Positions 1-64,000 of a DNA stretch of 64,000 bases are shown here, one piece after another. The DNA is from Actinoallomurus purpureus (GTDB taxonomy: Bacteria > Actinomycetota > Actinomycetes > Streptosporangiales > Streptosporangiaceae): NCBI RefSeq assembly GCF_024055795.1, contig NZ_JAMXMY010000020.1:62001-126000 (forward strand), read 5' to 3'. The notes beneath the pieces were generated by a model. The model saw only the letters and a list, made by a program, of their open reading frames with translations. It did no database searches and had not been told where the DNA came from. A program made the translations under genes and the position numbers. Numbering within the stretch: the first letter of the stretch is position 1; every line of letters begins with the position of its first letter.

Positions 1-294
1 GAACGAGGCGCCGGCGCCGGTGAACCGCTGGTACGCCGTGTTCTCGTCCACGGTGATGGTCTGGTTCGCGCTGCCACCGGTGCTTCCGAAGGAGATCGGC
101 GTCTGCTGCTGCAGGCCGCGGGTGACGTGGCGGCCGCCGGAGTCGTCGGTGGTGGTCAGCCAGATGTTGACGGGCTCGCCCGCGGCTCTGGCGGGAGCCG
201 GGCCGCTTACGAGGGCGGCGACGAGGACGAGAAGAGCGCAGAGGGATGGGGCGAGGGACCGGTGCGAGCGCGCGGGGTCGACGCGATGGAGCAC
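1..294 (-). CDS. GH30-family glucosylceramidase-like secreted glycosidase, N-terminal part
   Basis: Only the first 98 codons lie in the window; the rest runs off the left edge. A GTG start follows GAAGGGAA at good spacing. Residues 1-37 form a signal peptide (basic, then a Leu/Val/Ala-rich core, ending near ARAAG). The mature start contains WLTTTDDSGG, VTRGLQQQTPISF and ITVDENTAYQRFTGAGASF, the N-terminal beta-strands and first barrel strand typical of actinobacterial GH30 enzymes, which cleave beta-glucosides or related glycans outside the cell. The catalytic glutamates lie outside the window, so activity is inferred from family resemblance alone. Confidence 0.8.
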   Translation of the reverse strand, partial: MLHRVDPARSHRSLAPSLCALLVLVAALVSGPAPARAAGEPVNIWLTTTDDSGGRHVTRGLQQQTPISFGSTGGSANQTITVDENTAYQRFTGAGASF

Positions 295-345
295 GGTGCT
301 TCCCTTCGGTCCGGAGCGGAGTGTGGCAGCCTCCCCCGAAGGCGT

Positions 346-368
346 CTGACAGGAAAGCTTCCTGTCAG
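346..368. promoter_or_regulatory. Inverted-repeat operator candidate upstream of the GH30 gene
   Basis: Two perfect 10-base arms, CTGACAGGAA and TTCCTGTCAG, are separated by AGC. The site lies about 50 bases upstream of the glycosidase start, in the divergent region shared with the DeoR-family gene. AGGAAA/TTTCCT-type dyads are common before glycosidase genes in actinomycetes, where sugar-responsive repressors bind. The repressor here is not identified. Confidence 0.55.
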
Positions 369-436
369 TTATCTCGGACACTAACCGCCTTAAAACAAGG
401 TGTCAACAAAGTGCATTCCGCCTGGACAGCCGACGG

Positions 437-472
437 GGAGGGGGGCCGATCCGTTATATCGGCCGCCCCCTC
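437..472. repeat. Imperfect GC-rich hairpin in the divergent intergenic region
   Basis: A G-rich arm (GGAGGGGG then GCCGAT) pairs with ATCGGCC followed by a C-rich run, leaving a 7-base loop and one small bulge. It sits between two divergent genes, so a terminator role is not obvious. It could be a regulatory dyad or a transcript-insulating structure. Apart from this and the operator, the roughly 325-base gap shows only AT-rich promoter-like stretches around 385-420. Confidence 0.35.
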
Positions 473-620
473 CTTGGACCCTTATGGGCGCCTTAAGCGC
501 TCCCTAAGGCCGCCTGGGCCACGTGAAGCCGGAGCGTGCCGCGCCGGCCCGGACGTCCCGCAGCGGCGGTGGCGACCCCTTCGCTTGACGGGGCACGTTG
601 ATGGCGGTACCACCGACAGC

Positions 621-1382
621 ATGTACGCCGAGGAACGCCAGCAGGAGATTCTCCGCCGCACCCGCGAGGCCGGCCGGGTCGACGTCATGACGCTTGCGGA
701 GGACTTCGGCGTCACGATGGAGACCATCCGCCGGGATCTGACGGTCCTGGAGCGGGCGGGCGCGCTGCGCCGCGTGCACGGCGGAGCCATACCCGTCGAG
801 CGGCTCGGCTTCGAGCCCGCACTCGCGGCGCGCGACGCGGTGATGACGGCCGAGAAGGAGCGCATCGCCAAGGCTGCTCTCGCCGAACTGCCGGCCGACG
901 GATCGATCATCATCGACGCGGGCTCGACGACCGGACGCCTGGTCCAGGTACTGCCGAGCGACCGGGAGCTGACCGTAATCGTCAACTCGCCGCCCCTGGC
1001 GACCGTCCTCGCCACACGGTCCAACCTGAATGTGATCATGCTGGGCGGCCGGGTCCGCGGGCGCACGCTCGCGACGGTCGACGACTGGGCGATGCGGCCG
1101 CTCGACCGGCTGCGCGTCGACGTGGCGTTCATGGGGACCAACGGATGCTCCGTGGAGGCGGGGCTGACGACACCCGACCCGGCCGAGGCCGCGATGAAGG
1201 AGTCGATGATGGAGGCCGCGCGGCGCACCGTGGTCCTCGTCGACCACACCAAGGTCGGGAACGACTACCTCGCGCGATTCGCCGCGCTGTCCGAGGTCAG
1301 CGTCCTGATCACGGACACGGGCCTGGACGCCGGGCTGGCCGCGGACCTCGCCGCGGAAGGCCCTGAGGTCGTACGCGTGTGA
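621..1382 (+). CDS. DeoR-family transcriptional regulator
   Basis: The 253-residue protein has an N-terminal winged helix (RQQEILRRTREAGRVDVMTL, then DFGVTMETIRRDL) and the diagnostic HGG motif (RRVHGGA) near residue 55. The C-terminal DeoR sensor domain carries IIIDAGSTTGRLVQ, NSPPLA, LGGRVR and FMGTNG, a phosphosugar-binding isomerase-like fold. Family members usually repress sugar or sugar-alcohol catabolic operons and respond to phosphosugars. The ATG was chosen because it starts exactly at the conserved N-terminus (MYAEERQQ); a longer in-frame reading from 246 adds residues of no family character. The target is unknown. The phosphotransferase operon 4 kb away is one candidate, because its promoter has phased direct repeats of the kind this family binds. 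Confidence 0.9.
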   Translation: MYAEERQQEILRRTREAGRVDVMTLAEDFGVTMETIRRDLTVLERAGALRRVHGGAIPVERLGFEPALAARDAVMTAEKERIAKAALAELPADGSIIIDAGSTTGRLVQVLPSDRELTVIVNSPPLATVLATRSNLNVIMLGGRVRGRTLATVDDWAMRPLDRLRVDVAFMGTNGCSVEAGLTTPDPAEAAMKESMMEAARRTVVLVDHTKVGNDYLARFAALSEVSVLITDTGLDAGLAADLAAEGPEVVRV

Positions 1383-1456
1383 CGCGGACCACACGCTGAA
1401 CCCCTGCGGGCTTGGGACGCGTATTACCGGTTACCTTGCGGCGACTGACGACGCCG

Positions 1457-1485
1457 TTGACAACCAACACAAAACGCGATAAACA
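1457..1485 (+). promoter_or_regulatory. Sigma-70-like promoter of the membrane-anchored protein gene
   Basis: TTGACA and TAAACA are separated by exactly 17 bases in an A-rich stretch that stands out from the GC-rich surroundings. The distance to the downstream start codon is about 70 bases, giving a leader that ends in a GGAG-type ribosome binding site. Confidence 0.5.
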
Positions 1486-1557
1486 AAAGTAGAAGCAACC
1501 GGAAGACAACCAAACGGGCATCGACCGGTGGCGCCTACGCGGAAGCGGAGGCCGAAC

Positions 1558-2259
1558 ATGACGCGTTCTCCCCGGCCCGGCCACAGACGTCGCAGCAGGC
1601 CACTCGGCGGAAAACGGAAGTACGCCGCGGTCTGGCTGCTCGTCACCTCCGGCGCCATGGTGACCTCCTACTGCGGCATCCAGGAGATCTACGCAACGGG
1701 GGGCGAGACCCACCAAGCCCTGCCGGTGGTGGCCCAGCCGTCGCCGCCAACGGCGAGCACCACGCCCGCCGCCGCGAGTCGCACGCCCAGTCCGAGACCA
1801 CCGCAGGCGTCGATCCGTCCCCGCCCCACGCCGACCCGGTCCCGGCCCGCTGCCTTACCCACGACGACGGCCGCCCCGACCGTCACGATCACCGCTCCCC
1901 CGGATCAGGCCAAGGTCAACGGCCGGGCCGGAGTGCTGGTCCACGGACGCGTCGGCGACCTCCGGGGCGACGTCCTGCGCATCTTCGTCTACGCCCCGGA
2001 CGGGCGGTTCTACCTCACCGACAACGGCCCGGTGCAGAGCCGGGACGGGCAGTGGAGTTCCCCGATCCAGCAGATCGGCGACGGCACCCGCGACATCGGC
2101 CGCTTCTTCAAGATCACGGCGGTCCGGGCGGACGCGACCTGTCAGGACACGATCCAGGGGCGAAGCCCGGACGTCAACGGCAACATCGCCTTCCTGGCGG
2201 TGCCGCCCGGCTGCGCGGTCGCCGACGAGGTGGCCGTGCTCAAGACGGCGTGGAACTGA
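1558..2259 (+). CDS. Membrane-anchored protein with Pro/Thr-rich stalk and C-terminal extracellular domain
   Basis: The 233-residue protein begins with a basic cytoplasmic stretch, then one membrane segment at about residues 25-42 (YAAVWLLVTSGAMVTSYCG). A long Pro/Ser/Thr/Ala linker spans about residues 55-110, and a globular beta-rich domain follows from VTITAPPDQAKVNGRAGVL to the end, with two cysteines (CQD and PGCAV) that could pair. The domain resembles bacterial Ig-like surface modules (ITAPPDQ...GRAGVLVHGRV), so surface binding or sensing is plausible, but no function is assigned. The ATG follows GCGGAGG at seven bases; an in-frame GTG at 1528 lacks a comparable site. Confidence 0.6.
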   Translation: MTRSPRPGHRRRSRPLGGKRKYAAVWLLVTSGAMVTSYCGIQEIYATGGETHQALPVVAQPSPPTASTTPAAASRTPSPRPPQASIRPRPTPTRSRPAALPTTTAAPTVTITAPPDQAKVNGRAGVLVHGRVGDLRGDVLRIFVYAPDGRFYLTDNGPVQSRDGQWSSPIQQIGDGTRDIGRFFKITAVRADATCQDTIQGRSPDVNGNIAFLAVPPGCAVADEVAVLKTAWN

Positions 2260-2306
2260 TGGGACTCAAGGGGATCGACCGGGCTCACGACCGGGATGGA
2301 GCGGGC

Positions 2307-3668
2307 TCACGGGAGCGTGTGATCGGTCGGCCGGCCCGGCCGCAACCGGGGTCCCCTTCCGCGCCTGCGTCGTTTCCGCTGCGCCCCCGTCGTCCGCAGC
2401 CAGATGCCGACCTGCGCGCCGCCCAAGGCCGATCGGCCGATGCGCAGCTCGCCGCCGGTGGACTCCGCCAACCGGCGCACGATGTCCAGGCCCAGCCCCG
2501 TGGAGCCGCCTCCGGACCTGCCCCGCTGGAGCGCGAACTGCGGATCGGCGATCCCCGGCCCCGCGTCGGAGACCAGGACGCCGACCCGGTCGGGGCCGGT
2601 CCGCATCGTCACCGCGAACTCCGTGCCCTCGGGCGTATGGTGGAACAGGTTCCCCAGCACGGCGTCCAGGGCCGCCGCGAGCTCACCCTGGCCGACCGGA
2701 ACCGGCACCGGGTGATCGAACCCGTCCAGCCGCCAGTCGCGCCCTTGGTCCTCGGCCAGCACCGACCAGAACGCGACACGGTCCCGCACCACCTCGGTCG
2801 CATCGCACGTGGTCGTCGCGTGCTCCCCGCCGGGACGCTGCGCGGTCTTGATGACGATGTCGATCTCCTGCTCCATGCGGGTCATCGCCAGGCGGGCCTT
2901 CCGCATCTCCGGTCCCTGGCCGAGACGGTCGATGTTGAGTCGTAGCGCGGTCAGCGGCGTGCGCAGTCGGTGCGACAGATCGGCCGCGAACTGGCGTTCG
3001 GCCGTGAGCCGCTGCGCGATCTGATCCGCCATGGCATTGAAGGCGTACGCGGCCTCCTCGAGTTCCGGAGGCCCTTCCGGCCGGATGCGGACGGTCACGT
3101 CACCGGAGCCGAGCCGGGCCGCCGCGCGCGCCAGCCGCCGCGCGGAGCCGACGACTCTCCGCCCCAGCCGATCGGCGGCGAGGATCGAACACGCCACCAG
3201 GAACACGGCGACCAGGGTCATCACGCTCCAGGCCGGTACGACGCCCGGCGGCAGCCGGCCGACGCCCACGTCGACCTCCACGACGGCCATGCCCGCGTTC
3301 CCGACAGGGACGGGCTGCAGGACCGCCGGCCCGCCGGCGACGCTCGTCTGCAGGGCCTGTCCTCGGTCGCGGACCCGCGCGATGAGCGCCGGGGAGACCG
3401 CCGACCGCTGTCCGACCCGTGCTCCCCCGGGCATCGTCACGCCGATGCGGTCCCGGCCACCGGCGGACGCGCCCGCGATCGCCCGGGCCACCGCCGCCGG
3501 GTCGCCGGAGGCCGCCACGACCGGGAGGACCGCGCCGATCCGGCGCTGGGCGCGGATGACCGCACGGTCCGCGGCCGCGTCCCGTACGACCAGGGCGGAC
3601 GGGATCAGGAAGGCCAGCGCGACCATCGAGGTCACCGCCAGCGCGACGAGCGCGAGGGAACGCCTCAC
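2307..3668 (-). CDS. Two-component sensor histidine kinase
   Basis: The 453-residue kinase has a first membrane helix at about residues 5-28, an extracytoplasmic sensor region to about 145, a second helix at about 146-165 and a HAMP linker. The dimerisation/phosphoacceptor helix reads FAADLSHRLRTPLTAL, with His233 as the predicted phosphorylation site. The ATPase domain shows NLFHHTPEG (N box), DAGPGI (G1) and GSTGLGLDIV (G2). It would phosphorylate the response regulator encoded just upstream. Its GTG start overlaps that gene's TGA by four bases, so the two are translationally coupled. Position in the same strand block as a secreted beta-rich protein suggests the pair reports envelope or extracellular conditions. 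Confidence 0.9.
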   Translation of the reverse strand: MRRSLALVALAVTSMVALAFLIPSALVVRDAAADRAVIRAQRRIGAVLPVVAASGDPAAVARAIAGASAGGRDRIGVTMPGGARVGQRSAVSPALIARVRDRGQALQTSVAGGPAVLQPVPVGNAGMAVVEVDVGVGRLPPGVVPAWSVMTLVAVFLVACSILAADRLGRRVVGSARRLARAAARLGSGDVTVRIRPEGPPELEEAAYAFNAMADQIAQRLTAERQFAADLSHRLRTPLTALRLNIDRLGQGPEMRKARLAMTRMEQEIDIVIKTAQRPGGEHATTTCDATEVVRDRVAFWSVLAEDQGRDWRLDGFDHPVPVPVGQGELAAALDAVLGNLFHHTPEGTEFAVTMRTGPDRVGVLVSDAGPGIADPQFALQRGRSGGGSTGLGLDIVRRLAESTGGELRIGRSALGGAQVGIWLRTTGAQRKRRRRGRGPRLRPGRPTDHTLP

Positions 3669-4342
3669 GTCGGATCCACGAGTTTGAACCCGACCCCGCG
3701 CACCGTGTGGAGGTAGCGCGGGGCCGCGGCGGTCTCGCCGAGCTTGCGACGCAGCCAGGAAAGGTGAACGTCGATGGTCTGGTCGTCGCCGTACGGCTGC
3801 TGCCACACCTCGGTCCGTAGGTCGGCGCGGGATACGACCTCGCCGGCCCGCGAGGCGAGAAAGGCCAGCAGGTCGAACTCTCGCCGCGTCAAGTCGATGG
3901 GCCGCGAATCCAGTTTCACCTCGCGCCGGACGACGTCGATGCGCAGACCGCCGACCTCGATGACCGTGGAGCCGCCGCCACCCCGCGCACGCCGGAGAAC
4001 GGCGCCGAGCCGTGCCTCGAGCTGATCGATCGTGAACGGCTTGACCACATAATCGTCCGCCCCGGCATTCAGCAGTCGGACGACTTCCTGGTCGTCGTCA
4101 CGAGCCGTCACCACGATGACCGGAACCTCGGATACCGCCCGCAGCATCTTGAGCAATTCGAAACCGTCGAGATCGGGCAGCCCCAGATCCAGCAGAACGG
4201 CATCGGGCGGCCGGTCGGAGATATCCCGCAGCGCCTCCCAGGCCGCCCCCACGCTGCGGACGGAGTGACGGCGTTCGGTCAGGTCGTGTACAAGAGCGGT
4301 CCGGACGTCGGCGTCGTCTTCCACCACCAATATCTTGGCCAT
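3665..4342 (-). CDS. OmpR/PhoB-family response regulator
   Basis: The receiver domain (residues 1-120) has the acidic pair D9/D10, phosphoacceptor D52 in AVLLDLGLPDLDG, T79 and K101 (VVKPF). The C-terminal winged-helix domain (about 130-222) carries DLTRREFDLLAFLASRAGEV and the recognition region DDQTIDVHLSWLRRKLGE, ending with RGVGFKL. It activates or represses transcription when phosphorylated by the coupled kinase. It follows the 79-residue membrane peptide gene by 12 bases, so all four genes of this block are probably co-transcribed. Targets are unknown; autoregulation of the block is likely. Confidence 0.92.
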   Translation of the reverse strand: MAKILVVEDDADVRTALVHDLTERRHSVRSVGAAWEALRDISDRPPDAVLLDLGLPDLDGFELLKMLRAVSEVPVIVVTARDDDQEVVRLLNAGADDYVVKPFTIDQLEARLGAVLRRARGGGGSTVIEVGGLRIDVVRREVKLDSRPIDLTRREFDLLAFLASRAGEVVSRADLRTEVWQQPYGDDQTIDVHLSWLRRKLGETAAAPRYLHTVRGVGFKLVDPT

Positions 4343-4354
4343 GGCGAAACTGTA

Positions 4355-4594
4355 CTACCGGCCTTCTCGCCGGATCTTCTTTGTGCCAGGCGAATAATCG
4401 GCGATGACCTGCGAGATCTCGTCGACGATGGCACTCTTCCGGTATTCGACCTGCCGCTCGGAGCCACCGGTCCTGTTCCCGTGCGCGGCGGTCGCCGGCA
4501 AAGCGACGACGGCGGTGGTGAGCGTGGCGACGTTCGCGGCGGCGATGACGAAGACCGCCACCAACCGCGGCTTCCCGGCCATGCGGATGCTCAT
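4355..4594 (-). CDS. Small membrane or secreted peptide in two-component operon
   Basis: The 79-residue product begins MSIRMAGKPRLVAVFVIAAA and has one hydrophobic segment at about residues 10-38, followed by a polar tail rich in charged residues (SERQVEYRKSAIVDEIS). A GGAGATGAGAA site precedes the ATG by four to ten bases, supporting translation. The gene lies between the secreted protein gene and the response regulator. A small accessory sensor partner or cleaved lipid-facing peptide is possible; no family was recognised. Confidence 0.6.
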   Translation of the reverse strand: MSIRMAGKPRLVAVFVIAAANVATLTTAVVALPATAAHGNRTGGSERQVEYRKSAIVDEISQVIADYSPGTKKIRREGR

Positions 4595-4662
4595 TTCTCA
4601 TCTCCATTCCCGAGCGTGCGAAGGAGCCGGGCGGCCGTCGTCCGGCCGCCCGGCTCCCGCGG

Positions 4663-5418
4663 TCACTTGCGCACGTTGCCCGCCGCGTCCTGCGTGACCA
4701 CCATGTTCACGACCTCCCTGCGCAGGCCCGGCGAACCCTGGCCCGGGCCCTGGCCGTTGTCGCCGCAGACCCGGTTCTTCTCGTCGTCGGTCATGGGGCG
4801 TTCCTTGAACGTCACGTTGTGCGTGCCGGCGTCCTTGTCGTCGGTCACCGAGCCCCCGACGTACCACTCGTAGTGCGCGTCGCCGTCATCCGAGGTCTTC
4901 ACCCGGTCCCCGTAGTTGATCTGCCAGTGACCGTTGACCTTCAGCATCTCCGTGGAGAGCTCGAGCCAGCCGACGTTGCCGGGCTGGACGTGGTGGGTGT
5001 CGCCGTTCCAGGTCCAGTTGCCCTTGTTCCAGACGTGGCCGTAGCTGGCCTCCACCCCGATCTCGATGGCCTCCCCCAGTTTGAACTTGGGGCCTCCGCT
5101 GATCCCGAAGCTGTTCGACTCCTCGACGGTGTCGGTGACCTGGTACTGGTGGTCCTGCGCGGCGGTCGTGCAGTTCCAGGCGTATTCGTCGTTCTGCGGG
5201 ACGTGGAAGTCCGACTGGAACGACTCCTGGCTCTCCGGGACGAACTTGCATCGGTCGGCCTTGTAGGGGACGGTCACACCGGAGTCGGGGCAGGTATCGA
5301 GCAGATCGCCCGTAACCGTGACCACCCTCGCGGTCGCCGGCCCGGCCGGAAGAAGCACTCCGGTCCCGACCATCGCGGCTCCCGCGAGTGCGACCAGACC
5401 TGCACGTGCTCGGTTCAT
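4663..5418 (-). CDS. Secreted aerolysin/ETX-MTX2-like beta-rich protein
   Basis: The 251-residue product has a clear signal peptide (MNRARAGLVALAGAAMVGTG, cleavage near ATARV). The mature part is rich in alternating polar/hydrophobic strands: YQVTDTVEESNSFGISGG, then FKLGEAIEIGVEASYGHVW, then VQPGNVGWLELSTEMLKVNG. That succession (Ser/Thr-rich amphipathic strand, glycine turn, second amphipathic strand, PG loop, long strand) is the pattern of the membrane-inserting region of aerolysin-like beta-pore proteins. Four cysteines may form disulfides. I infer this fold from the pattern, not from a search. The ATG follows the strong site GAGGAGGAATTCG; an upstream in-frame start lacks one. The gene leads the two-component block and an AT-rich promoter region lies upstream. 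Confidence 0.6.
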   Translation of the reverse strand: MNRARAGLVALAGAAMVGTGVLLPAGPATARVVTVTGDLLDTCPDSGVTVPYKADRCKFVPESQESFQSDFHVPQNDEYAWNCTTAAQDHQYQVTDTVEESNSFGISGGPKFKLGEAIEIGVEASYGHVWNKGNWTWNGDTHHVQPGNVGWLELSTEMLKVNGHWQINYGDRVKTSDDGDAHYEWYVGGSVTDDKDAGTHNVTFKERPMTDDEKNRVCGDNGQGPGQGSPGLRREVVNMVVTQDAAGNVRK

Positions 5419-5577
5419 CGAATTCCTCCTCGACGAGTTTTGCTGACACCTCATTTATAGCCAGAAAACGACGACGCTACTTTATCTGCTACTTAAATGC
5501 CGCATAACGATATTTGAGAAGACGCATTTCCGGATCGCGAATTTAAGCCGCCCTAATGCAATGACCGCCGGACACAA

Positions 5578-5613
5578 AAAGAATGCCCCCCGTGACGACG
5601 GAGGGCATTCTTT
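5578..5613 (-). terminator. Rho-independent terminator of the phosphotransferase operon
   Basis: On the minus strand, AAAGAATGCCCTC pairs with the complementary arm across a short GC loop, with one mismatch, and is followed by TTTTTGTG. It starts 11 bases after the stop codon of the EI gene, the last gene of the operon. Confidence 0.85.
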
Positions 5614-5624
5614 CGGTGCCGGAG

Positions 5625-7331
5625 TCAGGGCCCCGCGGTGAGCACGGCGGCCCTGGCCGCGGCGGCGTCGGCGGCGTCGAGCGCACGCCGGGCCAGTTCC
5701 TCGCACTCGGCGCGCTCGTACGCGGCGAGACGGGCGCGTACGGCGGGCACGCTGCGCGGGCTCATCGACAGCTTCGTGACACCCAGGCCGACCAGCACCG
5801 GCGCGAGGGCGGGATCCGCGGCCGCCTCGCCGCACACCCCGACGGATCTGCCACTGCGCCGGCCCGCGTCCGCGCAGGTCGCGATGAGTTGCAGCAGGGC
5901 CGGCTGCCATGGGTCGAGCAGGTCGGCCAAGGCTCCCGACTGCCGGTCGGCGGCCAGGGTGTACTGGCTGAGGTCGTTGGTCCCGACGCTGAGGAAGTCG
6001 GCGACCTCGACGAGGCGCTCGGCCCGCAGCGCGGCGGCCGGCACCTCGACCATCACGCCCGCCGTGCGCAGGCCGAACGCGCGGGCCCGCGCGACGAAGT
6101 CCGCCGCCTCCGGTGGCGTCGACACCATGGGGGCCATGACCCACACGTCGGCGGTCGTCCGTTCGGCGGCCCGCGCGATCGCCGCCAGCTGGGTGTCGAG
6201 GATGCCGGGCCGGTCACGCGCCACCCGCAGGCCGCGCACGCCGAGCGCCGGGTTCGGCTCCTCCGGGAGGCCGAGGAACGGCAGCGGCTTGTCGGCGCCG
6301 GCGTCCAGCGTCCGCACGACGACGGTGCCCTCCGGGAAGTGGGAGAACACCTCGGCGTACGCGGTGACCTGTTCGTCCAGGCCGGGCGCGTCCCTGCGGT
6401 CGAGGAAGAGGAACTCGGTGCGGAACAGGCCCACCCCGGTGACCCCGTCGAGGTCGGCTCCCCGGAGGTCGGCGGCGGACCCGATGTTGACCATGAGGTC
6501 GACAGGATGCCCGTCCGCCGTACGCCCGGGGCCGCGTCCGGCGGCGAGCCTGCTCCGCTCGTCGGCCGCCCGTGCGCGTACGTCGGCCGCCTCCTCCTCG
6601 CCGACACCCGCGCCGACCCGCCCGGAGGTGCCGTCCACCGTCACCAGCGTGCCGTCCGGGACGTCCAGGATCCCGGCGCAGCCCACGACGGCGGGCAGGC
6701 CCAGCGCCCGGGCGAGGATCGCGGTGTGGCTGGTCGGCCCACCGCGCTCGGTGACCAGGGCGAGCACGGTCTCCGGGTCGAGGCCGACCGTGTCGGCGGG
6801 CGCGAGGTCGTCGGCGATCAGGACGAATGGGTGCCCGGGCGCCGGCAGGCCCGGCATCGGCCGGCCGAGCGCGGCGGCGATCGCCCGGTGCGCGATGTCG
6901 TCGAGGTCGGCCGCGCGTTCGCCGAGGTACCCGCCGAGCGCGGCGAGGATCTCCCGGTGCCGGTCGAAGGTGGACCGCAGCGCGTGCGGGGCGTCGTCCC
7001 CGCTCCGTACGCGCTCGGCCACCCCCTCCCGCAGGGTCGGATCCGCGGCGATCATCGCCTGCGCGGACAGGATGTCGCGGGCCTCGCCGGTGGCCGCGTC
7101 GGCGCGGGCCCGCAGGTCGGCCTCGGTGGCCTCCAGGGCCCGTACGGCGTCGGCGAGTTCGCGGTCCGGGTCGCTGACCGGGAGGTCGGTCGGGGCAGGT
7201 TGGTCGGGAAGAACCGGGCGCGGATCCGGCAGCGCCGGCGGGGACGCCATCCGCGCCACCGGGCCTGCGGCCAGGCCGGGCCCGACTCCGATCCCGTGCA
7301 GGACTCGCGGCGGGGCGTCGAGGTCAGGCAT
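5625..7331 (-). CDS. ptsI: Phosphoenolpyruvate-protein phosphotransferase (PTS enzyme I)
   Basis: The 568-residue protein has the usual length of enzyme I. It takes phosphate from phosphoenolpyruvate onto His202 (GGPTSHTAILARALG) and passes it to HPr. The N-terminal swivelling and HPr-binding domains precede the C-terminal PEP-binding barrel, recognisable by LFRTEFLFLDR, the arginine-rich NPALGVRGLR, SVGTNDLSQYTLAADR and the catalytic cysteine region VGVCGEAA. The start chosen overlaps the HPr stop by eight bases (ATGCCTGA) and gives the family N-terminus (VLHGIGVGPGLAAG). An upstream start would lie inside the HPr gene. Confidence 0.96.
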   Translation of the reverse strand: MPDLDAPPRVLHGIGVGPGLAAGPVARMASPPALPDPRPVLPDQPAPTDLPVSDPDRELADAVRALEATEADLRARADAATGEARDILSAQAMIAADPTLREGVAERVRSGDDAPHALRSTFDRHREILAALGGYLGERAADLDDIAHRAIAAALGRPMPGLPAPGHPFVLIADDLAPADTVGLDPETVLALVTERGGPTSHTAILARALGLPAVVGCAGILDVPDGTLVTVDGTSGRVGAGVGEEEAADVRARAADERSRLAAGRGPGRTADGHPVDLMVNIGSAADLRGADLDGVTGVGLFRTEFLFLDRRDAPGLDEQVTAYAEVFSHFPEGTVVVRTLDAGADKPLPFLGLPEEPNPALGVRGLRVARDRPGILDTQLAAIARAAERTTADVWVMAPMVSTPPEAADFVARARAFGLRTAGVMVEVPAAALRAERLVEVADFLSVGTNDLSQYTLAADRQSGALADLLDPWQPALLQLIATCADAGRRSGRSVGVCGEAAADPALAPVLVGLGVTKLSMSPRSVPAVRARLAAYERAECEELARRALDAADAAAARAAVLTAGP

Positions 7332-7608
7332 CGGCCGCTTCCTCGGCGTCCAGGTCGCGGGCGAGCAGGGCCGCGAGCGAGTCGAGGGCCGCGTCGGCAC
7401 CCGGCCCGTCGGCCTCGAGGGTGACCTCGGTGCCGTGCCCGGCGCCGAGGGACAGCACGGCGAGCATGCTGGCGGCCGGTACGGCCGGGCCGTCCCCGAC
7501 GCGGATGCGCACGGGCACGTCCTGGTCGGCGGCGGCCTTGACGAACAGCGCCGCCGGCCTCGCGTGCAGGCCGGTGCGGGAGGCGATGGCCACGGTACGC
7601 GTCGACAT
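7324..7608 (-). CDS. ptsH: PTS phosphocarrier protein HPr
   Basis: The 94-residue protein carries phosphate from enzyme I to EIIA through His15 in the motif GLHARPAA. The conserved Ser47 region (AASMLAVLSLGAGHG) is also present, although a matching HPr kinase is not seen here. The ATG follows GAGGAGCAGAC. It sits between the dehydrogenase gene (12-base gap) and ptsI (8-base overlap), making this locus self-contained for phosphate transfer. Confidence 0.96.
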   Translation of the reverse strand: MSTRTVAIASRTGLHARPAALFVKAAADQDVPVRIRVGDGPAVPAASMLAVLSLGAGHGTEVTLEADGPGADAALDSLAALLARDLDAEEAADA

Positions 7609-7620
7609 GTCTGCTCCTCG

Positions 7621-8655
7621 TCAGGGCTCGATGGTGACTTTGATCGCGGTGCCTTGGGACACGATGTCGATGCCCTTCAGCACGTCGGTCAGGGGGAGGT
7701 GGTGGGTGATCAGGTCGGTGACGGGCACGGCGCCGGTGGCGATGAGGTCCAGGGCGCGGGCGTTGTGGGCGGGGCTGGATCCGTTGGCGCCGACGATCGT
7801 CAGCTCGCGGTAGTGCACGAGGTTGGAGTCGAGGGCGATGATCGGGTTGTCCTTGGGCAGCCCGCCGAAGAAACTGATCCGGCCCTGGCGTGCGGTCATC
7901 TGCAGGGCCTGTTCCTGGGCGGCGCCGGAGGCCGCTGCGGTGATGACCACGTCGGCGCCGCGGCCGTTGGTCAGCTTCAGCACCTGGTCGACGACGTCGG
8001 CACCGGTCAGTGCGGCGTCGGGGTGTACCCGTTCGGCGGACATGGCCAGGCGTTCGGCGTTGAGGTCGGCCAGGAAGATCCGTGCGGCGCCGCGGGAGCG
8101 GGCCAGGCGGACGTGCAGGCAGCCGATCGGCCCGGCGCCGATCACCACAACATCGTCGCCCTCCCCCACGCGGGCCAGCTCCTGGCCGTTGAGGACGCAG
8201 GCGAGCGGCTCGGCGACGGAGGCCTCGGCGAAGCCGACGCCGTCGGGGATGCGGTTCAGGCCGTCGACGGCCAGAACCTTGGCGGGCACGATGGTGTACT
8301 CGGCGAAGCCGCCGTCGTAGTGGTAGCCCATCGACTCCTGGTTCGGGCACACGGTCATGTGCCCGCGACGGCACTCCTCGCAGTGCCCGCAGGGGATCGC
8401 GGCGATCACCTGCACCCGGTCCCCGGGCCGCCACCCGGTCACGCCGTCGCCGACCTCGGCGATCTCGCCGGCGATCTCGTGGCCCATGACGCGGGGCGGG
8501 CGGATGTGGTGGTGGCCGTACTTGGAGATCTTGACGTCGGTGCCGCAGGTGGAGCAGTTCCGCACCCGGATCTTGACCTCACCGGGCCCCGGCGACGGCT
8601 CGGGCGCATCCTCCAGGCGGATGTCTCCGGGGGCGTGGAATCGGGCGACCTTCAC
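7621..8655 (-). CDS. Zinc-dependent medium-chain alcohol (polyol or polyol-phosphate) dehydrogenase
   Basis: The 344-residue protein belongs to the sorbitol/threonine dehydrogenase branch of the MDR family. Visible are the catalytic zinc ligands (NCSTCGTDVK and GHEIAGEIAEVGDGV), the four-cysteine structural zinc lobe (CGHCEECRRGHMTVC) and a Rossmann NAD-binding loop (VVIGAGPIGCLH). It oxidises a secondary alcohol with NAD(P)+. Lying inside a hexitol PTS operon, its substrate is probably the imported hexitol phosphate, giving a ketose phosphate. The usual mannitol-1-phosphate dehydrogenase is from another family, so this is a non-orthologous solution. GTG start, with AGGAGG seven bases upstream; its start overlaps the EIIA stop by four bases. 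Confidence 0.85.
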   Translation of the reverse strand: MKVARFHAPGDIRLEDAPEPSPGPGEVKIRVRNCSTCGTDVKISKYGHHHIRPPRVMGHEIAGEIAEVGDGVTGWRPGDRVQVIAAIPCGHCEECRRGHMTVCPNQESMGYHYDGGFAEYTIVPAKVLAVDGLNRIPDGVGFAEASVAEPLACVLNGQELARVGEGDDVVVIGAGPIGCLHVRLARSRGAARIFLADLNAERLAMSAERVHPDAALTGADVVDQVLKLTNGRGADVVITAAASGAAQEQALQMTARQGRISFFGGLPKDNPIIALDSNLVHYRELTIVGANGSSPAHNARALDLIATGAVPVTDLITHHLPLTDVLKGIDIVSQGTAIKVTIEP

Positions 8656-9098
8656 TGGGGAACCTCCTGTGCGGCCGGCTGCAGCAGCCGGATCACCTCA
8701 TCGACGTTCGCGCTCTCTCGCAGCGCGCGGGCGCTGTCCGGATCGAGCAGGATCTGGGCCAGCTCTGAGAGCAGCCGGACGTGCCCATCACCTTTGGCGG
8801 CGATCCCGACGCACAGCTTCACCAGGTGCCCGTCCCAGTCGACTCCGTCGGGGAAGCGCAGCACGCAGATCGCGTCGTGGCGTACGGCGTCCTTGCCGGC
8901 GAGCGTGCCGTGCGGGATGGCCACGCCCTCCCCCACGTAGGTCGGGACCGAACGCTCCCGTTCGACCATCGCGTCGATGTACGAGGCGTCGACCGCCCCC
9001 ACGCCCTCGAGTGCGTGTCCGCATTGGCGGATCGCATCGTCCCGGTCGGCCGCGACCGCATCCAGGCGTATCGCGGCGCGATCGAGCAGGTCAGGCAT
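8652..9098 (-). CDS. PTS EIIA component, mannitol/fructose type
   Basis: The 148-residue protein matches the EIIA-2 domain: it is phosphorylated by HPr on His63 in the motif GEGVAIPHGT and passes phosphate to EIIB. A second conserved block (AICVLRFPDGVDWDG) and the C-terminal helix (LSELAQILLDPDSARALRES) are also family features. It stands as a separate gene rather than being fused to EIIB or EIIC. Start and stop overlap neighbours by eight and four bases. Confidence 0.9.
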   Translation of the reverse strand: MPDLLDRAAIRLDAVAADRDDAIRQCGHALEGVGAVDASYIDAMVERERSVPTYVGEGVAIPHGTLAGKDAVRHDAICVLRFPDGVDWDGHLVKLCVGIAAKGDGHVRLLSELAQILLDPDSARALRESANVDEVIRLLQPAAQEVPQ

Positions 9099-9399
9099 TG
9101 ATCTCGCTCCCGTTCTTGATCGCGTTCACCAGGCGGGTCACCGCCGGGTCGCCCAGGAACACCTGGAAGGTGATGATCGGGGTGTCCGGGGCCGAGGCCT
9201 TGGCCCGCGCGCCCAGCCCGGCGTGACAGACCACGACGTCCGCGTCGCCGGGGATGGAGTTGACCGGGGTGTGCTCCACGGTGACCGCGGACTTCCGCAG
9301 TTCCTTGCGCAGCTGGCTGGCCAGCATGACGCTGCTGCCCATGCCCGCGTCGCAGGCCACGATGAGCTTCTTGACGTCCTTACCGTTCATCTTCCTCAC
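9091..9399 (-). CDS. PTS EIIB component, mannitol type
   Basis: The 102-residue protein has the phosphocysteine loop KKLIVACDAGMGSSVMLAS, with Cys16 as the phosphate carrier between EIIA and the sugar bound to EIIC. The following strand and helix pattern (HTPVNSIPGDADVVVCHAGL) is typical of MtlA-type EIIB. In many bacteria this domain is fused to EIIC; here it is free. The GTG chosen overlaps the EIIC stop by four bases; an ATG nine bases downstream is an equally reasonable start. Confidence 0.9.
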   Translation of the reverse strand: MRKMNGKDVKKLIVACDAGMGSSVMLASQLRKELRKSAVTVEHTPVNSIPGDADVVVCHAGLGARAKASAPDTPIITFQVFLGDPAVTRLVNAIKNGSEINA

Positions 9400-10574
9400 G
9401 CTTCCTGGGGTTCGGGGCGGGCGGCGGGCCGCTCGACGTCACCGGCCGTGCTCTCCGGGGCCGGCTCCTCATTCACCACGGCACTCCCATCTTCGGCGGT
9501 CTCCTCCACGGCCTCGGACTCGGATTCGGCGAGCCGGCCGAAGCCCAGCAGCGCCGAGCCGACGGCGAAGGACACGGCTGCGGCGACGATCACGCCCGCG
9601 AAGACGCCGAACCAACCGCCCTTCGGAGTCTCGGCCGCGTACGCGAAGATGCTGCCCGGCGACGGGGTGGCGACCAGACCGGCACCGGTGATCATGAAGG
9701 TTCCGATGCCCGCGGCGCCGCCGGCGATGGAGGCGAGGATGAGCCGCGGCTTCATCAGCACGTACGGGAAGTAGATCTCGTGGATGCCGCCGAGGAACTG
9801 GATGACGATCGCGGCGGGCACGCTGGGCCGTAGCGCCTTGGGTCCGAACAGCAGGTAGGCCAGCAGGACGCCCAGGCCGGGACCGGGGTTGGACTCCAGC
9901 ATGAACAGGATCGACTTGCCGTGGTTCACGGCCTCGGCGACGCCGAGCGGTCCGAGTACGCCGTGGTTGACCGCGTTGTTGAGGAACAGCACCTTGGCCG
10001 GTTCGATCAGCACCGAGGCGAACGGCAGCAGATGATGGTGGATCAACCACTCGACGCCGTTGCCCGCCGCCGACGTCACCTGGCGGACGATGGGAGCGAC
10101 GCCCCAGACGCCGAAGACGGCCAGGGCACCGCCGATGATGCCCGCGGTGAAGTTGTCCACCAGCATCTCGAAGCCGGACTTGGTCCGGTCGGCCGTGAAT
10201 TCGTCGACCTTCTTCAGCACGTACGCCGCGAGCGGGCCGAGGATCATCGCGCCCAGGAACATCGGGATCTTGGCCCCGACGACGACGCCGACGGTGGCGA
10301 CCGCGCCGACGACGGCCCCGCGCTGGCCGTGGACCATCCGGCCGCCGGTGTAGCCGATGAGCACCGGAAGGAGCAGCGTGATGATCGGGTCGACGAGGGC
10401 GGCGAACTGCTTGTCGGGCAGCCAGCCGGTCGGGATGAACAGGGCGGTGATCAGGCCCCAGGCGATGAAGGCCCCGATGTTGGGCATCACCATCCCGGCC
10501 AGGTAGCCGCCCAGGCGCTGGATATGGGCCTTTATGCCGGTTCCGGTGACGGTGGGGGTGTACGCAGTGGCCAT
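9396..10574 (-). CDS. PTS EIIC permease component, mannitol type
   Basis: The 392-residue integral membrane protein has about eight hydrophobic segments and the signatures of mannitol permeases: IQRLGGYLAGMVMPNIGAF near the N-terminus, GGRMVHGQRGAVVGAVATVG, LFLNNAVNHGVLGPLG and LGGIHEIYFPYVLM. It binds and translocates the hexitol during phosphorylation. The last 50 residues form an acidic Glu/Pro tail, possibly a vestige of the linker to a once-fused EIIB. An AGGAGG site lies six bases before the ATG. Mannitol is the best guess for substrate; another hexitol is possible. Confidence 0.92.
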   Translation of the reverse strand: MATAYTPTVTGTGIKAHIQRLGGYLAGMVMPNIGAFIAWGLITALFIPTGWLPDKQFAALVDPIITLLLPVLIGYTGGRMVHGQRGAVVGAVATVGVVVGAKIPMFLGAMILGPLAAYVLKKVDEFTADRTKSGFEMLVDNFTAGIIGGALAVFGVWGVAPIVRQVTSAAGNGVEWLIHHHLLPFASVLIEPAKVLFLNNAVNHGVLGPLGVAEAVNHGKSILFMLESNPGPGLGVLLAYLLFGPKALRPSVPAAIVIQFLGGIHEIYFPYVLMKPRLILASIAGGAAGIGTFMITGAGLVATPSPGSIFAYAAETPKGGWFGVFAGVIVAAAVSFAVGSALLGFGRLAESESEAVEETAEDGSAVVNEEPAPESTAGDVERPAARPEPQEA

Positions 10575-10612
10575 GAGGGCCTCCTAATGAGTCGAGATCT
10601 GCGTAACGTCGG

Positions 10613-11563
10613 TCAGGCGATGAGCGACCGGCCGAGGTCCGGACGCGTATGGATGCGGACAATGTCGCGCCGGATGTCCTCGGGGCGCGGCATCCGGCTG
10701 GCGGGCAGGCACACTGCGGCGGCCCCCCACGCCAGCCCTTCGGCGAGCGCCGGGGCCCCCCGTGCTCCGGCGGCCAGGAATCCGGCGAGCAGCGCGTCGC
10801 CCGCGCCCACGGTGCTCCGCGGCGCGGCGACCGGCGCCTCGCCGATCGTCACTCCTTCCTCTTCGACGAGCACGGCGCCGTCCGCGCCGAGGCTCGCGAG
10901 TACGGTCCGGGCGCCGCGATCGCGCAGCTCCTCCGCCGCCTCGATGACGTCGCCCAAGCTGCCGACCGGGCGCCCGACGGCCTCGGCCAGCTCCTCACGG
11001 TTGGGTTTGACGAGAACGGGCTTCGCCTCCAGTGCCGCAAGGAGGGCGGGCCCGCTGGTGTCGACGGCGACCCGCACCCCGGCGGCGGTGAAGAACTCAC
11101 ACAACCGGGCGTAGATCTCAGTGGGCACGCCCGGCGGCAGGCTGCCGCACGTCACCACCCAGCTCGCGCCTTCGGTCGCGGCGAGCACCATGTCGGCGAC
11201 GGCGTCCAGCTCCGCCCGGGGCAGGGGCTCGCCCGGTTCGTTCAGCTTGGTGACGACGCCGTCGGGCTCGACGATCGTCACGTTCGAACGGGTCCGGCCT
11301 GCCACCGGCACCGCGCGGAGCGGTATGCCGTCGGTTTCCAGCAGGTGGACGAGCTGGTCCCCGTCCGCCCCACCAGCCGTCACCACCGCGACCGTCGGCA
11401 CGTCGTTCGCCAGCAGTGCGCGGGAGACGTTGACCCCCTTGCCGCCCGGGTCGAGCCGCACGGAGGTGGCGCGGATCACCGCACCCGTGACGAGGCGGTC
11501 GACCTCGATCGTGCGGTCCAGGCTCGGGTTGAGCGTCAGTGTGACGATCACGTGTTGGTTCAC
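10613..11563 (-). CDS. fruK: 1-phosphofructokinase (PfkB family)
   Basis: The 316-residue sugar kinase has the FruK/LacC N-terminus (TLTLNPSLDRTIEVDRL), the substrate loop DPGGKGVNVSRAL, VKPNREELAEAVGRPV and the catalytic anion-hole motif STVGAGDALLAGFLA with the base Asp. It would phosphorylate fructose 1-phosphate to the 1,6-bisphosphate (tagatose 6-phosphate is the main alternative). It is the first gene of the operon, 38 bases before EIIC. Start is GTG. Its presence with a mannitol-type permease and a dehydrogenase suggests a route that passes through a ketose 1-phosphate. Confidence 0.88.
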   Translation of the reverse strand: MNQHVIVTLTLNPSLDRTIEVDRLVTGAVIRATSVRLDPGGKGVNVSRALLANDVPTVAVVTAGGADGDQLVHLLETDGIPLRAVPVAGRTRSNVTIVEPDGVVTKLNEPGEPLPRAELDAVADMVLAATEGASWVVTCGSLPPGVPTEIYARLCEFFTAAGVRVAVDTSGPALLAALEAKPVLVKPNREELAEAVGRPVGSLGDVIEAAEELRDRGARTVLASLGADGAVLVEEEGVTIGEAPVAAPRSTVGAGDALLAGFLAAGARGAPALAEGLAWGAAAVCLPASRMPRPEDIRRDIVRIHTRPDLGRSLIA

Positions 11564-11567
11564 CGCC

Positions 11568-11593
11568 GTTTCGTCTGTGTTTCTATGTGTTTA
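11568..11593 (-). promoter_or_regulatory. Helically phased direct repeats in front of the phosphotransferase operon
   Basis: On the plus strand TGTGTTT occurs twice exactly ten bases apart, and GTTT cores occur three times with 11- and 10-base spacing. Seen on the coding strand this is AAACACA repeated on one face of the helix, immediately upstream of the fruK start. DeoR-family regulators commonly bind such phased direct repeats. The regulator is inferred, not shown. Confidence 0.5.
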
Positions 11594-11713
11594 CGCCCAC
11601 GTCCGTTGCATCGTCAAGGGGTAGCCCCGGACGTTCTTCCGTGAAGGACTGACCCCCCGGAGAGCCCGGGAACGGTCGCGTGGCGATCGGGGATCGCCTG
11701 CCCCAGACCTACG

Positions 11714-11902
11714 GGATTGATGGCGTGACGTGCGGAAATGTGACCTTGCAAGCGCGCCGATCGGGGGATCGCCATGGCCACGTACCTGCCGACTCCCATG
11801 CCACACGGATTGTCAATTCCGACGCCGATCAGCCTCTGCTCTTGTGATCAACCTCGATCGTGTGTTGAGGTATGGGCGCATTTTTGGTCATCCGTCGAGT
11901 AG
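11714..11902 (+). pseudogene. Relic of a GYD-gene block (degenerate upstream region and start)
   Basis: The leader resembles those of the two GYD genes downstream: an attgatggc element, GAAATGTGACCT, then GATCGGGGGATC before ATGGCCACGTACCTG (Met-Ala-Thr-Tyr-Leu). After those five codons similarity ends, and the frame continues for 42 residues without GYD-domain character. This looks like a decayed third copy. The remainder of the roughly 450-base gap between the fruK and MHYT genes holds the fruK promoter and AT-rich sequence with no other recognisable gene. Confidence 0.4.
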
Positions 11903-12017
11903 ATGTCTCAGTGACCGAAAACGCTAACTGAATGTAGTCAGTCATGCACGCCGCTACGTGCGGTGTCCAGTGCCTGACTATCGGCGATCACATTGGAGGC
12001 AGTTCGGCTTGGGGCAC

Positions 12018-12779
12018 ATGGAAAACGGGACGTACATACCCCTGATCGCTTATCTGATCTCATGCCTCGGCTGCGGGCTGGGCCTGGTCTGCACCACTCA
12101 AGCCCGGGTCGGCACGCGCGCTTCCCGAAACTTCTGGCTGGCCTTGTCAGCGGTGTCGATCGGCGGCACCGGAATATGGGGCATGCACTTCACTGGGATG
12201 CTCGGGGTCACGGTTCATGGTTCGCTGGTCAGGTGGGACGTCCCGTTGACGGCCGCAAGCCTCCTCATTGCCGTTGCGATTGTTGGAGTCGGTGTGTTCC
12301 TGGTCGGTTACGGCGCGCCCGGCCCGCGAACGCTGCTCTTGGCCGGCCTGATTACCGGATGCGGCGTCGCGGCGATGCACTATACGGGCATGGCAGCGAT
12401 GCGGATGCAGGGGTCGACCAGATACAGCGTCCCGCTTGTGGTGCTGTCCGTGGTGATCGCGGTTGGAGCGGCGACCGCGGCGCTGTGGATAACCAAAAAT
12501 GTCCGACGCAAATTGGCCATGGCCGCCGCAGTGCCGATCATGGGATTGGCTGTGTGCGGCATGCATTACACCGGTATGGCCGCCACCAGCGTGGCGTTGA
12601 ACGCCAATGCGCCGATGCCGGTCGGTGCGGAGACTTTGACTCTCTTCTGGCCCTTGACAATCTGGATAATTATTCTCCCTATCATTATCCTGATGGCCCT
12701 CGTGATGCTCCCCTCCGGGGAAGAAGTCCTCGAAAATCAGCACTACGAGGAAGTCATCGCCCGGCTGCACAATAAGTAG
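12018..12779 (+). CDS. MHYT-domain integral membrane sensor protein
   Basis: The 253-residue protein has about seven membrane helices and three MHYT-type motifs: GMHFTGM, AMHYTGM and GMHYTGM. In this family these His/Met residues near the outer membrane face are proposed to bind copper and sense oxygen, CO or NO. No GGDEF, EAL or kinase domain follows; the C-terminus is a short cytoplasmic tail, so it is a stand-alone sensor or transporter-like module. The ATG has only GGGG upstream. An in-frame TTG at 12009 is preceded by GGAGG with nine-base spacing and may be the true start. Confidence 0.88.
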   Translation: MENGTYIPLIAYLISCLGCGLGLVCTTQARVGTRASRNFWLALSAVSIGGTGIWGMHFTGMLGVTVHGSLVRWDVPLTAASLLIAVAIVGVGVFLVGYGAPGPRTLLLAGLITGCGVAAMHYTGMAAMRMQGSTRYSVPLVVLSVVIAVGAATAALWITKNVRRKLAMAAAVPIMGLAVCGMHYTGMAATSVALNANAPMPVGAETLTLFWPLTIWIIILPIIILMALVMLPSGEEVLENQHYEEVIARLHNK

Positions 12780-12864
12780 CGGACGAAGAATCGGGCCCAC
12801 TGGCCGTGCGGCCCGACCACCTGGGCCTTTCAGGCCCTCCGGCCTCCGCCGCACGAGCCCTGGA

Positions 12865-13108
12865 TTGACGGCATCGGGGGCGGGAATGTGACCTGATGAG
12901 CGCATTGATCGGGGGATCATCGTCATGGCTACCTACATGCTGCTCTGTAAGTGGACGGTCCTGGGCGCCTACCTGAGCATGGGGCGGTACGACCAAATCG
13001 TCCTCATCGAGGCACCCGACGATGAGGTCGCCGCCAAATTCGCGGTCTTCGTCGCCGGCCGCGGCTACGCCGAGACCGAGACGTTGCGCTGCTTCTCAAT
13101 GGACGAGA
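12865..13108 (+). repeat. Direct-repeat copy of the GYD block, carrying an 81-base deletion
   Basis: From TTGACGGCATC through the ribosome binding site and most of the coding sequence, this segment is nearly identical to 17138-17462, with the same 60-base distance from TTGACG to the ATG. The only large difference is an 81-base gap whose ends lie in a short repeat (GGACCTGGG versus GGTCCTGGG in the intact copy), which suggests slippage or recombination. Confidence 0.8.
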
Positions 13109-13125
13109 CGCTCAGTCTGCTGTGA
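12925..13125 (+). CDS. GYD-domain protein, internally deleted paralogue
   Basis: The 66-residue reading frame begins MATYMLLCKWTVLGAYLSMG and ends like its intact paralogue at 17198. Relative to that 93-residue protein it lacks 27 residues (the helix containing REVATLPDRVTEVTKSFEEM), removed exactly in frame. The signature GRYDQIVLIEAPDDEVAAKF is retained. GYD proteins are small ferredoxin-fold proteins of unknown biochemical role. Loss of the first helix probably prevents normal folding, so this may be a decaying copy even though the frame is open. GGGGG precedes the ATG at a plausible distance. Confidence 0.6.
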   Translation: MATYMLLCKWTVLGAYLSMGRYDQIVLIEAPDDEVAAKFAVFVAGRGYAETETLRCFSMDETLSLL

Positions 13126-13403
13126 GCCGCCACCCGATGGGCACCAGGACTGACAAAGGGGCACAGGGCCGGTCGGGGCAGGTCACCAAGAGCTCGAATG
13201 CCTCACCGGGGCGGATTACGGGACTCTTTTCCGGCCGGGGCGGCCGTCCTCGTTCTGCACTGTCCCGCCATACGAGAATTTTGCCGTCTGAGGGCACACC
13301 ACAAAACAAGGGGCCCTCCCCCGTCGGCGAAATTTAGGCATTATGTCGGGTCTCGCTCCGGCCGCAGCCCGCCCCGTCCAACCTCTCAGGCACTCTTAAG
13401 GCA

Positions 13404-14225
13404 TCAGGGACCATAGAAACCTTCGGCGAGTTTCCTGGCCGCGCCTTGAGGGTCGCTCGCCGGGTGCCAGTACTGCCGGTGTACGCCCCACACGAACGCT
13501 CCATCATTGATACCGACGACCTCATGGCGATGCGACCCGTAGGGAAATACGACACGGGTTCCTCTCGCCTCCTCATGGAGCGCCACGTGTGGAACCCGCA
13601 TCTTCTCGAGTTCGTTGACCAGCAGGTGTAGTTGCTCGTCACTCATGAGGATCATCCCATCGCCGGGGACGATGTCACCTGTAAGGTCACGCACAGCCGC
13701 GACCTGCAGCATCGGCCGCGTGGTCATCTCGAATCGGGCACCGGTATGACGGTGACCGATAACGATGGTGGACAGTTGCCGGAATCCGATGCTGCGGTAA
13801 TACGCTTGCAATTGGTCGTTGTGGCGGGAGCATTCAAGCCTGAGCAATGGCGTCCCGTGTCGCCATGCGCGGTCCACCGCCCAGTCGATGATCAGCCGTC
13901 CCAGCCCAACGCCGGCATGCGACCGCCGGACGGCCATACGATGCAGATACCAGGCGTCCGCGTCATCCCGCCAATAGGCCGGGTCAGGGTGGCGTTCGAG
14001 CGTGAAGGTCGCGACGGGGCCCGCCGTCCCGGTCGTCCAGATGAGAAAGACGCTGTTGGCCTCGATGCGCCGGCTGAGGGAGTAGGCACGGAAATCATCC
14101 GAGGAAAAATACGCGGGCCACTGGACGATTCCCTGGCTGTTCAACCACTCGGCTGCGTCGTTCAGGATCTCCAGCACATGGGGTAGGTCGTCGGGCAGAG
14201 CGGGAAGGATGGTGATCTCAGTCAT
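13404..14225 (-). CDS. GNAT-family N-acetyltransferase with an extra C-terminal domain
   Basis: Residues 1-165 form a GNAT domain: ITILPALPDDLPHVLEILND, the acetyl-CoA loop HRMAVRRSHAGVGLGRLIID (an R/Q-x-x-G-x-G/A type loop) and the terminal strand ECSRHNDQLQAYYRSIGFRQ. The remaining roughly 100 residues (from MILMSDEQLHLLVNELEKM to WHPASDPQGAARKLAEGFYGP) are not part of the acetyltransferase fold and were not recognised. It would acetylate a small amine or peptide N-terminus. The ATG follows GAGGAG at seven bases and overlaps the GntR gene stop by eight bases (ATGACTGA), so the regulator and enzyme form one unit. Confidence 0.8.
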   Translation of the reverse strand: MTEITILPALPDDLPHVLEILNDAAEWLNSQGIVQWPAYFSSDDFRAYSLSRRIEANSVFLIWTTGTAGPVATFTLERHPDPAYWRDDADAWYLHRMAVRRSHAGVGLGRLIIDWAVDRAWRHGTPLLRLECSRHNDQLQAYYRSIGFRQLSTIVIGHRHTGARFEMTTRPMLQVAAVRDLTGDIVPGDGMILMSDEQLHLLVNELEKMRVPHVALHEEARGTRVVFPYGSHRHEVVGINDGAFVWGVHRQYWHPASDPQGAARKLAEGFYGP

Positions 14226-14979
14226 CCGCACGCTCCTCGTACACGATGATCCATCGATCGGCCGGCAGGATGTTCACGGTGGCGCGTACGGGAATCGCGG
14301 TGTCATCCAAGCCGGTCCACCCGATGCGCGTGTGCACATGGACAGGGATGCCGGGATCCATGCCGAGGATGCGGCTCTCGTCGGCGGTCGGCATCCGGGC
14401 GGTGATCCGGTCATGCAGCCGCGGCTGCGGGTAGCCGAGGTCGGCCGCGATTCTGTTCGGACCGGGGTGCAGGTCCCGCTCTTCCATGATCGGGGTGCCG
14501 GCGAACAGCACCTTCGGCCAGTACGCGGTTGAGATCGCCCAGGGCTCGTCATCGACATATCGAAGGCGGTCGCGTATGGCGAACTCGGCATCGGGGTCGA
14601 GGTTCAGCAACGTCGTGATGTCGGCCGGCGCGGAGCCATGCCGGACGGTGAGCCGTTGGCTCGGGACACGTCCTTGCTCCCGAACGTCGGTGAACCAGAT
14701 GTCGAGCTCGGCATTACTGCGGCGTTTGGCCTTCTCGCTCGCCGTAGCGTAGTAGATCAACGGCGTTCGACTCGGAACCTCGTAGCCGAGGCCTTTGACC
14801 GAGCGGATGATGCCGAGATTCACCAGTTGCCCGAGCGCGCCGCGAATGGTGTTCCGACTGGCGCCATAGTGCTCGCCGAGTTCACGTTCGGATGGCAGCT
14901 TGCCATCGGCGAACTCACCGGCGCTGATTCTGGCGCGCAGGTCGGCGGCAATCTGCTCATACCTGGCCTGAAGGGGCAA
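14218..14979 (-). CDS. GntR/HutC-family transcriptional regulator
   Basis: The 253-residue protein has a GntR winged helix (YEQIAADLRARISAGEFADG, LPSERELGEHYGASRNTIRG) and a C-terminal UTRA effector domain (RLRYVDDEPWAISTAYWPKVLF ending RATVNILPADRWIIVYEE). Start: a TTG is preferred because GAGGGAGG lies six bases upstream and because it yields the family-typical length. A longer frame would run back through the operator repeats. It probably represses its own gene and the coupled acetyltransferase, with the acetyltransferase substrate or product as effector. Confidence 0.88.
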   Translation of the reverse strand: MPLQARYEQIAADLRARISAGEFADGKLPSERELGEHYGASRNTIRGALGQLVNLGIIRSVKGLGYEVPSRTPLIYYATASEKAKRRSNAELDIWFTDVREQGRVPSQRLTVRHGSAPADITTLLNLDPDAEFAIRDRLRYVDDEPWAISTAYWPKVLFAGTPIMEERDLHPGPNRIAADLGYPQPRLHDRITARMPTADESRILGMDPGIPVHVHTRIGWTGLDDTAIPVRATVNILPADRWIIVYEERADD

Positions 14980-15008
14980 AGGAGCCCTCCCTCTCTGGTA
15001 CTTGTGCC

Positions 15009-15071
15009 CAACGGTACCTACAAGTTCCTTGACAGGGCCAGACGCCTTGAGCCAACCTGTACCAACAAGTT
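15009..15071 (-). promoter_or_regulatory. Twin operator candidates upstream of the GntR gene
   Basis: Two 18-base imperfect palindromes lie 45 bases apart: AACCTGTACCAACAAGTT (arms AACCTGT and ACAAGTT) and CAACGGTACCTACAAGTT. They share the core GTACC-ACAAGTT and lie just upstream of the proposed TTG start, as expected for autoregulation by a GntR-family protein. Confidence 0.5.
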
Positions 15072-15258
15072 GGGACAGGCGAGCTGACACCCCGTCCACC
15101 AGCGGAAGGTCGTTGGTCGGTCACGAAGAATGACCGAAAACGCGGATGGTCGCCTGCCCCTCCCCAGGGCGAAGTCTCACCGGCTCCCCGAGATTCTGCC
15201 CGTGCCGTTCCGGCAGCCGGACAAACGCGGCTGCCGACGCGACGAGTAGGAGCATCCG

Positions 15259-15624
15259 ATGACCGCACCCCCACCGCACGCTGCAGAGGAACACCTTCAA
15301 CGGCTGGCGGCCGCACTGCGCACCCACGGCTTCACGGTGACGGTGTCGCCTCCCGCCCTTATCGCCCGCAATCCCGACACCGATGTGACATATCCGAAGG
15401 GCGCCACAACCGGTAACGGCCTGGCCCAGGAAGTCCTGCTTCGGGAGCAAGCAGGACAGCTGGCCTGGTGCTGGGTCTGGCCCGGCCTGCGACCGGCCCA
15501 GCACGGCGCACCGACGCCATCCCCGGAGATCGAGCCGATCGGCCCGGCCGAAGACATCACCAATACCGCCCGCCTGATCGCCAAGGTCATCAGGGTCGGC
15601 GAGCCGACAGGACCGACACAATGA
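15259..15624 (+). CDS. Conserved hypothetical small protein, first of a coupled pair
   Basis: The 121-residue soluble protein starts with a helical segment (HAAEEHLQRLAAALRTHGFT) then a strand-rich part with LIARNPDTDVTYPKG and CWVWPGL, and ends in a helix (ITNTARLIAKVIRVGEP). Similar small proteins occur in actinomycetes in accessory gene groups; no function is known to me. TAGGAG lies six bases before the ATG, and the stop overlaps the next start by four bases. Confidence 0.6.
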   Translation: MTAPPPHAAEEHLQRLAAALRTHGFTVTVSPPALIARNPDTDVTYPKGATTGNGLAQEVLLREQAGQLAWCWVWPGLRPAQHGAPTPSPEIEPIGPAEDITNTARLIAKVIRVGEPTGPTQ

Positions 15625-15992
15625 CATCACCGCTCGCCCGCCGCCACCGGCCGGCTTCTAAACCGACTGCAGACACGACGCCCACCGGCGTTCCGGACGC
15701 ATCGTCGGCGGCCATCGCCAGGAACGTCCAGATCCACTGTCCCGGCTGGATGATCTTCTGGTCTCCTTGGCGTCGGATGTTCACCGCGATCGCCTGCTTC
15801 ACCCGCGATCCCGTACTCATCGACACTCCGACGCTGAACGAGCTGCTGGACAGCATGCGTGCAGTGGAGACGGCCGACGAAAGGCAGCGCGCCACTCCGG
15901 CCTGGATGCCGATGATCCAGTCGGCCCAGGACCGTGCGGGGGCCAGCTGGGCGCATGGCCGCCTCGCTGACGGCCCGCCCGGCATGGGTTAG
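15621..15992 (+). CDS. Conserved hypothetical small protein, second of a coupled pair
   Basis: The 123-residue product follows the preceding gene through an ATGA overlap. A disordered N-terminus (about residues 1-35) leads to a domain beginning IHCPGWMIFWSPWRRMFTAI and a helix TLNELLDSMRAVETADERQR. The PGW-x-(I/V)-W pattern followed by a DNA-binding-size helix recurs in small actinomycete proteins paired with the type of protein encoded upstream. Function unknown. No membrane segment. Confidence 0.55.
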   Translation: MTSPLARRHRPASKPTADTTPTGVPDASSAAIARNVQIHCPGWMIFWSPWRRMFTAIACFTRDPVLIDTPTLNELLDSMRAVETADERQRATPAWMPMIQSAQDRAGASWAHGRLADGPPGMG

Positions 15993-16028
15993 ATCGTCGC
16001 CGAACGGTCCGCGCAGCCAGTCCAGACT

Positions 16029-16070
16029 CCCGGCCTGGTATCGCCTTGAGGGGGGCGGCACCAGGCCGGG
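16029..16070. terminator. Long stem-loop between convergent genes, probable bidirectional terminator
   Basis: Perfect 11-base arms CCCGGCCTGGT and ACCAGGCCGGG enclose a 20-base loop that can itself pair. The structure lies between the end of the hypothetical pair and the end of bluB, which converge. It has no T-run, as is common for GC-rich actinomycete terminators. Confidence 0.5.
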
Positions 16071-16235
16071 TCCGTTCGCTCTCCGCTGCGGTCCGGCAGG
16101 GGTGCCACGGTGAGAGCGTCGAGCGCCGACGGATGGTCCGCTGGATCGGGTGGTCGCCTCGGCGGCGCGGCGGTTCAAGGAGGACTTGCGTCGACGCGTA
16201 TCGCCGTTGCCCTTGGCGCCTGGAGTTCAGGGCCG

Positions 16236-16856
16236 TTACCAGCGGTCGTGGTGGATCGCGGCGCTCAGGGTGCGACGGTGACGCCAGCCGTGCCGTTCGA
16301 GATCCGGGGTGGCTTCAAGATGGGTTACCGGGCCCAGGCACAGCCAGGCGACCGGGCGGATCCCCGCCGGGATGTCGAGCAGGCGGCGTAGATGCTGTTC
16401 TCGGTAGAACGACACCCAGCCGACACCCAGTCTCTCGGCGGTGGCGGCGAGCCACAGGTTCTGGATGGCCAGGCAGACCGAGTACAGTCCCGCGTCGGCG
16501 ATGGCGTGCCGGCCCAGGACCGCCGGGCTGCCGCGCTCGGGATCGTAGGTGACCACGATCGACAGACTGGACTCGAGTACTCCATCGATCTTTATCTGAG
16601 TGAAGCGGTCGGCGGCCGCGGCTGTGAGGATGGCAGCGAAGACAGCGCGTTCGGACTGGACGTGGTCGTGGAAGGCCCGCCGGACGGCCGGGTCGCTCAC
16701 GACGATGAAATCCCATGGCTGGGACAGCCCGACGCTGGGCGCGGCGTGCGCAGCTGCCAGGACCCGGTGCAGGACGTCTTCTGGGATCGGCGCGCCGGTG
16801 AACTCGGCACGCACATCGCGGCGGCGGTGGATCACGTCATAGATGTCGGCGTTCAT
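16236..16856 (-). CDS. bluB: 5,6-dimethylbenzimidazole synthase
   Basis: The 206-residue flavoenzyme-like protein converts reduced FMN and oxygen into 5,6-dimethylbenzimidazole, the lower ligand of cobalamin. Family features are IHRRRDVRAEFTGAPIPEDV, APSVGLSQPWDFIVVSDP, FTQIKIDGVLESSLSIVVTY, and GVGWVSFYREQHLRRLLDIP near the C-terminus. It stands alone, without other cobalamin genes nearby, but is preceded by a cobalamin riboswitch. GGGAG lies nine bases before the ATG. A general nitroreductase is the only alternative and is disfavoured by these motifs and by the riboswitch. Confidence 0.93.
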   Translation of the reverse strand: MNADIYDVIHRRRDVRAEFTGAPIPEDVLHRVLAAAHAAPSVGLSQPWDFIVVSDPAVRRAFHDHVQSERAVFAAILTAAAADRFTQIKIDGVLESSLSIVVTYDPERGSPAVLGRHAIADAGLYSVCLAIQNLWLAATAERLGVGWVSFYREQHLRRLLDIPAGIRPVAWLCLGPVTHLEATPDLERHGWRHRRTLSAAIHHDRW

Positions 16857-16908
16857 GGGCAGGCTCCCGCTGCGTCAGGTACACCCCAAGGGGTGGCCGG
16901 TGGAGCGA

Positions 16909-17068
16909 GGCCGGTCTTCGGACTTCCGGATCGACGCTTGACCACCCGCCTTCCCAGCCTGACGGCCAGTGGCCGCGCTGACGCGCGTGGATGGCAGCTC
17001 CCCGGTTACCGCGGCGGGCCCGTGCCGGAGTCACACCGGCTTCCCGATTCTCCCCGTATTGGGGCACC
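16909..17068 (-). ncRNA. Cobalamin riboswitch controlling bluB
   Basis: On the minus strand the conserved elements appear in the right order: GGTGCCCC, GGGAAGCCGGTGTGACTCCGG, CGGGCCCGCCGCGGTAACC, GGGGAGCTGCCATCC, the B12-box region GCGGCCACTGG, CTGGGAAGGCG and the closing GAAGTCCGAAGACCGGCC. A TATAGT element at 17093-17098 may be the -10 box. Downstream, CACCCC-TT-GGGGTG forms a hairpin just before the bluB ribosome binding site and may be the expression platform. Coenzyme binding would reduce bluB expression. Confidence 0.9.
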
Positions 17069-17137
17069 TCGCGTCAGTTCATGCCAGTCGCGACTATAGC
17101 CAAGATCCCCCGGATGGCCGACTGTTCCGCCGCCGGG

Positions 17138-17462
17138 TTGACGGCATCTGGGGCGGGAATGTGACCTGATGAGCGCATTGATCGGGGGGTCATCGTCATG
17201 GCTACGTACACGCTGCTGTGCAAGTGGACGGACCTGGGTCGCCGCGAGGTGGCGACGCTGCCCGACCGGGTCACCGAGGTCACCAAGAGTTTCGAGGAGA
17301 TGGGCGGGAAGGTCCTGGGCGCCTACCTGAGCATGGGGCGGTACGACCAAATCGTCCTCATCGAGGCACCCGACGATGAGGTCGCCGCCAAATTCGCGGT
17401 CTTCGTCGCCGGCCGCGGTTACGCCGAGACCGAGACGTTGCGCTGCTTCTCCATGAACGAGA
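17138..17462 (+). repeat. Direct-repeat copy of the GYD block, intact
   Basis: This is the full-length partner of 12865-13108. Similarity starts at TTGACGGCATC in the promoter region and ends inside the last codons of the gene; flanks are unrelated. The two copies are in the same orientation about 4.3 kb apart, with a third degenerate copy near 11714. Confidence 0.8.
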
Positions 17463-17479
17463 TGCGCAGCCTCATCTGA
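17198..17479 (+). CDS. GYD-domain protein, intact
   Basis: The 93-residue protein has the full GYD fold: MATYTLLCKWTDLGRREVAT, a helix through RVTEVTKSFEEMGGKVLGAY, the signature GRYDQIVLIEAPDDEVAAKF, and a final strand ETETLRCFSM. The family is widespread in bacteria with no established activity. It is encoded beyond the bluB riboswitch on the opposite strand; its upstream block overlaps the bluB promoter region, so the two transcripts diverge from adjacent sites. Confidence 0.8.
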   Translation: MATYTLLCKWTDLGRREVATLPDRVTEVTKSFEEMGGKVLGAYLSMGRYDQIVLIEAPDDEVAAKFAVFVAGRGYAETETLRCFSMNEMRSLI

Positions 17480-17528
17480 CCACCCGACGCGCGCCACCAC
17501 GCGCGGCCGGACAGGTCGACGCGTCGGT

Positions 17529-17834
17529 TCAGGCGCGCTGGGCGGCGAACGTCCCGCCGGCGCCGAAGGCCAGCTCGGCGAAGCGTTCGCCGATGCGGCG
17601 GTGCGTGGCGGCGTCCGGGTGGAGCTGGGTGCCGACCGGGCCGGGCCGGGGCTCCGCGGACCTGGTGGCCATGTCCACCATCATGACGTTGCCGCCGGTC
17701 ACACCGGATCGGCCCGCCAGGCGGCCGTCGACGAGCAGGTCGTACACGCCGTCCGGACGTCGCGGGGCGCCCTGGTAGGCCATCTTGGTGCGGAGCGCGT
17801 CCAGCTCGACGACGGTGGCCCGGGTGCGGAACAC
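17529..17834 (-). CDS. Hypothetical 101-residue protein downstream of nudC
   Basis: A GTG-started frame 18 bases after the nudC stop on the same strand encodes a protein with MAYQGAPRRPDGVYDLLVDG, a glycine-rich turn and a C-terminal helix ATHRRIGERFAELAFGAGG. No membrane segment or known family was recognised. Its coding character is modest and the start is uncertain; an ATG at codon 18 is an alternative. Co-transcription with nudC is likely if it is real. Confidence 0.4.
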   Translation of the reverse strand: MFRTRATVVELDALRTKMAYQGAPRRPDGVYDLLVDGRLAGRSGVTGGNVMMVDMATRSAEPRPGPVGTQLHPDAATHRRIGERFAELAFGAGGTFAAQRA

Positions 17835-17852
17835 CTGATCTGCGGCGGCGCG

Positions 17853-18755
17853 TCACCAGTCGCCGGGAAGGGACCCGCCGTACCAGCGCTCGATGAGCTG
17901 ACGGGCGATCGAGACCCGGCCGGGCAGCCGGATCTCCTGCGACTCCGTCGCCGCCTTCAGCTCGGCGCGGGTGTACCAGTGCGCGCTGCGGATCTCGTCC
18001 TCGTCGACGCGGAGCTCCTGCCCGGCGTCGGCCGTCGCGAAGAAGCCGAGCATCAGGCTGCGCGGCAGCGGCCAGGGCTGGCTGCCGAGGTAGTGGCAGT
18101 CGCGTACGGTGACGCCGACCTCCTCGTGCACCTCACGGGCGACCGCCTGCTCGAGCGACTCGCCGGGCTCGACGAACCCGGCGAGGATCGAGACGCGGTT
18201 CCCCGGCCACCGCGCGCCGTTGGCCAGCAGGATCCGCTCGCCGTCGTGCACCAGCATGATCACGGCAGGGTCGGTGCGCGGGAAGTGCTCCGAGCCGTCG
18301 ACCGTGCAGACCCGGGTGTGGCCCGCCGACGCGGGGGTCGTCAGGGCCCCGCAGCGCGGGCAGTGCGTGTGGGTCGCGTGCCAGTTCTGCAGGGCGACGG
18401 CTTGGGTGAGCAGGCCGGCGTCCCGGTCGCTCAGCGCGGCCCCCACGATCCGCAGGTCGGCGGGCTCCGTGCCCTCGATCGCGGGCAGCGGGGCGGAGAC
18501 CGCGAAGTAGGCGACGCCATCGGCGTCGACACCGAGCAGGTAGCGCTCCCCCTCGGGGGCCTCCTCGCGGCTCAGCAGAACGAGGGCCGGACCGGGCCGG
18601 GCCAGCACCCGGCCTTTCTCGACCACCAGGACACGGGTGCGCGGATCGGCCCAGGCCGAGGCCAGCCAGGCCTCGTCGCGGCGACGCTCCCCCCTGCGGT
18701 CGAGCGTGCTGCGGGAGAGCGCCAGCCAGTCGAGCGCCTCGTGGATTTCGGTCAC
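17853..18755 (-). CDS. nudC: NAD(H) diphosphatase (NADH pyrophosphatase)
   Basis: The 300-residue protein has an N-terminal domain, a zinc-ribbon region (HCPRCGALTTPASAGHTRVC) and a C-terminal Nudix domain with a perfect box starting GFVEPGESLEQAVAREVHEE. The motif SQPWPLPRSLM immediately after the box is the NudC signature for NAD substrates or NAD-capped RNA. The second zinc pair is incomplete, as is usual in actinobacterial homologues. The GTG was chosen for its position 15 bases after the upstream peptidase stop; GGGAGA precedes it. Confidence 0.93.
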   Translation of the reverse strand: MTEIHEALDWLALSRSTLDRRGERRRDEAWLASAWADPRTRVLVVEKGRVLARPGPALVLLSREEAPEGERYLLGVDADGVAYFAVSAPLPAIEGTEPADLRIVGAALSDRDAGLLTQAVALQNWHATHTHCPRCGALTTPASAGHTRVCTVDGSEHFPRTDPAVIMLVHDGERILLANGARWPGNRVSILAGFVEPGESLEQAVAREVHEEVGVTVRDCHYLGSQPWPLPRSLMLGFFATADAGQELRVDEDEIRSAHWYTRAELKAATESQEIRLPGRVSIARQLIERWYGGSLPGDW

Positions 18756-18769
18756 GGCAAGGCTCTCCC

Positions 18770-20149
18770 TCAGAGGCCGGTGGCGAGCTCGTCCCAGAGG
18801 TACGCGGCGGCCTCCGCGCCCTTGAGCAGAAGCGGCATCTCGACCTTCTCGTTGGGCGCGTGGATGCGGTCCTCGTCCAGCCCGACGGCGACGAACACGA
18901 GCGGCGCCTCCAGGATGTCGGCGAGGTCCGCCTCCGGGCCGCTGCCGCCCTCGCGGGTGAACAGCACCTCGGTACCGAACGCCTTCTCCATCGCCCGCTT
19001 GGCCGCCTGCACGCCCGGCGAGTCGATCGGCGAGAAGCACGGCCGGACACCGGGTCCGGGGATGTGGACCTCCGCGCGGACGCCCGGCGGGGTGTGCTCG
19101 GCGACGTACGCGCGGAACGCCTCCTGCACCCGCAGCGGGTCCTGCCCGGCGACGAGCCGGAACGACAGCTTGGCGTGCGCCTCGCGCGGCACGATGGTCT
19201 TCCCGCCGGGGCCGGTGTGGCCGCCCCACATGCCGTTGATCTCCGCGGTCGGGCGGGCCCAGATCCGCTCCAGGGTGGTGAAGCCCTCTTCGCCGAACGC
19301 GGCGCCGCTGCCTCCCGCGGTGGCGAGCCATTCCGCCTCGTCGAACGGCAGCTTGGCGAACAGCGCCCGCTCCTCGTCGGTGAGCTCGACGATCCCGTCG
19401 TAGAAGCCGTCGAGCGTGATGCGGTTCTGATCGTCGTGCAGGCCGGCGAGGAGCTGGGCGAGCGCGTGCAGCGGGTTGGGCACCGCGCCGCCGAACGAGC
19501 CGGAGTGCAGGTCGATCGACGGGCCGTACAGCGAGACCTCGGCCTCGGTGAGGCCGCGCATGCCGGTGCACATCGACGGCACGTCGGCGGACCACATCGA
19601 GGTGTCGCTGATGACGATCGCGTCGCAGGTCAGGCGGTCCCTCTTCGCGCGAAGCAGGTCGGCGAAGTGCGCCGAGCCGGACTCCTCCTCGCCCTCGATC
19701 AGCATCTTGATCGTCACCGGCGGGGCGGTGCGGCCGCTCGCCGCGAGGTTCGCCTTCAGCCCGAGCGTGTGAAAGAAGATCTGCCCCTTGTCATCGGACG
19801 TGCCGCGGCCGATGAGCTGCTCGCCCTTCTCCACCGGCGAGAACGGCGCGGTCTCCCACTCGTCGAGGGGCTCGACCGGCTGCACGTCGTGGTGTCCGTA
19901 CACGACGACCTTCGGCGCGTCGGGGTCCTCGGCCGGCCACTCGGCGAACACCGCCGGCAGGCCGCCGGTCTCCCAGATCTCCACCGTCGGGAAGCCGGTG
20001 TCGCGCAGGTGCTCGGCCAGCCACGCGGCGGAGCGCCGTACGTCGTCGCGCCGCTCCGGGTCGCCGGAGATCGACGGAATCGCCAGCCACTCCTTCAGCG
20101 CGTCGAAGAAGCCGCTCGCATTCGCGTCGATGTAAGCACGTACGTCCAT
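18770..20149 (-). CDS. M20-family dipeptidase
   Basis: The 459-residue metallopeptidase has the M20 zinc motifs: VVVYGHHDVQP with the first ligand His, RGTSDDKGQ with the bridging Asp, EGEEESGS with the catalytic and ligand Glu residues, and ISDTSMW. The dimerisation domain (residues about 190-350) includes DLHSGSFGGAVPNPLHAL, and the last ligand lies near the C-terminus (DEDRIHAPNEKVEM). It hydrolyses dipeptides in the cytoplasm. It precedes nudC by 14 bases, so the two are probably co-transcribed. Confidence 0.93.
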   Translation of the reverse strand: MDVRAYIDANASGFFDALKEWLAIPSISGDPERRDDVRRSAAWLAEHLRDTGFPTVEIWETGGLPAVFAEWPAEDPDAPKVVVYGHHDVQPVEPLDEWETAPFSPVEKGEQLIGRGTSDDKGQIFFHTLGLKANLAASGRTAPPVTIKMLIEGEEESGSAHFADLLRAKRDRLTCDAIVISDTSMWSADVPSMCTGMRGLTEAEVSLYGPSIDLHSGSFGGAVPNPLHALAQLLAGLHDDQNRITLDGFYDGIVELTDEERALFAKLPFDEAEWLATAGGSGAAFGEEGFTTLERIWARPTAEINGMWGGHTGPGGKTIVPREAHAKLSFRLVAGQDPLRVQEAFRAYVAEHTPPGVRAEVHIPGPGVRPCFSPIDSPGVQAAKRAMEKAFGTEVLFTREGGSGPEADLADILEAPLVFVAVGLDEDRIHAPNEKVEMPLLLKGAEAAAYLWDELATGL

Positions 20150-20193
20150 GAGCAGCTTTCTCGCGGAAAAACGTTCTCTGGCACTCTAGCCCG

Positions 20194-20475
20194 GTGACCG
20201 TCTACATCGATCGCCCCCTCTGGCCTGCGCGTGGTCGGCTCTGGTCGCACATGGTCAGCGACATGTCGTACGAGGAGCTGCACACGTTCGCCGAGCGGCT
20301 GGGCGTGCCGCGGCGGGCGTTCGACCGGGACCACTACGACGTGCCGGCGGAGGTCTACGACGCGGCGATCGGCCTGGGCGCGACGCCGGTCGGCTCCCAG
20401 GAACTGGTGACCCGCCTCATCGGAGCGGGTCTGCGCCGCCGGAAGTCTCCGGTCAGGCGCGGCCCAGCAGCATGA
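20194..20475 (+). CDS. DUF4031-domain small protein
   Basis: The 93-residue protein starts MTVYIDRPLWPARGRLWSHM and continues SDMSYEELHTFAERLGVPRR, with DHYDVPAEVYDAAIGLGATP, the conserved pattern of DUF4031 (function unknown, sometimes fused to HD or hydrolase modules). Start is GTG. It diverges from the dipeptidase gene with a 44-base gap. Its end overlaps the end of the convergent HD-domain gene by 23 bases. Confidence 0.8.
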   Translation: MTVYIDRPLWPARGRLWSHMVSDMSYEELHTFAERLGVPRRAFDRDHYDVPAEVYDAAIGLGATPVGSQELVTRLIGAGLRRRKSPVRRGPAA

Positions 20476-21049
20476 GCTCGGTCTCCAGGTTGTGGCGGGC
20501 GGCGGCCTCCCACCGTTCGCGGCCCGGTGTCGTACGGAACAGCGCCGGGGCGTCGAGCAGGGCGCGCAGCACGTCGGCGCGGCCCTGCCGGAACGCCTCG
20601 TCGGGGACCGCGGCGTACTCCTCGCGCACGGCGGCGGCGTACGCGGCGTAGCGCTCCGGGTCGGCGGCCAGGACGGCCAGGTCGGCGTCGCTCAGGACGG
20701 CGCCGTTGCGGTCGCCGGGCTCCGGGTCGTGCGCGGCGGTCATCCGGACCAGGCGGGCGACCTCCGCGACCGTCTCGGGCGGTAGGTCGGTGTCGGCGAG
20801 CATCCGCTCGGCGAGGACGGCGCTGCGCTCCTCGTTGTCGGCGCGCAGCGGCTGGTACACCGCGTCGTGGAACCACGCCGCGAGGCGTACGGCGTCGGCG
20901 TCGTCGGCCTCGCCGGCCAGCTCGTCGATCCGGTCGAGGACCTCGGTGAGGTGCTCGGTGGTGTGGTAGCGGCGGTGCGGCTCCTCGTAGCGGCGGACCA
21001 GCTCGGCGCCGAGGATCCCGGGGCCGGACCACCGGGTCAGCAGACTCAT
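20453..21049 (-). CDS. HD-like metal-dependent phosphohydrolase
   Basis: The 198-residue all-helical protein has HRRYHTTEHLTEVLDRIDEL and AAWFHDAVYQPLRADNEERS, the His and His-Asp metal ligands of the COG4339 branch of HD hydrolases, followed by MTAAHDP and LSDADLAVLAADPERYAAYA. Substrates of this branch are unknown. The ATG overlaps the stop of the ABC ATPase gene by four bases, so the two are coupled. Confidence 0.85.
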   Translation of the reverse strand: MSLLTRWSGPGILGAELVRRYEEPHRRYHTTEHLTEVLDRIDELAGEADDADAVRLAAWFHDAVYQPLRADNEERSAVLAERMLADTDLPPETVAEVARLVRMTAAHDPEPGDRNGAVLSDADLAVLAADPERYAAYAAAVREEYAAVPDEAFRQGRADVLRALLDAPALFRTTPGRERWEAAARHNLETELMLLGRA

Positions 21050-21828
21050 GAAACGGTCCTCGCGGTCCAGCGGCCGCCGGACCTGTCGATGGTGATGGGG
21101 TGGTCGAAGCACGCGCTGATCAGCTCGGTGGTCAGCACGTCGTCGGCGGGTCCCGAGGCCAGCACCCGCCCCTGCCGCAGGAGGATCGCGTGGGTCGTGC
21201 TGGCGGGCAGCTCCTCGAGATGGTGCGTGACGAGAACGCTGGTCAGCGACGGCTGCGCGCGCCGGAGCTCGTCGATAGAGGTCAGCAGCTGCTCGCGGGC
21301 GGCGACGTCCAGGCCGGTGGCCGGCTCGTCGAGCAGGAGGACGCGCGGCCGGGGCATCAGGGCGCGGGCGATCAGGGTGCGCCCGCGCTCCCCGTGCGAG
21401 AGGGTCGGCCAGCGCGCGTCGCGGCGCGCGCCGAGGCCGAGTAGGTCGATCATCTCGTCCGCGCGGTCCAGGTCTTCCGGCGCGGGCTTCCAGTGCGGCA
21501 CGAGCTCGATGCTGCCGGTGACGCCGGTGAGGACGACCTCGTGCACCGTACGGGCGGACCGCAGCGGGTGGTGCGGGTTCACGTGGCCGATCCAGGCGCG
21601 CACCTCGCGGACGTCCACCCGGCCGAGCCGGTGACCGAGGATCTCCACCCCACCGCTCGTCGGGTGCTGGTAGGCGCCGACGAGACTGAGCAGCGTGGAC
21701 TTCCCGGCGCCGTTGGCGCCCAAGAGGGCCCAGTGCTCGCCCTCGTGGACGGTGAGCGACACGTCGTCGAGCAGCGCCCGGTGATCCCGGACGAAGCACA
21801 CGTCTTCCACACGCAGCACAGGAGTCAT
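21046..21828 (-). CDS. ABC transporter ATP-binding protein, ModF-like
   Basis: The 260-residue ATPase has Walker A GANGAGKSTL, signature LSHGERGRTLIARAL, Walker B RVLLLDEPATGLDV and the switch His in VLVTHHLEELP. The spacing and the HWALLGANGAGK region resemble the COG1119 group. No permease or binding protein is adjacent. Its start faces the iron-box operon across about 90 bases, so it could share iron control. Role in siderophore or metal handling is inference. No clear ribosome binding site precedes the ATG. Confidence 0.88.
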   Translation of the reverse strand: MTPVLRVEDVCFVRDHRALLDDVSLTVHEGEHWALLGANGAGKSTLLSLVGAYQHPTSGGVEILGHRLGRVDVREVRAWIGHVNPHHPLRSARTVHEVVLTGVTGSIELVPHWKPAPEDLDRADEMIDLLGLGARRDARWPTLSHGERGRTLIARALMPRPRVLLLDEPATGLDVAAREQLLTSIDELRRAQPSLTSVLVTHHLEELPASTTHAILLRQGRVLASGPADDVLTTELISACFDHPITIDRSGGRWTARTVS

Positions 21829-21914
21829 CGGGAGCGAGCGTACGGCAAGCCGACACGCGCGGGCGCGGCTGTTGCGCCGGGGGCCCGCCCGCGCCACTAT
21901 GGTCACTCGTCAAC

Positions 21915-21933
21915 TTAGGTAAGCCTAACCTGA
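21915..21933 (+). promoter_or_regulatory. Iron box (DmdR/IdeR-type operator) of the siderophore operon
   Basis: TTAGGTAAGCCTAACCTGA closely matches the actinobacterial DtxR/IdeR/DmdR consensus TTAGGTTAGGCTAACCTAA. It lies 15 bases upstream of the first siderophore gene start and about 85 bases from the divergent ABC ATPase gene. Iron-loaded repressor would shut off transcription when iron is plentiful. Confidence 0.9.
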
Positions 21934-21948
21934 CTGCTCGGGAGACTC

Positions 21949-23067
21949 GTGCGGCTCTACATCGTGGCGGGCAAGCGGACCGACTCCGTTACCCATGGCT
22001 TTCTGCCCGCGGCCGAGTCACTCGGCCTGGACGTGACCCTCCTCACCGACCGGCCGTGGCCCCAGGAGACGATCCCGTGCGACGTCACAGACTTCCGGGC
22101 GATCATCGACGCCGTCTCCCGGCACGGGGCCCCGGCGGCGATCTTCTCCAACAGCGACCACCTGCAGGCGTCCACCGCCCTGGCCGCGGAGTACTTCGGG
22201 CTGCCGGGCAAGGACTGGCGGGCAGCGCTGCGCACCAAGAACAAGGCGCTCATGCGCCGGACGCTGGGCGGCGTCTTCGCCGTCGAACTCCTGCCGGGCC
22301 AGGAGTCCCCCGCCCTCGCGGACGCCCCGTACCCCCTGGTCGTCAAGCCGCGCGAGGGCGTCGCCAGCGAGGACGTCTTCCTCGTACGTGACCCGGCCGA
22401 GCTGGCCGCGCGCTGCCGCGAGATCTGGGCCCGGCGGCCGGGCGCCCTCGTCGTCGAGGAGTACCTCCCCGGCGACCTGCACACGCTGGAGACGCTGAAC
22501 GGCCGGGTCCTCGGTGGGTTTCGCACGACGCTGTCACCGCCGCCGCACTTCGTCGAGGAACGCCTCGACTGGTCGCCGCCGCCCCGCGCCGACCAGGTCC
22601 TGGACGCGCTCCGGAGGCTCGGGGTCGGCTTCGGCGCCTGCCACACCGAGTACGTCGTCCACGAGGGCCGGGCACGGGTCGTCGAGATCAACTACCGGAT
22701 CATCGGCGACCACTGCGACTTCCTGCTCGGCGAGCTGCTCGGCGTCCCGATCTTCGAATGGGTGCTCCGCGCCCACCTCGGAGAACCGCTGCCGGAGCCG
22801 CCGGCCGCCACCGGGCACGCGGCGGTCGACTCGGTGATCGCGGACCGGTCCGGCACGCTCACCGCGGCGCCCGAGCGGCAGGAGTACGAGGACGACGGCG
22901 TACGGGTGGCCTACTGGCCGGTCCACGCGACCGGCGACGCGATCACGCTGACCCGCACGAACCGCGACTACCTCGGTACGATCCGCGCCGTCGGCCCGGA
23001 CGCCGCCCGCGTCGACGCGGCGATCCGGCGATTCCGCGCGCGGCACCGCTGGGAGATCACCGTATGA
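21949..23067 (+). CDS. ATP-grasp ligase of siderophore operon (PvsA-like)
   Basis: The 372-residue protein has an ATP-grasp layout: N-terminal Rossmann-like domain (MRLYIVAGKRTDSVTHGFLP), lysine-containing nucleotide loop PYPLVVKPREGVASEDVFLV, hinge GALVVEEYLPGDLHTLETLN, and metal-binding end RARVVEINYRIIGDHCDFLL. It would join a carboxylate to an amine using ATP. In vibrioferrin synthesis the equivalent enzyme, PvsA, is proposed to act on alanine and 2-oxoglutarate. The GTG follows GGGAG. It is the first gene of four with four-base overlaps. Confidence 0.82.
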   Translation: MRLYIVAGKRTDSVTHGFLPAAESLGLDVTLLTDRPWPQETIPCDVTDFRAIIDAVSRHGAPAAIFSNSDHLQASTALAAEYFGLPGKDWRAALRTKNKALMRRTLGGVFAVELLPGQESPALADAPYPLVVKPREGVASEDVFLVRDPAELAARCREIWARRPGALVVEEYLPGDLHTLETLNGRVLGGFRTTLSPPPHFVEERLDWSPPPRADQVLDALRRLGVGFGACHTEYVVHEGRARVVEINYRIIGDHCDFLLGELLGVPIFEWVLRAHLGEPLPEPPAATGHAAVDSVIADRSGTLTAAPERQEYEDDGVRVAYWPVHATGDAITLTRTNRDYLGTIRAVGPDAARVDAAIRRFRARHRWEITV

Positions 23068-24707
23068 GCTACCCGCCCGCGCTGAGTTCCGGGCCGCCGC
23101 CGAACTCCGGGCCGTCGCCGGGGTCGGGCTCGTCGCCCGTTCCCGCCGCCCGCGAAGGGCGAGGTTCCCGCGGCAGACAGGAGGAGTACCTCGGCGCGCG
23201 GGTCCTGGACGCCCTGCTGCGCGAGGACTACGGCGGGCTGTCACGACGCGTCGAGGGCGACCGGCTCACCCTGCCCGGCGGCCGGGTCGTCGTGCTCGGC
23301 TCGGAGCCGACCGGGGCACCCGGCCGGTTGGGGCGGTATCCCGGATTCCTCGCCGAGCGCGTCGTGGACGACACCGTCGGGCTCGAGGAGGTGCTCGGCG
23401 TCGTGCGTGCGCTGGCCGACCCGCGCGACGACGTCGCGGCGTTCGACCGTGAGTGCCGGGAGACGCTGCGGGCTCTGCGCCTGTACGCGGCCGTACGCCC
23501 GCGCCCGGCCGGCGTCGCCCGGTACGACGCCCTCGCCGCCGCCGTGGACCACCCGGTGTATCCGACCGCCCGCTGCCGTCTCGGCCTGGACGAGCGTGAC
23601 CTGCTGGCCTACGCCCCGGAGTTCGGGCCCGCGTTCCGGCTCGCGTGGACCGGCGTGCCGCGCTCGGATTGCCACGGCGACCGGCCCTCCTGGTGGCCCG
23701 ACCCCGGTGACCTCGGGCTACCCGCGGACCATGACGTGTTCCCCGTGCATCCGCTGACCGCCCGCCTGGTCCCCACGATTCCGGGTCCGGCCGTGACGGT
23801 CCGGCCGACCCTGTCGATGCGCACGGTGGCGATCGGCGCCCGTGAGCACCTGAAGCTCCCGCTGCCGACCAGCACGCTCGGCCTGCGCAACCGCAGGGTG
23901 ATCGTGCCCGGCACCCTCGCCGACGGCGCGCTCGTCGAACGCGTGCTGCGGGCCGTCATCGAGCGGGAGCGGCCGCCGGTGCTGCTCGCCGACGAACAGA
24001 CGTACGGCCACGCGGACGACCCGCTGCGCGGCTACCTGGTGCGGCGCCTGCCCGCCGACGGCGTGCCGGTCGCGGCGTTGCTCGCCCGGACGCCGGACGG
24101 CCCGTACGTCATCGAGGAGCTGACCGACGACGTCGCCGGGTTCTTCGGGGCCTACCTCGCCGTGCTGTTCGACTGGAACGTCATGCTGGCGGCGAGGTAC
24201 GGCATCGCGCTGGAGGCACACCAGCAGAACGTGTCGATCGTGCCCGGCGATCCACCGCATCTGATGATCAAGGACAACGACGGGGCGCTCATCGACCTGC
24301 GCCGGCTCGCCCGCGCGCTGGGCCGAGCCCCCGGGCAGGAGGAGTTCGCCGACCCGCGGCTGGTGACCACCGACCCGGAGGCCCTGGCCCGCGTCCTCAC
24401 CACGATCACCGTGCACCTGTGCGCCGGGGCGCTCGCCTTCGGTCTCGCCGAGCGCGGGCTCCTCGACCTCGGCACGGGCCTGGGCCTCGTCCGCGACCGG
24501 CTCGGCGCCGCACTGGACGCGTACGACGACACCGGCTTTCTGCGGGCGCGGACGCTCGACGCCGACCGGCTGCCGGTCAAGGCGATGGTCACCGCCGGGA
24601 CGCTGGTCGGCAAGGACCGCACCGGCGCGCAGGACATCAACAAGCACTACGGCCCGCCCGGGCCGAACTACCTCAAGCCCCCGCACCCGAAGAGGTCGAC
24701 CACGTGA
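23064..24707 (+). CDS. NRPS-independent siderophore synthetase, IucA/IucC family (first copy)
   Basis: The 547-residue protein has a disordered Pro/Ser-rich start of about 40 residues, then family motifs: VDHPVYPTARCRLGLDERDL, YAPEFGPAFRLAW, VFPVHPLTARLV, the adenylate-binding HLKLPLPTSTLGLRNRRVI, EAHQQNVSIV and MIKDNDGALID. It activates a carboxyl of citrate or a related acid as the adenylate and condenses it with an amine or alcohol. By operon order it corresponds to PvsB. The ATG overlaps the previous stop by four bases. Confidence 0.9.
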   Translation: MSYPPALSSGPPPNSGPSPGSGSSPVPAAREGRGSRGRQEEYLGARVLDALLREDYGGLSRRVEGDRLTLPGGRVVVLGSEPTGAPGRLGRYPGFLAERVVDDTVGLEEVLGVVRALADPRDDVAAFDRECRETLRALRLYAAVRPRPAGVARYDALAAAVDHPVYPTARCRLGLDERDLLAYAPEFGPAFRLAWTGVPRSDCHGDRPSWWPDPGDLGLPADHDVFPVHPLTARLVPTIPGPAVTVRPTLSMRTVAIGAREHLKLPLPTSTLGLRNRRVIVPGTLADGALVERVLRAVIERERPPVLLADEQTYGHADDPLRGYLVRRLPADGVPVAALLARTPDGPYVIEELTDDVAGFFGAYLAVLFDWNVMLAARYGIALEAHQQNVSIVPGDPPHLMIKDNDGALIDLRRLARALGRAPGQEEFADPRLVTTDPEALARVLTTITVHLCAGALAFGLAERGLLDLGTGLGLVRDRLGAALDAYDDTGFLRARTLDADRLPVKAMVTAGTLVGKDRTGAQDINKHYGPPGPNYLKPPHPKRSTT

Positions 24708-26347
24708 CACCGCTCGCCCGAGCCGTGCCCTCGATTTCCCCGACCCGTCCCACCGTCGGCCCCTCTCCTGCGGGGCGGGTCGACCCGGACGAGGCCACCG
24801 TGCTCGCCCTGCTCAACTGCGCGGTCCGCGAGCTCTGCGCGCCCGAGCGGCAGATCCGGGTCGGCGAGGCGTACGTCACGGCCCGGCTCCCCCGTGTCGG
24901 TGTCACGCTGCGCGCCCGCCTGCGCCGACCTCCGCTGATGAGCCCCCGGCTGGCCGGTCCGATCGAGGAACGACGCGACGGCTGGGTGCCCGTGGACTGG
25001 CGGCGTATCACCGACCTGATCGCCGGGGAGCTGGAACTGACGACGGGGACGGCGAACCCGGAGTTCGCCGCGCAGGTGGCGGCCAGCCGTGACGCCATGG
25101 ACCTCATCGCCCGGCTCCGGAGGCCGGCCGCCGCCGACCCCTTCCTGCGGTCGGAGCAGTCGCTGATCGCGGGCCACCGGTTCCATCCCTCGCCCAAGTC
25201 CCGTCAGGGAGCCGACTGGCCCGACTACGCTCCCGAGCTCGGAGCCCGCTTCCCACTGCACTGGCTGGCCGTCCGGGAGGACGCGGTCCTGGAGGAGGGC
25301 GACGTCTCTGTGCTGGACCGGCTCGGCCCGCCGGTCCGCGCCGGCTACCGCGTCCTCCCCGCCCACCCGTGGCAGCTCTCCCTGCTCCGCCCCGAGTCCG
25401 ACGCCATCGTCGATCTCGGACCGTACGGCCCGGAGGCGGCGCCGACGTCCTCCGTGCGGACCGTGTACGTCCCGGACGCCTTCCTGAAGTTCAGCCTCGA
25501 CGTCCGCATCACCAACTGCGTGCGCAAGAACGCCTGGTACGAGCTGTCCGGCGCGGTGGCTCTGACGCGGGCGCTGCGGCCGGTGTTCGACGGGCTGCCC
25601 TGCGAGCTGCTGACCGAACCCGGCTACCGGACCGTGTCCGTCGGCGGCACCCGCCTTCGCGAAGGACTCGGTGTGATCGTGCGAGACGGCGTACGCGGCC
25701 TGCCGGGCACGCCGCTGCTCGCCGCCGCCATCGCCGACCCGGACGGCGACGGCCCCGCCGCCGCGTCCACGCTGCTCGGCGACGACGCCTCGCCGGACCG
25801 GGTGCTGGCCTGGTGGGACGCCTACGTGGGACACGTGGTGCCCCCAGTCCTGCACGCCTACCTGCGGCACGGCGTCGTCCTCGAACCCCACCTGCAGAAC
25901 GTCCTGATCGTGGTCGACGGCGACGGCGTGCCGGTCCGGGCGGTGTTCCGCGACCTGGAGGGCACCAAGCTCCTGCCGGAGCCGTGGGAATCGTTCCTCG
26001 CGGACCTGCCCGGCCCCGTCGCCCGCTCGCTCACCTACGACCCCGACCGCGGCTGGAACCGCGTCGTCTACTGCCTGTTCGTCAACCACCTGGCCGAGGT
26101 CCTGGCCGCCCTCGCGGACCTGTGCCCGTCGCTGGAACCCGCGCTCTGGCGAGTGGTCCGGCGGCACGTGGCCCGCTGCGCCGAGGAGACACCGGCGGGG
26201 ACCGACGGCGCGGCGCGGCTGCGGGCCCTACTGGCCGGGGCCCCACTGCCGGCAAAGGCCAACCTGCGCACCCGGTGGGCCCGCGACCCCGACCGGCAGG
26301 CGACCTACGTCCCGGTGCCCAACCCGCTCGCCGAGGCCCGCGCATGA
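24704..26347 (+). CDS. NRPS-independent siderophore synthetase, IucA/IucC family (second copy)
   Basis: Also 547 residues but clearly diverged from the preceding gene product. Motifs: GHRFHPSPKSRQGADWPDYA, VLPAHPWQLSLL, the adenylate site TSSVRTVYVPDAFLKFSLDV with ITNCVRKNAWYELSG, and LEPHLQNVLIVVDGDGVPVR followed by FRDLEGTKLL. HPSPKSR is the classic IucC-like motif. By order it matches PvsD, thought to join serine to citrate. GTG start overlaps the previous stop by four bases. The exact acyl and nucleophile substrates cannot be read from sequence. Confidence 0.92.
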   Translation: MTPLARAVPSISPTRPTVGPSPAGRVDPDEATVLALLNCAVRELCAPERQIRVGEAYVTARLPRVGVTLRARLRRPPLMSPRLAGPIEERRDGWVPVDWRRITDLIAGELELTTGTANPEFAAQVAASRDAMDLIARLRRPAAADPFLRSEQSLIAGHRFHPSPKSRQGADWPDYAPELGARFPLHWLAVREDAVLEEGDVSVLDRLGPPVRAGYRVLPAHPWQLSLLRPESDAIVDLGPYGPEAAPTSSVRTVYVPDAFLKFSLDVRITNCVRKNAWYELSGAVALTRALRPVFDGLPCELLTEPGYRTVSVGGTRLREGLGVIVRDGVRGLPGTPLLAAAIADPDGDGPAAASTLLGDDASPDRVLAWWDAYVGHVVPPVLHAYLRHGVVLEPHLQNVLIVVDGDGVPVRAVFRDLEGTKLLPEPWESFLADLPGPVARSLTYDPDRGWNRVVYCLFVNHLAEVLAALADLCPSLEPALWRVVRRHVARCAEETPAGTDGAARLRALLAGAPLPAKANLRTRWARDPDRQATYVPVPNPLAEARA

Positions 26348-27459
26348 CGGCGCCGCCCCCCGAGGCCGTCCGGGAACGCGCCCTGTCGACGCCGCTGCCC
26401 GCCTACGTCTACGACCTGGACGGACTCCGGGCCCACGCCGCCTCGGTCCGTGCGGCGACCCCGGTGGAGATCTTCTACGCGGCGAAGGCCAACCCCGACC
26501 CGCGCGTCCTCACCGCCCTCGCCCCGTACGTGGACGGCGTCGAGGTCTCCTCCGGCGGCGAACTCGCCCACGTGCGGGCGGCCCTTCCCGGCGCGCGCCT
26601 GGCGTTCGGCGGACCGGGCAAGACGGACGAGGAACTCGCGTCCGCGGCCGGCACCGGGGTCGACCGGATCCACGTCGAGAGCCCCCGCGAGCTGGAACGC
26701 CTCGCCGCCCTGCGCCGGGAGACGGACGTGCTACTCCGGGTCAACCTGCCGGTCGCGATCAGCGGGGCGGCCCTGCGGATGAGCGGCCCGTTCGGCATGG
26801 ACCCCGAGGCCCTCGGCGCCTGCCTGGACATCCTGGAGCAGGCACCCTGGCTGACGCTTCGCGGTCTGCACGCGCACCTGGCGTCGGGGCTGGAGGCCGA
26901 GCCGCTTCTGGAGGTCGCCGCCCAGGTCCTCGGCTGGGCGCGGACCTGGATGGACGGCCCGAAGGAGGTCAACCTGGGCGGCGGCATGGCCGTCGACTAC
27001 CGGAACCCCGGCGCCCGCTTCGACTGGGCGGCGTACGGCGCGGGCCTGGCGTCGCTGCGTCGGCCCGAGGAGACGCTGCGGATCGAACCGGGCCGCGCGC
27101 TGACGGCGTACTGCGGGTGGTACGTCACGGAGGTCCTCGACCTGAAACGGTCGCACGGCGAGTGGTACGCGGTCCTGCGCGGCGGCACCCATCACCTGCG
27201 CACCCCGGTGACGAAGGGCCACGACCAGCCGTTCGCGGTGCTTCCGACGGGCAAGCGGCCGGGCGCGAGTGACGCGGTGACGCTGGTCGGGCAGCTGTGC
27301 ACGCCGAAGGACGTGTTCGCCCGGCAGGTCCCGGTGGATCGGATCGCCCTCGGCGACGTCGTGGCCTTCGCCCTCGCCGGCGCGTACGCGTGGAACATCT
27401 CCCACCACGACTTCCTCATGCACCCGAAACCCATGTTCGAGTACGTCGGCCATGAATAG
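26344..27459 (+). CDS. PLP-dependent decarboxylase, diaminopimelate/ornithine type (PvsE-like)
   Basis: The 371-residue fold-type III enzyme has the PLP lysine in EIFYAAKANPDPRVL, the glycine loop VNLGGGMAVDY, IEPGRALTAYCGWYV, and the partner-subunit residues QLCTPKDVFA and AYAWNISHHDFLMHP. In siderophore operons such enzymes (PvsE, SbnH, AcsE) decarboxylate an amino-acid unit, often after attachment to citrate. Here the expected unit is seryl, giving ethanolamine. Start ATG overlaps the previous stop by four bases. It is the last gene; a hairpin follows. Confidence 0.88.
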   Translation: MTAPPPEAVRERALSTPLPAYVYDLDGLRAHAASVRAATPVEIFYAAKANPDPRVLTALAPYVDGVEVSSGGELAHVRAALPGARLAFGGPGKTDEELASAAGTGVDRIHVESPRELERLAALRRETDVLLRVNLPVAISGAALRMSGPFGMDPEALGACLDILEQAPWLTLRGLHAHLASGLEAEPLLEVAAQVLGWARTWMDGPKEVNLGGGMAVDYRNPGARFDWAAYGAGLASLRRPEETLRIEPGRALTAYCGWYVTEVLDLKRSHGEWYAVLRGGTHHLRTPVTKGHDQPFAVLPTGKRPGASDAVTLVGQLCTPKDVFARQVPVDRIALGDVVAFALAGAYAWNISHHDFLMHPKPMFEYVGHE

Positions 27460-27495
27460 GCGTTGACTGATTCGATCACCGAGCGTTTCGCATGT

Positions 27496-27515
27496 TTTCC
27501 CGGATACCCGGGAAA
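27496..27515. terminator. Hairpin between convergent genes
   Basis: Perfect 8-base arms TTTCCCGG and CCGGGAAA enclose ATAC, about 37 bases after the siderophore operon and 26 bases after the convergent lipoprotein gene ends. The A/T ends of the arms make it usable as a terminator in both directions. Confidence 0.6.
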
Positions 27516-27540
27516 GGTCCGCCCTGTTCGTCGGTCACGC

Positions 27541-27942
27541 TCACCGGTAGAACACCGCCACGCCGCCGTGGTGCGAGCACGCGCCCTGGTGGTGGGCGGC
27601 ATACGAGTAGGTCCCGTCATTACAGAGTGCCGTCGCACCGGCCGGATGGCCAGGCGGCTTAGGAGCCGAATGATGCCGTTTCGCGCGGTTGGCCGTTCGA
27701 TGCGTCGTCGGCGAGTGCGGCTTGTGCGTGTGCGCTCCACCAGCGCCGGCCCGGGTCGTCGGCGTTGACGACTCCTCTGTAGCCGACGGCTCCGGCGTGC
27801 CGGGAGGCGAATCGGCCGGTGTCGTGGACTCACCGGGCCAGGCGGACGGCGCCGCGATCCCGCCCGCGCCGGTCGCGGTCGTGCCGCATCCGCCGAGCAG
27901 CAGTGCCGCGGCGAGGATCAAGACCGATGTCCGGTGACGCAT
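27541..27942 (-). CDS. Lipoprotein with C-terminal DUF3761 domain
   Basis: The 133-residue product has a lipoprotein signal peptide with lipobox LLLGGC (Cys19), a Thr/Pro/Ser/Glu-rich linker, a His/Lys-rich segment (HTHKPHSPTTHRTANRAKRH) and the C-terminal DUF3761 module ALCNDGTYSYAAHHQGACSH followed by HGGVAVFYR. DUF3761 is a small Cys/His motif domain found on secreted proteins, of unknown role, possibly metal-binding. GGGAGACGGGA precedes the ATG. Placement next to the siderophore operon may be coincidental. Confidence 0.82.
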   Translation of the reverse strand: MRHRTSVLILAAALLLGGCGTTATGAGGIAAPSAWPGESTTPADSPPGTPEPSATEESSTPTTRAGAGGAHTHKPHSPTTHRTANRAKRHHSAPKPPGHPAGATALCNDGTYSYAAHHQGACSHHGGVAVFYR

Positions 27943-28158
27943 TCCCGTCTCCCGTCGTAGAGGACGCGTGTTGGACGGGTGCGGACCAACACGGGTTGGC
28001 GAAAAAGCGCTGATGGCGGCATATGGCCAATTCAGCGCAATACGTAACGTGTTCCGTACTTCACCGATGGCAGCCGCGAGCGAAATGCTCGGTCAACCCG
28101 CCGCGCAGATCGCACGCCGCACCGAAATGCCCGTTTCGCCACCGCGATCACCGAGCAT

Positions 28159-28182
28159 TGTGACCGCTCGCCAGCGGTCACA
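28159..28182 (+). promoter_or_regulatory. Perfect palindrome upstream of the methyltransferase gene
   Basis: Arms TGTGACCGCT and AGCGGTCACA (10 of 10 complementary) enclose CGCC, about 70 bases before the methyltransferase start. A second, looser pair (AATGCTCGGT near 28083, ACCGAGCATT near 28150) flanks the region. The otherwise gene-free 310-base gap is AT-richer than its surroundings, so it probably holds the promoter and a regulator site. Confidence 0.45.
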
Positions 28183-28252
28183 GGGAAGCTCAGTCGGTCG
28201 TCGATCAAAAAACCCGCGTGCGGTCGACCGCCAGGATCGGCAGAATCCGGCC

Positions 28253-29071
28253 ATGGAGGGGCATAGGGTCGCACCAGAGATCATCGACTACTACTCTTCG
28301 GCCTTCGACGAATCCGCCCGCCTGTCCTCCAGTGGACAGGGAGAGCTGGAGTTCCTCCGGACGCAGGAGCTGCTCCGGCGGCATCTGCCCGCACCCCCCG
28401 CCTCGGTGCTCGACGTCGGTGGCGGTCCGGGAATCCACGCGCGCTGGCTGGTGGCCGACGGATTCGAAGTTCATCTCGTGGACCCGGTCGAACGGCACGT
28501 GCGGCAGGCCCGAGCCGTGTGCGACTGCACCACCGAGCTCGGTGACGCCCGCACCCTCCGCGCGGAAGACGGGTCCTATGACGCCGTTCTCCTGCTCGGC
28601 CCCCTCTATCACCTGCTAAAGCGCGCCGACCGCGTCCAGGCGCTCCGTGAGGCGCGGCGGGTCCTGCGGCCCGGCGCCCTGATGGCGGCCGCCGCGATCA
28701 GCCGGCACGCGGAGCTCATCGACCTGGCGGCGACCGCTCGCCTCACGCCGGCCGCCACGGCGATCACTCAGGAAGTCCTCGCCTCGGGATGTCACACGAG
28801 CGAGTTCGGCTTCACGACCGCCTACTTCCACACCGCGGCCGAACTCCAGGCGGAGGCGACCGACGCCGGTTTCACGGACGTTCGCCTGTTCGGGGTCGAG
28901 GGGCCGACATGGGCGGTGCTCAAGGGGATCGCGACGCACACCGGAGGCTCTCTGACCGGCTCACCGCTCGTTGCGTCGGCGGTCACGGCGGCCCGGATCG
29001 CCGAGTCCGACCCCGCCCTCATCCCCTGCAGCTCTCACCTGATCACCTTCGGCCGGGCGCCGGATCGCTGA
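28253..29071 (+). CDS. Class I SAM-dependent methyltransferase
   Basis: The 272-residue protein has the SAM-binding motif I VLDVGGGPGIHARWLVADG, acidic end of strand 2 (VHLVDPVERHVRQA), and DAVLLLGPLYHLLKRADRVQ with EARRVLRPGALMAAAAIS, typical of UbiE/Methyltransf_11 enzymes. The C-terminal 90 residues contain a helical cap region and FTTAYFHTAAELQAEATDAG. Substrate unknown. The ATG starts just before the conserved IIDYYSSAFDESARL; longer frames extend into the palindrome region and are unlikely. No strong ribosome binding site is visible. Confidence 0.82.
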   Translation: MEGHRVAPEIIDYYSSAFDESARLSSSGQGELEFLRTQELLRRHLPAPPASVLDVGGGPGIHARWLVADGFEVHLVDPVERHVRQARAVCDCTTELGDARTLRAEDGSYDAVLLLGPLYHLLKRADRVQALREARRVLRPGALMAAAAISRHAELIDLAATARLTPAATAITQEVLASGCHTSEFGFTTAYFHTAAELQAEATDAGFTDVRLFGVEGPTWAVLKGIATHTGGSLTGSPLVASAVTAARIAESDPALIPCSSHLITFGRAPDR

Positions 29072-29087
29072 CTCCGTAATTTCGACC

Positions 29088-29519
29088 TCAGGCCGGCGAG
29101 GCGATCGGGAGCCCCGCGTCGGCCGCCGCCGCCGCGAGTCTCTGGTCATAGGTGACGAACGCGGTCAGCCTGCCACCCAGCCGTGTCGCCGTCGCCAGAT
29201 GGATCGCATCGAGCGTCCTGAGGAAGGGCTCCTTCCTCGCTGCCGCGCCCATCAGGATCTCAGAACTGACAGGCAGGACACTCACCCGGTTCATCGCCTC
29301 GCCGATCTTGCCGATCGCCTCTTCGGTCTGTTCGACATCGACGAGCCAGCCCTGATCATCATGACTGAGGCGCCAGTTGGCCCGCACGATCTCGGTTCGC
29401 GCCAGTTCGGAACTCACTTGCGCGTCGTCGGGATGAGCGCGAAGGAACGAACGCAGGGCCGAGGTCTCGGGGGCTTCCCGCACGAGTTTGAGCAGCGCGC
29501 AGGTATCGAGGTAGATCAC
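29088..29519 (-). CDS. PIN-domain ribonuclease toxin (VapC-type)
   Basis: The 143-residue protein has the four acidic PIN residues in place: D5 (MIYLDTCALLKL), E43 (SELARTEIVRANW), D104 (FLRTLDAIHLATA) and D125 (FVTYDQRLAAAA). Such proteins are Mg2+-dependent endoribonucleases that cut tRNA or rRNA when released from antitoxin. The ATG overlaps the antitoxin stop by four bases, the usual coupling for such pairs. Confidence 0.9.
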   Translation of the reverse strand: MIYLDTCALLKLVREAPETSALRSFLRAHPDDAQVSSELARTEIVRANWRLSHDDQGWLVDVEQTEEAIGKIGEAMNRVSVLPVSSEILMGAAARKEPFLRTLDAIHLATATRLGGRLTAFVTYDQRLAAAAADAGLPIASPA

Positions 29520-29836
29520 CAGCGTTCCTCTTCTCTCATGACCGCGAACACGTCATCAAGTGAACGGCCGTCCACAAGGGCAGGAAGAGGCTCGACGTCG
29601 GCCACGCTCTCGTTCAGGGGAGCGGGGATCAACTCGCCGCGTGCGACCATCGCGCGAATCAGCGCTTCGTCCGGAGAAACGGGCGTCAAGCGCGCGACGA
29701 CCTCCCCCCGGTTGGTGATCTCGGCGGCCTCCCCCGCCTCGGTCAGTTGCCGGATCACCGCCGCGGTGTTCTTCTGCAACTCACGGACTCCGACCCGGCG
29801 AATGTGCGGTTCCGGCTCGATCGGCTCTGCGGTCAT
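29516..29836 (-). CDS. Phd/YefM-family antitoxin
   Basis: The 106-residue protein contains RRVGVRELQKNTAAVIRQLT and AAEITNRGEVVARLTPV, the DNA-binding Phd/YefM fold that neutralises PIN toxins and represses the operon. A C-terminal acidic/hydrophobic arm (ADVEPLPALVDGRSLDDVFA) would wrap the toxin. No ribosome binding site precedes it. A promoter is placed so that the transcript should begin at or next to this ATG, pointing to leaderless translation; the ATG nine bases upstream overlaps the -10 box and is therefore not preferred. Confidence 0.88.
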   Translation of the reverse strand: MTAEPIEPEPHIRRVGVRELQKNTAAVIRQLTEAGEAAEITNRGEVVARLTPVSPDEALIRAMVARGELIPAPLNESVADVEPLPALVDGRSLDDVFAVMREEERW

Positions 29837-29843
29837 GTACGTC

Positions 29844-29872
29844 ATGATACGCCGATGTACAGCGCCTTGTAA
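29844..29872 (-). promoter_or_regulatory. Promoter of the toxin-antitoxin pair, leaderless configuration
   Basis: On the minus strand TTACAA and TATCAT are separated by exactly 17 bases. The antitoxin ATG lies seven bases after the -10 box, the usual distance to the transcription start. A GTAC/ATGAC-rich dyad overlaps the -10 region and could be the antitoxin operator. Confidence 0.6.
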
Positions 29873-29909
29873 GCAGTACGTCACTTTCCGCAGCCACCGG
29901 GCGTACCCG

Positions 29910-29938
29910 TTGACGGAAAAGGTTTTCACATCTAGGTT
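29910..29938 (+). promoter_or_regulatory. Promoter of the GH35 beta-galactosidase gene
   Basis: TTGACG and TAGGTT are separated by 17 bases, and the start codon lies about 30 bases further on, behind GGAG. It diverges from the toxin-antitoxin promoter, with the two -35 boxes about 38 bases apart. Confidence 0.55.
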
Positions 29939-29969
29939 CCGAGCCAGCCCCCTGAGCTCCGGAGACCCC

Positions 29970-32837
29970 ATGCGCGGAAGCCGCCTGCCGCTCCTCATCG
30001 TTCTCGCCGCCCTTCTCTCCACGGTCCTGCCGACGTCGGTCGCCGGTGCCGCCTCGACGCCGGCCGTCGGTTCCGGGAGCCCCGCCGTGTCCACGCCGGT
30101 CGGCGCGCCGGCTACCACTCCAATGGGCTCAGCCACGGCGAGGACCGACGCGGGACCGGTTCGGCACACGATCGCCTACGACCACTACTCGCTGCTGATC
30201 GACGGGAAGCGGGAGTACATCTGGTCCGGGGAGTTCCACTACTTCCGGCTGCCGAACCCGGACCTGTGGCGGGACATGCTGCAGAAGATCAAGGCCTCGG
30301 GGTTCAACACCGTCTCGCTGTACTTCAGCTGGGCTTACCACTCCCCCGCGCCGGGGCGGTACGACTTCAGCGGCGTGCGCGACGTGGACCGGCTGCTGCG
30401 GATGGCCGAACAGGCGGGCCTGTACGTCATCGCCCGGCCGGGGCCGTACATCAACGGGGAGCTGGACGCCGGCGGGTACCCGGGCTGGCTGCTGACGCAG
30501 AAGGGCCGGGCGCGCAGCGCCGCCTCCGACTACACGGCGGCCTACCGCGAGTGGCTCGGGCACATCGATCCGATCATCGCCCGGCACCAGCTGACCAACG
30601 GGACCGGGTCCGTCATCCTCTACCAGGTCGAGAACGAGTACGACGGCTCGGACGCGACGTACATGACGCAGCTCGCCGAGCAGGCCAGGGCGGACGGCAT
30701 CACGGTCCCGATCTTCCACAACGACAAGAAACGCCAGGGCAAGTGGGCCTCCGGAGCGGGCGCGCCCGACCTGTACGCCTCCGACACCTACCCAGGCACG
30801 TCGGTGACCGACTACTCGTTCATGCGGAGCTTCACGGGGCCGAACCGGCCGCTGTTCTGGGCGGAGTTCCAGGGCGGCTGGTTCCAGCCGTGGGGCGGCG
30901 GGTCGTACGAGGAGAACCGGACGAAGTTCGGCCCGTCGTTCGAGCGCATCACGTACGGGAACAACATCGACAATCACTTCACGCTGCAGAACCTCTACAT
31001 GCTGTACGGCGGGACGAACTGGGGCTGGCAGGCCGACCCGAACGTCGTCTACACCTCGTACGACTACGGCGCGGCGTTCGACGAGTCCCGGCGGCTCACC
31101 GCGAAGATCCCGGTGCTGAAGCAGCAGGGGTACTTCGTGCAGTCCGTCGAGCCGTTGCGCAAGACCGACGACCTGCCCGGTCAGCCGGAGCACTCCGGCG
31201 CGGCGGTGCACGTCGACGCCGACCGGAACCCCGACGACGGAACGACCTTCTACTTCCTCCGGCACGAGGACATCAAGCAGACCACCGACGAGGCGACCAC
31301 CCTGCGCGTCGAGACCTCCGACGGGACGTACACGGTGCCGCAGCAGCCGGGGACCGCGATCCACGTGAACGGGCCGGACTACAAGATCCTGACCGCCGGG
31401 TACACGATGGACCGCCAGCGCCTCGTCTACTCCACGTCCGAGATCATGACGCATGAGGATCTCGGCGACCGGGACGTCGCGCTACTGCACGGCCGTAAGG
31501 GAGAGGCGGGCGAGACCGTCCTGCGGTACGCCTCGCAGCCGCGCGTCGACGTCCTGGCGGGCGACGTACAGGCGACGTGGTCCGGGTCCGATCTGCGGCT
31601 GAACTACACGCACGACGGGCTCGCCCGGGTGCGGATCAGCGGCGGCGGGCGTGCCCCGCTCGACCTGCTGCTGGCCGATGACGACACCGCGTCGACGTTC
31701 TGGCGGCCCGGCGGGAAGGTCCTCGTACGCGGGCCGTACCTCGTCAAGACGGCCGAGCGCGACGGCGCCACGTTGCGGCTCACGGGCGAGACCGAGCAGG
31801 CCGGTCCGCTCGAGGTGTTCGCGGGTCCCGGCGTCCGAACGGTGCTGTGGAACGGCCGGCCGGTGCGCACGGCCCGTACGGCGTCGGGGTCGCTGCTGGG
31901 CGCGGTGCCCGGACCACGCGCCGCGAACCTTCCCGCCCTGACCTCCTGGCGGCTCCACGAGGACACCCCGGAGGCCGCTCCCGGGTTCGACGACTCCGGC
32001 TGGACCGCCGCCGACCACCAGACGACCGACAACCCCACGCAGCCGAAGACGCTGCCCGTCCTGTACGCCGACGACTACGGCTTCCACCACGGCGACGTCT
32101 GGTATCGCGGACGGTTCGACGGTACGGCGGCGGGCATCTCCCTGACGGCCGGGACCGGCAAGGCCGGCGTGTGGTCGGTGTGGGTCAACGGGACGTTCCT
32201 CGGCACGGTGTCGACCGGGACGGGCGGACAGAACTCCAGCCGGGACTTCGCCCTCCCACCGGAGGCGCTCGGCGCGCACAACGTCGTGTCCGTCCTGGTC
32301 CGGAACATGGGCCACAACGAGGACGGCGGAAGCAACGACGCGCACAAGAACCCGCGCGGCCTGCTGGCGGCCTCCCTCACCGGCTCCGACGCGGCCCTCA
32401 CCTGGCGGATCCAGGGCGGCGGGAACGACGAGGTTCGTGGACCGCTGAACAACGGGGGCCTGCACGGCGAGCGGGCGGGATGGACGCTCCCGTCCTTCTC
32501 CGACCGTACGTGGGCGCGGACGGCGGCACCGAGCGGATCTCCTACGCCGGGGATCGCGTGGTACCGGACGCGGGTGCGGCTCTCGCTGCCCAAGGGGCAG
32601 GACACTCCGCTCGTCCTGCGGTTCACGGGAGGGCAGGCCGCCCGGGCACTGATCTTCGTCAACGGCTGGAACCTCGGCCAGTACGTCGCCGACGTCGGAC
32701 CGCAGCACGACTTCGTGCTCCCGCCCGGAGTGCTCCGGACGAACGGCGTCAACACGATCGCGCTCGCGGTCTGGTCCTACGACGGCACGGGCGGCCTCGG
32801 CCAGGTGACGCTCGAACGCGCGGAGGCCGCCCAGTAA
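29970..32837 (+). CDS. Secreted GH35 beta-galactosidase
   Basis: The 955-residue enzyme has a signal peptide (LPLLIVLAALLSTVLPTSVA) and an Ala/Thr/Pro-rich linker, then a GH35 TIM barrel from about residue 68: YIWSGEFHYFRLPNPDLW, FNTVSLYFSWAYHSP, RPGPYINGELDAGG. The proton donor is in YQVENEYDG (E223) and the nucleophile in FWAEFQGGWFQPWG (E299). Following beta domains include jelly-roll modules with WYRGRFDG and VWSVWVNGTFLGTV, and a last one with ARALIFVNGWNLGQYV. It releases terminal beta-galactose from polysaccharides outside the cell. GGAG lies five bases before the ATG. Confidence 0.95.
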   Translation: MRGSRLPLLIVLAALLSTVLPTSVAGAASTPAVGSGSPAVSTPVGAPATTPMGSATARTDAGPVRHTIAYDHYSLLIDGKREYIWSGEFHYFRLPNPDLWRDMLQKIKASGFNTVSLYFSWAYHSPAPGRYDFSGVRDVDRLLRMAEQAGLYVIARPGPYINGELDAGGYPGWLLTQKGRARSAASDYTAAYREWLGHIDPIIARHQLTNGTGSVILYQVENEYDGSDATYMTQLAEQARADGITVPIFHNDKKRQGKWASGAGAPDLYASDTYPGTSVTDYSFMRSFTGPNRPLFWAEFQGGWFQPWGGGSYEENRTKFGPSFERITYGNNIDNHFTLQNLYMLYGGTNWGWQADPNVVYTSYDYGAAFDESRRLTAKIPVLKQQGYFVQSVEPLRKTDDLPGQPEHSGAAVHVDADRNPDDGTTFYFLRHEDIKQTTDEATTLRVETSDGTYTVPQQPGTAIHVNGPDYKILTAGYTMDRQRLVYSTSEIMTHEDLGDRDVALLHGRKGEAGETVLRYASQPRVDVLAGDVQATWSGSDLRLNYTHDGLARVRISGGGRAPLDLLLADDDTASTFWRPGGKVLVRGPYLVKTAERDGATLRLTGETEQAGPLEVFAGPGVRTVLWNGRPVRTARTASGSLLGAVPGPRAANLPALTSWRLHEDTPEAAPGFDDSGWTAADHQTTDNPTQPKTLPVLYADDYGFHHGDVWYRGRFDGTAAGISLTAGTGKAGVWSVWVNGTFLGTVSTGTGGQNSSRDFALPPEALGAHNVVSVLVRNMGHNEDGGSNDAHKNPRGLLAASLTGSDAALTWRIQGGGNDEVRGPLNNGGLHGERAGWTLPSFSDRTWARTAAPSGSPTPGIAWYRTRVRLSLPKGQDTPLVLRFTGGQAARALIFVNGWNLGQYVADVGPQHDFVLPPGVLRTNGVNTIALAVWSYDGTGGLGQVTLERAEAAQ

Positions 32838-32840
32838 GGA

Positions 32841-33224
32841 TCACTCCGCGCCGGCGGCCTCCCGGTAGTAGCGGATCTTGCCCCTGACGTGCTCCTGCTG
32901 GGCGCCGAGCGTCTCGATCTGCCGGTCGATACGCTCGTCATGGGCCTCCAGCAGGGCGATGCGCTCGCCGAGCGTCTCGTCGCCGCATCGCGCCAGCTCG
33001 GCGTACCGCCGCATCTCCGCTATCGGCATGCCCGTGTCGCGCAGACAACGCAGGATGCCGAGGAACCCCACGTCGTCGCTGCTGAAGCGGCGGCGGCCCG
33101 CGGCCGTACGGTCGATCCGGTCAAGCAGGCCGATCCGCTCGTAATAGCGCAAAGTGTCGATGCTGAAGCCGGTCTTCTCCGCCGCCTGCGCCGGTGAATA
33201 GAACGTCACACTGCCGATGATCAC
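32841..33224 (-). CDS. MerR-family transcriptional regulator
   Basis: The 127-residue protein has the MerR winged helix (YSPAQAAEKTGFSIDTLRYY, ERIGLLDRIDRTAAGRRRFS) and a coiled-coil dimerisation helix (ERIALLEAHDERIDRQIETL) but no effector domain or conserved metal-binding cysteines. Similar regulators in actinomycetes pair with aldo-keto reductases. The GTG chosen lies just before the conserved start; a second GTG 15 bases downstream is possible. It diverges from the reductase gene across a strongly symmetrical operator region. Confidence 0.85.
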   Translation of the reverse strand: MIIGSVTFYSPAQAAEKTGFSIDTLRYYERIGLLDRIDRTAAGRRRFSSDDVGFLGILRCLRDTGMPIAEMRRYAELARCGDETLGERIALLEAHDERIDRQIETLGAQQEHVRGKIRYYREAAGAE

Positions 33225-33231
33225 ACCTGAA

Positions 33232-33297
33232 GCGCACTCCAGGTCAAGCTCCAGGTGGGCTCCGGCTTGACCTGGAGTGCGCTCCAGATTGCAGAGT
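33232..33297. promoter_or_regulatory. Symmetrical MerR operators in divergent promoter
   Basis: GCGCACTCCAGGTCAAG and CTTGACCTGGAGTGCGC are perfect 17-base inverted copies with 17 bases between them. The right copy contains TTGACC as a -35 box, the dyad CTGGAGTGCGCTCCAG, and CAGAGT as -10 box at the 19-base spacing typical of MerR-activated promoters. The left copy would serve the regulator gene. Both genes are thus probably controlled by the same protein. Confidence 0.7.
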
Positions 33298-33337
33298 CGG
33301 TCGCGTCCCCCTGACCGCTCCGTGAGAGGACGCGACA

Positions 33338-34318
33338 ATGCGACGATCCACCCTGGCCGACGGTACGACCGTCGGCTCCCTGTGCCTCGGCGCCATGTGG
33401 TTCGGCACCCGGACCGATGAGAAGACGGCGTTCGCCATCCTCGACCGCTTCGTCGAGGCCGGCGGCACCCTCATCGACACGGCCGACAACTACGCCTTCT
33501 GGGCGGAGGGCGGCGCGGGCGGGGAGAGCGAGACGGTGATCGGCCGGTGGCTGGCCGACCGCGGCGCCCGCGACCAGGTGGTGATCAGCACCAAGGTCGG
33601 AGCGCAGCCCACCGTCCCCGGCACGAGCTGGCGGGAGAGCGGCGAAGGGCTCTCGCCGTCGGCGATCCGGTCGGCGATCGAGGGCAGTTTGCGCCGGCTC
33701 GGCACCGACCGCGTCGACGTGTACTGGGCCCACATCGAGGACCGGACCGTACCGCTCGAGGAGACCGTCGACGCCTTCGCGTCGCTCGTCGAGGAGGGCA
33801 CGGTCGGGGTCGTCGGGGCCAGCAACCACGCCCTGTGGAAGGTGGAGCGGGCGCGGGCCTTCGCGCGGTCCCAGGACCGTCCCGGCTACACCTGCCTCCA
33901 GCTCCGCCATTCCTACCTGCGCCCCCGCCTCGACGTCACCCGCCCGGACTCCCACATTTTCGGGGACGTCGACGCGGAGACGCTCGACTACGCCCGGAAC
34001 GAGCCAGACATGAGCCTGTGGGCCTACAGCCCGCTGCTCAGTGGCGCGTACGCACACCCGGACCGGCCGCTGCACCCGGTGTACGACCACCCGGGCACGC
34101 CGGCACGGCTGGCGGCCGTCCAGGAGGTGGCTGCCAAGACCGGGGCCACGGTCAACCAGGTGGTGCTGGCCTGGCTCATGGGCGGCGACCCGCCGGTCAC
34201 CCCGATCGTCGGCGTCAGCTCCGTCGAACAGCTCAACGAGGCCCTGGCCGCGGCCGACCTGGAACTGGGCGAGGACCTTCGCCACCGCCTCGATGACGCG
34301 GGCGGCTTCGGTCTGTGA
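33338..34318 (+). CDS. Aldo/keto reductase
   Basis: The 326-residue protein has the catalytic tetrad of AKRs: D47 and Y52 in LIDTADNYAFW, K86 in VISTKVG and H132 in VYWAHIED. The NADPH-binding end carries SPLLSGAYAHPDRPL and IVGVSSVEQLNEAL. It reduces aldehydes or ketones, or oxidises sugars in the reverse direction. AGAGGA precedes the ATG. Its MerR-type promoter suggests induction by an electrophile or similar ligand. Confidence 0.9.
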   Translation: MRRSTLADGTTVGSLCLGAMWFGTRTDEKTAFAILDRFVEAGGTLIDTADNYAFWAEGGAGGESETVIGRWLADRGARDQVVISTKVGAQPTVPGTSWRESGEGLSPSAIRSAIEGSLRRLGTDRVDVYWAHIEDRTVPLEETVDAFASLVEEGTVGVVGASNHALWKVERARAFARSQDRPGYTCLQLRHSYLRPRLDVTRPDSHIFGDVDAETLDYARNEPDMSLWAYSPLLSGAYAHPDRPLHPVYDHPGTPARLAAVQEVAAKTGATVNQVVLAWLMGGDPPVTPIVGVSSVEQLNEALAAADLELGEDLRHRLDDAGGFGL

Positions 34319-34400
34319 CCGCCACCTTGCGTCCCGACCTGGTCCGAAAGCAGCCGCCGCGCACCGTACGGTCGCCCGGCCCTCAGGGGGCCGGGGCCCG

Positions 34401-34464
34401 CGTTGACTTCGGGCGTGTCGCCGTTCCTGGAGCCGGTGGAAGGGCGACACGCCGAAAGTCAACG
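34401..34464. terminator. Large near-perfect stem-loop between convergent genes
   Basis: Two 22-base arms (starting CGTTGACTT and ending AAGTCAACG) match at 20 of 22 positions around a 20-base loop. It lies between the ends of the aldo/keto reductase and adnB genes. The arm length is unusual for a terminator and there is no T-run, so a small mobile palindromic element is an alternative. Confidence 0.5.
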
Positions 34465-34473
34465 AAGGGGCGG

Positions 34474-37400
34474 TCAGGCCGTGGGGATGCGCTCGAGGAG
34501 GGCGGCGAGGCCGTCGGCGTCGAGGAGGTCGGTGGGGCGGATGGTCCGGTTCGCCGCGACGTAGTGGAACGCGGCGCTGACCTTCTCGACCGGGACGTCC
34601 GCGAGCTCCGCCCAGGCGATGCGGTAGGCGGCCAGCTGCACGGACACCACCCGCGCCTCGTCACCCGTCGGCGGGCGGCCGGTCTTCCAGTCGACGACCT
34701 CGTAGCCGCCGTCGTCGGTACGGAAGACCGCGTCCATCCGGCCCCGGATCAGCCGGTCGCCGACCATCGTCTCGAAGGGCACCTCGACCTCGTGCGGCTC
34801 ACGGTCGGCCCAGGCGCTGCGCTCGAACGCGTCCCGCAGCGTCCCGAGTTCGTCGTCGCCTCCGGCGCCCTCGTCGGAGGCGCCGGGCAGGTCGTCGAGG
34901 TCCAGCAGCCGTTGCTGGCCCCAGCGGGACTCCAGCCAGCGGTGGAAGGCGGTGCCGCGCCGGGCGTACGGGGCCGGGGGCCGGGGCAGCGGCCGGCGGA
35001 TCTGGCGGGCCAGTGCGGCCGGATCGCGGGCCAGCGTGACCAGCGACGACACCGACAGGTGGGCGGGCAGCTCGACGGAGAGGCCGTCCGCGCCGCGGGC
35101 CCGGTCGCGCTCGGCCAGCAGCAGCTCCACGTCACGGGCCCAGGCGGAGGCCCGGCGGCGCTCGTGCGGCGGGAGCGGGACGTACCCGAGGCGTAGCCTG
35201 CCGTGCATCGCGTCGTCGACCATCCGGGCACCCTCGGCGACCGCGTCGTAGCGCTCGCCCTCCGGCGGGGCGGGCCACGACGCGGTGTCCTGCTCGGCGA
35301 GCAGCGGATTCTCCTCGCCCACCGGCTCGTCGGCCCAGTAGCCGACCTGGCCGGCGCCGCCCTCGCAGGCCTCGCGGATCTCCGCCAGGAAGGGCGAGGG
35401 CTGCAACGGGCGGCTCGCGGTGCCCCAGCGGTACCCCGTCGCGATCAGCAGGTGCCGGGCCCGGGTGACGGCGACATACGCCAGGCGGCGCTCCTCACGC
35501 ACGTCCCGGTCGGCGGTGGCGGCGTTGAACGCCTCGACGTCGTCCTTCTGCAGGCCGCTCAGGGGCGGCAGGTCGGCCTGGTCGCCCCGGAGCGGGTACG
35601 GCAGCGCGCGGGCGTTCGTCGTCCACCGGGAGGAGTTCTGCGGGCGGGCGGGGAACACCGAGCCGGCTCCGGGCGCGCCGTCCTTCGTCGGGCCCCAGAC
35701 CAGGCCGGGAACGGCGACGACGTCCCATTCCAGGCCCTTGGCGGCGTGCACGGTCAGGAGCTTGACGCTGTTGGTCTCGCCGACCCGGCCCGCCTCCAGC
35801 CCGAACTCCTCCGACTCTGCGGCCTTGAGGTAGGCGAGGAACGCCCCCAGCGTCGGATCCTCCGCATCGCCGGCGAAGGACGCGGCGGCGTCGACGAACG
35901 CGTCGAGGTCGGCGCGGGCGGTCACCGGGTCCAGGCCGGACCGGGAGGCCACCTCGATGTCCAGGCCCAGGGTGCGTTCCACCTCGGTGACCAGGTCGGG
36001 CAGCGGCAGGCCGACGTGGCGGCGCAGGATCCGTAGCTCGTCGCGGAGACGTTCGAGCCGGGCGTGCCCCTCCGCGCTGTACTTCTCCGCCGGCCCGAGG
36101 TCGTCGAGGGCGTCGACGAGGCTGCCGTTCTCGTCGTTCAGTTCCTGGACCACCTGCCGGAGCGGGTCGGTGGGCGCGTCGGAGAGGGGACGGTCGCCCT
36201 CCCCCCCGGCGTCGGGGTGCAGGTCGCGGGCCGCTTCGCGGGCGAGTTCGCGGGCGCGGCGGCCCAGGGCGACCAGGTCGCGGGGGCCCAGGCGCCAGCG
36301 CGGCCCCGTGAGCAGCCGGGCGAGCGAGGCGCCCGCCGTCGGGTCGTGCGCGACCTTGAGGGTGGCGACGACGTCCTGCACCTCCGGCACGGTGAGCAGC
36401 CCGCCGAGCCCGACGACCTCCACCGGGACGCCGTGTGCCTCCAGCGCCGCCCGGATCAGCGGGAACTGCGCCCGTTTGCGGGCCAGGACCGCGATGTCGG
36501 ACGGCTGGAGGCCCGGTCCGTGCCGGCTCGTCTTCTCCCACGGCTCCCCGTCGGGGGCGATGTCCTTCGGCTGCCGCAGCAGGCGGACCAGGCGGTCGGC
36601 CAGCCGCTCCGCCTCGTCCTCGACGGTGTCGAGCAGCGCGCACTCGACGCGCCCGCGCCCCTGCTGCGCCGCGCCGGGCCACAGCCGGGGCACGTCCTTG
36701 GCCTCCTCGCGCAGCTCGCCCTGGATGCGGGCGGCCGCGTCGAGGACCCGCTCGCCGTTGCGGAAACTGGTCGACAGCTGCCGCATCGGCGCGGGCCGCT
36801 CGCCGTGCGGGAAGTCGCGGACGAATCCCAGGAGGTTGCCGGCGCTCGCGCCTCGCCAGCCGTAGATCGACTGGCAGGGATCGCCGACGGCCGTCACCGC
36901 GTGACCGCCGGCGAACAGCGACTTCAGCAGGACGAGCTGGGCGTGGCTGGTGTCCTGGTACTCGTCCAGCAGTACGGCGGCGTAGCGGGAGCGTTCGATC
37001 TGGCCGACCTCCGGGTGCTCGGCCGCGATCCGCGCCGCGAGCGCCATCTGGTCGCCGTGGTCGAGCACCTCCCGTTTGGCCTTGGCCCGCTGGTACGCCT
37101 CCACCAGCGGCATGAGCTGCTCGCGTACGGCGTGGGCGGCGACGATCGAGCCCTGGTGCTTCTTCGTCGGCTTCTTGACCTCGGCGTACCGCTCGTTCAG
37201 CCAGGCGCCGACCTCGCGCACGTCCTCGGAGGTGCGCAGGTGCTCCGACAGCTCCCCCGACAGCGCCATCACCGCCTTGGTGACGGTGTCGGGACCCCAC
37301 TCCACGGTGTCCATCGGCCCGTCGTACGCGTCGACGACGCGCGCCGCGATCTGCCAGGCCACCGCCGGGGTGACGAGCCGCATCGTCGGTTCCAGCGCGG

Positions 37401-37767
37401 CGCGCAGGGCGTGGTCGCCGAACAGCCGCGCGGCGTACGCGTGGTACGTCGACACGGTCGGCTCGCCGTCGAGGATCTCCGGGTCGATGAGGTCCTCATG
37501 CTCGCGCAGCTGGTCGAGCCGTCGGCGTACGCGGTCGGCCAGCTCGGCCGCCGCCTTGCGCGTGAAGGTCAGGCCGAGCACCCGCTCGGGCCGGATGAAC
37601 CCGTTGGCGACCAGCCACACGACGCGGGCCGCCATGGTCTCGCTCTTGCCCGAGCCCGCCCCGGCGATGACCGCCATGGGGGCGAGCGGCGCCTCGATGA
37701 CGGCGGCCTGGTCGGGCGTCGGTTCGGGCACGCCGAGCCGCTGCGCCAGCTCCTGAGGGCTGATCAT
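34474..37767 (-). CDS. adnB: AdnB-type helicase-nuclease subunit
   Basis: The 1097-residue protein is a UvrD-like helicase fused to a RecB-type nuclease. Motif I is VIAGAGSGKSETMAARVVWL; TFTRKAAAEL follows as motif Ia; the DEYQDT motif II and the GDPCQSIYGWRGA motif III region are present; VTRARHLLIATGYRWG marks motif VI. The C-terminal nuclease has GRMDAVFRTDDGGYEVVDWK with TG and QLAAYRIAW. With AdnA it resects double-strand breaks for recombination in actinobacteria. It starts 46 bases after the adnA stop, with GGGGGGA upstream. Confidence 0.93.
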   Translation of the reverse strand: MISPQELAQRLGVPEPTPDQAAVIEAPLAPMAVIAGAGSGKSETMAARVVWLVANGFIRPERVLGLTFTRKAAAELADRVRRRLDQLREHEDLIDPEILDGEPTVSTYHAYAARLFGDHALRAALEPTMRLVTPAVAWQIAARVVDAYDGPMDTVEWGPDTVTKAVMALSGELSEHLRTSEDVREVGAWLNERYAEVKKPTKKHQGSIVAAHAVREQLMPLVEAYQRAKAKREVLDHGDQMALAARIAAEHPEVGQIERSRYAAVLLDEYQDTSHAQLVLLKSLFAGGHAVTAVGDPCQSIYGWRGASAGNLLGFVRDFPHGERPAPMRQLSTSFRNGERVLDAAARIQGELREEAKDVPRLWPGAAQQGRGRVECALLDTVEDEAERLADRLVRLLRQPKDIAPDGEPWEKTSRHGPGLQPSDIAVLARKRAQFPLIRAALEAHGVPVEVVGLGGLLTVPEVQDVVATLKVAHDPTAGASLARLLTGPRWRLGPRDLVALGRRARELAREAARDLHPDAGGEGDRPLSDAPTDPLRQVVQELNDENGSLVDALDDLGPAEKYSAEGHARLERLRDELRILRRHVGLPLPDLVTEVERTLGLDIEVASRSGLDPVTARADLDAFVDAAASFAGDAEDPTLGAFLAYLKAAESEEFGLEAGRVGETNSVKLLTVHAAKGLEWDVVAVPGLVWGPTKDGAPGAGSVFPARPQNSSRWTTNARALPYPLRGDQADLPPLSGLQKDDVEAFNAATADRDVREERRLAYVAVTRARHLLIATGYRWGTASRPLQPSPFLAEIREACEGGAGQVGYWADEPVGEENPLLAEQDTASWPAPPEGERYDAVAEGARMVDDAMHGRLRLGYVPLPPHERRRASAWARDVELLLAERDRARGADGLSVELPAHLSVSSLVTLARDPAALARQIRRPLPRPPAPYARRGTAFHRWLESRWGQQRLLDLDDLPGASDEGAGGDDELGTLRDAFERSAWADREPHEVEVPFETMVGDRLIRGRMDAVFRTDDGGYEVVDWKTGRPPTGDEARVVSVQLAAYRIAWAELADVPVEKVSAAFHYVAANRTIRPTDLLDADGLAALLERIPTA

Positions 37768-37813
37768 GGTGTCCCCCCGTCGTACGGGCCGGTCACGCGC
37801 TTCCGGGAGCCGA

Positions 37814-40800
37814 TCACGGCGTCACCTGGCCGCCGGCGTCGTGCGCCGGGCAGGAGCCGCGGACGGGGCAGGTGCGGCAGTGGTCGTCGCGGCGGGCCTC
37901 GAACACCGGACTGGCCATGCCCTCCGCGACGCGGTCGACGAGCTTGCGCGGCCACTGCGGGTCCTCGTCCGCCGACGGCGGCGGCTGCGTCTGGACGCGC
38001 ACCCGTGCGCTGTAGGACGCCTTGCCGACCTGGATGAGCTCGGCGCCGCCCGGCTCGATCAGGCCCTTGTCGGCGAACGCGCCGAGCATCACGGCCAGTT
38101 GGTACACGCCGAGCTGCGGGTGGCGGGCGAGGTCGTCCTCACGTACGGCGGCGTTGGAGGTCTTGATGTCGACGATCCAGGCGCGGCCGTCGCCGTCGCG
38201 CTCGGCGCGGTCGATCCGGCCGCGGATCTCGACCCGGCCCAGGTCGATGCTGAAGGGCTCTTCGATCGAGACCAGGTCGCGGGCGTCGGCGCGCTCGTGC
38301 CAGGCCATGAACTTGCCGACCATCTCCTCGGCCTGTTTCCGCTGTTTCTCGGAGTACCAGACGCTACGGAAGTCCAGGTCGTCCCAGATCTCGTCGAGCC
38401 GCTTGGCGATGTCGACGTCGTTCACGGCCTCATCGGTGGCGACGAGTTCGGCGACCGCGTGGATCACCCGGCCCATCGTCGCGAACTCCCCCGCGCCGCC
38501 GTCCTCCGCGCCCACGCAGGCGGCGAGCAGCCAGCGCAGCCCGCACTTCTCGAACGTCTCGACCTGCGACGGCGACAGCACCAGTTTCTCGTCCTCGCGG
38601 AACGCGGGACCGTCGTCGGACAGCTCCGTCAGGGCGTACCAGTCGCGAGGGTCGGCGCCCTGCACGCCGGCGCGCGCGAGACGGGCGAGGTGCCCGGCCG
38701 CCGCCCGGCGCAGCGGCGTCGGGGTCTTCGGGTCCGCGACCGTGGAGCGCAGGTCCGCGACGAGGGCGCGCAGGGACAACCACCGGGTGCGCTCGTCCAG
38801 CTGCGCGTGTTCGGTGGCGTCCGGGACCAGCTCGCGGAGGAACCGCGACGGGCGATCCTCGGTGTCCTCCCCGCCGACGGCGGTGACGACCAGCCGGCGC
38901 CGGGCCCGCGTCACCGCGACGTAGAACAACCGCCGCTCCTCCTCCAGCATCTTCGCGGCCAGCGAGGCACCTGCCTCCACCCCCGTGGCCACGCCCCGCC
39001 ACCCTGCCTCCACCCCCGTGGCTGCGCCCCGCCGCCCCCCAGTGGAGTCGGGGTCGGCGAATCCGGTGGCCGCCTCGATCAGCTCCTCGCTGCCCAGCAG
39101 CGAGCCGCGCAGCCGCAGGTCGGGCCAGACGCCCTCCTGCACGCCAGCCACGATGACGAGGTCCCATTCGAGCCCCTTGGACCGGTGCGCGGTGAGGATG
39201 CGCACCGTCTCCCCCTGGGGGGCCTGCTCGGCCAGGGTGTCACCGGGGATCTCCTGCGAGGCGAGGTCGTCGAGGAACACCTCCGGGCCCGCCTGCGGCA
39301 GCCGGTCGGTGAACCGCGCGGCCATGTCGAACAGCGCGACCACCGCGTCGAGGTCCCGGTCGGCCGCCGCGCCCCGGGCGCCGCCCCTGACGCTCTGCTC
39401 GAGGAGCCGGTCGGCCAGGCCGCTCTCCTGCCACACCGCCCACAGGACGTCCTCGGCCCCGCCGCCGCCCCGGACGGTCTCCCGCGCCAGGGCGATGAGC
39501 CTGGCGACGCGGTCCGCCGGCGCGCGGACCTTCGGATGGATCAGCAGCAGCTCGCGCGGGTCGTTCAGCGCCGCTACGAGGAGCCCGTCGGCCTTGTCGT
39601 CGCCGGACAGGGTGCTCAGATCGCGCAGGGCGCGGCGGAGCCGGCGCAGGCCGAGGGCGTCCGCGCCGCCCAGCGGGCCGAGCACGAGCTCCTCGGCGGC
39701 CTCCTCGTCGAGCAGCGCGGGCCGCAGCGCCGCCCGCAGCAGCACGATGAAGGGCCGCGCACCGGGCTCGTTGACCAGCGGCACCTCGTCACCGGCCACG
39801 ACCACGGGCACGCCCGCGGCCGCCAGGGCCCGGCGCAGCGGCGGCACCTGGCGCACCGCGGACCGTACGAGCACCGCCATCCGGGACCAGGGGATGTTCT
39901 CCAGCAGGTGGGCGCGGCGCAACTCGTCGGCGACCAGCGCGGCCTCCTGGCTGGCGCTGTCGGCCTCGACGACCCGCACCGCCCGCGTGTCCGAGGCCTC
40001 ATCGTCGGCCGCCGCGACCGGCAGGAGCTCCCGGTGCTCGCCGGCGAGCGCGCCGAGCGGCAGCCGCCCCGCCACCCGGCGGGACGCCTCCAGGATCACC
40101 GGGCCCATCCGGCGGCAGGTCCGCAGGGACACGACGGGCGCCTCCTCGCCCGTCACCGTACGGAACCGCTGGGGGAATTCCAGGATGCCGCGCACGTCCG
40201 CGCCCCGGAAGCCGTAGATCGACTGGTCGGGGTCGCCGACGACGATCAGGTCCCGGCCGCCCCCGGCGAGCTGCTGGAGGAGGTACTCCTGCGCCGGGTC
40301 GGTGTCCTGGTATTCGTCGACGAGGACGATGTCGTACGCCGCGCGCTCCCGCCGTCGTACGTCCTCGTCGGTGAGCAGCCCGGCGGCGGCCCGGATCAGC
40401 TCGGCGTAGTCGTACGCGATGATCGGGTCCACGTCGAAGCGCTGCTCGTAGCGGTGCAGGAAGCGGCCGGCGGCGTACCAGTCGTCGCGGTGGTGGCCGC
40501 GTCCCAGCGTCACCAGGTCGGCCGGGCCGAGGCCGCGCTCGGCGGCCCGCAGGATGAAGTCCCGCAGTTCCTCGGCGAACCCGCGCGTCTTGAGCGTCTC
40601 ATGCAGCCGCGACGGCCAGGCCGGCGCGCCGTCCGCGACCTCACCGTGGACCAGCCGGCGCACCTCGAGCAGATGCTCCGGACCCGACAGCAGCCGGGGC
40701 GGCTCCTCGCCGTCCAGGACAGCCTCGCGGCGCAGCAGCGCGTAGGCGTAGGAGTGGAAGGTCAGCGCCAGCGGCGTCCGGGTGGTGCGCCGCATCCGGC

Positions 40801-41062
40801 CGGTGATGCGCTCCCGCAGCTCCCCCGCCGCCTTGCGGCCGAACGTCAGGACCAGCACCCGCTCCGGGTCCACGCCGCGGTTCTCGATACGGTCGACGAC
40901 CGTCTCGACGATCGTGGTCGTCTTTCCGGTGCCCGGCCCGGCCAGCACGAGCAGCGGCCCACCGGCATGCGCGACGACCCGTCGCTGGTGCTCGTCGAGC
41001 ACGGGCGGCGGCGACTGCGCGGGACCCGCGCGCCGCACGAGCCGATAGGACGCTGCTGACAC
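37814..41062 (-). CDS. adnA: AdnA-type helicase-nuclease subunit
   Basis: The 1082-residue partner of AdnB has motif I VLAGPGTGKTTTIVETVVDR, motif Ia TFGRKAAGELRERI, DEYQDTDPAQEYLLQQL, GDPDQSIYGFRGADVRGIL and VAVTRARRRLVVT. The nuclease domain has RGRIDRAERDGDGRAWIVDI followed by KTS, and cysteines in FEKCGLRWLLAACVG and HCRTCPVRGSC suited to an iron-sulfur cluster. GTG start in a CACATATGTG palindrome with no clear ribosome binding site; later in-frame GTGs are possible. A short tandem repeat interrupts the region before motif VI. Confidence 0.93.
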   Translation of the reverse strand: MSAASYRLVRRAGPAQSPPPVLDEHQRRVVAHAGGPLLVLAGPGTGKTTTIVETVVDRIENRGVDPERVLVLTFGRKAAGELRERITGRMRRTTRTPLALTFHSYAYALLRREAVLDGEEPPRLLSGPEHLLEVRRLVHGEVADGAPAWPSRLHETLKTRGFAEELRDFILRAAERGLGPADLVTLGRGHHRDDWYAAGRFLHRYEQRFDVDPIIAYDYAELIRAAAGLLTDEDVRRRERAAYDIVLVDEYQDTDPAQEYLLQQLAGGGRDLIVVGDPDQSIYGFRGADVRGILEFPQRFRTVTGEEAPVVSLRTCRRMGPVILEASRRVAGRLPLGALAGEHRELLPVAAADDEASDTRAVRVVEADSASQEAALVADELRRAHLLENIPWSRMAVLVRSAVRQVPPLRRALAAAGVPVVVAGDEVPLVNEPGARPFIVLLRAALRPALLDEEAAEELVLGPLGGADALGLRRLRRALRDLSTLSGDDKADGLLVAALNDPRELLLIHPKVRAPADRVARLIALARETVRGGGGAEDVLWAVWQESGLADRLLEQSVRGGARGAAADRDLDAVVALFDMAARFTDRLPQAGPEVFLDDLASQEIPGDTLAEQAPQGETVRILTAHRSKGLEWDLVIVAGVQEGVWPDLRLRGSLLGSEELIEAATGFADPDSTGGRRGAATGVEAGWRGVATGVEAGASLAAKMLEEERRLFYVAVTRARRRLVVTAVGGEDTEDRPSRFLRELVPDATEHAQLDERTRWLSLRALVADLRSTVADPKTPTPLRRAAAGHLARLARAGVQGADPRDWYALTELSDDGPAFREDEKLVLSPSQVETFEKCGLRWLLAACVGAEDGGAGEFATMGRVIHAVAELVATDEAVNDVDIAKRLDEIWDDLDFRSVWYSEKQRKQAEEMVGKFMAWHERADARDLVSIEEPFSIDLGRVEIRGRIDRAERDGDGRAWIVDIKTSNAAVREDDLARHPQLGVYQLAVMLGAFADKGLIEPGGAELIQVGKASYSARVRVQTQPPPSADEDPQWPRKLVDRVAEGMASPVFEARRDDHCRTCPVRGSCPAHDAGGQVTP
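38970..39035. repeat. 33-base tandem duplication inside adnA
   Basis: Two adjacent units beginning CCTGCCTCCACCCCCGTGGC and ending in GCCCCGCC differ at only a few positions. In AdnA they encode a repeated 11-residue unit with the core ATGVEAG in a Gly/Ala-rich loop between helicase motifs. The multiple-of-three length keeps the frame. Confidence 0.75.
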
Positions 41063-41239
41063 ATATGTGATTGCAGCAGATCATCGAGGGTGGTCGTGAC
41101 AGGGTTGCGCCATGTCGCCGATGTGGCCGCTCTTCCGTCTCACTGCGGACCCCGCTCCCCACGCGGCCTGGCGCGCCTTCCGGCCCACCGAGCGAGCATG
41201 GAATCGTGGTGGTCCGGCGGACGTGCGCGGGAGGCGCCG

Positions 41240-42019
41240 ATGATCCTCTTGGTCGCCTTGATCCTGGCCCTGGCCTGGTACTTCCTGTGCTGGCTCAGTC
41301 TGCTGTGGAGCGGCGCCCGACGGGCCGTGGACCGCCTGTCCCCGTACACGCGGTGGCTGCACGCCTGGATCCTGTCGGCACCGGCGACCTTCACCTACGT
41401 CACCGTGTTCACCGCCTTCACTCTGGTCCAGCGGACGACCCCGCCCCGCCTCATCGACCTGCTGACCCGCGTGAACAGCACCAGCCTGTCCCGCCTGCGC
41501 CACGCCCCGCTCGCCGTGCTGGCCGACAGCGCCCTGTGGGTCGCGAACCGCGGCTCGGGCCTCACCCTGTACGTCCTCCTGTTCGTCACCGTGATCGCCT
41601 GGGCCGAACGCCGGTACGGCCCGCCCCGCATGATCCTCATCTGCGTCTCCGGCCACGTCCTCGGCACCCTGCTCACCGCGCTGGTGGAACTCCACGCGAT
41701 CGAGTCGGGGCGTGCGCCGCACCGGCTCGCGCACACCACCGACGTCGGGGTGAGCTACATGATGGTCGCGGGGGTCGTCGCGGCCGTGCTGCTGATGCGC
41801 GGCTGGTGGCTCGTGATCGGGATCACGATGCTCGCCGTCGGCGTGGTCTGGCCGGTGATCTCCAACCACACCATCTGGGCCCTGGGCCACCTGCTCGCCA
41901 CCCTGTGCGGACTCCTCGTCGCCGCCCTCTGCCTGCTCCTCGGCGGCGTCAGACCACCCCGCGACCTCCGCCCCTGCCTGCGCGGCCCGGCCGGGGCGGA
42001 CGGCGTCACAACCGGGTGA
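41240..42019 (+). CDS. Rhomboid-like integral membrane protein
   Basis: The 259-residue protein has about six membrane helices: MILLVALILALAWYFLCWLS, then THVT-type outer segments, VLLFVTVIAWAERRYG, ICVSGHVLGTLLTALVELHA, VSYMMVAGVVAAVLL and a last pair ending LATLCGLLVAALCLLL. The arrangement matches actinomycete proteins called rhomboid-like. The catalytic GxSG serine motif is absent (SGH is present instead), so proteolytic activity is doubtful. GGAGG lies six bases before the ATG. Confidence 0.7.
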   Translation: MILLVALILALAWYFLCWLSLLWSGARRAVDRLSPYTRWLHAWILSAPATFTYVTVFTAFTLVQRTTPPRLIDLLTRVNSTSLSRLRHAPLAVLADSALWVANRGSGLTLYVLLFVTVIAWAERRYGPPRMILICVSGHVLGTLLTALVELHAIESGRAPHRLAHTTDVGVSYMMVAGVVAAVLLMRGWWLVIGITMLAVGVVWPVISNHTIWALGHLLATLCGLLVAALCLLLGGVRPPRDLRPCLRGPAGADGVTTG

Positions 42020-42073
42020 TCACGGGACCGGCCACTGCCGTGACCTCTTGCCGTCGAGGCCGGGTGAGGTCCT

Positions 42074-42619
42074 TCACGTGGGCGACGAGAGCCGCAGACC
42101 CACCCGGTCCGGCACGACCTTGGGCAGGCCGCGCAGCCATCCGGAGACGTCGGCGGGCCACCAGCGGCCGGCGCTGAGATGCGCGAGGGCGTCACCCACC
42201 GCGGCGGCGGACGCGTCCGCCGGAACGACCCGGCTCGGCGCCGCCCCCGCCAGCACGCCCAGCCACCAGTGCCGGCGGGTCGGCGCCATGCCCTCCGGAT
42301 CGAGGACGACGTAGTAGTCCGGCAGCAGTAGCCGTTCGGCGGCCAGCCCGCCCAGCGCCGACTCGATGGCGACCTCCAGGCCGCCGTGCGGGGCGGCCTG
42401 GTCGAAGAAGTCGACCCACGCGTCACGGACGCCGGCGAGTGGATCGGCGTCGTGCACGACGTACGTCGTACCGGCACCGGCGACGGCCCTGGTCAGCTCG
42501 GCGGGCGTGCGGTCACCCGCGACGAGGGCACGTACATTGTGCAGGGCCGCGAGCCCCGACACGACCTTGTCCGCACCGTCCCCCGCGACCACCACTACGG
42601 TGCTGCTCGTCCGCCGCAT
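42074..42619 (-). CDS. Hypothetical protein, actinobacterial
   Basis: The 181-residue soluble product begins MRRTSSTVVVVAGDGADKVV, a Rossmann-like strand-turn-helix, and includes TTYVVHDADPLAGVRDAWVD and ERLLLPDYYVVLDPEGMAPT. The C-terminal part (ALAHLSAGRWWPADVSGWLR) is helical. I did not recognise a family. The ATG chosen starts at the strand; a longer frame lacks support. It converges with the rhomboid-like gene and diverges from the VOC gene. Confidence 0.6.
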   Translation of the reverse strand: MRRTSSTVVVVAGDGADKVVSGLAALHNVRALVAGDRTPAELTRAVAGAGTTYVVHDADPLAGVRDAWVDFFDQAAPHGGLEVAIESALGGLAAERLLLPDYYVVLDPEGMAPTRRHWWLGVLAGAAPSRVVPADASAAAVGDALAHLSAGRWWPADVSGWLRGLPKVVPDRVGLRLSSPT

Positions 42620-42711
42620 ATGCCGGATTCTAGGTCGGCGACGGACGGTGTCCGGTGGACACCTCCGGGTAGGGCGGCCGATAGTGGAACTTCTCAACTG
42701 CGAGGTGTGCG

Positions 42712-43197
42712 ATGGTCGACCTGACCATGATCGAGGCGGAACGTGCCCGGATCCGCGAGACCTATCTTCGCGCCGACCGGCCGGCCAGCTCGGCGGCCGG
42801 TGTCCACCACGTCGCGCTGCTGTCCTCGGACGTCGAGCGGACCATCCGCTTCTACCAGGAGGTCCTGGAGTTCCCGCTGACGGAGGTCATCGATAACCGC
42901 GACTACCACGGCTCGACCCACTTCTTCTTCGACCTCGGCAACGGCAACCTGCTGGCCTTCTTCGACTTCCCGGGCCTCGACCTCGGCCCGTACGCCGAGG
43001 TGCTCGGCGGTCTCCACCACCTCGCCATCTCGGTCGACCGCCCCACCTGGGAGCGACTGCGCGGCAGGCTCGACGCGGCCGGCGTCCCGTACCAGGCGGA
43101 GAGCGGATCCTCGCTGTACCTCCGCGACCCCGACGGCGCCCGCGTCGAGCTGCTCGCCGACCCCCTCGGCGAGATGTACGGCACCAAGGTTCTGTGA
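42712..43197 (+). CDS. VOC-superfamily (glyoxalase/dioxygenase fold) protein
   Basis: The 161-residue protein has two beta-alpha-beta-beta-beta modules: VHHVALLSSDVERTIRFYQE with the first metal-ligand His pair, FFFDLGNGNLLAFFDFPG with its Asp/Asn, LHHLAISVDRPTWERLRGRL, and SLYLRDPDGARVELLADPLG with the final Glu. Enzymes of this fold include dioxygenases, glyoxalases and resistance proteins; the substrate is unknown. GAGG lies six bases before the ATG. Confidence 0.88.
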   Translation: MVDLTMIEAERARIRETYLRADRPASSAAGVHHVALLSSDVERTIRFYQEVLEFPLTEVIDNRDYHGSTHFFFDLGNGNLLAFFDFPGLDLGPYAEVLGGLHHLAISVDRPTWERLRGRLDAAGVPYQAESGSSLYLRDPDGARVELLADPLGEMYGTKVL

Positions 43198-43395
43198 GGC
43201 CACGGTCACCTTGCCGCCGGCATTGACTCATTGCCGCCGCCCTTGACGGCACGGCGCCCGCGATGCCCGCCTTGTACCGGCAACAACGGCGGCGGAGTCA
43301 CGGAGAAGGACGGATGCGGCGCTCGGAACCGGGTTCTAATGGATCGCGTCTCAAATACGGATTCATCCCGTTTTACGAGCTCTGCAGGAGTACTG

Positions 43396-44397
43396 GTGCC
43401 TGTCTCTAAGATTCCCCGTCCCTCCGGACGCATCAGTCGGGCCAAGGCGATCGCGGCGGCGGTGGTGCTCCTCGTCGTCGCGGTACCGACCCTCAACGGC
43501 TTCCTCGGGTCGTTCGAGCGCACCTCCGGAGGCGAGGTCGCGGTCGTCCGCAACGGCGGAATGCTCGACAACAACAAAATTCGTCAGATCATCGATCCCG
43601 GGTCGGGCATGACCTGGATCGGGTGGTGGTCGCATACGCACAAGTACCCCGCGCAGCAGCGGTTCTACACGATCACCTCCGACTCCGGCCGCGGGGACCG
43701 CACCGGCGTGGACGTCGTGACGGTGCCCAGCAGCGACGGCGTCAGCATGGGCATCGAGGGCACGCTCTACTTCACCCTGAACCTCGACCACGCCACGCTG
43801 CGCACGTTCGACGACAAGTTCGGCACCCGCAAGTTCACCGGTGCGGACGGGAAGACGCGGTACGCCTACGAAGGAGACGAGGGCTGGTCCGGGTTCCTCG
43901 ACCAGATCGTCCGGCCCGTGATCGAGAACGACCTCCGCACCCAGGTGAACAGCTTCCGCTGCGCGGAGCTCGTCTCCTCCTGCGCGCTCGTGCAGAACAA
44001 CTCCGGCGGCAAGCAGCAGCAGACGTCGCTGAAGGTTCAGAGCAACAACGCCAACATCGCCAAGGTGCAGACCGCCATCAACACGAGCCTCGAGCAGGAT
44101 CTGGAGCAGACCCTCGGCTTCCCCTTCCTGACCAACCTGCACTTCAACCTGGCGCGCATCACGCTGCCGGCGTCGGTGCAGCGGGCCGTGGACAGCGCGC
44201 AGGCGGCGTTCGCGAAGGTGACGGAGTCGCAGGCGCAGGTCGCGCAGGCCCGCGCCGATGCGGAGGCCAACCGCGCCCGGCAGGAGGGTTACAACAAGTG
44301 CCCGACGTGCGCCGAGATCGAGAAGCTGAAGGCGCTCCCCCAGGGCATCACGGTCTACGCCCCGGGCAACGACCGGGTGGCGATCCCGACCCGATAG
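43396..44397 (+). CDS. SPFH/prohibitin-domain membrane protein
   Basis: The 333-residue protein has one N-terminal membrane segment (AIAAAVVLLVVAVPTLNGFL) and an SPFH domain (GGEVAVVRNGG, then VVTVPSSDGVSMGIEGTLYF, then FLDQIVRPVIENDLRTQV). A long helix follows (AQAAFAKVTESQAQVAQARA) and a C-terminal NKCPTCAEIEKLKALPQGIT segment with a CPTC motif. Such proteins form ring-like scaffolds in membranes. The GTG was chosen because AGGAG lies five bases upstream; the ATG at 43339 lacks a comparable site. Confidence 0.85.
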   Translation: MPVSKIPRPSGRISRAKAIAAAVVLLVVAVPTLNGFLGSFERTSGGEVAVVRNGGMLDNNKIRQIIDPGSGMTWIGWWSHTHKYPAQQRFYTITSDSGRGDRTGVDVVTVPSSDGVSMGIEGTLYFTLNLDHATLRTFDDKFGTRKFTGADGKTRYAYEGDEGWSGFLDQIVRPVIENDLRTQVNSFRCAELVSSCALVQNNSGGKQQQTSLKVQSNNANIAKVQTAINTSLEQDLEQTLGFPFLTNLHFNLARITLPASVQRAVDSAQAAFAKVTESQAQVAQARADAEANRARQEGYNKCPTCAEIEKLKALPQGITVYAPGNDRVAIPTR

Positions 44398-44407
44398 GAG
44401 GATCCCG

Positions 44408-44701
44408 ATGCGCGTCCTGGCGCTCCCGCTCGTGCTCCTTGTCGCGGTCCTACTGGCCGCACTCCTCCTGGCCGTCTTCCGCCGGCCCGACCCGGACCGA
44501 GGACCGCGTTGGGAGGCCGCGACGGAGCTGCGGGACGGCGTCACGGTCGTGCTCGTCCGGCAGGTCGCGGGCGGGCGGGAGCTGGGGCGCCAGGTCGTCG
44601 CCGAGATCCCGGCGGACGCAACCGACTGGGAGACGCGCTACCACGAGGCCATGGCGGCCGCCCGCTCCCGTGCGGCCGCTCTCCGCAGCGAGACGGACTG
44701 A
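44408..44701 (+). CDS. Small single-pass membrane protein downstream of the SPFH gene
   Basis: The 97-residue product begins MRVLALPLVLLVAVLLAALL, one membrane helix, then a cytoplasmic or external domain with ELRDGVTVVLVRQVAGGREL and an Ala-rich helix WETRYHEAMAAARSRAAALR. AGGAGG lies six bases before the ATG and the gene starts ten bases after the SPFH gene, so the two are probably partners in one complex. No family recognised. Confidence 0.75.
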   Translation: MRVLALPLVLLVAVLLAALLLAVFRRPDPDRGPRWEAATELRDGVTVVLVRQVAGGRELGRQVVAEIPADATDWETRYHEAMAAARSRAAALRSETD

Positions 44702-44892
44702 AGCCCCTCCACCACGGAGTCCTCGCCGCCGCTGCGGGCTCCTCGCCGTCGAGATCGACCGCGCTGACGCGCTTGGGGCGGCCCGGCAGCCGGTTCCGTC
44801 TGATCCGATGCGGGCCGTGTCGGCCCTTTCCGGTTTTCCCGCCCTCTGCCGCTACCGCCGGGCCGGCTGTGGTCAGGCGCGTCGATGCGCGT

Positions 44893-45225
44893 TCAGGCGC
44901 GCTCGGTGGCGTCGCCGGTCCAGCGGGCGAGGCGCATGTCGACGCGGTCGCCGCGCAGCGGGGTGCCCTCGGCGCGGTAGTGCTTCAAGGCGCGCTGTTC
45001 GTGGCCGGGCGGGGGCGTTCCGTCGGCCCGGATGACGCGCCACCAGGGCACGCCGCCGCCCCACTGGGCCATCACCCGGCCGACCTGCCGCGGTCCGCCC
45101 TCGCCGAGGTATTCGGCGATGTCGCCGTACGCCATGACGCGGCCGGGCGGGATGCGATCGACGACGTCGAGGACGCGTTCGGCGAAATCCGTGGGGTCAG
45201 CCCGCACCGTCCGCCTCCGACTCAC
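44893..45225 (-). CDS. Alkyltransferase-like (ATL) DNA-lesion binding protein
   Basis: The 110-residue protein is an MGMT C-terminal-type fold: FAERVLDVVDRIPPGRVMAY, GDIAEYLGEGGPRQVGRVMA and VPWWRVIRADGTPPPGHEQR. The alkyl-accepting Cys of the PCHR motif is replaced by Trp, which defines ATL proteins; these bind O6-alkylguanine and hand it to nucleotide excision repair. GTG start, overlapping the protease gene end by 29 bases. Confidence 0.88.
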   Translation of the reverse strand: MSRRRTVRADPTDFAERVLDVVDRIPPGRVMAYGDIAEYLGEGGPRQVGRVMAQWGGGVPWWRVIRADGTPPPGHEQRALKHYRAEGTPLRGDRVDMRLARWTGDATERA

Positions 45226-46399
45226 GGCGGACTCGGACGCGCCGGATGTACAGCACGGTCGTCGTGAGGGCGCCGGCGAACCCGAAGATGGCGGCGATGC
45301 CGACCCAGCCGCCCAGGAAGACCAGGCCCGGCGGGTGCTGCTCGACCTGCACCGGCCGCATCGGCCCGTCGTCGAACCGGCCGGTCTTGCCGCCTGCGTC
45401 GAGCCGGTAGCCCTGCAGCCGGTCTGCGGCGGCCAGCGCGTCGGCGGCGTTCACCTCGCCGAAGCCGACCCTCTCGTCGTACCCGGCCGCCGGACGGCCC
45501 TTGGTGCTCGCGGTGATCGCCTGGGCGACCAGCGCGGGGGGCATGTCGTGGTGACGCGCCCTGATCAGCGCGACGACGCCCGAGACGAGCGCCCCCGCCT
45601 GGCTCGTGCCCTCGCCGATCCAGTAGCCGTTGCCCGGGCCGGCGCCGACGACGTCGGCGCCGGGTGCCGCGACCTGGACGCTCGCGTTGCGGTCGGAGAA
45701 CCTCGCCGGGGCGCCGCGACGCGTCACCGCCGCCACCGCGATCACACCGGGGAACGCGGCGGGGTAGGACAGCCGCGTGAACCCGTCCTTGTCGACCTTG
45801 TTGGGGCTCTTCGAGTCGCCGTCGTTGCCCGCCGAGGCGACCACGACGACGCCCTTGGAGATCGCGTAGGCGATGGCGGTGCGCTCATCGCGGCCGGCGC
45901 TCGGACCGCCGAGGGACATGTTGATCACGTCGGCGCCGTGATCCGCCGCGTAGCGGACCGCCTTGGGGAGCGCCGAGCGGTACTCCGGTGTGTCGCGGAA
46001 CGACCGATAGCCCTTCTCGGCCGGGTCGGCGATCACCCGCAGGGAGAGCAGGCGGGCCTCGGGTGCCACACCGATCACCCCGTCGCCCGCACCGTGCCCG
46101 TGCGCGGCGATCAGGGACGCCATCCAGGTGCCGTGGAGCCGGCCCGGGTCGGGCGCGACGGCCCTGATGAAGTCGGGGCCCGTGGTCACCGTGCCGGAGA
46201 GGTCGCGATGCGAACCGTCGACGCCGGTGTCGAGGATGGCGACGGTGACGCCCTTGCCCTTGGTCGTGCGCCACGCCTGCGGGGTCCCCAGGGCGTCGAG
46301 CACCCACTTTTCCCGGTCGCGTACGCCGTCGGCGCGTCCGGTGGCCGGCAGCAGTGCGACCGTCAGCGCCAGGCCGGCCGTCACGGCGCGCCTCAGCAT
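45197..46399 (-). CDS. Mycosin-like subtilase (S8), membrane-anchored
   Basis: The 400-residue protein has a signal peptide (LALTVALLPATGRADG), a subtilisin domain with D57 (VTVAILDTGVDGSH), H89 (GRLHGTWMASLIAAHG), S266 (GEGTSQAGALVSG), and a C-terminal membrane helix (LVFLGGWVGIAAIFGFAGAL) with a basic tail. This layout is that of type VII secretion mycosins, yet no ESX genes are in view. Its ATG overlaps the upstream gene stop by seven bases, behind GGGAGTGGAA. Confidence 0.88.
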   Translation of the reverse strand: MLRRAVTAGLALTVALLPATGRADGVRDREKWVLDALGTPQAWRTTKGKGVTVAILDTGVDGSHRDLSGTVTTGPDFIRAVAPDPGRLHGTWMASLIAAHGHGAGDGVIGVAPEARLLSLRVIADPAEKGYRSFRDTPEYRSALPKAVRYAADHGADVINMSLGGPSAGRDERTAIAYAISKGVVVVASAGNDGDSKSPNKVDKDGFTRLSYPAAFPGVIAVAAVTRRGAPARFSDRNASVQVAAPGADVVGAGPGNGYWIGEGTSQAGALVSGVVALIRARHHDMPPALVAQAITASTKGRPAAGYDERVGFGEVNAADALAAADRLQGYRLDAGGKTGRFDDGPMRPVQVEQHPPGLVFLGGWVGIAAIFGFAGALTTTVLYIRRVRVRRESEADGAG

Positions 46400-47214
46400 T
46401 TCCACTCCCGCTTCTCGGAGCAGTCGGGCTGGACGGGGAGCGCGAGGGCGTCGGCGATGTTCCGGCCGACCTCCGGCGCGAGCAGGAACCAGCCGCCGTG
46501 CGGCTTGCGTATGGCGGAGGCGGGCCGGCCGTCGGTCTGGCCCGCCACGGTGAGGACGACGTACGGCCCGCTCCGGCCCGCGGCGGCGTACTGCCGGGCG
46601 GCGTCGTCGAACTGGGCGGTGATCGTCTGCGGGAACGCCAGGGCGTGCAGGAACGGCCCCGGCCGGTCGGGATCCGGGGGTGACAGGGCCTCTTCGGCCA
46701 GGCCCGCGGTCCGATCGTCGGCCAGGGCGACGACGCCCACGGTGAGGACGATGCCCTGCATCTGGTCGACGTAGGTCGCCCGGAGCAGCGCCCGGCAGCC
46801 GTACTTCGCGAGGACCGCGGCGGGGACGGCGTCGATGCCGGTGGCGCACCCCGTCTCGGGTGCGATGCCGACCCGGCTGGCGTGCTCGATTCCGCCCTGT
46901 TCGGAGGTGTACGGGACGGACTCCGGGAAGATCTTTTCGGCGGGCCAGGTGCGCCAGCGGCTCCGGACCTCCTCGGCGGCGGCGCGATACAGCTCCCAGG
47001 CCGTCGGCTTGCGGTGGAACTCCCAGTAGACCCGCGAGGTCGACAGGGCTCCGACCACGACATAGCCGACCGTGGTCAGCACGGCCACCACCAGCCAGAG
47101 GCGGCGATGGGCGTACCAGGGCACGGGCTGTGGTGGTGGCTCGTCCGGCTCGCGCCATGCCCCCCATCCGCCGGGCCCGGTCGTCGGCCAGCTCGGATCG
47201 GAGGTTCGCGCCAT
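46393..47214 (-). CDS. Membrane protein partner of the mycosin-like protease
   Basis: The 273-residue product has a Pro/Gly-rich cytoplasmic start, one membrane helix (LWLVVAVLTTVGYVVVGALS) and a large external domain with paired-looking cysteines (ETGCATGIDAV, KYGCRALLRAT, QPDCSEKREWKC). A coupled overlap with the protease gene suggests the two act together, perhaps as substrate or regulator. No family was recognised. ATG chosen; an in-frame TTG three codons upstream is possible. Confidence 0.65.
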   Translation of the reverse strand: MARTSDPSWPTTGPGGWGAWREPDEPPPQPVPWYAHRRLWLVVAVLTTVGYVVVGALSTSRVYWEFHRKPTAWELYRAAAEEVRSRWRTWPAEKIFPESVPYTSEQGGIEHASRVGIAPETGCATGIDAVPAAVLAKYGCRALLRATYVDQMQGIVLTVGVVALADDRTAGLAEEALSPPDPDRPGPFLHALAFPQTITAQFDDAARQYAAAGRSGPYVVLTVAGQTDGRPASAIRKPHGGWFLLAPEVGRNIADALALPVQPDCSEKREWKC

Positions 47215-47291
47215 ATCTGACAAGGTTACTGGGCCATCCCCCGTAGCCGGTCAGAACTGTGACGCCGGTGAACCACTGGGACACACGAGAA

Positions 47292-47321
47292 GGCTCCAGG
47301 GGCGGCATCGCCCCCGGAGCC
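47292..47321 (-). terminator. Terminator hairpin after moeZ
   Basis: Arms GGCTCCAGGGGCG and CGCCCCCGGAGCC pair with one mismatch across a four-base loop. It lies about 70 bases beyond the moeZ stop on the minus strand, upstream of the next minus-strand gene, and so separates the two transcripts. Confidence 0.65.
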
Positions 47322-47389
47322 TCACCTCGGCCTGTGACGTGACGTCACCGGACGGAGTATCCGCCGTCCCGCGTCACGCCGTGATCGGA

Positions 47390-48568
47390 TCAGTACGTCG
47401 GCTGGGAGGGATCGACCTGGTTGACCCACGCCAGCACGCCACCGCCGAGGTGCACGGCGTCGGAGAAACCGGCGTCCTTGACGATCGCGAGGCACTCGGC
47501 GCTGCGGGCGCCGGACTTGCAGTGCAGCACGATCCGCTTGTCCTGGGGCAGCCGCTCGAGCGCCGCGCCGGACAGGAACTCGCCCTTCGGGATGAGCGTG
47601 GCACCAGGGATGTTCACGATCTCGTACTCGTTGGGCTCACGGACGTCGACCAGGAAGATGTCCCCGGTCTCGAGCAGGTCCTTCAGCTCGGTGGCGGTGA
47701 TCGTGGAGTCCTTGGCCGCGTCCGCGGCCTCCTCGGAGATCGCGCCGCAGAACGCCTCGTAGTCGTCGAGAAGCTCGGTGATCGAGGGGTTCTTGCCGCA
47801 CAGCGGGCACTCGGGGTCCTTGCGGACCTTGACGCTCCGGTAGGTCATCTCCAGGGCGTCATAGATCATCAGGCGTCCGACGAGCGGCTCGCCGATCCCG
47901 GCGATCAGCTTGATGGCCTCGTTGACCTGGATGGAGCCGATCGACGCGCACAGCACGCCCAGCACGCCGCCCTCGGCGCACGACGGGACCATGCCGGGAG
48001 GCGGCGGCTCGGGGTAGAGGCAGCGGTAGCAGGGGCCGTGCTCGGCCCAGAACACCGACGCCTGACCGTCGAAGCGGTAGATCGAACCCCAGACGTACGG
48101 CTTGCCCAGCAGCACGGCCGCGTCGTTGACCATGTAGCGGGTGGCGAAGTTGTCGGTGCCGTCGACGATCAGGTCGTAGCCGCCGAAGATGTCCATCACG
48201 TTGTCGTTGGACAACGCCTCGTTGTGGACGATCACGTTGATCAGCGGGTTGATCTCCCGGACCGAGGCGGCCGCCGACTCCGCCTTCGGCCGGCCGACGT
48301 CGGACTGCCCGTGGATGATCTGGCGCTGCAGGTTGGACTCGTCGACGATGTCGAAGTCGATGACGCCGAGGGTGCCCACGCCGGCAGCGGCGAGGTAGAG
48401 CAGGGCGGGTGAGCCGAGACCGCCGGCGCCCACGCACAGCACCTTGGCGTTCTTCAGCCGCTTCTGCCCGGCCATCCCGACGTCCGGAATGATCAGGTGA
48501 CGCGAATAGCGCCGGACCTCGTCGACGGAGAGCTCGCTCGCGGGCTCTACCAGGGGTGGCAACGACAC
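47390..48568 (-). CDS. moeZ: Adenylyltransferase/sulfurtransferase MoeZ
   Basis: The 392-residue protein fuses an E1-like ThiF/MoeB domain (VLCVGAGGLGSPALLYLAAA, DFDIVDESNLQRQI, zinc cysteines in CYRC and CPLC, active-site region SCAEGGVLGVLC) to a C-terminal rhodanese domain (FLVDVREPNEYEIVNIPGA, IVLHCKSGARSAE with the sulfur-carrying Cys). It activates and thiocarboxylates sulfur carriers such as CysO and MoaD for cysteine and molybdopterin synthesis. GTG start behind AGGAG. Confidence 0.95.
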   Translation of the reverse strand: MSLPPLVEPASELSVDEVRRYSRHLIIPDVGMAGQKRLKNAKVLCVGAGGLGSPALLYLAAAGVGTLGVIDFDIVDESNLQRQIIHGQSDVGRPKAESAAASVREINPLINVIVHNEALSNDNVMDIFGGYDLIVDGTDNFATRYMVNDAAVLLGKPYVWGSIYRFDGQASVFWAEHGPCYRCLYPEPPPPGMVPSCAEGGVLGVLCASIGSIQVNEAIKLIAGIGEPLVGRLMIYDALEMTYRSVKVRKDPECPLCGKNPSITELLDDYEAFCGAISEEAADAAKDSTITATELKDLLETGDIFLVDVREPNEYEIVNIPGATLIPKGEFLSGAALERLPQDKRIVLHCKSGARSAECLAIVKDAGFSDAVHLGGGVLAWVNQVDPSQPTY

Positions 48569-48621
48569 GGTTGTCTCCTGCGCGTGCTGGAATTTCGGTG
48601 CGGACGCCGTCGTCCTGAACT

Positions 48622-48639
48622 CATGACAACTCTGTCATG
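48622..48639 (-). promoter_or_regulatory. Palindrome upstream of moeZ
   Basis: CATGACA and TGTCATG, perfect 7-base arms with a four-base spacer, lie about 55 bases before the moeZ start on the minus strand. This is a plausible operator; the regulator is unknown. Confidence 0.4.
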
Positions 48640-48696
48640 CGCCCGCGCATTCCCACAGGGTGCCCTCCGCCGCCGGCGACGCCGGGTTCCGGGAGG

Positions 48697-49611
48697 TCAG
48701 CCCGCGGCGGTGTCGGGCAGGCGCAGGCGGGCGTCCTCGAGCAGCGCCCGGAACTCCCGCGCCACCGCCTCGGGGCGCTCCATCTGCGCGACGTGGCCGA
48801 CGTCGGGCAGCACGACCACCCGGGAGCGCTTGAACACGCGCCCCGCGCGGGCGGCCATCCGCGGATCGACGAGCCGGTCGTGCCGACCGTAGATCACCAG
48901 CGTCGGCGCGATGACACGGGCGGCGTAGCGCCACAGCGAGCGCCGCATGTAGGCGGTGACGATGCCGCGCGACGACGCGATCAGCGCCTCGGCGTTGTGG
49001 TTCAGCTCGTCCCTGCGGCGTACGTCCTCGACGAGTTCCATCACCCGGTCGGGATGCAGGCCGGCCGGGTTCGCGAAGCACATCTCCAGTGTGACCTGCA
49101 CGCGTTGCTCGGCGGGGAGCGTGGCCAGCCGCCGGAGCGCCCACGGCCCCACTCCGGGGACGGTGGTGGCCAGGATCCGCGCGGGGCCGTACCTCGGCCG
49201 CAGGTCGGGCAGGGCCGGTGAGATCAGCGTGAGGGAGCGCACCAGGTCGGGACGGGTGCCCGCGAGCCGTGTCGCGATGGCTCCGCCGAGAGAGTTGCCG
49301 AACAGGTGGACCGGCCCCCGGCCGCGCTTCTCGATCAGCCGGGCGACGATGAGGGTGTGGGCGTCGACGGAGTAGTCGCGGTCGGGCGGCGGCGGCGAGT
49401 GCCCGAATCCGGGCAGGTCGACGGCGTCGCCGACGAGTTCGTCGGACAGCAGCCCCATGAGGTCGGTCCAGTTGGCCGAGGAGCCGGCCAGCCCGTGCAC
49501 GAACAGCGCCGCATCGGCGTCGTCGCGCCGGGAGGACGACGTGCGCACGAACACTTCGCGGTCGCCCAGCCGGACCAGTTCCCCTGGCCACTGCGGGATC
49601 GGTGTGCTCAT
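48697..49611 (-). CDS. Alpha/beta-hydrolase (LipV-like)
   Basis: The 304-residue hydrolase has ALFVHGLAGSSANWTDLMGL (oxyanion HG), the nucleophile elbow HLFGNSLGGAIATRLAG, the acid in VIYGRHDRLVDPRM and the catalytic His in PDVGHVAQMERPE. It likely cleaves an ester or lactone in the cytoplasm. Its neighbour moeZ, the ATL gene and AdnAB recur around the lipV gene of Mycobacterium tuberculosis as I recall it. ATG chosen at the start of conserved sequence. Confidence 0.88.
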   Translation of the reverse strand: MSTPIPQWPGELVRLGDREVFVRTSSSRRDDADAALFVHGLAGSSANWTDLMGLLSDELVGDAVDLPGFGHSPPPPDRDYSVDAHTLIVARLIEKRGRGPVHLFGNSLGGAIATRLAGTRPDLVRSLTLISPALPDLRPRYGPARILATTVPGVGPWALRRLATLPAEQRVQVTLEMCFANPAGLHPDRVMELVEDVRRRDELNHNAEALIASSRGIVTAYMRRSLWRYAARVIAPTLVIYGRHDRLVDPRMAARAGRVFKRSRVVVLPDVGHVAQMERPEAVAREFRALLEDARLRLPDTAAG

Positions 49612-49734
49612 CCTGTTCGCGGCGTGGAGACTCCGGCCGTCTGGTCGGAGAGGAGCCGCCGCTGCCTCCCCTCTTCTGCTACCGAACGCGGTTCCACGAT
49701 AACCACGTGGCCCCGCGGCCGAGCGGGCGGGCAC

Positions 49735-49850
49735 GACGCGGGGGGCCCGCCGTGGAGGCGGGAGCGCGCCGTGAACCCCTGATCACCGGCTATTCCTACA
49801 CAAGGAGTGGGAATCCCCCGTCTTCCGGCGGGAGAACGCCAAATTCCTTC
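49735..49850 (+). mobile_element. Possible degraded 3' end of an IS200/IS605-type (TnpB) element
   Basis: One frame reads AVEAGARREPLITGYSY and then TRSGNPPSSGGRTP, which resembles the low-complexity C-terminal tail of actinomycete TnpB proteins. The DNA GGGAATCCCCCGTCTTCCGG followed by CGGGAGAACGCC looks like the stem-loop typical of such elements' right ends. No catalytic TnpB sequence remains. The rest of this roughly 400-base gap contains the helicase terminator; no gene is seen. Confidence 0.35.
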
Positions 49851-49910
49851 GCACGATACCCACGGCCGATCCATGGCCTCGCCCGGTTTGATCGGATGTT
49901 GAGTGAAACA

Positions 49911-49937
49911 GGGCCCCGCACCGTCGGTGCGGGGCCC
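49911..49937 (-). terminator. Terminator of the DEAD-box helicase gene
   Basis: GGGCCCCGCACC and GGTGCGGGGCCC form a perfect 12-base stem with a three-base loop. On the minus strand the stem is followed by TGTTTC. It lies 80 bases after the helicase stop codon. Confidence 0.8.
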
Positions 49938-50016
49938 TCTGTGAGTGACGTCTCACCGGGACCGACCCGGGTCGACGTGTCGTCTCACGGCCGATTCTGC
50001 CCGGCCGGTGCCTGGG

Positions 50017-51489
50017 TCAGCGCGCCGCCTCCGGACGGGGGCGACGGTTGTCGTGCCGACCGGTGCCGGCGCGGCCTCCCTCGTGTCGTACGGCCCCGCC
50101 ACGGCCGCCACCGGTATGCCGGAGGCCGTCGCGGGACTCCCCGTCACGGTGCTCGCCCGGGCGCCCGTCGCGATCGCCGTCGAAGCGGCCGCTCTGGCGT
50201 GCCTCTCCGCGCCCCTCGAACCGTCCGCGGGGACGCCGGTCGCGGCCGCCGCCCGTACGCGGGCCGCGACGCTGGGGACGCGGCTCGGGCTCGGGCTCGA
50301 CCGGGACGCCACTCGGCCGCTGCGCCCCGGTGACGCGGATCAGCGTGTCGTCACCGGTGGTGACCTTCGACCGGAGTGCGCGCACGCCGGCGCGGCGCAT
50401 CATGCGCTCGGTGTTGCGCACCTCGTTGTGGGCGACCAGCGTCGCGACCGTGCCGCGCTCGCCCGCCCGGGCGGTGCGGCCCGCGCGGTGCAGGTAGTCC
50501 TTGTGGTCCGCGGCCGGGTCGACGTGCACGACCAGACTGACGTCGTCGACGTGGATGCCGCGGGCGGCGACGTCGGTGGCGATCAGCACCCCGACCTTGC
50601 CCTCGCGGAACTCCGCCAGGGTGCGGGTGCGGGCCGACTGGGTCTTGCCGCCGTGCAGGGCGCCGGCGCGGACGCCGACGCGGGCCAGCTTCTTGGCCAG
50701 CGCGTCCACGCCGTGCTTGGTGCGGACGAACATGATCGTACGGCCGGGGCGGCCGGCGACCTCGGCGAGGACGTCCTGCTTGTCGGCGCGGTCCACGATG
50801 AACAGGTGGTGGTCCATCGTCTCCACCGGCGCGGCGGCCGGGGCGATCGAGTGGGTCACCGGGTCGTGCAGGTAACGGCGGACGAGCTTGTCGACGTCGC
50901 CGTCGAGGGTGGCGGAGAACAGCAGCCGCTGGCCGTCGGAGGGGATCTGGTCGAGCAGCTTGGAGACCGCCGGCATGAAGCCGAGGTCGCACATGTGGTC
51001 GGCCTCGTCGAGGACGGTGATCCGCACGTCCGCGAGCGAGCACTCACGACGCTCGATGAGGTCGGTGAGCCGGCCCGGCGTCGCGACCAGCAGGTCGACG
51101 CCGCGGCGGAGCCCCTGGATCTGCTTGCTCATCGACATGCCGCCGACGACGGTCTTGGTGTGCAGCCCGAGGCTGCGGCCCAGCGGGGCCAGGGCGTCCT
51201 GGACCTGAACGGCCAGTTCGCGGGTGGGAACGAGGATCAGCGCGCGCGGTCGCGTCGGGGCTGCCTGCACCCCGGCGATCGCGGTCAGCAGCGGCAGGCC
51301 GAACGCGAGCGTCTTACCCGATCCGGTCTGGCCACGTCCGAGCACGTCACGCCCGGCGATCGCGTCGGGCAGACAGGCGGCCTGGATGGGGAACGGCGCG
51401 GAGATGCCGCGGCGTTCGAGCGCCGACACCAGGGGCGACGGCAGGCCGAGCTCGGCGAACGTGGGCAGGGTCGAAGAAACTTCAGTCAA
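50017..51489 (-). CDS. DEAD-box ATP-dependent RNA helicase with RGG-like tail
   Basis: The 490-residue helicase has the Q motif (PFPIQAACLPDAI), GQTGSGKTLAFGLPLL, PTRELAVQV, VLDEADHMCDLGF, LLFSATLDGD and HRAGRTARAGERGTVATLV. From about residue 375 the tail is Arg/Gly/Asp-rich (RRGPRTGGGRDRRPRGRFEG), suited to RNA binding. It unwinds RNA, often for ribosome assembly or cold adaptation. A TTG start is preferred because GAGAGG lies seven bases upstream and the conserved N-terminus begins there. That ribosome binding site is inside a hairpin. Confidence 0.9.
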   Translation of the reverse strand: MTEVSSTLPTFAELGLPSPLVSALERRGISAPFPIQAACLPDAIAGRDVLGRGQTGSGKTLAFGLPLLTAIAGVQAAPTRPRALILVPTRELAVQVQDALAPLGRSLGLHTKTVVGGMSMSKQIQGLRRGVDLLVATPGRLTDLIERRECSLADVRITVLDEADHMCDLGFMPAVSKLLDQIPSDGQRLLFSATLDGDVDKLVRRYLHDPVTHSIAPAAAPVETMDHHLFIVDRADKQDVLAEVAGRPGRTIMFVRTKHGVDALAKKLARVGVRAGALHGGKTQSARTRTLAEFREGKVGVLIATDVAARGIHVDDVSLVVHVDPAADHKDYLHRAGRTARAGERGTVATLVAHNEVRNTERMMRRAGVRALRSKVTTGDDTLIRVTGAQRPSGVPVEPEPEPRPQRRGPRTGGGRDRRPRGRFEGRGEARQSGRFDGDRDGRPGEHRDGESRDGLRHTGGGRGGAVRHEGGRAGTGRHDNRRPRPEAAR

Positions 51490-51493
51490 GAAA

Positions 51494-51527
51494 GAACCTC
51501 TCGGAAATGGCCCGCATCGAGAGGTTC
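51494..51527 (-). promoter_or_regulatory. Leader hairpin covering the helicase ribosome binding site
   Basis: GAACCTCTCG and CGAGAGGTTC, perfect 10-base arms, enclose a 14-base loop. On the transcript the 3' arm contains GAGAGG, the ribosome binding site of the helicase gene, seven bases before its TTG. A folded leader would block initiation, so translation should depend on opening of the hairpin by temperature change, a protein or the helicase itself. Confidence 0.65.
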
Positions 51528-51669
51528 CGCAAAATGGGGGATTGCGGACTCCTAGCCGGCCGTCGGCGCGAGAACGCGCCTGAACAGGAATCTCAGAGCT
51601 TACATGGGCTACCAACACCCCCGGCGGAGCGTTCATTCCCACCAGGACCGATCACTTCTACCGCGCCGG

Positions 51670-52629
51670 TCAGGCCGTCTTCCGGGTCCCGCTCTTCGCC
51701 TTGGGCTTGGCCTTGGTGCCGGCGGCCTTCTTGGCCGTTCCGCCCTTGGCCGCCCCGCGCCCGCTCTCGGCCGTGCCCGCGCCGTCCTTGCCGGCCCGGG
51801 AGCCGGCCTTCGCGGCCCCGGCGGCCTTGCGCGGCTCGCCGTCGCCCTTGCCCTCCCGGCCCTTCTTCGCCGCCTCCACACTGGCCCGCAGCGCGCTGAG
51901 CAGGTCGGCCGCCGCAGGAGCCGCCTCCTCGGTCTCGGGCACGACGACCTCCCGGCCCTCGATCTTCGCCTCGATGACCGCCTGCAGGGCCTCGCGGTAG
52001 GCGTCCTTGTACTCGGCCGGGTCGAAGTCGCTCGTCATCGTGTCGATCAGCGAAGAGGCCATCTGCAGCTCCTGCGAGCGGACGTCGACGTCCTCCTCGA
52101 GGAACGGGAAGTCGGTCTCGCGCACCTCGTCCGGCCACAGCATCGTCTCGAGGACGAACACGCCGTCCCGCACCCGCAGCGTCGCGAGCGACTCGCGCTG
52201 CCGGAGGGCGACCTTGACCACCGCCACCTTCCCGGAGTCCTCGAGGGCGTCGCGCAGCAGGACGTACGGCTTGACCCCCTGCGCGTCCGGCTCCAGGTAG
52301 TAGGTCTTGTTGAAGAAGATCGGGTCGACCTGCTCCAGCGGCGTGAACTGCAGGACGTCGATCCGGCGACTGGTCGACAACGGCAGCTCGGCGAAATCCT
52401 CGTCGGTGAGGACGACGGTCTCCCCGCTCGGCAGTTCGTACCCCTTGGCGATGTCGGAGTACGGCACCTCCTCGCCGTCCTTCGTGCAGACGCGCTTGAA
52501 CCGGATCCGGCCCCCGTCCGTACGGTGGACCTGGTGGAACGCCACGTCACGCTGCTCGGTCGCGGAATAGAGCTTCACCGGGATCGTGACCAGCCCGAAC
52601 GAGATCGCGCCCTTCCAGATGCTGCGCAT
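51670..52629 (-). CDS. ku: Non-homologous end joining protein Ku
   Basis: The 319-residue protein opens with the family N-terminus (MRSIWKGAISFGLVTIPVKL) and contains RIRFKRVCTKDGEEVPY, PLSTSRRIDVLQFTPLEQVD and IDTMTSDFDPAEYKDAYREA. The core ends near residue 250; the last 65 residues are a Lys/Ala/Gly-rich tail, a DNA-sliding extension known in actinomycete Ku proteins. It binds DNA ends and recruits LigD, whose genes lie divergently next to it. Confidence 0.96.
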   Translation of the reverse strand: MRSIWKGAISFGLVTIPVKLYSATEQRDVAFHQVHRTDGGRIRFKRVCTKDGEEVPYSDIAKGYELPSGETVVLTDEDFAELPLSTSRRIDVLQFTPLEQVDPIFFNKTYYLEPDAQGVKPYVLLRDALEDSGKVAVVKVALRQRESLATLRVRDGVFVLETMLWPDEVRETDFPFLEEDVDVRSQELQMASSLIDTMTSDFDPAEYKDAYREALQAVIEAKIEGREVVVPETEEAAPAAADLLSALRASVEAAKKGREGKGDGEPRKAAGAAKAGSRAGKDGAGTAESGRGAAKGGTAKKAAGTKAKPKAKSGTRKTA

Positions 52630-52847
52630 GAGGTGTCCCTACCCTCCGGCCTGCCGACCTACCTGCCACGGCTCGCGCGAAATGCGACTAAACCGAATGT
52701 ATGTGCAGGTCGGCGCCGCATCGAACCGTCCCGGAGGTGAGCGGGCCGTTAACGCCCGGCCCGCGGACGGGCGCGAGACGGTGTCCGATGGGTGAAACCC
52801 CCGCGCGGCGTGGCGTCAGGGCTGGGCCGGATGGGCAGAAAGATCGT

Positions 52848-53825
52848 ATGGGTGACCCCATGCCCTCCAATGTCCAGCCGATGCTCGCGACCCCGGGCGA
52901 GCTACCGGACGACGCCGACCGCTGGGGCCTGGAGCTCAAGTGGGACGGCGTCCGCGCGATGGTCCACGTCTCCGGCGGACAGGTGCGGGCGGTCGGCCGC
53001 CGCGGCCTGGACGCGACCCACCGCTACCCCGAGCTGCAGGCCCTCGCCGATCTCCTGCCCGGCCAGAGGGCCGTCGTCGACGGTGAGGTCGTGGCCTTCG
53101 ACGAGCGGGGCCTGCCCAGCTTCCAGCGCCTGCAACATCGCATGCACGTGGACCATCCGGACGCCCGGCTGATCCGCCGTGTCCCGGTGCACTTCATCGC
53201 CTTCGATCTGCCCTACCTGGACGGGCATCTGCTGTACGACGTGGCCTACCGCGACCGGCGGGCCCTGCTGGACGGACTCGAGCTCGCGGCCGGTCCCATC
53301 GAGGCCCCGCCGTACCTGCCCGGCTCGGACGCCGACCAGGTCGAGGAGCTCCTCGACTACACGAAGGAACAGGGTCTGGAAGGCCTGATCGCCAAACGGC
53401 TCGACTCCCCGTACCGCCCGGGCCGGCGGGGGGACTACTGGCGGAAGATCAAGAACTTCCGCACCCAGGACGTCGTCATCGGCGGCTGGAAGGAGGGCCA
53501 GGGCCGCCGGGAGGGCGGCGTCGGATCCCTGCTGCTCGGCGTCTACGAGCACGGCGGTCTTCGCTTCGTCGGGCACGTCGGCACCGGGTTCACGGACGCG
53601 GCGCTCGACGACCTGCACAAGATCATTACTCCGTTGGAGCGGCCCACCAGCCCGTTCGCCGCGGAGGTGCCCCGCGAGTACGCCCGCACGGCGCGCTGGG
53701 TGGAGCCCTGGCTCGTCGGCGAGGTGGAGTTCGCCCGTTGGACCCTGGACGGGATTCTGCTCCACGCGTCCTGGCGCGGGCTGCGTCCCGACCGGGACCC
53801 CGGAGAGGTGCACGCGGAGCCCTGA
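52848..53825 (+). CDS. ligD: ATP-dependent DNA ligase, LigD ligase-domain type
   Basis: The 325-residue protein is the stand-alone ligase module: LELKWDGVRAMVHVSGGQVR with the adenylated Lys31, VVDGEVVAFDERGLPSFQRL (motif III region), LEGLIAKRLDSPYRPGRRGD (motif IV) and YWRKIKNFRTQDVVIGGWK (motif V), then the OB domain with LLLGVYEHGGLRFVGHVGTG. It seals breaks held by Ku. No polymerase or phosphoesterase domain is fused to it. An ATG four codons downstream is an alternative start. Confidence 0.92.
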   Translation: MGDPMPSNVQPMLATPGELPDDADRWGLELKWDGVRAMVHVSGGQVRAVGRRGLDATHRYPELQALADLLPGQRAVVDGEVVAFDERGLPSFQRLQHRMHVDHPDARLIRRVPVHFIAFDLPYLDGHLLYDVAYRDRRALLDGLELAAGPIEAPPYLPGSDADQVEELLDYTKEQGLEGLIAKRLDSPYRPGRRGDYWRKIKNFRTQDVVIGGWKEGQGRREGGVGSLLLGVYEHGGLRFVGHVGTGFTDAALDDLHKIITPLERPTSPFAAEVPREYARTARWVEPWLVGEVEFARWTLDGILLHASWRGLRPDRDPGEVHAEP

Positions 53826-53967
53826 CCGCACGCCCGGGCGAAGGCCGAGCGCCCTGACCGCACGCGCGGGCATGGGTTGAAAGCCGTGATGCCGGGGAGA
53901 TCGCCCCTGAACGGTTCGGCACGCGGCGGCTCGGCGAGCAGGCCGGTGAGTCCCCCGAGGAGAGCTG

Positions 53968-54864
53968 GTGAGCGGCACCAAGACGAGCGTCCAGGTCGAC
54001 GGCGTGCGGGTGACGCTGTCCAACCTCGACAAGGTTCTCTATCCCCGGAACGGATTCACGAAGGGCGCGGTCATCGACTACTACGCGCGGATCGCACCGG
54101 CCATGCTGCCGCATCTGAAGGACCGTCCGGCGACGCGCCTGCGCTACCCCGACGGCGTCGAAGGTCAGACGTTCTTCGAGAAGAACGCGCCCGCGCACAC
54201 CCCGGACTGGGTGCGCACGGTCCGCCTGCCGACGCCCGGCGGGAGCCGCGACGCGGTGAACTTCGTGGTCATCGACGATCTTCCCGCCCTGGTCTGGTGC
54301 GCGAACCTGGCCGCGCTCGAGCTGCACGTGCCGCAGTGGCGGGTCGGCCCACGGGGCGGTGCGCACGACCCGGACCTGCTGGTCTTCGACCTCGACCCCG
54401 GCCCGCCCGCCACGGTCGAGGAGGCTCGCGAGGTCGCCTGCCTGCTGCGCGACCTGCTCGAGGCGGACGGGCTGCGATCGTTCCCGAAGACGAGCGGCAA
54501 GAAGGGACTGCACCTGTACGTCCCGATCAAGGAGACCTCCGACGAGCGCACCTCGGCGTACGCCAAGGAGGCGGCCCGCAGGCTCGAGGAGGAGCACCCG
54601 CGCCTCGTCGTCAGCCGGATGGACAAGAAACTGCGATCCGGCAAGGTCTTCGTCGACTGGAGCCAGAACAACCGGCACAAGACCACGGTCGCGCCGTACT
54701 CTTTGCGAGCCGCCGAGGAGCCCTCCGTCTCCACGCCGGTGACGTGGGACGAGGTCGACTCCGACGCGGAGCTGCGGTTCGGGCCCGACGAGGTGCGCAA
54801 GCGCGTCGACCGGCACGGCGACCTGCTTGAACCGCTGTCGACTATCCGTCAAAAGCTGCCGTGA
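53968..54864 (+). CDS. LigD-type polymerase/primase domain protein
   Basis: The 298-residue protein is the AEP-family polymerase module of LigD: VTLSNLDKVLYPRNGFTKGA at the start, LLVFDLDPGPPATVEEAREV with the metal-binding aspartates, SFPKTSGKKGLHLYVPIK, and KLRSGKVFVDWSQNNRHKTT. It fills gaps and adds nucleotides, preferring ribonucleotides, at DNA ends during end joining. GTG start with GAGGAG upstream. It lies 142 bases after the ligase gene, so the two domains are supplied as separate proteins. Confidence 0.93.
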   Translation: MSGTKTSVQVDGVRVTLSNLDKVLYPRNGFTKGAVIDYYARIAPAMLPHLKDRPATRLRYPDGVEGQTFFEKNAPAHTPDWVRTVRLPTPGGSRDAVNFVVIDDLPALVWCANLAALELHVPQWRVGPRGGAHDPDLLVFDLDPGPPATVEEAREVACLLRDLLEADGLRSFPKTSGKKGLHLYVPIKETSDERTSAYAKEAARRLEEEHPRLVVSRMDKKLRSGKVFVDWSQNNRHKTTVAPYSLRAAEEPSVSTPVTWDEVDSDAELRFGPDEVRKRVDRHGDLLEPLSTIRQKLP

Positions 54865-55012
54865 ACCGTCAGGGTGCGTACACGAAGGTGCCCGGTGCGT
54901 CACCATTGGTCGGAGGGTCCACAATCGTGGGGCGGTGGTCACGGCACCGGAAAGCCGTGGTCGCCGGTGGAGGTGACACGCGCATGCCGCGTGGAATGGG
55001 AAGGATGATCAG

Positions 55013-56356
55013 GTGACGGACGACGCGCAGGACAGGCGCTACGACGTCGTTGTGCTGGGCGGAGGCTCCGGCAAGAACATCGCCGCCGAACTGGCGCGGG
55101 CGGGCCGGTCGGTCGCGTTGGTGGAGAGCCGCCTGGTCGGCGGGGAATGCCCCTACTTCGCGTGCATGCCCTCGAAGACGCTGCTGCACTCGGCCCGGCG
55201 CAACGAGACATGGGAGCACGCCGTCGCGCGGCGCGACGAGGTGACCCGTCATCTCGACGACGCGGCCACCGCCGCCCAGATGGCCGAGGCCGGGGTGACC
55301 ATCGTGCGCGGCCACGGCAGGGTCGTGCGTCCCGGCGCGGTCGAGGTGGACGGCACCGAATACGGCTACACGGACCTCGTGGTGGCGACCGGCAGCGAGC
55401 CGGTACGACCCCCGGTCGAGGGCATCGACGACGTGCCCACCTGGACCAGTGACGAGGCCCTCACGCGACCGGACCTGCCACGCCGGCTGGTGGTGCTCGG
55501 GGGCGGCGCGGTCGGCTGCGAGCTCAGCCAGATCTACGCGGCGTTCGGCTCCCAGGTCACACTGGTCGAGCCGGCCGAGCGGCTGCTGGCGGCCGAGGCG
55601 CCGTTCGTCGGCGACGTGCTCGCCGACGCGCTCCGCCGGATGGGCACCGACCTGCGTCTCGGCGTCGCGGCGACGAGCGCGGAGCGCACCGAGACCGGGC
55701 TGCGGCTGCGCCTGTCCGACGGCAACCACATCGACGCCGACCGCATCCTCATCGCGGCGGGCCGGCGCCCGCGCGTCGCGGACCTCGGCCTGGAGACGAC
55801 CGGCGTACGGTTCGACCCGGAGAAGGGGATCGCCGTCGACACCACCTGCCGGGCCGTCCTCACCGAGGAGACGGGCACCGACGGCACGACCGTATGGGCG
55901 GCCGGCGACGTGACCGGGATCGCGCCCTACACCCATGCCGCCAACTACCAGTCCGGAGTCGTCGTCTCGAACGTCCTCGGCAAGCGCCGCGAGGCCGACT
56001 ACCGGGCGATCCCCCGCGCCGTCTACACGACGCCCTCGGTGTACGCGGTGGGCGTCTCCCCGCTGGCCGCGAGCGGGCTGGAACTGGTCGCGGCCGGGTA
56101 CGACCTGTCCGGGACCGCCCGCGCCGCCGTGGAGGACGACGACCGCGGCCGGGTGGAGCTGTACGCCGACCGGGCGCGGGGCGTTCTCGTGGGCGCCGCC
56201 GCGGTGGGGCTCTACGCCGAGGAGTGGATGAGCGAGATCACATTGGCCATCCGGGCCGAGACACCGCTGAGCATTCTGACCGATGTGGTCCACGCCTTCC
56301 CGACGTACGGCGAGGCCATCGAACCGGTCCTGCGCGAACTGGCCGAGCAGCTCTGA
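55013..56356 (+). CDS. FAD-dependent pyridine nucleotide-disulfide oxidoreductase
   Basis: The 447-residue protein has the FAD loop (YDVVVLGGGSGKNIAAELAR), a redox disulfide C46/C51 in LVGGECPYFACMPSKTLL, the NAD loop (RLVVLGGGAVGCELSQIYAA), the second FAD motif TVWAAGDVTGIAPYTHAAN and a C-terminal dimerisation domain. It resembles dihydrolipoamide dehydrogenase and mercuric reductase. The C-terminal His-x4-Glu pair of Lpd is replaced by HAFPTYGEAIEP, in which His and Glu remain. The electron acceptor is unknown; GTG start behind AAGGA. Confidence 0.87.
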   Translation: MTDDAQDRRYDVVVLGGGSGKNIAAELARAGRSVALVESRLVGGECPYFACMPSKTLLHSARRNETWEHAVARRDEVTRHLDDAATAAQMAEAGVTIVRGHGRVVRPGAVEVDGTEYGYTDLVVATGSEPVRPPVEGIDDVPTWTSDEALTRPDLPRRLVVLGGGAVGCELSQIYAAFGSQVTLVEPAERLLAAEAPFVGDVLADALRRMGTDLRLGVAATSAERTETGLRLRLSDGNHIDADRILIAAGRRPRVADLGLETTGVRFDPEKGIAVDTTCRAVLTEETGTDGTTVWAAGDVTGIAPYTHAANYQSGVVVSNVLGKRREADYRAIPRAVYTTPSVYAVGVSPLAASGLELVAAGYDLSGTARAAVEDDDRGRVELYADRARGVLVGAAAVGLYAEEWMSEITLAIRAETPLSILTDVVHAFPTYGEAIEPVLRELAEQL

Positions 56357-56377
56357 AGACTCCCTGGGGGAAACGCC

Positions 56378-56557
56378 ATGTCCGATGACGAGATCGAACG
56401 GAGCTTCGAGGCTCCGGAGGCCGACGCCGCCGAGCAGCACGTGGCGGTCCGGGAGAGCGAACGCCACTGGCCGACAGGGCTTCCGGTCGAGGTCAACGAG
56501 GCCGACGCCGCGGAGCAGAGGTTCGAGGTCGCCCTCGACGAGGACGACTACCGGTGA
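56378..56557 (+). CDS. Small acidic protein with repeated EADAAEQ motif
   Basis: The 59-residue protein begins MSDDEIERSFEAPEADAAEQ and contains a second VEVNEADAAEQRFEV, so two copies of EADAAEQ are about 28 residues apart; it ends DEDDYR. It has no cysteines or membrane segment and is strongly acidic. Similar acidic EAD-x-x-EQ proteins occur in actinomycetes, function unknown. GGGGGA lies before the ATG. It starts 21 bases after the oxidoreductase stop and is probably co-transcribed. Confidence 0.65.
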   Translation: MSDDEIERSFEAPEADAAEQHVAVRESERHWPTGLPVEVNEADAAEQRFEVALDEDDYR

Positions 56558-56695
56558 CGGCGCCGACGGCCGTACGGCGGAACGGTGGAGGCGACGGCGG
56601 CGACTTCCGCCGGTCCGACGTTACCCGGTCGTAGGATAGGAACCCTCAGCGCGCGGCGCCACGGCGTCGCCCGGACAGGTGATCGGAGAACTCAG

Positions 56696-57316
56696 GTGAC
56701 CGCAACCCCGGACGCCCGCCCCCGGGGCACGAGGCTCCCCCGGCTGGCTCGCCGCCGGCAGTTGCTGGGTGCCGCCCAGGCGGTCTTCGTGGCGCAGGGC
56801 TATCACGCCGCCGCGATGGACGAGATCGCCGAACGGGCAGGCGTCAGCAAGCCGGTGCTGTACCAGCACTTCCCGGGCAAGCTCGAGCTGTACCTCGCAC
56901 TGCTGGACGAGCACGCCGAAGGGCTCGTCCAGCGCCTGCGCGACGCGCTGGCCTCCACGCCGGACAACAAGCTGCGGGTCCAGCGGACCACCGAGGCCTT
57001 CTACGACTTCGTGGCCGGGGAGGGCGAGGCCTACCGCCTGGTCTTCGAGTCCGACCTGCGCAACGTCGCGGCCGTGCGCGCCCGGGTGGACCGCACCAAC
57101 CAGCTGTGCGCCGAGCTGATCGCTCAGGTCATCCAGGAGGACACCGGCGTCTCCAGCGACGAGGCTCATCTTCTCGGGATGGGGCTGGTCGGCATGGCGG
57201 AGGTCAGTGCGCGCTACTGGCTGTCGCAGCGCGGCACGATCCCCAAGGAGCAGGCCGAGCACCTCATCGCGCGGCTCCAGTGGCGCGGCATCGGCGGTTT
57301 CCCGCGCACCACCTGA
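56696..57316 (+). CDS. TetR-family transcriptional regulator
   Basis: The 206-residue protein has the TetR helix-turn-helix: RRRQLLGAAQAVFVAQGYHA, then MDEIAERAGVSKPVLYQHFP and GKLELYLALLDEH. The C-terminal ligand domain is helical (AEAYRLVFESDLRNVAAVRA-type region). A GTG start behind GGAGA is preferred because it gives the usual length. It precedes the DUF3107 gene, as in Mycobacterium tuberculosis around Rv3208 as I recall it. Its ligand and targets are unknown. Confidence 0.9.
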   Translation: MTATPDARPRGTRLPRLARRRQLLGAAQAVFVAQGYHAAAMDEIAERAGVSKPVLYQHFPGKLELYLALLDEHAEGLVQRLRDALASTPDNKLRVQRTTEAFYDFVAGEGEAYRLVFESDLRNVAAVRARVDRTNQLCAELIAQVIQEDTGVSSDEAHLLGMGLVGMAEVSARYWLSQRGTIPKEQAEHLIARLQWRGIGGFPRTT

Positions 57317-57579
57317 GCGCGGAACAGGCGTCGGATCAGGGAGCGGCGCGAGCCCGGCAGTCCATTCCGCGCGGGCTCTGAGTCACCGCGGGGCCGCGAT
57401 GCCTCGTCCTGCCGGTTCCGCGGCGTGACGTCGCCTTGTCGCGGGGCGTGGGCTCCTGGAGTCCCAGGCGCCGGGTCGTTTCGCCCCGGACCGTGCGATA
57501 GTGCCGGTGAGCCGGATGAGACCGGCCCGGAGGTACACCACGGGCGGTCGTGGCATCGCCCCGCGACGGAGGGAACGAC

Positions 57580-57807
57580 GTGCAGGTACGAATCGGTGTT
57601 CAGTCGGTGGCGAAGGAACTCGTCGCGGAGACCTCGCTGTCCGCCGACGAGGTGGAGCACGCGGTGAACGACGCGGTGGCCGAAGAGGGCGGTGTCTTCA
57701 CGCTCCACGGCAAGAACGGCGCCAGGATCGTCGTGCCGGCGGCCAAGCTCGCCTACGTGGAGATCGACGAGTCAGAGACGAGGAGCGTCGGCTTCGGCTC
57801 CTACTGA
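57580..57807 (+). CDS. DUF3107 family protein
   Basis: The 75-residue protein begins MQVRIGVQSVAKELVAETSL and continues VEHAVNDAVAEEGGVFTLHG, with IVVPAAKLAYVEIDESE near the end. This is the DUF3107 family, small alpha/beta proteins almost universal in actinobacteria and of unknown function (the Mycobacterium tuberculosis homologue is TB9.4). GTG start behind GGAGGGA. Confidence 0.92.
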   Translation: MQVRIGVQSVAKELVAETSLSADEVEHAVNDAVAEEGGVFTLHGKNGARIVVPAAKLAYVEIDESETRSVGFGSY

Positions 57808-57927
57808 TCGCTCGAGGAGACTCGTTCCGGCTTTTCAAAGAGATTGGAATGAGTCCCTCGAACGAGGGCATACAGACCGCGCGAATCCGAAACGCCGGAC
57901 TCCATCCGGCAGGAGGTGGTCTGAGAA

Positions 57928-58191
57928 ATGCTGATGACAATACTGTGGTTCGTCATTATCGGCGCGATCATCGGGGCTCTCGCGCGCCTGGTCGTTCCTG
58001 GCCGGAATCCGATGGGCATCGCCCTCACGATCCTGATCGGGATCGTCGGAGCGGTGATCGGCGGCGTCATCGCCAACGTCCTCGGTGCGGGAAGCATCAT
58101 CGCCTTCATCATCGCGGTCCTGGTGGCCGTTGCCGGCGTCGTACTGGTCAGCGGACGCGGTCGATGGGGTTCGCGCCGCGGCGCGCTCTGA
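57928..58191 (+). CDS. GlsB/YeaQ/YmgE-family small membrane protein
   Basis: The 87-residue protein has three hydrophobic segments: MTILWFVIIGAIIGALARLV, then GIALTILIGIVGAVIGGVIA, then IIAFIIAVLVAVAGVVLVS. The family is a stress-associated transglycosylase-associated membrane protein group. AGGAGGTG lies nine bases before the ATG. It lies about 120 bases after the DUF3107 gene. Confidence 0.88.
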   Translation: MLMTILWFVIIGAIIGALARLVVPGRNPMGIALTILIGIVGAVIGGVIANVLGAGSIIAFIIAVLVAVAGVVLVSGRGRWGSRRGAL

Positions 58192-58243
58192 CCGAGCGGG
58201 CCCGTACCGGTCCACACGGGCCGATCCGGCCGAACCCCCTCCA

Positions 58244-58274
58244 GCGAGGCCCCCGCGTTCCGCGGGGGCCTCGC
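58244..58274. terminator. Bidirectional terminator between convergent genes
   Basis: GCGAGGCCCCCGCG and CGCGGGGGCCTCGC form a perfect 14-base stem with a three-base loop. It lies between the end of the small membrane protein gene and the end of the convergent kinase gene, six bases beyond the kinase stop. Confidence 0.8.
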
Positions 58275-58280
58275 CGTGTG

Positions 58281-60194
58281 TCAGGAGCGCGTCGGCGTGG
58301 GCGTCTTCGCCGCGGTGCCGGTTTTGGACGCCTTGGCCGCCGCCACGATCTCCGGGCGGACGTACGCGCCCAGCCGCGCGTACGGCACGTCGTACCCCCG
58401 GCCGACGTCGGCGTGCGGGCAGTTCAGGTCGATCCAGTCGCGGATCGTGAACGTGAAGCCGGTCGTCGTCGGCGCGATCTCCAGCGTGCGCCCCAGGTCG
58501 TGCCCGGTGAGGGGGCGGCCGGGAAGGCACACGCCGCCGTTCGCATCCGGTTTGATGATCCGCGCCAGTCCGCGCGCTCCGGCGGAGGTCCGCGCGGCGG
58601 GGAGCAGCAGGTCCGTGGCTCCCAGCGCCCGGCCCGTCGCCAGGTCGAGCACGAGACTCTCCTGGGAACTCGCGGGGATCTGCCGGTTGGAGTCGCTGCT
58701 GTCGGCGAACGTGTAGGTGACCGACAGCAGCTTCGGCCCGCCCAGCCCCACCGAGGCGGCCGACTCGAGGGTGCCGGTCGGCTGGCTGTCCGCCTGGCCC
58801 GTCGACATGACGAACGCGGTCTTCAGCTGGGCCAGCGTGCGGTCGACCGGCACCCGCAGCGCCTTGTTGACCTTCGCCTGCACCACGGCGTTCTTCAGGC
58901 CGCTCACCTGGACGTATCGCGTGATCATCGTACGGCCCCGGCGGAGCGTCGCCGTGGAGGCCGCCACGTTCACGCGGAGGGGCTGGACGACGGCCGCCGG
59001 ACGCGTCGGCCGGGCCGCCGGATGGCCTCCTCCGGAGGTGACGACGATGGCGGTCCCGGCCGATCCGACGACGACGGCTCCGGCGATCGCCACGGTCGCC
59101 TTCGCCCCGACGCCCGACAGCAGGGACTTGCCCGCTCCCTGGGCGATGCCTCCGGCGTGACCCGCGCCGCCCGCCGCGTGACCCGCGCCCGCGCTGCTCC
59201 CGGCCCCGGGGGCGCCTCCCCCGGCCGCGGGCCCCGCACCGCCGGCGCCGCCCGCTCCGCCTCCGCCCGCCGCGCCACCGACCGCGCCACCGCCCGCCGG
59301 CGCCCCCGAGCCGCCCGCGAGCAGCGCCGCGAAGGGGAACAGGGCCGCCAGCCCGGCGGCCGCCTCGGCGAGGCGCCGCCACCCGTGGGACTCCCAGTCC
59401 GATCCGTACGCGGCCGTGGCCGCGCGCTCCAGTTCGGTCACGAACACGGCCGCGCCCGTCGGCCGCTCCGCGGGATGCTTGGCCATCCCCCGGGCGACGA
59501 GCCCGCGCACCGCGTCCGGGACCTCGTGCAGCGGCACCTGGGTGTTCGTGTGCTGGGCGCGGTACGCCTGCGCGCTGTCGCCGGGGAACGGCGTGTGGCC
59601 GGTGACGCACTCGAAGAAGACGCACGTCGCGGCGTAGACGTCGGTGGCCGGGGCCACGGGCGCGCCCTGCCACTGCTCCGGCGCCATGTACGGCGGCGTA
59701 CCGAGGATCTCGCCGGTCTGCCCGGAGCGCAGGGCGATGCCGAAGTCGATCAGTTTGCTGTGGCCGTCGGCGCGCACCAGGACGTTCGGGGGCTTGTAGT
59801 CGCGGTGCACGACGCCTCGCTCATGGGCCGCGCCCAAGCCGAGCAGGGACCCTTTCAGCACCGCCAGCGCCGCCTGCGGCTCGAACGGGGCCTGCCGTTC
59901 CAGGAGCGTCCGCAGCGAAATCCCGTCGACCGCCTCCATCACGATCGCCGCACCGTGCGCGGACTCGACATAGTCGTACAGGCGCGCGATGTACGGGCTG
60001 TCCAGATGCCGCAGTATCTGCGCCTCGGCCCGGAAGCCGGTGCGGAACCGCTGATCGGCGAGGATGTCCGTGGTCAGGTACTTCACCGCGACATGCGTCC
60101 CGGACTCGTCGTGCCGCGCGAGCACCACGCGGCCGAAGCCGCCCTTACCCAGCTCACGCACTTCCGTATAGCCGGGAAGCGCCCAATCGCCCAA
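58281..60194 (-). CDS. Membrane Ser/Thr protein kinase with extracellular DUF3298-like domain
   Basis: The 637-residue protein has a kinase domain at residues 9-265: YTEVRELGKGGFGRVVLARH (glycine loop), VAVKYL with Lys38, HRDYKPPNVLV, LIDFGIALRSG and GTPPYMAPEQW. A 60-residue Gly/Ala run (AGGGGAGGAGGAGPAAGGG) leads to a membrane helix (ATVAIAGAVVVGSAGTAIVV) and an external domain with SVTYTFADSSDSNRQIPASS and a Cys pair, resembling the DUF3298/RsiV sensor module. An external ligand may control its kinase activity. ATG start. Confidence 0.9.
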   Translation of the reverse strand: MGDWALPGYTEVRELGKGGFGRVVLARHDESGTHVAVKYLTTDILADQRFRTGFRAEAQILRHLDSPYIARLYDYVESAHGAAIVMEAVDGISLRTLLERQAPFEPQAALAVLKGSLLGLGAAHERGVVHRDYKPPNVLVRADGHSKLIDFGIALRSGQTGEILGTPPYMAPEQWQGAPVAPATDVYAATCVFFECVTGHTPFPGDSAQAYRAQHTNTQVPLHEVPDAVRGLVARGMAKHPAERPTGAAVFVTELERAATAAYGSDWESHGWRRLAEAAAGLAALFPFAALLAGGSGAPAGGGAVGGAAGGGGAGGAGGAGPAAGGGAPGAGSSAGAGHAAGGAGHAGGIAQGAGKSLLSGVGAKATVAIAGAVVVGSAGTAIVVTSGGGHPAARPTRPAAVVQPLRVNVAASTATLRRGRTMITRYVQVSGLKNAVVQAKVNKALRVPVDRTLAQLKTAFVMSTGQADSQPTGTLESAASVGLGGPKLLSVTYTFADSSDSNRQIPASSQESLVLDLATGRALGATDLLLPAARTSAGARGLARIIKPDANGGVCLPGRPLTGHDLGRTLEIAPTTTGFTFTIRDWIDLNCPHADVGRGYDVPYARLGAYVRPEIVAAAKASKTGTAAKTPTPTRS

Positions 60195-60292
60195 GTTCGT
60201 CCTCCTCCGTCAAGAGGGGGAAGGTACTGGATACACACCGTCACCGGAAGGAACGCCACGCATATTCCGGTGCCGAACTCAGAGCTCAGAGG

Positions 60293-60937
60293 TCAGTCGC
60301 GCAGGTTGATCGCCCGCATCCGGGTCTGGTGCCGGTCGACGATCCGGCCGAACATCGTCGCGACGTCCGCATCGCCGAACAGCGCTCCCGCCTCCGGGCG
60401 CCCCTCGGCGAGGGCATGGGCCTGACTGAGCGCCTCCCCGACGAGGCGCCGGGCCCACAGCCCCAGCCGCGACGCGAGCCGGGGATCGTTCTCCGCCGCG
60501 GCGCGCAGCCGCTCGGTGAGGATCTCCGCGTGGCCGGAATCGGCCAGCGACTCACGGACCACCGTCCGCGTCCCCGGGTCGGCCTTGTCCACGGCCTCGC
60601 GGTAGAGGTCTGCCAGGATGGGGTCGGCGACGTACACCTTGGTCAGCGCCTCCATCGCGTCGGCGGGGCGCGCGCGCTCGTGGAAGGCGGTGATCGGCTC
60701 CTGGAAGGGGCGCATGGCCTCGTACGGATCCGCCCCCGCCCCGATCAGCCGGTCGCGCAACAGTTCGAACCGTGTGAACGCTCCGGTCGCCAGGCCGGCC
60801 AGGACGACCTTGTCCTCGTACGACGCCGCCCGGCCCGCGTCCGCCGCCCGCTGCTCGAACGCGGACAACCGCACGCACGCCAGCAGGCCGTAAAGGGCAC
60901 GCGGCTGTGCCTGAGAGGGAGATCCGGCCGGAGACAT
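60293..60937 (-). CDS. Ferritin-like domain protein (MiaE-like)
   Basis: The 214-residue all-helical protein carries LYGLLACVRLSAFEQRAADA, DKVVLAGLATGAFTRFELLR and AFHERARPADAMEALTKVYV, with a possible metal-binding E-x6-H-type pairing in the helix ESLADSGHAEILTERLRAAA. It belongs to the actinobacterial ferritin-like group related to tRNA hydroxylase MiaE. Substrate unknown. No ribosome binding site precedes the ATG, and TACGAT lies eight bases upstream of it, so a leaderless transcript is possible. It diverges from the RhlE-type helicase gene. Confidence 0.82.
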   Translation of the reverse strand: MSPAGSPSQAQPRALYGLLACVRLSAFEQRAADAGRAASYEDKVVLAGLATGAFTRFELLRDRLIGAGADPYEAMRPFQEPITAFHERARPADAMEALTKVYVADPILADLYREAVDKADPGTRTVVRESLADSGHAEILTERLRAAAENDPRLASRLGLWARRLVGEALSQAHALAEGRPEAGALFGDADVATMFGRIVDRHQTRMRAINLRD

Positions 60938-61157
60938 GAAATGAAATCGTACGCGGAGGCGTTGACAAGGACAGCGGGGCTTTTGTATTCCGTCCCCGCC
61001 AGCTACACTGCGTGGCGAACTGTGACCGGTCGCTGCAGAGCGCGACCCCATACCCGGTCACCCCTTAGGAAGAATTTGACGGCTGGTCCCTCCCGCGCGA
61101 AGGCGCGACTGAACGCGACGACCGGCGGGTGCCTCAGAGCCCTGCCGGAGACGGCGC

Positions 61158-61217
61158 ATGAGTCGCAACCGCGAGACGGCTCGCCGCGCCACCGTCACGG
61201 TGCGTACGCGGCGTTGA
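61158..61217 (+). CDS. Short arginine-rich upstream reading frame of the helicase gene
   Basis: A 19-residue frame, MSRNRETARRATVTVRTRR, has a GGAG site seven bases before its ATG. It ends 30 bases before the proposed CTG start of the helicase. It is very basic. It may be a leader peptide coupled to helicase translation, or chance. Its stop is the last in-frame stop upstream of the helicase frame. Confidence 0.4.
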   Translation: MSRNRETARRATVTVRTRR

Positions 61218-61247
61218 GCGGACCCCGCACACTGGAGGCTGAAGGCC

Positions 61248-63188
61248 CTGACGACCTTTCGTGAGCTCGGGGTTGTCCCCGAAATAGCAGATGCCCTCGA
61301 AACCGAGGGCATCATCGAACCGTTCCCGATCCAATCGCTCGCCGTTCCGATCGGCCTCGGCGGGCACGACATCATCGGCCAGGCCCGCACGGGCACCGGC
61401 AAGACCCTGGCCTTCGGCATCCCGCTGTTGCAGCGCATCGAGCACGGCGGGAAGAAACCGCAGGCCCTGGTCATCGTGCCGACGCGTGAGCTGGCCGTCC
61501 AGGTCACCGACGACCTGACCGTCGCCGGCGGCAAGCTCGGCAGCCGAGTGCTGTCGGTCTACGGCGGCCGCGCGTACGAGCCACAGATCGACGCCCTGAA
61601 GAACGGCGTCGAGGTGGTCGTCGGCACGCCCGGGCGGCTGCTCGACCTGGTCAAGCAGAAGTACCTCGACCTGTCCCAGGTCTCGGTGCTCGTCCTGGAC
61701 GAGGCCGACCGCATGCTCGATCTCGGCTTCCTGCCCGACATCGAGCGCCTCGTCGCCAAGGTGCCCGCGCGGCGCCAGACGATGCTGTTCTCGGCCACCA
61801 TGCCGGGCGAGATCGTCGCGCTGTCGCGCAAGTACCTCACCCGGCCGACCAACGTACGGGCCGAGTCGCACGAGGAGTCCGAGACCACCCCGCAGGTGGT
61901 GCAGCACGTCTTCCAGGCGCACCAGATGGACAAGCCCGAGCTGCTCGCCCGGGTCCTGCAGGCGCGCGGCCGCGGCCTGACGATGGTGTTCTGCCAGACC
62001 AAGCGCGCCTGTGACCGGGTCGCCGAGGACCTCGCCAAGCGGGGCTTCGCGGCAGCCGCCGTGCACGGCGACCTCGGCCAGGGTCAGCGCGAGCGCGCCC
62101 TGCGCGCCTTCCGCGCCGGCAAGATCGACGTGCTCGTGGCCACCGACGTGGCTGCGCGCGGCCTCGACGTCGACGACGTCACCCACGTCGTCAACTACGA
62201 GTGCCCGGACGCCGCCGACACCTACGTGCACCGGATCGGCCGTACCGGCCGTGCGGGCAAAGAGGGCATCGCGGTGACGCTCATCGACTGGGCGAACCTG
62301 CAGCGCTGGAAGCTGATCAACACCACGCTCGGCCTGGACTTCGCAGAGCCGGCGGAGACCTACTCCACCTCCGAGCACCTGTACGAGACGCTCGACATCC
62401 CGTCCGACATCACCGGCATCCTGCCGAAGGCCCAGCGGGACCGTGCGGGGCTGGAGGCCGAGGAGGTCGAGGACATCGGCGAGACCGGCCGTTCCCGGTC
62501 GCACCAGCGGCGCGAAGAGCCGCGCCATGAGGAACCGCACCGTGAGGAGCCGCGCCGCGCGGCCCGGCAGCCCAGTCGCTCGCGCCAGCGCACGCGCAAC
62601 GGCCGTCCGGTGGGGCATGAGGCCGACGCCGTCACCGCCGGTCAGGCCGCACGGCGGCACACCAGCAGGCCGGCGGAGGCGGCGACGCATCCGGCCGAAC
62701 CGGCGGTGCCTCCGGTCGAGGTGGCGACACCTTCGGTGGAGGCTGCGACGCCTCCGGTCAAGGCAGCGGCGCCTCCGGTGGAGGTACCGGTCGAGGTGAC
62801 GGCACCTCCGGTCAAGGCAGCGACGCCGTCGGCCGAGACCGCCGCGGAGGTGACGGAGACCGTCGCGCCCGCACGCCGCGCTCCCCGGCGCACTCGGGAG
62901 GCGTCCGTCGCGCCGCCCGCGGCACGTGAGAGTTCCGAGGTCGTCGAGGCCGCGCAGGCCGATGAGGCTCCGGCCGCACCGGCGATGCCGTTCAGCCCGA
63001 ACCTGGCACCCGCGGAGCAGTCCGAGCAGGCCCCTGTGGTGGTGAGCCCGGCCGGCATCCCGATGGTGCAGTTCCTGCCGCCGCCGTTCGACGGCACGGA
63101 GGAGATCCAGGAGTTCGTCGAGCCGGTACGCCCGGCGGCCAACAGGAAGCGCCGGGCGCGGGCCGGCGGTGCACGCGAATCCGCCTGA
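61248..63188 (+). CDS. DEAD-box RNA helicase, RhlE/CsdA type, with apparent CTG start
   Basis: The 646-residue helicase begins LTTFRELGVVPEIADALETE and has PFPIQSLAVPIGLGGHDIIG, ARTGTGKTLAFGIPLLQRI, PTRELAVQV, VLDEADRMLDLGFL, LFSATMPGE and HRIGRTGRAGKEGIAV. The tail from about residue 415 is basic and then a Pro/Val/Ala/Thr-rich repeat region (PPVEVATPSVEAATPPVKAA). The frame upstream to its last stop contains no ATG, GTG or TTG before motif I. CTG is at the expected N-terminus with GGAGG nine bases upstream, so CTG is the most likely start. It is the equivalent of Rv3211 by position. Confidence 0.93.
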   Translation: MTTFRELGVVPEIADALETEGIIEPFPIQSLAVPIGLGGHDIIGQARTGTGKTLAFGIPLLQRIEHGGKKPQALVIVPTRELAVQVTDDLTVAGGKLGSRVLSVYGGRAYEPQIDALKNGVEVVVGTPGRLLDLVKQKYLDLSQVSVLVLDEADRMLDLGFLPDIERLVAKVPARRQTMLFSATMPGEIVALSRKYLTRPTNVRAESHEESETTPQVVQHVFQAHQMDKPELLARVLQARGRGLTMVFCQTKRACDRVAEDLAKRGFAAAAVHGDLGQGQRERALRAFRAGKIDVLVATDVAARGLDVDDVTHVVNYECPDAADTYVHRIGRTGRAGKEGIAVTLIDWANLQRWKLINTTLGLDFAEPAETYSTSEHLYETLDIPSDITGILPKAQRDRAGLEAEEVEDIGETGRSRSHQRREEPRHEEPHREEPRRAARQPSRSRQRTRNGRPVGHEADAVTAGQAARRHTSRPAEAATHPAEPAVPPVEVATPSVEAATPPVKAAAPPVEVPVEVTAPPVKAATPSAETAAEVTETVAPARRAPRRTREASVAPPAARESSEVVEAAQADEAPAAPAMPFSPNLAPAEQSEQAPVVVSPAGIPMVQFLPPPFDGTEEIQEFVEPVRPAANRKRRARAGGARESA

Positions 63189-63202
63189 CGAGCGGCTGAG
63201 GA

Positions 63203-63226
63203 GGGGCGTGGTCGAGGTCACGCCCC
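63203..63226 (+). terminator. Terminator after the helicase gene
   Basis: GGGGCGTG and CACGCCCC form an 8-base stem with an eight-base loop, followed by TTATTCGT. It lies 14 bases after the helicase stop. Confidence 0.75.
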
Positions 63227-63268
63227 TTATTCGTGCCCTGGGACGGGCCGACCGGAGCCGCGGCGTTC

Positions 63269-64000
63269 TCAGCCCACGGTCGTGACGCGCGAGATCCGGT
63301 AGTCGTCGAAGTCCACGACCATCCGGCCCGCGCGCGGTTGCGTCCCTACTACCACGACCAGGCCCGTCTGCCCGCCCTGCAACGTGTCCTGCGCGTCCAC
63401 CGCCTCGACGGTGAGACGGCCGTTCAGCCACAGCCGGAGACGGACCTTCGCCCCGTCGGGCTCGCACCGGATCGCGAAGTGATTCGCGCGGGGTGGACCG
63501 GCTGCGGCGTCGGCGTCGGCGTCGATGTCGTATCCCGTGGCCCGGGGAACCTGGGCGAGCGTACGGGAACCTCCAGCGGTCACCTTGCGGATGAACGCCC
63601 CCTGGCCGTCGTTCCTCACGAGGAACACGTAGCCGTCGAGGATCCGGTAGTCCGGTCCCCGGCACCACAGGCCCATCATGCCGTCGCCGGGCCCGGAGAC
63701 CACGGCCACGTCGGCGTCCACCTTCATCCGGGCGGGCAGATCCGCGGACGGGAACGGCGCCGGCTTCGAATCGTTGCCGACGCGGCCCTCGGCCCTCATG
63801 CGGTAGCGCCCGCCGACGTAGGAAGTGTTCTTGTCGACGTCCCAGGTCCGCGCTTCCGCATTGAACTCGCTGGTATAGATGGTGGTGGTCACGTCCCTGG
63901 AGGGGGACCGCAGGGCGACGATCGACCCGACAGTGGCGGCGGCCGTGGCGGCGACCACACCGATCCAGACGAGGCGCCGGACCCTCGACGGGCGCCGCTT
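63269..64000 (-). CDS. Membrane-anchored lectin-fold (LamG/DUF1080-like) protein, partial
   Basis: The frame is open to the right edge, so the start lies outside the window. The visible 243 residues begin with a basic stretch KRRPSRVRRLVWIGVVAATA and a hydrophobic segment, then a beta-rich domain: WDVDKNTSYVGGRYRMRAEG, MMGLWCRGPDYRILDGYVFL, FAIRCEPDGAKVRLRLWLNG and VVVGTQPRAGRMVVDFDDYR. This is the pattern of a concanavalin-like carbohydrate- or surface-binding module. The domain may follow a protein kinase or other enzyme encoded beyond the window. The catalytic role, if any, is unseen. Confidence 0.7.
   Translation of the reverse strand, partial: KRRPSRVRRLVWIGVVAATAAATVGSIVALRSPSRDVTTTIYTSEFNAEARTWDVDKNTSYVGGRYRMRAEGRVGNDSKPAPFPSADLPARMKVDADVAVVSGPGDGMMGLWCRGPDYRILDGYVFLVRNDGQGAFIRKVTAGGSRTLAQVPRATGYDIDADADAAAGPPRANHFAIRCEPDGAKVRLRLWLNGRLTVEAVDAQDTLQGGQTGLVVVVGTQPRAGRMVVDFDDYRISRVTTVG

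Follow-up and report, generated by a model that had tools for sequence, protein, structure and literature searches.

Analysis of the window, a stretch of 64,000 nucleotides from Actinoallomurus purpureus, revealed an intact four-gene operon of predicted vibrioferrin type, located behind a candidate iron box. From the comparisons presented below, we consider that this operon very probably directs the biosynthesis of a citrate-based, vibrioferrin-type carboxylate siderophore, and that it would be repressed by a member of the DtxR/IdeR family under iron. The initial annotation had described an iron box and four overlapping genes at positions 21915-27459; the exact match of the box, the 4-base overlaps and the Pfam domains agree with this description, and its coordinates are correct. 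The elements, all on the forward strand, are the following:

21915..21931, +, candidate DtxR/IdeR-type iron box, TTAGGTAAGCCTAACCT (exact pattern match; 17 bases, then the first gene)
21949..23067, +, PvsA-type ATP-grasp ligase (A), 372 aa, GTG start (blastp, 11-row alignment)
23064..24707, +, PvsB-type NIS synthetase (B), 547 aa, IucA/IucC and FhuF domains (blastp, tree, Pfam)
24704..26347, +, PvsD-type NIS synthetase (D), 547 aa, GTG start, also a relative of AcsD (blastp, solved AcsD)
26344..27459, +, PvsE-type PLP decarboxylase (E), 371 aa (blastp, Pfam, solved-structure match)

The four reading frames are intact and form a single run with a 4-base overlap at each junction, that between B and D included. 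We take the box to be of the DtxR/IdeR type according to the consensus, and by this sequence match a near-consensus box stands upstream of the operon. Shuffling the window 100 times gave on average 0.06 matches with up to three mismatches. Across the whole genome, 10 places were within three mismatches of the 19-base form of the box, versus 4 for the reversed pattern; the operon box has one mismatch to this form and is, jointly with two others, the best in the genome. A repressor of the DtxR/IdeR family would switch the operon off when iron is plentiful, which is part of the explanation that we favor.

The domain content of the products was examined with Pfam. Protein A matched LAL_C2, ATP-grasp_3, ATP-grasp_4 and ATPgrasp_N, all four under their curated cut-offs, while IucA_IucC and FhuF in both B and D, and Orn_Arg_deC_N, Orn_DAP_Arg_deC and Ala_racemase_N in E, were over them. 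B and D are two different NIS proteins, given that they share 28% identity across 331 residues (blastp). No solved structure was matched by B at E ≤ 0.001; residues 92 to 544 of D aligned with the solved AcsD (E = 1e-66), and the top solved match of E was 6knh, a 'probable diaminopimelate decarboxylase' (E = 3.4e-84). The nearest named relatives of A are from Actinoallomurus soli (90%) and Actinoallomurus spadix (88%), which supports the actinomycete host that had been read from the letters alone.

Comparison with pvs-type clusters

The gene set pvsABCDE is tied to vibrioferrin through Vibrio parahaemolyticus (PMC5577590, PMC5812596), and its homologues are expressed in Piscirickettsia (PMC5199080). 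As references we used five clusters found by tblastn on plasmids, from Vibrio fortis, Pantoea soli, Cupriavidus necator pHG1, Rhodococcus oxybenzonivorans pRB29 and Piscirickettsia salmonis; these are annotated homologues, through which the V. parahaemolyticus operon is read here. In all five, the order is ATP-grasp, IucA/IucC, MFS, IucA/IucC and PLP enzyme; the first gene of the P. soli cluster is annotated as 'siderophore biosynthesis protein PvsA', and the last one of the Rhodococcus cluster as 'alanine racemase'.

Each of the four proteins matched the protein at the same position in all five clusters (blastp). For A, the match spans nearly the full length, with identities of 48% (Cupriavidus), 46% (Rhodococcus), 41% (Pantoea), 37% (V. 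fortis) and 33% (Piscirickettsia), and 60 columns are invariant in the 11-row alignment. The identities to the five counterparts were 29-45% for B (195-345 bits), 29-44% for D and 39-54% for E. The Rhodococcus cluster, with 44-54% for all four, ranked first among the five for B, D and E, whereas for A that of Cupriavidus was nearer. Linked to the Rhodococcus genes are also an MFS exporter, an aldolase of the citrate-lyase family, and, for siderophore uptake, a binding protein and ABC genes. The V. fortis, Pantoea, Cupriavidus and Piscirickettsia clusters share with the window the same four biosynthetic types in the order A-B-D-E (29-48% per counterpart); however, in the operon of the window D follows B with no intervening MFS gene, and no TonB receptor or uptake genes adjoin it. 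The NIS proteins also differ in length, having 547 aa in the window and 570-622 aa in these four clusters, and those of the window fall in a separate actinomycete clade.

A maximum-likelihood tree was built with 32 NIS proteins, in which the DesCD-like protein of the same genome was entered without its first 200 residues; the tree has long branches (AcsA, DesCD and one Streptomyces row) and an uneven composition in 12 rows, including B of the window. B was placed in a single PvsB group (100/99), inside an actinomycete subclade (100/100). D was placed with the PvsD rows, in an actinomycete clade (99/95) that also holds one ungrouped Streptomyces protein. In the decarboxylase tree, a branch with 100/100 support sets off an actinomycete side, and E lies there together with the Rhodococcus PvsE.

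The operon thus presents a PvsA-family ATP-grasp ligase, the PvsB and PvsD pair of NIS synthetases, a PvsE decarboxylase, and the order A-B-(C)-D-E without C. Protein comparison, the order of the annotated clusters and the tree bear out the proposal that this is the pvsA, pvsB, pvsD and pvsE set without pvsC. The MFS exporter gene pvsC is absent from the operon, and since pvsC is the export part, its absence counts against a complete pvs operon and not against pvs-type synthesis. The suggestion of a citrate-based carboxylate product is likewise well supported.

A narrower form of this explanation is that the same four enzyme types produce a related but new carboxylate metallophore, in which another amino or oxo acid is incorporated. 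The NIS proteins of actinomycetes fall into separate clades, at 29-45% identity to the proteins of the five clusters, and the exporter gene is missing in 78 of the 80 named loci described below (five of these 78 end after A at a contig end). On the other hand, the enzyme set and its order are kept. We regard this narrower reading as a substantial possibility, although not quite as the favored one.

Relation to achromobactin and staphyloferrin B

The achromobactin pathway employs the NIS synthetases AcsA, AcsC and AcsD and is not known to include an ATP-grasp gene, and that of staphyloferrin B uses the synthetases SbnC, SbnE and SbnF. A siderophore like either of these, made from a diamino acid, citrate and 2-oxoglutarate, is the next reading to be weighed against the vibrioferrin type. 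We compared the window with a cluster of Sodalis pSG1, which we take to be that of achromobactin; the Acs gene names are our assignment, as its record provides domain names only. This cluster comprises three NIS genes, a citrate-lyase-family aldolase and an MFS gene, and it has AcsD- and AcsE-type enzymes related to the third and fourth genes of the window. D is a clear relative of the Sodalis AcsD (31%, 222 bits), in line with its match to the solved AcsD, and E shares 42% identity (258 bits) with AcsE. In the NIS tree, moreover, AcsD adjoins the PvsD rows of proteobacteria (92/89). It is thus nested within the PvsD group, for which two changes on the tree are required, and D alone would therefore not separate the two pathways.

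Against an achromobactin-like reading, the Sodalis cluster has no annotated ATP-grasp gene, so that A is without a counterpart there, whereas the window has two NIS genes and an ATP-grasp gene instead of three NIS genes. B obtained 54 bits to AcsA, in contrast to its scores to the five PvsB-position proteins. With the NCBIfam profiles, SbnF reached no more than 40 bits (cut-off 900) and SbnC no more than 21 bits (cut-off 700), and staphyloferrin B was assessed through these profile scores. Considering the lack of an ATP-grasp gene in Sodalis, the weak match to AcsA, the tree and the low Sbn scores, we rejected as very unlikely the achromobactin-like reading and, on the profile scores, the staphyloferrin-like one. 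The initial annotation had named two findings that would speak against it, a grouping with another pathway such as achromobactin or staphyloferrin B and an ATP-grasp protein of an unrelated family. A grouping with achromobactin and an unrelated ATP-grasp family were looked for and neither was encountered, with the reservation that D by itself does not divide PvsD from AcsD; for staphyloferrin B, the Sbn profiles are a weak test.

Distribution and conservation among actinomycetes

According to the initial annotation, the known vibrioferrin and xanthoferrin clusters are from proteobacteria. A restriction to that group is not supported, since the avs cluster of Streptomyces avermitilis has been published and the host family frequently carries PvsA-like genes. 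The avs cluster has been called a 'vibrioferrin-like polyhydroxycarboxylate siderophore' cluster (PMC9394381). It also consists of four genes (avsA-D, 7320-7323), the last one annotated as a diaminopimelate decarboxylase, a likeness that we draw from its published description; in the table of that article, avsA-C are labelled only as siderophore synthetase components, with no ATP-grasp label for avsA (PMC9394381). An antiSMASH region of Streptomyces tunisialbus is listed as 'Vibrioferrin 18%' (PMC7385001). The reviews place vibrioferrin-type genes under marine Gram-negative bacteria, and among the open-access articles listed, none has a title or opening that identifies what a pvs-type operon of an actinomycete produces.

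PvsA-like genes were present in 8/8 genomes of the genus and in 90/150 genomes of the family at E ≤ 1e-20 (the window's own genome being included in both counts, and one of the 90, G094, having only 34% identity). They were less common in the class as a whole, being detected at E ≤ 1e-40 in 30/394 genomes, corresponding to 13 of its 138 genera. Many genomes of the host family accordingly carry vibrioferrin-type genes as a regular component, and the operon offers no support for a taxonomic surprise.

A scan of the genome contigs based on the alignment of A gave at least 592 pattern matches, and among those listed, 562 were found to code for a relative (tblastn, E ≤ 0.001). The best 80 of these 562 among the matches listed, that is, the nearest relatives only, were taken as named loci, and their order was determined leaving out as lysA-like any decarboxylase match below 250 bits. 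We found 63 loci with A-B-D-E, 2 with A-B-C-D-E (Streptomyces humicola and Streptomyces piniterrae), 12 with A-B-D, 2 with A-B and 1 with A only. Counting C aside, 65 of the 80 nearest loci have the order A-B-D-E, and 63 of these are without the exporter; its absence is the rule among the nearest relatives. Five of the 80 loci end at most 5.2 kb after A, and three of these are among the loci without E.

For the box, the stretch searched began 300 bases before the predicted start of A and reached 60 bases into the gene. Among 81 loci (the window included), 76 have a box with up to two mismatches, one more has three, and the other four have six or more; shuffles of the same stretches that maintain composition gave up to four mismatches in 6/405. 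The 81 loci are related and thus do not represent independent trials.

These data bear on whether the operon is decayed, or a remnant without export that is no longer used for iron scavenging. Neither an exporter nor an importer is linked to it, 11 of the 80 named loci are A-B-D without a decarboxylase nearby (among the 12 A-B-D loci, 11 have 10 kb of sequence after A), and a further locus, with 10 kb of sequence following, shows only A-B. Against this, the four frames are intact, A is kept at 80-90% identity in 7 other Actinoallomurus genomes, the box is found with at most three mismatches in 77/81 loci, and all 11 examined genomes whose operon stretch lacks a pvsE-type gene have one elsewhere (one copy being split), which makes decay a most improbable account.

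The surroundings of the operon were compared in 104 loci, some places having been fetched twice, with genes called by a home-made codon score; a nudC-like gene was a neighbor in 90, a UvrD-like helicase in 74 and an HD-domain-like gene in 65. In most non-Streptomyces loci, the operon adjoins nudC-like, putative helicase, putative glutaredoxin-like and HD-domain-like genes. In the window, Pfam detected nudC, and the HD domain was just under its cut-off. The Streptomyces loci of the set do not have these neighbors. The same neighbors across loci speak for vertical inheritance. A recent horizontal acquisition was rejected, given these shared neighbors in most family members and the single clade (100/100) formed by the actinomycete B proteins. 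The actinomycete operons form a clade of their own, most of the family members examined have them at a single chromosomal site, and the majority are without the pvsC exporter and linked uptake genes.

Unlinked decarboxylases, transport and proposed assembly

The 11 genomes mentioned above were picked for an operon stretch without E, and seven of them are contigs that also figure among the named loci: six come from the 11 A-B-D loci, and one is L115, which has A-B only. In every one of the 11 genomes, a PvsE-type gene was found elsewhere, with a best match of 63-71% identity; in one draft genome, this gene is split into two fragments lying at contig ends, and D is also missing behind B. This result weakened the idea that, in relatives without an operon decarboxylase, the serine carboxylate would be retained in the product. 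The window's genome itself has a second PvsE-type copy (G000:C22:260541-261653, 66%).

Of the 34 rows in the decarboxylase tree, 14 are copies taken from the operons of relatives and 13 are unlinked copies, out of 14 in total. Nine unlinked copies, the second copy of the window's genome among them, constitute one group (100/98). Those of Streptosporangium violaceochromogenes, Planomonospora venezuelensis and a third genome (G045) branch among the copies that related genera have in their operons, as if they had moved, and that of Microtetraspora was unplaced. In the 300 bases upstream of the unlinked copies, a box with up to four mismatches was present in 0/13 (6/280 in shuffles), the fourteenth copy being without upstream sequence. 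The missing box does not support a place of these copies in the iron regulon, and it speaks against the idea that they serve the pathway.

Regarding transport, the genome has no close homologue of PvsC, the best match of the Rhodococcus exporter having E = 1.1e-4 and 23 bits, and the Rhodococcus binding protein had no match in the genome in a search run without a positive control. Export and uptake would presumably depend on unlinked or shared transporters. We can put forward only tentatively a combined proposal, in which the operon product differs from vibrioferrin, its transporters are unrelated to PvsC and to those of Gram-negative bacteria, and the unlinked PvsE-type copies are able to stand in for the operon gene.

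According to the model of AcsD activity, citrate is activated and joined to serine or ethanolamine. By analogy, the PvsD-type enzyme may activate citrate and then join it to serine or ethanolamine. The PvsE-type enzyme would remove the serine carboxylate, leaving the ethanolamine part, and the PvsA-type ATP-grasp and PvsB-type NIS enzymes could add 2-oxoglutarate as well as an amino acid, which is alanine in the case of vibrioferrin. These are the building blocks that, together with citrate, have been described for the vibrioferrin of pvsABCDE (PMC5577590). However, two reviews assign the citrate ester step to PvsA and have PvsE act on free serine (PMC5577590, PMC6836290), and the 2017 review calls the functions of the single Pvs enzymes untested (PMC5577590). 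The sharing of steps proposed here conflicts with the scheme of both reviews, and this counts against our explanation of a vibrioferrin-type pathway.

Two Peripla_BP_2 proteins were detected in the genome at E ≤ 0.001. One of them (G000:C18) is in a set with the third IucA_IucC gene of the genome and an iron box of its own, and the sizes and order of the genes indicate that this set is probably of the desferrioxamine type. The genome would then carry the pvs-type operon alongside a separate set of siderophore genes.

PvsE-type decarboxylases outside the operon

The genome of A. purpureus encodes two PvsE-type decarboxylases, one in the siderophore operon and the other unlinked, on contig C22.

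G000:C22:260541-261653 (L194:9505-10665), second PvsE-type decarboxylase gene, outside the operon, 66% identity to the operon copy

No iron box was detected in the stretch searched upstream of this unlinked gene. Solitary copies resembling it were also observed in relatives, part of which do not have the operon copy. In L115, a locus from a metagenome-assembled actinomycete, genes A and B occupy the same place as in relatives, and neither D nor E was found within the 10 kb of sequence that follows them; the PvsE-type gene of this genome is split into two pieces, each located at a contig end.

NIS gene pairs on Streptomyces plasmids

L048:7475-10644, NIS gene pair, one member a PvsD relative (40%)
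L049:7814-11852, NIS gene pair, one member a PvsD relative (52%)

No PvsA-like gene was found within either stretch, and L049 includes a PvsE-like gene besides the NIS pair. These plasmid pairs may perhaps represent a different NIS pathway.

Genes flanking the operon

21046-21819, minus, lone ABC ATP-binding protein gene
29088-29929, minus, PIN-domain protein and Phd/YefM-like antitoxin, downstream of the operon
30123-32837, large family 35 beta-galactosidase gene

The ABC gene is divergent from the operon, and the iron box therefore lies between the two. L072-L077, six loci belonging to the same genus group, carry it at that position too, and the gene next to it is HD-domain-like rather than a permease. 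The PIN-domain protein and the antitoxin, whose domain match is weak and under the cut-off, likely form a toxin-antitoxin pair.
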